Of a stretch of 21,747 nucleotides of DNA, positions 1 to 21,747 are shown piece by piece; position 1 is the stretch's first letter, and every line of letters starts with the position of its first letter. Both the position numbers and the translations under genes were made by a program. This DNA is from a virus. The notes beneath the pieces are model-generated. The model was not told the DNA's origin and searched no databases. It worked only from the letters and a program-made list of their open reading frames with translations. The stretch is from positions 1 through 21,747 of IMG/VR virus record IMGVR_UViG_3300028920_000293. One strand, given 5' to 3'.

Positions 1-72
1 AAAATCAACAAAATCATTCCAATCTGCACTAGCAATTATATTGCCTGCAGACTTAGTGTCTGTAAAAGCCAT
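1..72 (-). CDS. Partial CDS: N-terminus of a tail-fibre-like protein
   Basis: The first 24 codons of a gene that runs off the left edge. It starts at ATG 72-70, five bases after the stop of the preceding gene, and stays open to base 1. The encoded start (MAFTDT, then an ADWNDF motif) resembles the short N-terminal segment of many phage fibre or tail-appendage proteins, where a D-W-N-D motif precedes a long repetitive body. No strong ribosome site is visible; the leader is only A/T. The reading frame and tight spacing are seen directly; the fibre role is inferred from the N-terminal pattern and the neighbouring adhesin-like genes. Confidence 0.55.
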   Translation of the reverse strand, partial: MAFTDTKSAGNIIASADWNDFVDF

Positions 73-77
73 TTATC

Positions 78-668
78 TTATTTTATATAAAATTTACCTA
101 ACCCATATGTAGACATTTTACCATCTCCTACTGTAGATATATGGGTAGTTCCACCACCAGCAGATTCTGTGTATGTACAATATAATTGTATATGACCTGC
201 ATCAACAGCAACACTAAATGTATGAGGATCTGGCCAATTAGGATAATCTGCTACATTATCTTGATAATCATGTACATCTAAATCATCTGTATAAGCTATT
301 AAAGAATACCCCTTAAAAGTTCCAGGATCAACATCAGGAGCATTTCCATAAACACATATATAATAATCTTGAACTGTTATATCAACTGGATTAGCAAATT
401 CAAAATCTTTCCAATCATAAGAAGCTCCTGATATTATCCTTGTTTGAGTAGATGCTATAAAAGACTTATCAGAACCTAAATATAAGGCACACATAGCTTC
501 TTGATAAGGTGTATGGTTTTCCTTCACATAACAAGTTATTTTATTAGCTTTTCCAGAATTTGTCGGAGAATCTTTCACTCCTTGAATAAACTCTCTTTTC
601 ATTCCAAGTACCCAAAAAGCTAAAAGACCTCCTCCTGTGCCTCCTTCTGTATTTCCAAATGTAGCCAT
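78..668 (-). CDS. Beta-sandwich adhesin-like protein, paralogue 4 of 4
   Basis: A 196-aa protein, last of four tandem paralogues. It has the shared M-x-x-FG start, a region rich in predicted beta strands, and the family core in which a strand ending in CALYLG is followed by a W-x-x-F-x-F strand and a YYICVYG strand. The C-terminus carries a degenerate form of the family tail motif (G-x-(L/M)-x(3)-G). The pattern resembles carbohydrate-binding or anchor-type beta-sandwich domains in phage tail and surface proteins, but no catalytic residues are evident. It starts at ATG 668 after a GGTGGAAT ribosome site, one base past the stop of the previous paralogue. It is probably a virion appendage or receptor-binding subunit; the exact role is inference. 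Confidence 0.6.
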   Translation of the reverse strand: MATFGNTEGGTGGGLLAFWVLGMKREFIQGVKDSPTNSGKANKITCYVKENHTPYQEAMCALYLGSDKSFIASTQTRIISGASYDWKDFEFANPVDITVQDYYICVYGNAPDVDPGTFKGYSLIAYTDDLDVHDYQDNVADYPNWPDPHTFSVAVDAGHIQLYCTYTESAGGGTTHISTVGDGKMSTYGLGKFYIK

Positions 669-669
669 T

Positions 670-1248
670 CTATTCCACCGTTGTTATTTTTAATTCCTTA
701 GAACCACCATAGAATAATATTCTACCAGTTCCTTCTATACTTAGAGGAGTTTCCTCTATTTCAGTGTATTCACAATATATTATAGGTTCTAAAGATTCTC
801 CTCCAAGATCGTACCATGCATTCCAAGATGGTATATATTCCGGCCAATCCCCAAAATCTTCTTCATTGTAAAATAAATTATGTTCAGAAGCTTGACCTGA
901 AAATTGAATAGGTGGACTTCCTATAGAACCTTCATTACCCCAAGCACATAAGTAATAAGACTGATTTGCTAATAATTTTATGTTACTTGTAATTTTAAAT
1001 GTTTGTAAAGTCCATTGATTATCTGATAATGTAGCTGAACTTGTTTTAGCCACTAAATTACTATTAATATCATAAATAGCACATTTAACATCATATTTAT
1101 CATCTGGAGCCGCCCAATCCCAAAAATAACCAGTTATAGTATTAACGATTCCGTTTGTAGATCCCATTTGAAAAATACCTGAACTGATTCTATCATATAT
1201 GCTTCTACCTTGAGCAGCCCAAGTACTACTATGACCAAATATTGGCAT
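670..1248 (-). CDS. Beta-sandwich adhesin-like protein, paralogue 3 of 4
   Basis: A 192-aa member of the tandem family. It starts MPIFG, has the core strand VKCAIYD, a W-x-L-x-x-F-K-I strand, the strand SYYLCAWGN, and ends with the family tail motif GR-I-L-F-Y-GGSK-E-L. The GGSK tail is shared with the two upstream paralogues. The leader (TAATATGAGGAATTAAA before ATG) is the same as that of the upstream intein-carrying paralogue, consistent with a recent tandem copy. The function is probably binding to the host surface or decorating the tail; no enzyme motif is visible. Confidence 0.6.
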   Translation of the reverse strand: MPIFGHSSTWAAQGRSIYDRISSGIFQMGSTNGIVNTITGYFWDWAAPDDKYDVKCAIYDINSNLVAKTSSATLSDNQWTLQTFKITSNIKLLANQSYYLCAWGNEGSIGSPPIQFSGQASEHNLFYNEEDFGDWPEYIPSWNAWYDLGGESLEPIIYCEYTEIEETPLSIEGTGRILFYGGSKELKITTVE

Positions 1249-1262
1249 TTTAATTCCTCATA

Positions 1263-2183
1263 TTAATTTGCTACAAAACTTAACTTCTTAGAGCCGCCAG
1301 AGAAGGACAGTCTACCTGAGTTTGCTAAATATAGAGAACTAACTCCTGTATAATTTGCATATATACAATATGTATAATTTTCTGTATCATCAGGTTCAAG
1401 TGGGTCTGGATAATCACCACTACTAACATCATAATCAAGATTCCTATATATACCAATACTATCAGTATCAGAATAACAAAGTCCTACCATAGCAGTAGTA
1501 CTGTCTGCCCACACTACTAAATAATAATCAGTACTGGATATTAATGATGGAGAACCAAAACCAGTGAAAGTTATCCAACCTTCAGATGAAGTTTCTTCAT
1601 CACTACTAGCTACTAGAGAGTAATCTGATTTTTTATATATAGCTGCTTTAATTTCATCTGCATTATGAACTAGATAATTTGAACAGAAGAAATTACAATT
1701 TCCATCAATGGATAACTCATACACATCTATATTATCTTTGATCTCTTCAATAGTTTCTACAGCTTCTTTTTTACTATCAGATGTTAATAAGTAATCTCCA
1801 ATCTTTAAATTTTTAGTTCTTATCCAATTATCATTCACATAAATAAAGTGATTTGAAGTTAACTTTAACTTTTTATTTATAATTAAATATTCTCTTGTGT
1901 TATATTTTTCTATTATTTTAACTTTATTATACTTTAATACTTTTAAATCTTCATCATAAGTTAATATTTCATCTCCTATGGATATATTTGATAATTCCAT
2001 ATTTCCTTTTTTCGTTTTAATTATATTACTTCCTAATAAACAAGGAATTCCTCCTGAATAAGATATATAAGCTACAATAGAATCAAGAGTTCCATTTGCA
2101 GGACACGTAAAGTAACTACCCCTTATATCATCTTCAGTATTCACTTGATTAGCATTTTCATTTTCATTTCCAAATTTTGGCAT
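1263..2183 (-). CDS. Beta-sandwich adhesin-like protein interrupted by an intein-like domain (paralogue 2 of 4)
   Basis: A 306-aa protein made of a 179-aa beta-sandwich host and a 127-aa Hint (intein-type) insertion at residues 48-174. Without the insertion, the host matches the lengths of its three paralogues (185, 192 and 196 aa). It also shares their landmarks: the MPKFG start, the ADEIKAAIY strand right after the insertion, W-I-T-F-T-G-F, the YYLVVWAD strand, and the tail GRLSFSGGSKKL. The insertion falls in a loop before the conserved A-I-Y strand and is absent from the other three copies, so the empty site can be read directly. The ribosome site GAGGAA precedes ATG 2183. The host part is probably a receptor-binding or appendage subunit. 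The insertion may splice out or cleave the protein. Confidence 0.75.
   Translation of the reverse strand: MPKFGNENENANQVNTEDDIRGSYFTCPANGTLDSIVAYISYSGGIPCLLGSNIIKTKKGNMELSNISIGDEILTYDEDLKVLKYNKVKIIEKYNTREYLIINKKLKLTSNHFIYVNDNWIRTKNLKIGDYLLTSDSKKEAVETIEEIKDNIDVYELSIDGNCNFFCSNYLVHNADEIKAAIYKKSDYSLVASSDEETSSEGWITFTGFGSPSLISSTDYYLVVWADSTTAMVGLCYSDTDSIGIYRNLDYDVSSGDYPDPLEPDDTENYTYCIYANYTGVSSLYLANSGRLSFSGGSKKLSFVAN
1662..2042 (-). other. Mini-intein or A-type bacterial intein-like (BIL) domain, no endonuclease
   Basis: Encodes residues 48-174 of the surrounding protein. Block A begins at Cys48 (CLLGSNIIKT) and continues to GDEILTYDED. Block B is LTSNHF, with Thr109 and His112 at the expected T-x-x-H positions. 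Block F is VYELSIDGN followed by NFFCSNYLVHN, ending in His173-Asn174. At 127 aa there is no room for a homing endonuclease. The residue after Asn174 is Ala, not Cys, Ser or Thr, so standard splicing chemistry, which needs a +1 nucleophile, should be blocked. In known families, Cys1 plus His-Asn with a non-nucleophilic +1 residue is typical of A-type BIL domains, which cleave at their ends and splice poorly. A decayed intein is the alternative. Confidence 0.85.
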
Positions 2184-2197
2184 TTTAATTCCTCATA

Positions 2198-2755
2198 TTA
2201 TTTAGTTATAAACTTTAACTGCTTAGAGCCACCTAAAAAGGTTAGCTTACCAGAATTTGGATTTGCTATATAAAAAGATGGTTCACTTTCATCAGTTAAG
2301 TATGTACAATTTATACCCACAGCATTATTATATAAATTTGTATCCCAACCATCAACTGCTATAGAATTAGGAAAATTTGGATATGTTGCAGATTCTTTTC
2401 TAAGATATATAGAATTGCTTGGCCAATAATCTACAGTTGTAGAAGAGTCATCACCGAAAGCTACTAATGTGTATTCTGATCCATTAATTATACTTGGTTT
2501 TGGTTCACTGAAATTAAATGTTTTCCATCCAGTCCCACCTGTAGTTAATTCTTCAGTCTCACCTACTTTAGTGAAACCTGAATCTGATAAATAAATAGCA
2601 CATTTACACTCATCTCCAGATGACCATGAATTCATATAAACGGTTATAGATTGAGCTGTACCGTCTGTACCAGGAGTTCCTTGAGAACCAACTAATTGAT
2701 CTTCTACAGTGACACTATCGTAACTTTGATGGCCAACTTGTCCAAAATTTGGCAT
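2198..2755 (-). CDS. Beta-sandwich adhesin-like protein, paralogue 1 of 4
   Basis: A 185-aa protein, first of the four tandem paralogues. It starts MPNFG, has the core strand DECKCAIYLS, a W-K-T-F-N-F-S strand, the strand EYTLVAFGDD, and ends GKLTFLGGSKQLKF. The uninterrupted SSGDECKCAIY segment here aligns with GGIP|ADEIKAAIY in the next gene, so it supplies the empty-site version of the intein-like insertion. The start ATG 2755 lies just past the stop of the 281-aa gene. The C-terminal GGSK motif may be a docking or assembly signature because it is the best-kept part of the family. No signal peptide or membrane segment is seen. Confidence 0.6.
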   Translation of the reverse strand: MPNFGQVGHQSYDSVTVEDQLVGSQGTPGTDGTAQSITVYMNSWSSGDECKCAIYLSDSGFTKVGETEELTTGGTGWKTFNFSEPKPSIINGSEYTLVAFGDDSSTTVDYWPSNSIYLRKESATYPNFPNSIAVDGWDTNLYNNAVGINCTYLTDESEPSFYIANPNSGKLTFLGGSKQLKFITK

Positions 2756-2756
2756 T

Positions 2757-3602
2757 CTATATCTCTATATATTCACTTGGATTTTTAGATCCGAATGTTG
2801 CCCCTATCTTCATAACGTAAGTAGTTTCTGAGTTTGGAAGAGTTACTTCTTCAATGGATGCAAATTGATTAGTAGAATCTTCAAAGACATCAGTAAAGTT
2901 AAAGTAACCTAAAGTATTAGATTTATCTTGATTTAGAAAAGATACTTCATAGAAATCCATATTAGAGTATTGATTACCTAAAACAGAACCTATATCATAA
3001 TCAGCATAAACATTATTCTCTGGATCCTCTGGATCATAAGATGTACAGATTCTAACCCACTTTATATATCTAGAAGCATCACTAGACCATTCAGGGTTCA
3101 GATAGAATTGATATTCTATTCCCATGTCTTGTAATGCTATTGGAGTAGTTATCTTAGTGACCATAGCATGAGGTATACCTAAAGGTTGACCTCTTACTCC
3201 AACATCAATTGGAAAGTCATTACCTCCATAATTGACAGTTGCAGTATAACCCATTATCCTTTCATCTGGTAGTATATCATCTCTAGGAGTATGATATGGA
3301 GTTCTAGTTATACCAGAATCCGTTATATAAAATTGATGCCAAGTATCAGATATCTTACCCCAAGCTCTCTGAAATATATAAAACATTGGCTTATCAAAGA
3401 GTACGGGTTTTAATGGATACCAAACAATAGCTCCTAAATCTTTATGAAAACCAACAACATGTGAATTTGACTTTAAACCTATTTCCTTAACATCAGACCA
3501 GACTATTGTGTCCCAATCCACATCTGTATGAATATTATTAGAGTTATCTCTATATATAATAGAAAGATTCTCTCCTATCGCACCAAAGCCTTTTTTTGCC
3601 AT
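2757..3602 (-). CDS. Unrecognised 281-aa protein, probable tail or appendage component
   Basis: A soluble, mixed alpha/beta-looking protein rich in Trp, Tyr and Asp, with no signal peptide, membrane segment or enzyme motif that I recognise. It begins MAKKGFGAIGEN; the FG near the start is mildly reminiscent of the M-x-x-FG start of the four downstream paralogues, but the rest does not match them. It occupies the slot right after the tail-assembly chaperone, where siphoviruses usually encode the tape measure. It cannot be a tape measure: it is far too short and has no long helical stretch. Start ATG 3602 follows an AGGATT ribosome site after the largest gene-free gap of the window. A baseplate, tail-tip or appendage-anchor role is a guess from position. 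Confidence 0.45.
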   Translation of the reverse strand: MAKKGFGAIGENLSIIYRDNSNNIHTDVDWDTIVWSDVKEIGLKSNSHVVGFHKDLGAIVWYPLKPVLFDKPMFYIFQRAWGKISDTWHQFYITDSGITRTPYHTPRDDILPDERIMGYTATVNYGGNDFPIDVGVRGQPLGIPHAMVTKITTPIALQDMGIEYQFYLNPEWSSDASRYIKWVRICTSYDPEDPENNVYADYDIGSVLGNQYSNMDFYEVSFLNQDKSNTLGYFNFTDVFEDSTNQFASIEEVTLPNSETTYVMKIGATFGSKNPSEYIEI

Positions 3603-3636
3603 AATTATTTATAATCCTAATTAAATTTAATCTATT

Positions 3637-3644
3637 TAACATTA
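3637..3644 (-). promoter_or_regulatory. TAATGTTA intergenic motif (copy before the 281-aa gene)
   Basis: Exact minus-strand TAATGTTA in the leader 35 bases upstream of ATG 3602. It is one of five exact copies in gene gaps; the role is unknown. Confidence 0.3.
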
Positions 3645-3680
3645 ATCCTAAAAAAAGAAAAACATAAAAATCATAATTCA

Positions 3681-3728
3681 TTTAATTTTAAGCGGGATTT
3701 AGAAAAGTTCTAGTGCATTAAAATTAAA
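3681..3728. repeat. 11-bp AT-only inverted repeat in the chaperone/281-aa gap
   Basis: The arms TTTAATTTTAA (3681-3691) and TTAAAATTAAA (3718-3728) are perfect inverted copies separated by 26 bases. On the minus strand the structure is followed by T-rich runs. It could be a weak terminator or attenuator separating the chaperone from the downstream genes, or an AT-rich coincidence. The whole gap 3603-3767 holds no convincing gene. Confidence 0.3.
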
Positions 3729-3767
3729 GAGATTAGATTTTATTACATAAGATGACATACATTAATG

Positions 3768-3977
3768 TTATCTACGTCTACCTTTTGACCGAGAAGCTTT
3801 AGCTTTTCTTTCAGCTTCTTTATAAGCCTTATGCTTTTCATTAGCTTCCCATATGATGTGTTGTTCTAGAAAAGAAACTCCAGAAGGATCTTCTTTTCTT
3901 AGTTTTCCTAATTGTTTTGGAGTAACTTTTAGGAATTCACACATCCTTGCTTCTAGCTGGCCTACCCCGGACTCAAC
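3768..3977 (-). CDS. Tail-assembly chaperone, +1 frameshift extension (gpT-like part)
   Basis: A 69-codon reading frame in the +1 frame relative to the upstream 160-aa chaperone, ending at TAA 3770-3768. Frameshifting at TTT (3981-3979) would give a 228-aa fusion (159 + 69). The frame is closed by TGA just upstream (3989-3987), so it has no room for its own start near the overlap; the first in-frame ATG is at 3944 without a clear ribosome site. The encoded segment (GQLEARMCEF, then KQLGKLRKEDP, then a basic SKGRRR end) looks like the helical C-terminal part of phage tail chaperones. This is the classical arrangement of lambda G/GT and its many analogues. The extended product normally bridges tail-tube and tape-measure proteins during tail assembly. 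Confidence 0.75.
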   Translation of the reverse strand, partial: VESGVGQLEARMCEFLKVTPKQLGKLRKEDPSGVSFLEQHIIWEANEKHKAYKEAERKAKASRSKGRRR

Positions 3978-3984
3978 GAAAGGA
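3973..3984 (-). other. Predicted +1 programmed frameshift site
   Basis: The minus strand reads TCC-TTT-CGT-TGA. The zero frame ends at TGA and the +1 frame is closed by TGA at 3989-3987, so the shift must happen in the codons AAA-TCC-TTT-CGT. A Phe tRNA on TTT can slip one base to TTC, a perfect match for its GAA anticodon, while the next codon is CGT, unusual here where AGA dominates, followed by a stop. A GC-rich block (TCCGGGGTAGGCCAGC) lies immediately downstream in otherwise AT-rich DNA and could stimulate the shift. Confidence 0.7.
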
Positions 3985-4455
3985 TTTCAATTCTTCCGCA
4001 TCAATGCCAGAGCCTCTTTGAGTTTCCTTAATGAGCTCCGTTATGAAATTTTGAAGAGTTGTAAAAGATACTTTATCAGTCCAAAACTTGACATCTAAAG
4101 ATTTATCTATACTAAGAGTAGCTGCTAATTCTGGTAACTTTTCATAAATCTTCACCATCTTATCTAAAGATGATGGATCTACTTTACCTTCATATATTGC
4201 AGCTTCAGCTGATAATTTCATTATCACCATCATTTCTTTTTGTGTTGGTCTCTTAGCTTTAATCATCCTTTGAGTCTCCGGAGAAGAGAAGAATGTTACT
4301 TCTAAAACATCCTCCTCATAATCCCTCTCAAGTTTTTCTCTTGTAGCTATTTGCTGGATGATTTTCTTAGTGTCTGATTTTTTCTTTGAATCAATCTTTT
4401 CTTTTAACTCTTTAAAATCTTTTGGTGGCTCATTAGTCTTTTGTTCTTCAGCCAT
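3973..4455 (-). CDS. Tail-assembly chaperone, short form (gpG-like)
   Basis: A 160-aa, highly charged helical protein. Residues 1-45 are Lys/Glu-rich; the middle includes EVTFFSSPETQRMIKAKRP and a helical VVK-like segment. The end (FTTLQNFITELIKETQ) runs into the recoding site at residue 159. Length, helical character, position after the tail-tube genes and the overlapping +1 frame all match tail-assembly chaperones. The protein coats the tape measure during assembly and is absent from the finished particle in known phages. The start ATG 4455 is preceded by a strong GGAGG, consistent with the high level of short form that is normally made. No conserved sequence signature was relied on. Confidence 0.7.
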   Translation of the reverse strand: MAEEQKTNEPPKDFKELKEKIDSKKKSDTKKIIQQIATREKLERDYEEDVLEVTFFSSPETQRMIKAKRPTQKEMMVIMKLSAEAAIYEGKVDPSSLDKMVKIYEKLPELAATLSIDKSLDVKFWTDKVSFTTLQNFITELIKETQRGSGIDAEELKSFR

Positions 4456-4491
4456 TTAATAGTTTTGCCTCCATGAGTTAACTGAATTAAA

Positions 4492-4499
4492 TAACATTA
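4492..4499 (-). promoter_or_regulatory. TAATGTTA intergenic motif (copy before the chaperone)
   Basis: Lies four bases past the stop of tail-tube paralogue 2 and about 37 bases before the chaperone ATG. Confidence 0.3.
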
Positions 4500-4503
4500 A
4501 AAA

Positions 4504-4980
4504 TTACATCAATCCTGGTTCATCAAGAACGTATTTATAACCTAATCCAGCTCTTTGTACGGAAATTGCATATGGATATAATACTGAAAAGTCTATTGAA
4601 CCTTCAGCTATTTCATCTGCTGTTCCTAATGTAAAATCGAAACCAGTTATCTGACAACTTCTTAGATAGAAATGTAGTGAGTTTGCACCACAATTACCAG
4701 ATACACTTACTGGGCATCCTACAATCATGTTATTTACGATTTTACCAACCGCAGTGCTGTGTAACTTACAAGATGTCAAAGATCCTTCTGCTGATAAAGA
4801 ACCTGCTAAGAAAAAGTTACCCTTTTCACCAACTAATTCTTGTTCAGCTGTACCCTTACTGAAGGTTAAAGAAAAATCTGAAATTGCTAAAGTACCATGA
4901 CTCAACTTATTAGCTGCACCACCACTTCCTAAATAAAGGGTTGCATCTTCACCTGTATATATTGTTGGAGTTCCTGCCAT
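4504..4980 (-). CDS. Tail-tube-like protein, paralogue 2
   Basis: A 158-aa beta-rich protein and close paralogue of the gene just upstream. Shared blocks are DFSLTFSKGT then EQELVGEKGN, a LSAEGSLTSCK strand, and FYLRSCQITGFD followed by ADEIAEGSIDF. The MAGT start, the length and the place before the chaperone fit a major tail protein of the siphovirus tube type, whose subunits stack as hexameric rings around the DNA channel. The C-terminal 25 residues are unrelated to the paralogue and are the likely point of specialisation. It is separated from the upstream copy by only two bases. Either both form the tube, or one is a minor ring or cap. Confidence 0.6.
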   Translation of the reverse strand: MAGTPTIYTGEDATLYLGSGGAANKLSHGTLAISDFSLTFSKGTAEQELVGEKGNFFLAGSLSAEGSLTSCKLHSTAVGKIVNNMIVGCPVSVSGNCGANSLHFYLRSCQITGFDFTLGTADEIAEGSIDFSVLYPYAISVQRAGLGYKYVLDEPGLM

Positions 4981-4982
4981 AT

Positions 4983-5468
4983 TTACTCACAATCCATTAT
5001 ACAACCACCATTATAAGTAATATTTTGAGGTAGCATGTGTACAAAATCTATACTTGCTTCTGTAATTGTATCTGCATCACCTATAGATATATCATATCCG
5101 GTGACTTGACAAGATTTTAAATACCAACTAATATATGTTGCATCTGTATCTGTGGATACTGTTCCTGATATAGCTAAATATTGATAATTTTTAGAATCAT
5201 CATCTAAAAGGTTATCTAAAATGTCAGATAAACCACTAGTAGCAAATTTAGCTGCTGTTAATGAACCTTCTAGAGATAGAGCACCTTGATCGAAATAGTT
5301 TCCCCTCTCTCCTATTAAGTCTTGTTCAATAGTTCCTCTACTCAAAGTAAGTGAGAAATCTCCCATACCCCAAGTTGAGTGAGTTCTACTTGTAAAATCG
5401 GTAGCACCACCAGCTGAGTGAGCTGATAGATAAACTTTTGAATTTCTACCTGTTACTGTTCCTGCCAT
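4983..5468 (-). CDS. Tail-tube-like protein, paralogue 1
   Basis: A 161-aa protein with the MAGT start and the blocks GDFSLTLSRGT, EQDLIGERGN, LSLEGSLTAAK and WYLKSCQVTGYD followed by ADTITEASIDF, all matched in the next gene. These patterned beta strands fit a tube-forming major tail protein. An AGGTAA site precedes ATG 5468, after a 46-base gap carrying the TAATGTTA motif. The tandem pair must descend from a duplication, but the copies have diverged widely in their loops (residues 85-115 here). Which copy builds the main tube cannot be decided from sequence. Confidence 0.65.
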   Translation of the reverse strand: MAGTVTGRNSKVYLSAHSAGGATDFTSRTHSTWGMGDFSLTLSRGTIEQDLIGERGNYFDQGALSLEGSLTAAKFATSGLSDILDNLLDDDSKNYQYLAISGTVSTDTDATYISWYLKSCQVTGYDISIGDADTITEASIDFVHMLPQNITYNGGCIMDCE

Positions 5469-5509
5469 ATTAATTTACCTATTTTGGTCACATATTTAAC
5501 ATACTAATT

Positions 5510-5517
5510 TAACATTA
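5510..5517 (-). promoter_or_regulatory. TAATGTTA motif formed on the tail-terminator stop
   Basis: The first three bases are the TAA stop of the 132-aa gene; the rest leads into the gap before tail-tube paralogue 1. Confidence 0.3.
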
Positions 5518-5913
5518 ATCTTCATGGAATTTAGTATAACTATAATTCTGAGTTTTTCTATATATTCCTAATTCATCATCATACATATCATTATCAGATT
5601 CCTTTCTACAGGTTCCCGATATAAGAACTTTCACCACTTCATCAGCTATTTGAATTGTCTCTAATCTACTTGTTTTAGACATTATATCTATTTGGATGTT
5701 AAATTCTTCTCTTCTTAGTTTAGAGCCAGCTGTGGATGTACCATATCCAAGATAACCATAATCAGTTCCAGATGTTTGATTTAATATTATACAAGGAAAA
5801 TCATCTTTAAATTTAGTCCAACCAACTTTTACTTTATTTATTGGTACTAAAGATGTTATTGCTGAGCTACTTATTATATATTTTCTTATGTCTGTTAATG
5901 CTGTTAAACTCAT
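5515..5913 (-). CDS. Tail terminator / tail completion protein
   Basis: A 132-aa protein with a helical start (LTALTDIRKYI), then FPCIILNQTSG and a long beta strand EEFNIQIDIMSKTS followed by a helix (ETIQIADEVVKVLI). This order (short helix, P-x-I-x-L strand, strand with an I-x-I-x-x-x-S pattern, helix) is characteristic of the small tail-terminator/completion family (HK97 gp10 neighbourhood, lambda gpU-like, DUF3168-like). It overlaps the upstream gp10-like gene by four bases (ATGA). Its position between the gp10-like gene and the tail tube is the usual one. It would cap the tube and join it to the head connector. Confidence 0.65.
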   Translation of the reverse strand: MSLTALTDIRKYIISSSAITSLVPINKVKVGWTKFKDDFPCIILNQTSGTDYGYLGYGTSTAGSKLRREEFNIQIDIMSKTSRLETIQIADEVVKVLISGTCRKESDNDMYDDELGIYRKTQNYSYTKFHED

Positions 5914-6398
5914 AATTCACTCTCTATCCCTTTCATAATATCATTTTTAATTTTATTACTCATCTTACTTTTAACTGATTTATTATCTCTAGTTCTACTT
6001 AAATATGAATAACCAGCTTGAACCTTAACCTCATCTACTGGTATTGGAGGTTTACCTTGTTGTCTTCCAACAGGCCAAGTAAAATGACCATAAGCTGGTG
6101 CATATAAGATTTTTCCGTAACCACCAAATTCTACTACAGCTGCATGCTCTGATAAACATTTTAAGATAACTTCATTATCACTTATTGGTTCTATAACCCA
6201 AGATGATTTATCTGTTATTCTACCACCTTGTACTGATTTACCTGGTTCTTTAGCTACAGAATTTAAATATTTAATTGCTTCATCTCTTAATATTTCAGAA
6301 GAATCAGCTATAGCATCAAACAAATCAGCATGTATTCTCTTATTTACTTTTGAAAGTTTATCATTTATAAACTTAGAATCAAATGAAATCTCTATCAT
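5910..6398 (-). CDS. HK97 gp10-like minor tail / head-tail joining protein
   Basis: A 162-aa protein with an N-terminal long helix (NDKLSKVNKRIHADLFDAI, then SSEILRDEAIKYL), a GGRITDKSSW turn, and the diagnostic HAAVVEFGG motif followed by a YAPAYGHF segment. The H-A-x-x-V-E-F-G pattern is the hallmark of the HK97 gp10 family of putative head-tail joining proteins. The C-terminal 40 residues are basic and helical. The gene overlaps both neighbours by four bases (ATGA). It acts at the head-tail interface or tail end during assembly, though the exact biochemical role of the family is poorly known. Confidence 0.8.
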   Translation of the reverse strand: MIEISFDSKFINDKLSKVNKRIHADLFDAIADSSEILRDEAIKYLNSVAKEPGKSVQGGRITDKSSWVIEPISDNEVILKCLSEHAAVVEFGGYGKILYAPAYGHFTWPVGRQQGKPPIPVDEVKVQAGYSYLSRTRDNKSVKSKMSNKIKNDIMKGIESEL

Positions 6399-6715
6399 GT
6401 TATCAATTTAAGTAATGCAGTCTTATGATGAAAAGAACTATCAATAATTACTTCCTTTACTCTATAATTCTCTCCATTATAGGTAGCTTGGCTGTCTCTA
6501 TCTATACTTGATGATGACAAACAAAAACACTTATATCTAACATCATCATAAAGACCAGAATTATCTATCCTCTCAGATGCTGATAATGGTGACATTCTAC
6601 ATTTGGTAGGTGTACTAGAAGTAGTATATGTATATGTCCATTCACCAATTACATTTTGAGAGGATGTTCTAGTTCTTAAATAGATGTTTGTATTTAAAAG
6701 TTCTTCATAGGTCAT
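6395..6715 (-). CDS. Head closure / head-tail joining protein (SPP1 gp16-like)
   Basis: A 106-aa beta-barrel-type protein. The order GEWTYTYTT, a central M-S-P-L-SASER, V-x-Y-x-C-F and then YNGENYRVKEVI is typical of the phage head-tail joining family (SPP1 gp16/HK97 gp9-like), in which a small beta barrel closes the connector channel. Start ATG 6715 follows an AGAGGAT site and overlaps the HNH gene by four bases. In known phages it binds the adaptor and forms the stopper that keeps DNA in the head. Confidence 0.7.
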   Translation of the reverse strand: MTYEELLNTNIYLRTRTSSQNVIGEWTYTYTTSSTPTKCRMSPLSASERIDNSGLYDDVRYKCFCLSSSSIDRDSQATYNGENYRVKEVIIDSSFHHKTALLKLIT

Positions 6716-6942
6716 AATTTAATCCTCTTAGTGTGGACATTATAGTGACATTCACTACATAGAACTATAAGATTTGATTCATCGTGAGAACCTCCCATAC
6801 GAACAGGTCTCTTATGATGTAGATGTAAATCTCCTTTAGCGTAATTTCCACAATACTGACATATATATCCAGCTTTCTTAAACATAAACCATCTTAAATT
6901 ATTCCAATTCTCTGGATATAAAGGACTAGGACGATAAGACAT
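6712..6942 (-). CDS. HNH nuclease
   Basis: A 76-aa protein containing a complete HNH fold: Cys28-x2-Cys31, the HLHHKRP motif (residues 40-46), Asn57 and Cys62-x2-Cys65-His66. The two Cys pairs would hold a structural zinc, and His42/His43 with Asn57 and the later His would form the metal-dependent active site. Phages often encode HNH proteins beside the terminase, where they help packaging. Here it sits between the adaptor and head-closure genes and overlaps both, which suits either a co-opted packaging factor or a small homing endonuclease. All key residues are present, so activity is likely. Confidence 0.85.
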   Translation of the reverse strand: MSYRPSPLYPENWNNLRWFMFKKAGYICQYCGNYAKGDLHLHHKRPVRMGGSHDESNLIVLCSECHYNVHTKRIKL

Positions 6943-7364
6943 TAATCATTAGCCTTCCATAATCCAAACTTTTTCTTAGAAGATCTACTATCAAGCATTT
7001 GTAATGCCATTTTCTCCCAAGTTATAGATATCACATATGGAGAAGATTGTATATCAGTACCTCTAGATATTGGTTGTGCTAATTCATATTCATAATCACC
7101 CAGAACTTCCCTATTAAGTGTATAATACTTCTTAGCTAATTCTGGTTTTAGAATAACTTTAGCTGCTATTAATAGTAAACAAGGTATTCTAGCCTTATCT
7201 GCAGTTGTAGAACCATCATTAAAATAATAAGCTTCTACAAAATCCTCTACAGATTCAATTTTAACTAGCAATTCAGCTTTTGAAATGTCATCGTAATCTA
7301 ATGGAGGTGTAAAGAAATTTCTTATATCTATTTCTTGTACATATTTTGGTTCATAGTCCGCCAT
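6942..7364 (-). CDS. Head-tail connector adaptor (gp6-like)
   Basis: A 140-aa, mostly helical protein with an acidic N-terminus and a long amphipathic region (IPCLLLIAAKVILKPELAKKY). The size, helical profile and position upstream of the HNH/closure genes fit the connector adaptor family (HK97 gp6, SPP1 gp15), which forms a ring under the portal. It overlaps the 93-aa gene by one base (TAATG). No invariant motif supports the call, so it rests on position and fold type. A Y-T-L-x-R-E-V-L-G segment may be the ring-contact helix. Confidence 0.55.
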   Translation of the reverse strand: MADYEPKYVQEIDIRNFFTPPLDYDDISKAELLVKIESVEDFVEAYYFNDGSTTADKARIPCLLLIAAKVILKPELAKKYYTLNREVLGDYEYELAQPISRGTDIQSSPYVISITWEKMALQMLDSRSSKKKFGLWKAND

Positions 7365-7645
7365 TAATCACTCATCTCCCCTAATTGTGGTTTTACTTTT
7401 CTTACATCTATAGTTCTCTTCTTTCTAATAGTTGAATCAGTTGGAAAAGGAAACTGTTTTATTTCATAAGTTGTTTCTAAAGTAGCTCCACCACCCTCAG
7501 AACCTGATATCTCATATAAATTTATCTGAGCTGTTGTAAAACTACTTTTATCTCTTAAACCCTTCTTCCTCTTTTCTGAGTATTTTTTAGTTAGAAAGGA
7601 TTGATCATTATTAGAATATCTTCCTAAACCTTTTCCATGTAACAT
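7364..7645 (-). CDS. Unrecognised 93-aa basic protein
   Basis: The N-terminal 35 residues are very basic (TKKYSEKRKKGLRDK). A Gly-rich turn (SEGGGAT) and a beta-type C-terminal part (YEIKQFPFP, then KKRTIDVRKVK) follow. It has a strong ribosome site, AAGGTGAT, before ATG 7645. It lies between two small beta proteins and the connector genes, so it may be a minor head or connector component. I do not recognise the family. Confidence 0.45.
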   Translation of the reverse strand: MLHGKGLGRYSNNDQSFLTKKYSEKRKKGLRDKSSFTTAQINLYEISGSEGGGATLETTYEIKQFPFPTDSTIRKKRTIDVRKVKPQLGEMSD

Positions 7646-7656
7646 ACTATATCACC

Positions 7657-7926
7657 TTATAATGATGTATCTCTATTTTTGAATATTGGTATATAATAAG
7701 ATGCACCAGTTGGGCCGTATGTACTTCCAGATATTACATGAACTTTTAACCAACCAGACGAACTAGCAGCACACAGAAAATGCCTACCACCAACGGTTCC
7801 TCCAGAGTAACTGAATCCATCCCAATCTCTAGTCATTCTACCAGATTCATGAAACAGAAATCCTCTTCCATCTTTTTTAACCATAAATTTTTCTGTCTCT
7901 AACTGGGGAATATTAACTCCTTCCAT
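7657..7926 (-). CDS. Small beta protein, paralogue 2
   Basis: An 89-aa protein (MEGVNIPQLE onward) that is a clear paralogue of the gene just upstream. Both share GRG near residue 20, an AASSSG turn, and the near-identical C-terminal block HVISGSTYGPTGA-x-YYIPI. I chose ATG 7926 rather than the in-frame GTG at 7935, because AGGTGAT (7937-7931) is well spaced for ATG 7926 and overlaps the upstream stop. Small beta proteins ending in Y-I-P-I/L are common in phage head/tail regions. A decoration or adhesin-subunit role is inferred from the position after the capsid gene. Confidence 0.55.
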   Translation of the reverse strand: MEGVNIPQLETEKFMVKKDGRGFLFHESGRMTRDWDGFSYSGGTVGGRHFLCAASSSGWLKVHVISGSTYGPTGASYYIPIFKNRDTSL

Positions 7927-7935
7927 TTTAATCAC

Positions 7936-8217
7936 CTAGGAAGAAAGGTTAGTATCTAAATTACTATAGATAGGTATGTAATATAATGCTCCTGTAGGAC
8001 CATATGTACTTCCTGATATTACATGAATTCCTATATATCCTGAAGAACTAGCTGCCGGAAAGAATTTCCTACTAGCTTCTGTAGTATTAGATGATATTCC
8101 AGTCCAATCAGAACCTAAATGAACATTATTTCCATCATTATATAATATAATTCCTCTACCATCATCAGTTACTAATAGATTTTCTATCTCTAATACTGGA
8201 ATTTTAGCTCCTGCCAT
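7936..8217 (-). CDS. Small beta protein, paralogue 1
   Basis: A 93-aa protein with a helix-like start (AGAKIPVLEIENLLV), DDGRGIILYNDG, a W-T-G segment, AASSSG and the HVISGSTYGPTGA-x-YYIPI end also found in the following gene. A good ribosome site (GAGGTTGG) precedes ATG 8217. The stop is TAG. The strongly conserved C-terminal block suggests that both copies bind the same partner, while the N-terminal halves differ and may face different surfaces. It is the first gene after capsid protein B and may decorate the capsid. Confidence 0.55.
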   Translation of the reverse strand: MAGAKIPVLEIENLLVTDDGRGIILYNDGNNVHLGSDWTGISSNTTEASRKFFPAASSSGYIGIHVISGSTYGPTGALYYIPIYSNLDTNLSS

Positions 8218-8300
8218 TATTCCAACCTCTTAATTTAAAATATTAACATAAATAAAATAACATAGTAATACATATTCTTAGCATACATATTACTAAAGAT

Positions 8301-9275
8301 TTACTTGTGGTAGACTATACAACCAGCTGACTCATTAAGAACATCAGTTCCAAATCTCATTGTTAATGATATACCAATAAGATCGTGTATTGGATCATCA
8401 TATTGCTCAATGGTCAAGTCTCTTCTCATGCAGATTACACCAAGATCATTCTTTGAGAATGCTATTGCTGTAACATCTGAACCTGCTGTAGTGTCATCCC
8501 AAGTTGGTGATGCGGCATCAGTTGCTGAACAAGCATATGGTTTTAGTCCCATGATTGTTTTTCCAACATCTCCTTGCCTAAGAGCACCAGGAGTTCCTGC
8601 ATATGATACATATGCTAGGTTTGAATCTTGTAAGAGATAACCTTCTGCAGTTGGATGTAACAATAGAGTATCTGGCATGTAATTGCATTTTTTGATTTTA
8701 GATATAGCTAATGGTATATCACTGATTGCTATATGTGGTCCGGCTGGGTTTAGGGTATTTGTAGATATTGCACTTGTACCTTGTAGCATTTGATAAAGAA
8801 CTTGTCTATTTAGAGCATTCTCCATTCTTGCTCCAGCTTTCTTAAGTTCTAATTCTACAACGTCAAATAGTGCATCTTCAATGAGTTCATTTGTTATTAA
8901 AGGTCTTACACCATATTTATCTATGGTGATATCTTGCTTTGAATATTCTTGAGTGTCTATTTCTATTTTTGCTCCTTCTGCAATTTTGTTAGCATAAGTT
9001 CCATCCTCACCTTTTACAAATCTTACTGAATAAGAATTTGTATTAATTATAGGCATAATTTCTCTTACACATTTTACAGGTTCTGTTCCCTCAATTACTG
9101 TTTTATAGACTTCTTCTTGAACTAAAGTTGAATCATTTATAGCTGTTCTTTCTGATTGTAATAATTTATGGATATCTTTACCAACTGTATTAATGAAAGA
9201 TTCTTTATTTAACAATCTAGTTCTTTCTGAATTTCCTGCAAATCCAAATTCTAAGAGTTTTGTTAGCTTTGACAT
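8301..9275 (-). CDS. Major capsid protein B (HK97 fold)
   Basis: A 324-aa protein and full-length paralogue of the capsid protein at 12154. Shared landmarks are the start MSKLTKLLE, AGNS, IAEGA, ITNELIED, the long helix ELELKKAGARMENALNRQ, PAG-x-H-x-AI-x-D, ATDAAS, R-x-D-(I/L), DPIHDL, MRFG and AGC near the end. The spine helix (residues 145-170), an A-domain with a late beta strand, and the genes around it (protease/scaffold and decoration upstream, connectors downstream) make the HK97-type major capsid assignment strong. There is no long N-terminal delta domain, so a separate scaffold is expected; the upstream fused protease-scaffold supplies it. The AGGAAA ribosome site and AT-rich leader fit high expression. 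Confidence 0.85.
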   Translation of the reverse strand: MSKLTKLLEFGFAGNSERTRLLNKESFINTVGKDIHKLLQSERTAINDSTLVQEEVYKTVIEGTEPVKCVREIMPIINTNSYSVRFVKGEDGTYANKIAEGAKIEIDTQEYSKQDITIDKYGVRPLITNELIEDALFDVVELELKKAGARMENALNRQVLYQMLQGTSAISTNTLNPAGPHIAISDIPLAISKIKKCNYMPDTLLLHPTAEGYLLQDSNLAYVSYAGTPGALRQGDVGKTIMGLKPYACSATDAASPTWDDTTAGSDVTAIAFSKNDLGVICMRRDLTIEQYDDPIHDLIGISLTMRFGTDVLNESAGCIVYHK

Positions 9276-9329
9276 ATATATTTCCTAATTAAAATAACAT
9301 ATAATACATACATTATGTTTTTATAAAAT

Positions 9330-9740
9330 TTAGAATAACATTACTTTACAAGTGCCTGCATCTGTACCTTGAGTCTCTAAAGCTATTGCGTTTACTCCAG
9401 ATATTGTGTAAGATGCTGGAGCTTCCTTAAAGTAACCATTTCCAGCTAAAACGAGAACTTCTCCTACAGCTGTTGATGTACCAGAAACTATAACTCTGCA
9501 AATATTACCAGGTCCATAGACTGCAACTGGTTTTCCATCAGTTTGATCGTAAGCAGCAACACCTACACAACCAGGTGTACAAACGTTAATTGAATCCGCA
9601 GGAGCTTTAACTTGCATAGTTCCTATTGCATAAACTCCCTGACCCTTAAATACGCTGCCTGAACAATCATAATCAAATGCAAATGTTCCTTCCTGAACAA
9701 TTATATCTTCACTAGGACTTGATGATGTTGTAAATGCCAT
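9330..9740 (-). CDS. Capsid decoration protein (DUF2190-like)
   Basis: A 136-aa all-beta protein rich in Gly, Ala, Val and Thr: VQEGTFAFDYDC, V-Y-A-I-GTMQVKAPA, VGVAAYDQTDGKPVAVYG, then VGEVLVLAGNGYF. This ordering of short strands with a central VGVA segment is typical of the small capsid-stabilising or DUF2190 proteins encoded directly upstream of the major capsid gene. The AGGAAAG ribosome site precedes ATG 9740. It would bind the mature capsid surface. It lies in capsid set B only; set A has no such gene. Confidence 0.65.
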   Translation of the reverse strand: MAFTTSSSPSEDIIVQEGTFAFDYDCSGSVFKGQGVYAIGTMQVKAPADSINVCTPGCVGVAAYDQTDGKPVAVYGPGNICRVIVSGTSTAVGEVLVLAGNGYFKEAPASYTISGVNAIALETQGTDAGTCKVMLF

Positions 9741-9792
9741 ATTATCTTTCCTATTTATTTATTAACATCTTTGAAATTACATAGAACATTAT

Positions 9793-11064
9793 TTAATCGT
9801 TGAAATAAACCATGCCTTTTTCTACCTTGATATCCCCTTCTAGCTCGAATTCTTCTTCTTCAACCACCTTAGTTTTTGGCTCCCCTTTTTCCTCAATTTT
9901 TGGAAGTTCGGGTTTAGATTCTAACTGTTTTTTAAGAGCCTCTATTTGATCATCTCTTGATTTTATAGCAAGTTTAAGATCTTCGTCTTTCTCATTTGCT
10001 GAAAGTTTGTCTGCAATTGCTGATAGTTTCTCAATTACTTCATCAAAGGCTTTCTTAGGAAAAGAGTAACTCTCATCTTCTGATTTCTCTTCTTCCTCTT
10101 CTTCTGATTTGTCCTCAGACATTTCTTCCTCAGGAATCTCTTCCTCAGGTTCTTCAGGGATCTCTTCTCCTGGTTCCTCTGGTATGTTTTCTTCTGCTTT
10201 CATCATCTCATTTATTAAACCTTCTAAAACTGAAAACTTTCTATCAAGATCCTCTAATCGATCTTCAATAGACTTAGTTTCCTCTTCCACAGGTTCTTGA
10301 GATTCTTCTGTTTTCTCCTCAACTTCCTCAGTCTTCTCTTCTACTTCTTCAACTTCTTCTTCTTCTTCTTCTGATTCCTGAACAATTTCTTTTGGTTCTT
10401 CCTTAGGTTCTTCAGCCTTTGTGACCTTCTCTATTTTTTTCTTAGTCATTATATCATTATCTAAGTTACATTCCTTACATACAGATTTAGATACAATAAT
10501 AAAACCTGAATCTTGATTTACAGGTTCAGAACAAACAGATACTTCAAATATGTTTATTTTATCTAAGATAGTAATGCACTTTTTATCATCACATTCCTTA
10601 TGATCTAATAAAACTTCACAACCAATTGAGAATGCATTTATCTCTCCATTTATCATAGCTTCCCAAATTGCATCCGCAGTTTTGATATCAGAACGAATCT
10701 CAGCTACTATAAAGAGACCCTTCTCATCAACATGAGTTTTATATTTACCATAAGATTCAATGATTTTGCCTATCTGTATGTTCTTATGAACTAACATTAA
10801 ATTAGAATAATGTGGATCCTCTAAAAGAGATTTTATACCTTCTTTAAGAGTTTCTATGGGTATAAATTGATCCTCCTTATCTATTACTGCAACTGAAGCA
10901 TATCCAGCTATTATTCTTTTATTCTCAGATTTTTGAACTATATTAAGATTGCCTACAAGATCCATACGAATGGATTTCTTATCTTTTTCTTCATTTAACA
11001 TACTCTCTGCAATTTTCTGCAAAAATCTGGCAACCTCTTCTTTTTTTATATTAACTTTTTCCAT
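9793..11064 (-). CDS. Prohead protease B fused to acidic scaffold (S78-like)
   Basis: A 423-aa two-part protein. Residues 30-195 form a prohead-protease-like domain: IIAGYASVAV with an acidic turn, His93 in LMLVHKNIQIGKI, the Ser146 nucleophile in NAFSIG, and Glu174 in INIFEVSVCSEP as the likely third residue. Residues 205-423 are a highly acidic, helical scaffold with runs of Glu, IPEEP repeats at 293-313, and a coiled-coil region 335-382. In this family the protease cleaves the scaffold and itself during capsid maturation, and fusion to the scaffold is common. Met206 (MTKKKIEK) could mark a nested scaffold-only start, but it has no clear ribosome site. Confidence 0.75.
   Translation of the reverse strand: MEKVNIKKEEVARFLQKIAESMLNEEKDKKSIRMDLVGNLNIVQKSENKRIIAGYASVAVIDKEDQFIPIETLKEGIKSLLEDPHYSNLMLVHKNIQIGKIIESYGKYKTHVDEKGLFIVAEIRSDIKTADAIWEAMINGEINAFSIGCEVLLDHKECDDKKCITILDKINIFEVSVCSEPVNQDSGFIIVSKSVCKECNLDNDIMTKKKIEKVTKAEEPKEEPKEIVQESEEEEEEVEEVEEKTEEVEEKTEESQEPVEEETKSIEDRLEDLDRKFSVLEGLINEMMKAEENIPEEPGEEIPEEPEEEIPEEEMSEDKSEEEEEEKSEDESYSFPKKAFDEVIEKLSAIADKLSANEKDEDLKLAIKSRDDQIEALKKQLESKPELPKIEEKGEPKTKVVEEEEFELEGDIKVEKGMVYFND
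10126..10188 (-). repeat. In-frame IPEEP repeat coding the acidic scaffold
   Basis: Residues 293-313 contain three copies of (E)IPEEP-type units; the DNA repeats CCTGAGGAAGA-type blocks. It is low-complexity and possibly slippage-prone, embedded in the scaffold part of the protease gene. Confidence 0.6.
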
Positions 11065-11066
11065 AT

Positions 11067-11312
11067 CTATCCAATTCCATTTATTATTAATGCGGTTGTA
11101 ATAGTAACTACCAATGAGACAGTAGCAGCAAGTCCTGCCATTTTTATATTAGTATCTGTTATCTTATTATTTAGTTTCTCTAATTTTTTATTTAATTCTT
11201 TCATATCAGATTTGATTTGATTTACATCACTGTTTATTGTGTCCAACTTATTTGTTACTTCTCCTCTCCATTCAGTCTGTCTCAGTATAAACTTCTCGTA
11301 ATCTAAGCTCAT
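11067..11312 (-). CDS. Small coiled-coil membrane protein (XhlA/holin-accessory-like)
   Basis: An 81-aa protein with a coiled coil (residues 20-55: TNKLDTINSDV, IKSDMKELNKKLEKLNNKI) followed by one transmembrane helix at residues 59-80 (AGLAATVSLVVTITTALII). This order matches the phage XhlA/hemolysin-like family, membrane-anchored helpers of lysis. Here it lies between PAS and protease genes, far from any visible lysis cassette, so it may instead anchor a structural or signalling component. It overlaps the PAS gene by four bases (ATGA). Confidence 0.55.
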   Translation of the reverse strand: MSLDYEKFILRQTEWRGEVTNKLDTINSDVNQIKSDMKELNKKLEKLNNKITDTNIKMAGLAATVSLVVTITTALIINGIG

Positions 11313-11734
11313 GTTATCACTATTTTAGTCCACATTTCAACTATAGCCAACACTCCATTGTATTTCAAAGGCAAGCACACTAGATCGTAAGTTTCGTTGC
11401 TATATTTACTAATTATGTCTCTTCTTACAACAACCTTTGCTGTCTCTGCACATTCCTTTATAGCATCTAAGTGAAATGATTTACTAGAGTCTATCTCTAC
11501 GCAAGTTTTACCTATATATTTTTTTATATCAGAATAACCCAAATCCTTCATACGTTTTATTAGAGCGTTATTTAAAAATAAAATCTTTCCATCAGATTTG
11601 ACTATTGAAATATAGGAATTTATAGTATTGAAGTAATCACACATAAGTCCAAATAATGGACCTCCATATAGATTTCCATCAACTTCTTTAGCTAACTCCT
11701 CAGTAAGCTTTTTAAGATAATCTAAATCAGCCAT
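11309..11734 (-). CDS. PAS-domain protein
   Basis: A 141-aa protein. Residues 33-137 fit a PAS fold: SYISIVKSDGKILFLNNA is the classic Abeta-Bbeta hairpin with D-G-x-I, followed by a helical stretch (LIKRMKDLGYS), YIGKTCVEI, a helix and the strands ETYDLVCLPLKYN and VLAIVEMW. PAS domains sense small ligands, redox or light, or mediate protein contacts in host sensor proteins; a free-standing one in a virion-gene operon is unusual. The N-terminal 17 residues (MADLDYLKKLTEELAKE) closely resemble the start of the cupin gene directly upstream. It starts at ATG 11734 (GGAG site) and overlaps the cupin by eight bases, so the two are translationally coupled. Confidence 0.7.
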   Translation of the reverse strand: MADLDYLKKLTEELAKEVDGNLYGGPLFGLMCDYFNTINSYISIVKSDGKILFLNNALIKRMKDLGYSDIKKYIGKTCVEIDSSKSFHLDAIKECAETAKVVVRRDIISKYSNETYDLVCLPLKYNGVLAIVEMWTKIVIT

Positions 11735-12113
11735 ACGGATACGCTCCTGATGCAGGTATAGTTATTCCTATCATCCAAGTATCTTCAAGTGCTCTCCAAG
11801 AGTGAGGTATTCCTTTATCTACTTTTTCACAGTCTCCAGTATCTATTATACGAACTTTGCCATCTACTTTCCCTTCAAGCTTACCCTTATAGACAATAAG
11901 GATTTCCTTCTCGTCTTTATGTATATGCTCCTCAAAGTAAGAGCCTTTCATCATAAAAGCTCTTTGTAATGCAATCTCGTCTGTATGATACATATTAAAA
12001 CCAAAACATTCTCCTGGTTCTGCTATATTATATCTAATGAATCCATCTGTTTGTTTATATATTAATTCTTCTAATTCTTTAGTTATTTCTTTTAGTTTTG
12101 TTAAATCTGCCAT
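11727..12113 (-). CDS. Cupin-domain protein
   Basis: A 128-aa single-cupin protein. Motif 1 is complete: Gly57-x5-His63-x-His65-x4-Glu70-x6-Gly77. Motif 2 is Gly93-x7-Gly101-x2-His104. His63, His65, Glu70 and His104 form the usual metal-binding set, so a metal-dependent enzyme or metal/ligand-binding protein is plausible. The N-terminal helix (MADLTKLKEITKELEEL) matches the start of the PAS protein. It is the first gene after capsid protein A. The ribosome site is weak. The substrate cannot be guessed; the conserved N-terminal helix suggests a shared docking partner with the PAS protein. Confidence 0.8.
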   Translation of the reverse strand: MADLTKLKEITKELEELIYKQTDGFIRYNIAEPGECFGFNMYHTDEIALQRAFMMKGSYFEEHIHKDEKEILIVYKGKLEGKVDGKVRIIDTGDCEKVDKGIPHSWRALEDTWMIGITIPASGAYPYG

Positions 12114-12129
12114 ATCAGTTATATTTGAA

Positions 12130-12137
12130 TAACATTA
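12130..12137 (-). promoter_or_regulatory. TAATGTTA intergenic motif (copy before the cupin gene)
   Basis: Lies in the 40-base gap between capsid protein A (stop 12154) and the cupin start at 12113. Confidence 0.3.
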
Positions 12138-12153
12138 AGACATAAATTTTAAT

Positions 12154-13092
12154 TTACTTAGTTAGAATTCTACAACCAGCGTTTGGATTGAATACTCCAA
12201 TTCCAAATCTCATCTTAGCAACTAATTTTGTTAAATCATGGACTGGATCCTTTATTTGATTTGTATTTATATCCTCTCTCATCACTATTGTGGCAAAATG
12301 CATGGAATCAAAAACTAAACCACCGTAATGACTAGCTGCATCTGTACCATCCCAATATTCAGATGTTGTTCCATCTGTTTTTGCATCTAATACAGAGACA
12401 TTTAGATTTATTAATTCATGCTTTCCATCAGTAACATCTCCAAGATTAGTTTCTCCTAAAAGATAAGCGTAACAACCAGGTTCAACAAATACTGAATCAG
12501 CATTCCAACCAAAATCATTAACTTCTCTCATTGCCCTTCCAACATCAGTAATGGCAAAGTGACCTCCAGCCGGATCTATATCATTAGTCATACTGACAGT
12601 ATTTAAAATAGATGTGATTGCTTCTTGATTTAGTTTATTCTCTAATTTAGCACCTGCTCTCTTTAATTCTAATTCAATCCAATCAAATTTTTCATCTTCA
12701 ATTAATTCATTAGTAATATAAGGTGCAACTGCAGCTTTTTTTATTGTAACGTTAGTTTCATCATAAGTAATACTATCCTGATTTATTGCTGCTCCCTCTG
12801 CTATATATTCAGCATACTGACCAGATGGATCTGTGTTAGCTACTATTCTACAAGTATTACTTTCTGTTTTAATTATTGGTAATAGTTTTCTTGCTGATTC
12901 TCTTCTTTCAGCTCCTTGAACTATTGCTGCTATTATTTCTCTATAAACAAGATCAGTTTCACCTGTCTCACTTAATAGAAGTTGTTTTTCAGATTTATCA
13001 AAATATTTATTAAATGAATTATCGTCCATTAGACTACGTCTACCGCTGTTTCCAGCAACAGAGTACTCTAGAAGTTTCGTTAATTTAGACAT
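12154..13092 (-). CDS. Major capsid protein A (HK97 fold)
   Basis: A 312-aa protein with all the landmarks of capsid protein B: MSKLTKLLE, AGNS, YIAEGAAI, YITNELIED, the spine helix ELELKRAGAKLENKLNQ, PAGGHFAITD, a late YLLGETNL, ATDAAS equivalent (TDAASHYGG), REDI, DPVHDL, MRFG and a terminal AGC. Insertions and deletions lie mostly in the A-domain loops (about residues 215-250). The protein is intact, with no stop or frame damage, so it is not a decaying duplicate. It sits in its own cassette with protease A and small genes. Together with B it could form mixed capsids, or serve as penton or alternative shell protein; neither is shown. Confidence 0.85.
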   Translation of the reverse strand: MSKLTKLLEYSVAGNSGRRSLMDDNSFNKYFDKSEKQLLLSETGETDLVYREIIAAIVQGAERRESARKLLPIIKTESNTCRIVANTDPSGQYAEYIAEGAAINQDSITYDETNVTIKKAAVAPYITNELIEDEKFDWIELELKRAGAKLENKLNQEAITSILNTVSMTNDIDPAGGHFAITDVGRAMREVNDFGWNADSVFVEPGCYAYLLGETNLGDVTDGKHELINLNVSVLDAKTDGTTSEYWDGTDAASHYGGLVFDSMHFATIVMREDINTNQIKDPVHDLTKLVAKMRFGIGVFNPNAGCRILTK

Positions 13093-13134
13093 ATTAATCT
13101 CTTTATATTATACATAATACAAATATACATAAGA

Positions 13135-13142
13135 TAACATTA
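13135..13142 (-). promoter_or_regulatory. TAATGTTA motif formed on the 75-aa gene stop
   Basis: The TAA stop of the 75-aa gene supplies the first three bases. The motif is followed by a 43-base AT-rich leader to the capsid A start. Confidence 0.3.
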
Positions 13143-13367
13143 TTTAATTTTTTTCTTTATTTCAATTAATTCTAAGGATAATTCCTCAAGTTGGGATTTT
13201 ATACTTTTTAAGATTTCAGATTTAGATTTTGGATGTTTCTTTTTCCAAATTGAATAGCATATTGCTGCTGCTTGTTTTGGATCATCAGTAGTTCCCTCAT
13301 TTATTACTATTGGGATACATCTACTAATGAAATCTGATCTCTTTTCACCCTCTTTTGGAACTGGCAT
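13140..13367 (-). CDS. Small conserved phage head-region protein
   Basis: A 75-aa protein. Residues 1-42 (MPVPKEGEKRSDFISRCIPI, then a KQAAAICYSIW segment) match a small recurring phage motif, M-P-x-P-x-x-G-E followed by F-I-x-R-C-I-P and A-A-x-I-C-x-x-I-W, usually found near portal, protease or capsid genes, alone or fused to them. Residues 50-75 form a coiled coil (LKSIKSQLEELSLELIEIKKKI). The two Cys (17 and 37) are conserved in the motif. Function is unknown. The start ATG overlaps the stop of the 30-aa gene (TAATG). Confidence 0.6.
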   Translation of the reverse strand: MPVPKEGEKRSDFISRCIPIVINEGTTDDPKQAAAICYSIWKKKHPKSKSEILKSIKSQLEELSLELIEIKKKIK

Positions 13368-13459
13368 TAATAGAACCCTAGTTCATCTAATAGGTAATAT
13401 ATACCTACTATACATAAACCTATGTACATTATATGCCAGATTTTAATATTTAATTTCAT
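13367..13459 (-). CDS. 30-aa single-pass membrane peptide (small ORF)
   Basis: Found by translating the gap by hand. It starts MKLNIKIWHIMY, continues through a hydrophobic core (IGLCIVGIYYLL) and ends DELGFY before TAA. The start ATG 13459 overlaps the stop of the zinc-ribbon-like gene (ATGA), and its stop overlaps the start of the 75-aa gene (TAATG). This fills exactly the gap between two genes and couples all three, which supports it being real. A membrane peptide in a head operon could be a minor lysis or membrane factor; the role is unknown. Confidence 0.5.
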   Translation of the reverse strand: MKLNIKIWHIMYIGLCIVGIYYLLDELGFY

Positions 13460-13770
13460 TTCTCTATATTTTGAATATGTGCATGCCAATGATCTTTAAT
13501 TCTTATTCTCTTAATTCTAAGAGTTATAGATGAACCGAATAATTTTCTACATCTATATAAGATTCTACCCCAAGCTTCTCTAGATAGAGTCGTGGTGTGG
13601 TCAGTATAAACTACCATTGGTATTTTACAAGTCAAACAATCCACTATAACAAATTCTGAGTTCTCTACTTCATCAATGCTCTCAGGCCAGTATAATTTTG
13701 TTTTAATGTCCTTTTTAGCAAATATATCACATAAAGGACATCCAGCTACATGTAATTTTGAATCACTCAA
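13456..13770 (-). CDS. Putative zinc-binding 104-aa protein
   Basis: Two CxxC pairs (Cys11-Pro-Leu-Cys14 and Cys45-Leu-Thr-Cys48) suggest a zinc ribbon. The C-terminal part holds a His-rich run, HWHAHI (94-99), which resembles the H-x-H-x-H motif of HIT-type nucleotide-binding proteins; together with the N-terminal CPLC and internal VIVDCLTCKIP strand this may be a diverged, shortened HIT-like fold. The fold is too short for a standard HIT protein, so the resemblance is only suggestive. It starts at TTG 13770 after GAGG, three bases from the preceding stop. Confidence 0.5.
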   Translation of the reverse strand: MSDSKLHVAGCPLCDIFAKKDIKTKLYWPESIDEVENSEFVIVDCLTCKIPMVVYTDHTTTLSREAWGRILYRCRKLFGSSITLRIKRIRIKDHWHAHIQNIEK

Positions 13771-13773
13771 CTA

Positions 13774-13932
13774 TTAACCCTCAAGGTACCTTATAGTCTT
13801 GCCTTCTTCAGTTTCTAATGATAAATAATCTTTAAGATCACAAGATGCATTCCATTTACAGTGATAACATTCTTTTGGGTAATTTTTACATTTATTATAA
13901 AATGAACATATAATTATTTTATCTTTTTTCAT
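13774..13932 (-). CDS. 52-aa Cys-rich protein (small ORF)
   Basis: Found by hand translation. It starts MKKDKIIICSFYNKCKNYP and continues with ECYHC and NASCDL, then a short acidic tail ending RYLEG. Five Cys with spacing C-x5-C-x6-C-x2-C-x5-C (residues 9, 15, 22, 25 and 31), plus His24, suggest a metal-binding finger. The ATG overlaps the stop of protease A (TAATG) and the stop lies three bases before the next gene, so it is embedded in the coupled chain. Too short for confident family naming. Confidence 0.6.
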   Translation of the reverse strand: MKKDKIIICSFYNKCKNYPKECYHCKWNASCDLKDYLSLETEEGKTIRYLEG

Positions 13933-14462
13933 TATTCATATCCTGGACCTGGACCAGATTCTATAATTCTGCTGGATGGGCATGCTGGTGTAGTGACTAC
14001 TGCAGCTCCTATATAAGTTATGTCAGTAGCATATCTTTTATTATCTTCAGCATTCCATATATCCTGAGTTGTGATTTCAACGGATAACCAATTTATTAGA
14101 CCTGCATCTATAAGTGCTATTGCATCCTTAGCTGCAGTTGTTATTGGAGCAATATATAAATCTCCTCTAACAGATCCTTTTTTGAAATAACAGTTTTTAA
14201 CATAACCGACTCTTGATAATACTTCATAAGAGTGATCTAGATTAAGATAATTAGATTCCCACTTATCAGCTGTCTCAGAAATATTTTCTTCCGTATATAC
14301 TATTGGTGAAGCTGACATTGAATCCGTATATTCTCCAGGTGTTAATAGTATAGCATCCGAATAAACTCTAAAGTCTGTGGATTTTTGTATGATTTTATTA
14401 TCATACTCAAACTTTATCATCGGTGAGTGGAGGCTTCTTCCCTTGATCTTCTTCATTTTCAT
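13932..14462 (-). CDS. Prohead protease A (S78-like)
   Basis: A 176-aa protease without a scaffold tail. His77 lies in NLDHSYEVLSRVGYV, the Ser127 nucleophile in INWLSVEIT, and Asp147 in TDITYIGAAVV is a plausible third residue; RGDLYIAPITTAAKDA matches the strand-helix unit before the nucleophile in the S78/U35-like prohead protease family. It would trim capsid A or internal proteins during maturation. It overlaps the 132-aa coiled-coil gene by 56 bases if it starts at ATG 14462. ATG 14456 and ATG 14420 are alternatives, and no start has a strong ribosome site. It is clearly different from protease B in length and loops. Confidence 0.7.
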   Translation of the reverse strand: MKMKKIKGRSLHSPMIKFEYDNKIIQKSTDFRVYSDAILLTPGEYTDSMSASPIVYTEENISETADKWESNYLNLDHSYEVLSRVGYVKNCYFKKGSVRGDLYIAPITTAAKDAIALIDAGLINWLSVEITTQDIWNAEDNKRYATDITYIGAAVVTTPACPSSRIIESGPGPGYE

Positions 14463-14805
14463 TTTTAATTATCTCATATATACTTTCTTCAACATCCATC
14501 CAATCTTCGGATTGCTCCTTTATTTCTTCTAAGATTGAATTCAACTTTTCTATTTCTTCTTTTTTCTTATTAAACATGTAGTCATAATAATTAACTGTTT
14601 CTTTTCTCTTCTTTATTTCCTCATTAAGATATTCTATCTCTTCCTTTTCATCACTTATAGACTGTTTGAGGTTTGTTAATTTTTCATTAAGGTCATTTAT
14701 CTTGTTTTTTAACTGCTCTTCTTCCGAAGATAGTTTTTTTACAGATGCTTGTAATTTTTTATATCTTTTATTAATTTCCTTTAATAAAGTTTTTTTAGTA
14801 TCCAT
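14407..14805 (-). CDS. 132-aa coiled-coil protein, possible scaffold
   Basis: An almost fully helical protein with a heptad-rich body (KLQASVKKLSSEEEQLKNKI, NEKLTNLKQSI, EIEYLNEEIKKRKETV) and an acidic C-terminus. I start it at ATG 14805 because GGAG lies seven bases upstream; the in-frame TTG at 14811 is a poor alternative. It overlaps the fibre gene (11 bases from 14805) and protease A. Its position just before protease A suggests the scaffold missing from capsid set A, or a fibre trimer/anchor. Both are inference. Confidence 0.5.
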   Translation of the reverse strand: MDTKKTLLKEINKRYKKLQASVKKLSSEEEQLKNKINDLNEKLTNLKQSISDEKEEIEYLNEEIKKRKETVNYYDYMFNKKKEEIEKLNSILEEIKEQSEDWMDVEESIYEIIKNENEEDQGKKPPLTDDKV

Positions 14806-17383
14806 CCTCAAGCTCCTCTAAATCCTTATCAGGTAAAGACTTAACAACCAATGATATTAATTCCTCTAGTTGAGATTCTATATTCTTAACTTCCTTATTA
14901 TCACTTTTTATTTTCATTAATTCATCAATTCTATTATTTATTTCATTAAACTTCTTTTTATCTTCAGTAACTTTTAATATGTTTTCAATGTGCTCTTTAA
15001 GGACATCTAATTGTTTATTATTACTTAAGATGCTATTATTTAGTTTCTCATTGTCCTTATCTTGATTATCTAACTTGCCATATAACTCTTCTTGTAACTT
15101 AACTAAGATATCATATATGTCCACTACTTGTTGCATTATTACTTCCTTATTTCTGTAAGTCCAAGGTGATTTTCTACCACCAGCAACCACATATTTAGTT
15201 CCACCTCCACCACCACCGTATATCTCTATTTGAGAAGATATACCATCAAGTTGAGATGAAATCCAAGTAGTTTGAGTTGAGATATAAGAAACCATATCTT
15301 GAACTGCAGTTCCACCGCCTGCTGACCAGAATGTATCTCCATGAGTTATTATTGCAGAACTTGGAAACCACCTACCTTGAGAAGATGCCCATGTTATTTG
15401 AGATGATATGTAACTTACATATGGAGTCACATCCGTACCTGCAGCTGACCAATTACTGTCACCATGTACTATAATTGATGATGATGGGAAAGAATTTGAA
15501 GATAAGAAATTTAATTGAGAGGATATAAAATTAGATCCTCCACCACCGCCTCCTGCACCAGTAGTCCAGTTTCCATCTCCATGTGTTATTATTGCTGAAG
15601 AAGGAAATATATTTATAACTTGAGATGATATCCAATCTATAACGGAAGTGTCGTCAGTTAAAGTCCTACTAACAACAGTCCATATATCTGCTGCTGAATG
15701 AGTAGATAAGTTGCTTATATTTGAAGATTTCCAATAAGAGTCACCATGATCTATTATTGCAGATGATGGATATGTTTGGCTTGAAATATAATCTGTATCA
15801 TATCCTAATTTTACAGTATTAGATGAGATAGCTAATAATTGTGAAGATATCCATACTGAACCTGGTCCTCCACTACTACCCCCTACTCCAGTTGTCCAAT
15901 GATCGTCACCATGATTTATGATATCTCCAGATGGGAATATCTGAGATGAGATATAGTCAACTTCAGCCTCTAATTCATCTAAATCTGCTGGAGTGGCAAA
16001 TCCAATAGCCGTTGTCCAATTGCTATCTCCATGAGATTCAACACCATCTATTTGAGATGATACTCCTACTATTTGAGAAGAAATAAAATTTAATTGAGAA
16101 GATATAAAGGCTGTTCCTCCTCCTGCACCTCCGACTCCTGTTGTCCATGAACCTGCACCGTGATTAGATGTTAATTCTGTGTCCACATTAGTTGGAATAT
16201 CATTGATATTAGAAGATTTCCAATAATTGTTTCCGTGACTTATTATACTTCCACTAGCAAATGATTGAGATGATATGTAATCTATATCATTGTTAATATT
16301 AAATATTTGAGATGATACATAGTCCATCTCAGTTTCTAACTCATTTAAATCTGAAGCAGTTACAAATCCAACTGCAGTGATCCAATTGTCATCTCCATGA
16401 GCTATTATATCTCCACTTGGGAATATACTTCCTGATATGTAATCAGTATCCTTATTTATTTCTACTGTATTAGAGGATATAGCAGTTAGTTGTGAGGATA
16501 TCCAAGAAGATCCACCAAGACCTTCCCATGAACCTCCACCATGAGTTGAAGTTAATTGTGTATCAACATCATCAGCACTATGTGTAGAGAATCCAACAGC
16601 TGTAATCCAAGCTTCATCTCCTCTTCTTATTATGTCTCCAGATGCAAATACATCTCCTACTTGTGAAGAGACGTAATCCATTTCAGATTCTAATTCTTCT
16701 AAATCAGCTGTGGTAGTAAATCCAGTCGCAGTAATCCATTCAGAATCACCGTGAGTTTCAACTCCTTTTATCTGAGAAGATATTCCTATTATCTGAGAAG
16801 ATATGAAGTTGAGTTGAGATGATATAAAGTCAGAACCTGGTCCAGATCCTCCTCCTACACCTGTGGTCCAATTTCCTGCACCATGTTGGGTAGTTAAATA
16901 ATTATCAATTGCATCTGATGAGGGTAATGCATGAGCTAATGATGAAATGGCTAACAATTGAGAGGAAATCCACACTGAACCTGGACCTCCACCGCCACCA
17001 GTACCAGTAACCCAACCATCATCTCCATGGTTAATAATATCACCACTTGGAAATGATTGTGATGAAATATAATCTATTTCATTTTTAAGATAATTTATTT
17101 GAGATGAGACTGACTCTGTATAATAAATAAGATTTTGTTGAACAGCATTAGGAGCAGCTTTACCACTTATCATTATAGCTACAACATCAGCTATCATTTC
17201 ATCTGATGTTACAGTTAATTTATAGAATCCATCACTAATTTCTGATGGACTGTTAGTTGTCCAATCAAAGGAATTTCCATCCTTTGAAATCTGTGATGAT
17301 AAGGTTAATCCTCTTAATTCATTACCAGAACAATCAGCCATAATAAAAACTAATTGTTTCTCGATTCCCTTCTCAAACGCCAT
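14795..17383 (-). CDS. 862-aa repetitive fibre protein
   Basis: Residues 1-90 form an Ig-like/BppU-like N-terminal beta domain (KQLVFIMADCSGNELRG, then GFYKLTVTSDE). Residues 92-720 are repeats: 22 SSQ motifs in heptads such as ISSQLNF-ISSQIIG-ISSQIKG, and 14 modules H/R-G-x3-W (HGDDGW, HGAGNW, HGDSEW and others), plus poly-Gly linkers. Residues 160-260 and 405-505 repeat as larger units. Residues 745-850 form a coiled coil. The heptads place Ile and Leu at a/d, so a trimeric, polar-surfaced fibre shaft broken by small turns is likely. It is probably an adhesive fibre or spike and overlaps the 788-aa gene by 11 bases. Relatives of the H-G-D-x-x-W pattern with STHSAADIW occur in phage fibre/collagen-like proteins. 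Confidence 0.7.
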   Translation of the reverse strand: MAFEKGIEKQLVFIMADCSGNELRGLTLSSQISKDGNSFDWTTNSPSEISDGFYKLTVTSDEMIADVVAIMISGKAAPNAVQQNLIYYTESVSSQINYLKNEIDYISSQSFPSGDIINHGDDGWVTGTGGGGGPGSVWISSQLLAISSLAHALPSSDAIDNYLTTQHGAGNWTTGVGGGSGPGSDFISSQLNFISSQIIGISSQIKGVETHGDSEWITATGFTTTADLEELESEMDYVSSQVGDVFASGDIIRRGDEAWITAVGFSTHSADDVDTQLTSTHGGGSWEGLGGSSWISSQLTAISSNTVEINKDTDYISGSIFPSGDIIAHGDDNWITAVGFVTASDLNELETEMDYVSSQIFNINNDIDYISSQSFASGSIISHGNNYWKSSNINDIPTNVDTELTSNHGAGSWTTGVGGAGGGTAFISSQLNFISSQIVGVSSQIDGVESHGDSNWTTAIGFATPADLDELEAEVDYISSQIFPSGDIINHGDDHWTTGVGGSSGGPGSVWISSQLLAISSNTVKLGYDTDYISSQTYPSSAIIDHGDSYWKSSNISNLSTHSAADIWTVVSRTLTDDTSVIDWISSQVINIFPSSAIITHGDGNWTTGAGGGGGGSNFISSQLNFLSSNSFPSSSIIVHGDSNWSAAGTDVTPYVSYISSQITWASSQGRWFPSSAIITHGDTFWSAGGGTAVQDMVSYISTQTTWISSQLDGISSQIEIYGGGGGGTKYVVAGGRKSPWTYRNKEVIMQQVVDIYDILVKLQEELYGKLDNQDKDNEKLNNSILSNNKQLDVLKEHIENILKVTEDKKKFNEINNRIDELMKIKSDNKEVKNIESQLEELISLVVKSLPDKDLEELEDGY
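15224..17110 (-). repeat. ISSQ / HGDxxW repeat region of the fibre gene
   Basis: Codes residues 92-720: heptad stretches built on I-S-S-Q and intervening H-G-x3-W modules. The two longest similar units (about residues 160-260 and 405-505) show segmental duplication. Codons vary between units, so copies are protein-level more than DNA-level repeats. Confidence 0.75.
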
Positions 17384-19739
17384 ATCTCTGAACTTTATAA
17401 TTTATAAATCTAAACATACTTTTTGAAGTAGGCTCCATATATAATTTAGCCTTTAATATTTCCTCTTCAATAGGGAGAAGAGAATCTAAATTGAGTGCAC
17501 AGAAACCACATTGGTTTGCTTGTGTATCATCATCACCATGTCCATCTCCACCATCATCAAATGTTTGGAGACACACTTTATAATTTGATGATATTCCAAA
17601 TATTCCTGCAGGATTGAATGTAGCATTAAATGTATCTGTAGAAGATTGATCTCCTCTCAGATACCAACCATGTTGTCCTCTTGTTTGATTCACACCACTT
17701 ATATGCCATCTACAAGCAGCAGTAGCTCTTGAATCTCCACTAGTAGTTTGTCTATCTATAAGAGCGTTTGCTAATAGAAGAACATCACACTTCTTCTCAA
17801 CCTTCATACTACTAACAGATGCTTGAGTAAAAGCAGCAGAATCATTTTGGTCTACATCTCTCATCCAAGAAACATAGACAGATGCTGCACCACCAACTGA
17901 TTCATTACCAATTGAATCGTGACTTATGAATGTTTCAGCTGTGGATGGAATCTCCATAACAAAGACAGCTGACTGACTACTAGCAAATCCATCTCCAGAT
18001 GAATCTACATCAGCGTGTCCTCTTTGACCCTGAACTAATAATATTTCATCATCTGAAGTAGTTTTATGTATGAACCAAGCATTTGTTTCACCATATTGAT
18101 TTTCATCATCACGAATATAACAATAGCCATATGATTGAGGTATTCCATCATATTTAATAGCAGATGAAATAGCTGCACGAGATATTCTTTGTGTACGAAC
18201 ATCACCTGCTCCAAGATTATGTGCTAGACTGTAAAGTACAAGAAATCTAGTACCTGATGGGTTTAATACTATTTTATTACCTGGAAACAAAGAAGTTGCA
18301 CCTCCTCCAAAACCAGTTAAAGAATATGTATATGGAGGAGAATCTTCTACACCTGCTATATCATCATTAGTGATTCCAGCGTCCCAATTTACTCCATCTG
18401 TAGTTCCAGTACCTCTTTCAACTACTATATAATTAATTCTAGTAGCTGCTTTTGTAGTATCAGGATCTCGAGAAGCTAATCTACCAACATAACAATTAGA
18501 TGGAGTTGGTGTTCCTGATTGTGTTCCATCAGATGACCATGCTTGAAGAAATTTATCTTCCGGGAATCCATATATTTGAGGTATAATGGATATGTTTGTA
18601 TAGCTACCAACTAAACTACAGTCTTCAGATGCTGCAAACTCTAAAACTGAAGTACTTGGAACGTAACTAGCCTCACATTCATCACCACCAGGTAATGTAT
18701 GATTACCTGATTCCATAGCCATCCAATATATTTTACTTGATACTTCACTATTACCACCACCAGCATCCATTCTTACTTTGAATGATGTAGATGTTGCACC
18801 ACTTACTCTAACAGTGGCTGGTGGATCACTTGCTGACATTAAATTATGTGTACAGACTATAATTGGAGTTGTATATGTATTTCTTAAATTTACTGTGGTC
18901 CATGAATCATCGATGCTAGATTGTGAACTATATTCACCTATTATAGTACCAACACTATTTTTGATATTTCCAGCAAGTTCTTCGAATGCCCAATAAGTCA
19001 TATCCTCTGTAGTATGATTTCTCTCACCGTCCCAATCAGCTTCATCACAAGCTAAACTTAATGTACCATTAAGTGCTGGTGTAAGACCATACAATGTAGG
19101 AAGATATCCATCTCCACCATCTTCACCACAATGTCCTAATACACAAAAATGTCCTATATCAGCAATACCACCTGCACCACCAGATATTTTAGATGTATTA
19201 GTTTCAACTTTTTTGTCTTCCCATAAACCATTTTTCCATTCAGTACCATCAAAGTTATCTATATTATATGTACTACCATAATAACCATATGCTACATCGG
19301 AATAATCAGGAAGTCTAACAAGCATTATTTCAGAGAAGTTAGCAACTGCCGTATTAGATATATTATCAGCATCTCGTCTAGCTTGAACCGTTACTATCTG
19401 ACCAGAGGTTGCTCCAAGGAGCATACATGAACCTCTAGCATATATTTGATTATTAGTAGTATCTCTTTGATAACCAGTTCCTCTAGAACCCTGTAATTCG
19501 GTACCATCTAGAAGAGTTCGAGTCTGAAGATTCTCACGATTGTTACCACCTTCACCATGTATATATGTTAAGCAAAGATAATTACCATCTTCAGTTAATT
19601 GAAATCCTTTACCAGATCCAGATACCTTATATGTACCATCATTTCTGTATTCAGTATTAAATGGAAATAGAACAAATGAAGTTGTCCAAGTTTGAGTACC
19701 TGCTGCATCATACCAGATGCCTATATCACCAATAGCCAT
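17373..19739 (-). CDS. 788-aa multidomain adhesin (jelly-roll and H-type-lectin-like units)
   Basis: An all-beta protein. Residues 15-146 form a jelly-roll-like unit (FVLFPFNTEY, LTEDGNYLCLTYIHGEGG, FSEIMLVRLPD); similar units recur at 475-600 (PSGTRFLVLYSLAHNLG, AVFVMEIPS) and 612-755 (CDVLLLANALI, CGFCALNLDSL). Residues 250-345 resemble an H-type-lectin unit: SWTTVNLRNTYTTPIIVC, PATVRVSGATSTSFKVRM and YWMAMESG. A second such unit is 360-445, ending YIVVERG. Such units bind sugars in other proteins, so a receptor-binding or capsid-surface adhesin is likely. There is no signal peptide. An AGGTGA ribosome site precedes ATG 19739. The location in the head module, not after the tail genes, is unusual. 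Confidence 0.65.
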   Translation of the reverse strand: MAIGDIGIWYDAAGTQTWTTSFVLFPFNTEYRNDGTYKVSGSGKGFQLTEDGNYLCLTYIHGEGGNNRENLQTRTLLDGTELQGSRGTGYQRDTTNNQIYARGSCMLLGATSGQIVTVQARRDADNISNTAVANFSEIMLVRLPDYSDVAYGYYGSTYNIDNFDGTEWKNGLWEDKKVETNTSKISGGAGGIADIGHFCVLGHCGEDGGDGYLPTLYGLTPALNGTLSLACDEADWDGERNHTTEDMTYWAFEELAGNIKNSVGTIIGEYSSQSSIDDSWTTVNLRNTYTTPIIVCTHNLMSASDPPATVRVSGATSTSFKVRMDAGGGNSEVSSKIYWMAMESGNHTLPGGDECEASYVPSTSVLEFAASEDCSLVGSYTNISIIPQIYGFPEDKFLQAWSSDGTQSGTPTPSNCYVGRLASRDPDTTKAATRINYIVVERGTGTTDGVNWDAGITNDDIAGVEDSPPYTYSLTGFGGGATSLFPGNKIVLNPSGTRFLVLYSLAHNLGAGDVRTQRISRAAISSAIKYDGIPQSYGYCYIRDDENQYGETNAWFIHKTTSDDEILLVQGQRGHADVDSSGDGFASSQSAVFVMEIPSTAETFISHDSIGNESVGGAASVYVSWMRDVDQNDSAAFTQASVSSMKVEKKCDVLLLANALIDRQTTSGDSRATAACRWHISGVNQTRGQHGWYLRGDQSSTDTFNATFNPAGIFGISSNYKVCLQTFDDGGDGHGDDDTQANQCGFCALNLDSLLPIEEEILKAKLYMEPTSKSMFRFINYKVQRYGV

Positions 19740-19747
19740 ATTTTCAC

Positions 19748-20059
19748 CTATGTACAGGTTTCAGAGCAGCAGTCACAATTATTGTAATAACACTCTTTCT
19801 GTATAGTATGTCCACAAATCTTACATGAGCAAGAACATATTAAAGCAGTAACTAAGACTTTATCATCTCCAACATCAACAGTTAGTTCATTTGGAGGATA
19901 CTTCTCTGGATGGAATGTATGAGCATATCTATAATAGAATTTACCTTCATATTTAATTAGTAATTCATTAAATCTCTTATGCATTAATTGTTTTTCTTCA
20001 TAAGATTTATCATTTTTATGTTTAAGGATCCATTCTTTAATATTATCATATTCTATCAT
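19748..20059 (-). CDS. 103-aa protein with Cys-rich C-terminus
   Basis: The N-terminal 45 residues are helical and charged (KEWILKHKNDKSYEEKQL); residues 75-102 contain nine Cys (CSCSCKICGH, then CYYNNCDCCSETC), probably a zinc- or metal-binding knot. It lies between portal and adhesin. The start ATG 20059 lacks a clear ribosome site. A small structural or metal-binding accessory is possible; I do not recognise the family. It could be secreted or virion-associated, but no signal peptide is seen. Confidence 0.5.
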   Translation of the reverse strand: MIEYDNIKEWILKHKNDKSYEEKQLMHKRFNELLIKYEGKFYYRYAHTFHPEKYPPNELTVDVGDDKVLVTALICSCSCKICGHTIQKECYYNNCDCCSETCT

Positions 20060-20090
20060 AATTAATTATCAGGTAAAATCTGAATGAGCA

Positions 20091-21747
20091 TCATTCACTT
20101 TTATTTAATTTTTTAATTTTAGATGCTACATTCTTAAACTTTTTTATTAATAATTCCTTAGACTTACTTAATTCATCTAATCTTTGATCTTTAGCTTCTA
20201 TGGTTTTCTCTAATAAATCTATTTGATATTTATATTTATTAACATCATTATTTATTTCTTTCTCGTATTCCTTGCTACTTAACTTTATATTATTCATCTC
20301 ATCTTTCTGATTATTTATGATATCATATAAATCATTAAGTTTACTCTTAGTTTCATTTAATGTATTCTGTAGTTTTTGTTTATCTTGAGAAATAGATTTA
20401 TTCTTTTCTTCTATGCTCTTCATGTTATTTTCCATATTCTCTAACTTAACTGAATATTTGACTACCTCTTTGTCAGATGAACCTTTCTCTGAAATTAATT
20501 TTTTAACTTCTTTATTTAAATTATTTACTTCTTCTTGTAATTTCTTGTTTATGGATTGAGCTTTCCTTAATTCCTCATCCTTCTTCTTGTCCTCTTCTTC
20601 TTTTGGTTTATCTTCCTTTGGTTTCTCTGGTTTTTCTTCTGGTTCATCCTTAGGCTTTTTATCATCTGATTTAGTCATCTTTGGACCATAACCAAACATA
20701 GCTCTTATCTCATCTTCCGTGAAAGGTTTGCCTTCTTCAGGTCTATAACCTCTTAAGAGATTGCCTAACCATTTTGCCTTTACAGCTTCATCAGCATCTG
20801 TCACTGAATTAAATCTCATCTTCACAATATCAGGATCATACTTATAACTTTCTAATATTGGATTAAATAATTCATTTCTCATCTGATTAGCTATCTTTAA
20901 TTGAAAAGACCTAATCATTCTCTCATACATCATCTGTTTAACTGTGGCAGTATTACCTTGTATGGCTAATTTATTATTTCTACGAGTTAAATATATATGA
21001 TTTGGTACGTTTAAACAATGAACTTTACCTTCATAATATATTTTCTCACACATTTCTGGTGTGATAATAACATAATCTTTTTCAGATAAATCTATTCTAA
21101 CTCTCCACATACCAATTCTATTTTCTCTCTTATCTTCAGAAAATATAATATGTGCTCTATAACCACACTTAATAGCTATTTCTAATATATCGTCAGCTAA
21201 TTGTTTAGAAGTTGTAGTATATTCACAAGTATTTCTACCTTCTCTAGTATCATAAGTTCCATCTCCATCTATTGCAGAGAATAATAAATATTTTAGATAT
21301 TCAGGTTGATATTCTAAATATTGTCTTGGTATATGTCTATTATAACAATTATCTCCAAAATCTTTAAGAAAATCATATAACTCTTTATTATACCAATGCC
21401 ATTCGTATCCTTTATCTTCAGAATATGATTCTTTAAATTCTGGATAATTAGAATATATAACCTCTCTCATTCTATGAGCTGAATCTTCCTTCTTTTGAGA
21501 CAATCTACAATAAGGTTCTTCAGAATTAATACTACCTTCAGATACAAAATAACCTATAAATTTCATTAAGTCTATAATAGGTTGTTTTGGTGGAAAATCT
21601 TGTTTATAATCTTCTGGTTTTACTTTAGATTTAATAGCCCAATGTGAGTTTGAATTATATATCTCTTCAGCCGTAACTATTTCCCAATTTTCTTTAGTAG
21701 AAGTTGGATTTTTATTTACAAACATTCTATGATTTGGTGTAACTAAC
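20091..21747 (-). CDS. Portal protein, C-terminal part, with intein (partial at right edge)
   Basis: The frame is open to the window edge; upstream of the first ATG (21725) it reads LVTPNHR, intein block B, so ATG 21725 is not the real start. Numbering from that Met, residues 1-258 are intein. The host part resumes at Thr259 (TATVKQMMYERMIRSFQLKI). Its helices, and the segment EDEIRAMFGYGPK (residues 338-350), match the C-terminal end of phage portal proteins, where the helix before it lines the channel clip or stem. Residues 351-390 are a Lys/Glu/Pro-rich linker and 390-544 a long coiled coil, an unusual extension for a portal. The portal role rests on this segment and on position before protease and capsid genes. 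Confidence 0.65.
   Translation of the reverse strand, partial: LVTPNHRMFVNKNPTSTKENWEIVTAEEIYNSNSHWAIKSKVKPEDYKQDFPPKQPIIDLMKFIGYFVSEGSINSEEPYCRLSQKKEDSAHRMREVIYSNYPEFKESYSEDKGYEWHWYNKELYDFLKDFGDNCYNRHIPRQYLEYQPEYLKYLLFSAIDGDGTYDTREGRNTCEYTTTSKQLADDILEIAIKCGYRAHIIFSEDKRENRIGMWRVRIDLSEKDYVIITPEMCEKIYYEGKVHCLNVPNHIYLTRRNNKLAIQGNTATVKQMMYERMIRSFQLKIANQMRNELFNPILESYKYDPDIVKMRFNSVTDADEAVKAKWLGNLLRGYRPEEGKPFTEDEIRAMFGYGPKMTKSDDKKPKDEPEEKPEKPKEDKPKEEEDKKKDEELRKAQSINKKLQEEVNNLNKEVKKLISEKGSSDKEVVKYSVKLENMENNMKSIEEKNKSISQDKQKLQNTLNETKSKLNDLYDIINNQKDEMNNIKLSSKEYEKEINNDVNKYKYQIDLLEKTIEAKDQRLDELSKSKELLIKKFKNVASKIKKLNKSE
20952..21747 (-). other. LAGLIDADG homing-endonuclease intein in the portal gene (partial)
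   Basis: Only the C-terminal part is in the window. Visible blocks are block B (TPNHRM), LAGLIDADG motif 1 (FIGYFVSEGS, residues 56-65 from Met 21725), motif 2 (LLFSAIDGDGTY, residues 147-158), and the C-terminal block VHCLNVPNHIYL through LAIQGN. It ends at Asn258, preceded by Gly instead of the usual His, and is followed by Thr259, a normal +1 nucleophile. Both Asp/Glu endonuclease positions are present, so the homing enzyme may be active. The intein starts outside the window, so Cys/Ser1 is not seen. Confidence 0.88.

Follow-up and report, generated by a model that had tools for sequence, protein, structure and literature searches.

The DNA analysed here, hereafter the window, is the complete 21,747-base IMG/VR virus record IMGVR_UViG_3300028920_000293, whose source is an uncultured virus of archaeal type. 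Two capsid-type proteins of this virus match PHROG major head proteins; for the one encoded at 8301-9275, the nearest annotated phages are haloarchaeal tailed viruses, at no more than 30% identity, and with the same protein 37 sister-virus loci were recovered, with protein identities of up to 85%. The two major capsid-type proteins (8301-9275 and 12154-13092, minus strand) are 38.5% identical to each other, and the second capsid gene is present in several sister viruses too. Protease-type proteins are likewise duplicated in the window (9793-11064 and 13932-14462, minus strand), and the members of a tail-tube-like pair (4504-4980 and 4983-5468, minus strand) are 40% identical. Between the portal and capsid genes sits the gene for an 862-aa protein with many degenerate YISSQ and HGDxxW repeats (14795-17383, minus strand), and a small free-standing HNH endonuclease gene (6712-6942, minus strand) lies amid the head-tail genes. 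A capsid protein sharing 52% identity with the virus's own is encoded on a contig of a MAG titled Planctomycetota (L053; QNBZ01000001.1); this contig seems identical to that of another IMG/VR record (L025) and is probably viral DNA that ended up in the MAG bin.

Along the minus strand, the tail-tube-like genes are followed by four tandem paralogues in the order p4 (2198-2755), p3 (1263-2183), p2 (670-1248), and p1 (78-668), and then by a gene beginning MAFTDTKSAGNIIASADWNDFVDF. The paralogues are probably tail-associated, and p3 is a probable virion surface protein. As the preliminary description had recognized, p3 alone carries a Hint domain, and p1, p2, and p4 are without one. The 306-aa p3 ORF is divided into an N-extein of 47 aa (2043-2183, minus strand), a Hint domain of 127 aa spanning Cys48 to Asn174 (1662-2042, minus strand; 127 codons), and a C-extein of 132 aa (1263-1661, minus strand). 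Paralogue alignment identifies the two exteins as the first part and the remainder of a single paralogue domain, and the Hint itself, which lacks an endonuclease, is delimited by matches to Pfam, PDB, and a viral Hint (L174). Its boundaries had been given exactly in the preliminary description, together with Cys1, T-x-x-H, and a His-Asn end followed by Ala, all of which are present.

The Pfam PT-HINT family matches the domain at E=1e-9 (39.2 bits against a cut-off of 27.7), which places it in the Hint superfamily, and Intein_splicing matches at 6e-7 (29.8 bits, under its 35.8 cut-off). Sequence matches in the PDB to the Spl DnaX mini-intein (9e-6) and to the BIL domain 2lwy (1e-4) both end at the His-Asn of p3; a PDB fold search on the predicted model gave no match at E<0.001. 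These sequence matches put the identification of the domain well outside what chance would give. Each of the five core catalytic positions is retained, namely, the putative thioester nucleophile Cys1 (Cys48, TGT; 2040-2042, minus strand), which Pro47 precedes; the Thr and His of block B (T-S-N-H, Thr109-Ser-Asn-His112; 1848-1859, minus strand), found in all compared relatives; and the block G pair His173-Asn174 (1662-1667, minus strand), proposed to carry out Asn cyclization. Two block F positions depart from the norm: block F position 13 (the role of F:13 being taken from PMC4031507) is Cys163 where His is usual (1695-1697, minus strand), and F:4 is Glu where Asp is usual. The +1 residue, Ala175 (GCA; 1659-1661, minus strand), is a non-nucleophile.

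The reading frame is open across the AT-rich insert (21% GC), and synonymous codon use of the insert matches that of the virus (z=1.2). A recent import as the source of the low GC was considered and rejected, as third-position GC and codon use both match the virus. That p3 is an assembly chimera is barely conceivable: the insertion is known from a single contig, yet the sequences on its two sides form parts of a single paralogue domain, the frame runs through without a break, and its codons are used as elsewhere on the contig.

Removal of the 127 aa leaves a protein of 179 aa that can be aligned with p1, p2, and p4 and with homologues in the sister viruses. The joined extein is closest to p4 (32% identity, 7e-18), followed by p2 (28%, 3e-8) and p1 (26%, 2e-6), and Hint-less homologues occur in the sister-virus loci L006/L069, L070, and L071, with part of one in L066; one copy of the Hint insertion is known. 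The empty site that the preliminary description had called exact (SSGDECKCAIY versus GGIP-ADEIKAAIY) does reflect a clean insertion, although, given the distance between the paralogues and the varying length of the loop, its position can be fixed only to within 1-3 residues. In the extein family alignment, this length-variable loop is the least conserved stretch nearby, with pairwise identities of 0.03-0.14 at the insertion site versus 0.4-0.78 at the best flanking-strand positions. The residue aligned with +1 in nine extein homologues is D, Y, G, E, or a gap, and in none of them C, S, or T. AlphaFold predictions from 5-sequence alignments, of low confidence (pLDDT 45), let the insertion site fall between two strands. 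The preliminary description, by which a cut would fall in the midst of the beta sandwich, was overstated on this point, since the loop is variable and has a predicted strand on either side. By the model and the alignments, the Hint is predicted to sit in a surface hairpin loop, where a cut would open the hairpin turn, and a nick or a rejoined bond at this loop may be tolerable.

Inteins of classes 1, 2, and 3 all pass via a branched intermediate that involves a +1 Cys, Ser, or Thr (PMC4031507). There is no +1 nucleophile in the p3 Hint, and therefore the usual branched intermediate cannot form. To this extent the preliminary description was right that Ala at +1 blocks standard splicing; the block does not extend to ligation, which is possible by aminolysis (PMC4031507). 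Of the class 1 features, Cys48 and Asn174 are present; a +1 Cys, Ser, or Thr and insertion at a conserved host-protein site are absent. Class 3 inteins have Cys at F:4 and no Cys1 (the WCT signature), and class 3 splicing was rejected for the p3 Hint, which has Glu at F:4 together with Cys1. A fully splicing intein of class 1, 2, or 3 would accord with the open frame and the clean join, but Ala at +1 and Glu rather than the class 3 Cys at F:4 contradict it at the sequence level, making it very improbable. The comparison with class 1 mini-inteins such as Spl DnaX (PDB 7cfv) is instructive in both directions: they share with p3 the Hint fold as judged by sequence, the F-G spacing, and a clean removal that would restore the host protein, whereas they have Cys, Ser, or Thr at +1 and lie in a conserved active site, in place of the Ala and the unconserved loop of a structural protein found here.

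The inteins inspected in this virus and its sister viruses all keep a +1 Cys, Ser, or Thr, and the p3 Hint is the exception. They occur in TerL (L005 and L040, each with +1 T), in portal genes (L015, with two in one gene at 3069-5861; L021; and the window's own), in a connector-like gene (L022, +1 S), in a protease (L021, +1 C), and in a ligase-like gene (L024, +1 C). The window's portal-like ORF (20091-21747, minus strand) ends at the contig end and holds the C-terminal part of a LAGLIDADG intein, with TPNH as block B and the end AIQGN-T (+1 T). The TerL intein at L005:1076-3511 has no Cys1, and Trp, Cys, and Thr were read by eye at its class 3 positions.

A Hint reference set, compiled from phages and from 294-392 genomes belonging to a single bacterial phylum, falls into three groups: inteins, with an F-to-G spacing of 10-11 and C, S, or T at +1; A-type BILs, with a spacing of at least 12; and mini-Hints, with a spacing of 10 and Lys at +1. 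For a few rows of the set, this grouping does not hold or the motif pattern gave a wrong reading. The p3 Hint resembles A-type BILs in its His-Asn end, in the lack of an obligatory +1 nucleophile, and in its location in a variable region of a non-conserved protein. Its spacing of 10, however, is that of inteins and of the HN-K Hints and falls short of the A-type value, the classical A-type arrangement (HTYxVGxxxxLVHN) being longer. Topology tests (AU) are compatible with grouping the p3 Hint with BILs (p=0.148) and with inteins (p=0.121), and the trees place it with neither; in a larger tree, it and the main cellular intein group are separated by a starred branch. Because the spacing does not fit and phylogeny gives no placement, the p3 Hint is not filed as an A-type BIL, and of the assignment first made to that type only the His-Asn end and the missing +1 nucleophile stand. 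By analogy, it should nonetheless work like a type A BIL. BILs have no +1 nucleophile, occupy variable-region sites, and undergo cleavage and, in part, splicing by aminolysis (PMC4031507, PMC7765530, PMC7664689). For the BIL of M. magnetotacticum, splicing is reported to become efficient once +1 is a nucleophile (PMC4031507).

Scans of viral contigs with the single proteins P0001, Hint, and p4 gave no matches, and one with p5 turned up no separate locus; with a degenerate scan for Hint relatives, 80 loci on viral contigs were obtained. The best full-length matches to the p3 Hint are viral Hints (L174-L181 and L183) at 31-40% identity and E down to 2e-24, with L174 40% identical over 127 aa. 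These domains (PF07591, with a partial match to PHROG 21587) are, like the p3 Hint, 127-128 aa long, without endonuclease, part of viral proteins, and equipped with Cys1, T-x-x-H, a VHN end, and a non-nucleophile at +1. They differ in position and in detail: the HN-K mini-Hints lie at or near the C-terminus, ending HNYFAEGYLVHN and then Lys, followed by a stop or few residues (one to nine residues after Asn), and have His at F:13, whereas the p3 Hint is internal, with 132 residues after Asn, Ala at +1, and Cys at F:13. The preliminary description had pointed to the +1 residue of homologues as a check on special processing, and the absence of Ser, Thr, and Cys there in the nearest relatives leaves that idea standing. 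More distant Hints (20-32% identity) on virion-type proteins are also C-terminal, in contrast to that of p3: those of the putative tail protein XUE01657 of Afa-NA1 (HN-M, with Met at +1), the phage NCTB protein SBV38301 (HN-A, with Ala at +1), and Erwinia phage Alexandra gp112 (HN end, Thr at +1).

Other arrangements were encountered among the viral loci. The ORF at L182:2486-3802 (IMGVR_UViG_3300025267_003074), which lies near an S74-type tail fibre gene, opens with a Hint that lacks all but the last part of block A (MRKYIKNIKVGDYV...FLVHN-KGNKW) and ends in the missing 13-aa block A (CFSGDTWIEVYNG, then stop), a gapless circularly permuted Hint in the order I_C, extein, I_N. This block order led us to reject L182 as a second internal HN-K Hint; if the permuted Hint is active, a cyclic or head-to-tail ligated protein could result. 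Two or three consecutive Hint-like domains per viral protein occur at L188:698-2908, L198:1082-3376, L214:690-2543, and L237:1064-2938. The last Hint of each of these arrays is C-terminal and ends HN-Lys, and the first is a weak match; the first two Hints of L188 abut, Cys1 of the second serving as the +1 residue of the one before it.

The main rival to an active element is a decayed, inactive one, that is, a mini-intein whose +1 nucleophile was lost or never present, p3 being left at full length or dispensable given its three paralogues. We regard this as a serious though minority possibility. The intein-type F-to-G spacing, the prevalence of inteins in the sister viruses, and the redundancy provided by the paralogues all agree with it, as does the replacement of the F:13 His, the F:4 Asp, and several positions that are invariant in relatives. 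Among 22 positions that do not vary in eight relatives, the p3 Hint differs at 9, and among 54 that do not vary in six viral ones, it differs at 28; near block G, HP has become HF, A has become C, and G has become N. Yet the remaining 13 of the 22 include all five catalytic positions, the frame is intact, the best relatives are not inteins with a +1 nucleophile, and, unlike an intein site, the variable loop is nucleophile-free in all homologues. From its sequence, the p3 Hint seems less a broken intein than an element of a known type in a new arrangement, because the domains closest to it are self-cutting ones carried by other viral surface proteins.

We thus lean, with little more than even confidence, toward a Hint that self-processes without standard splicing and would yield a mixture of nicked and rejoined p3. 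This reading is favoured because the residues for both half-reactions are present and because type A BIL chemistry is published. In type A BILs, an N-terminal thioester, Asn cyclization, and attack by the freed amine give some ligation, with cleavage products dominating (PMC4031507). After translation of p3, Cys48 would form a thioester with Pro47, and Asn174 would cyclize and release the C-part, with cleavage at one or both junctions. In a fraction of the product, the freed Ala175 amine would attack the thioester and rejoin the flanks (GGIP-ADEIK), as in type A BILs, so that the end product would be a nicked or rejoined 179-aa p3 matching its paralogues. The Cys at F:13 and the Glu at F:4 may slow Asn cyclization, and the F:13 His is dispensable in some inteins (PMC4031507). 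Also weighing against this reading are the position of the relatives, C-terminal in most cases and not internal, and the trees, which give the domain no clear place. That the Hint is active, which junctions it would cut, how much product would be ligated and how much nicked, and any advantage gained are what we infer. In engineered inteins, Pro at -1 can hinder the N-S acyl shift. Pro47 as proof of inactivity was nevertheless rejected, since natural inteins of the reference set carry Pro at -1.

Alternatively, p3 may carry a one-sided autoprotease or thioester device, in which the N-part is transferred to a host or virion nucleophile in a Hog-like manner, or the Asn step alone frees the C-part. 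p3 does have the residues for step 1 and, independently, those for step 3, and in the relatives that end HN-Lys-stop, C-terminal cleavage would free Lys only, so that an N-terminal reaction, or none, would matter. We consider such a device unlikely for p3, whose N-extein of just 47 aa ends in Pro and belongs to the p3 fold instead of being an adhesin in its own right, for which no acceptor is known, and in which both catalytic halves are retained. The earlier suggestion of a maturation switch or a surface-joining device is speculation.

Should the p3 Hint be active, the locus would present a Hint devoid of a +1 nucleophile in the interior of a structural-type protein of a virus, with Hint-less paralogues as natural controls, and the purpose of BIL-like domains would become directly testable. 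Nucleophile-less Hints are a repeated feature of viral proteins that bear PKD or InlB modules (a PKD domain in the L177 protein, InlB B-repeats in that of L179), a group for which our literature search, which was not exhaustive, found no earlier report. Viruses may, as a tentative and rather doubtful generalization, widely equip surface proteins with nucleophile-less Hints for processing or covalent linking; here, an internal-loop Hint would open, rejoin, or attach one adhesin-like protein, sparing its three paralogues.
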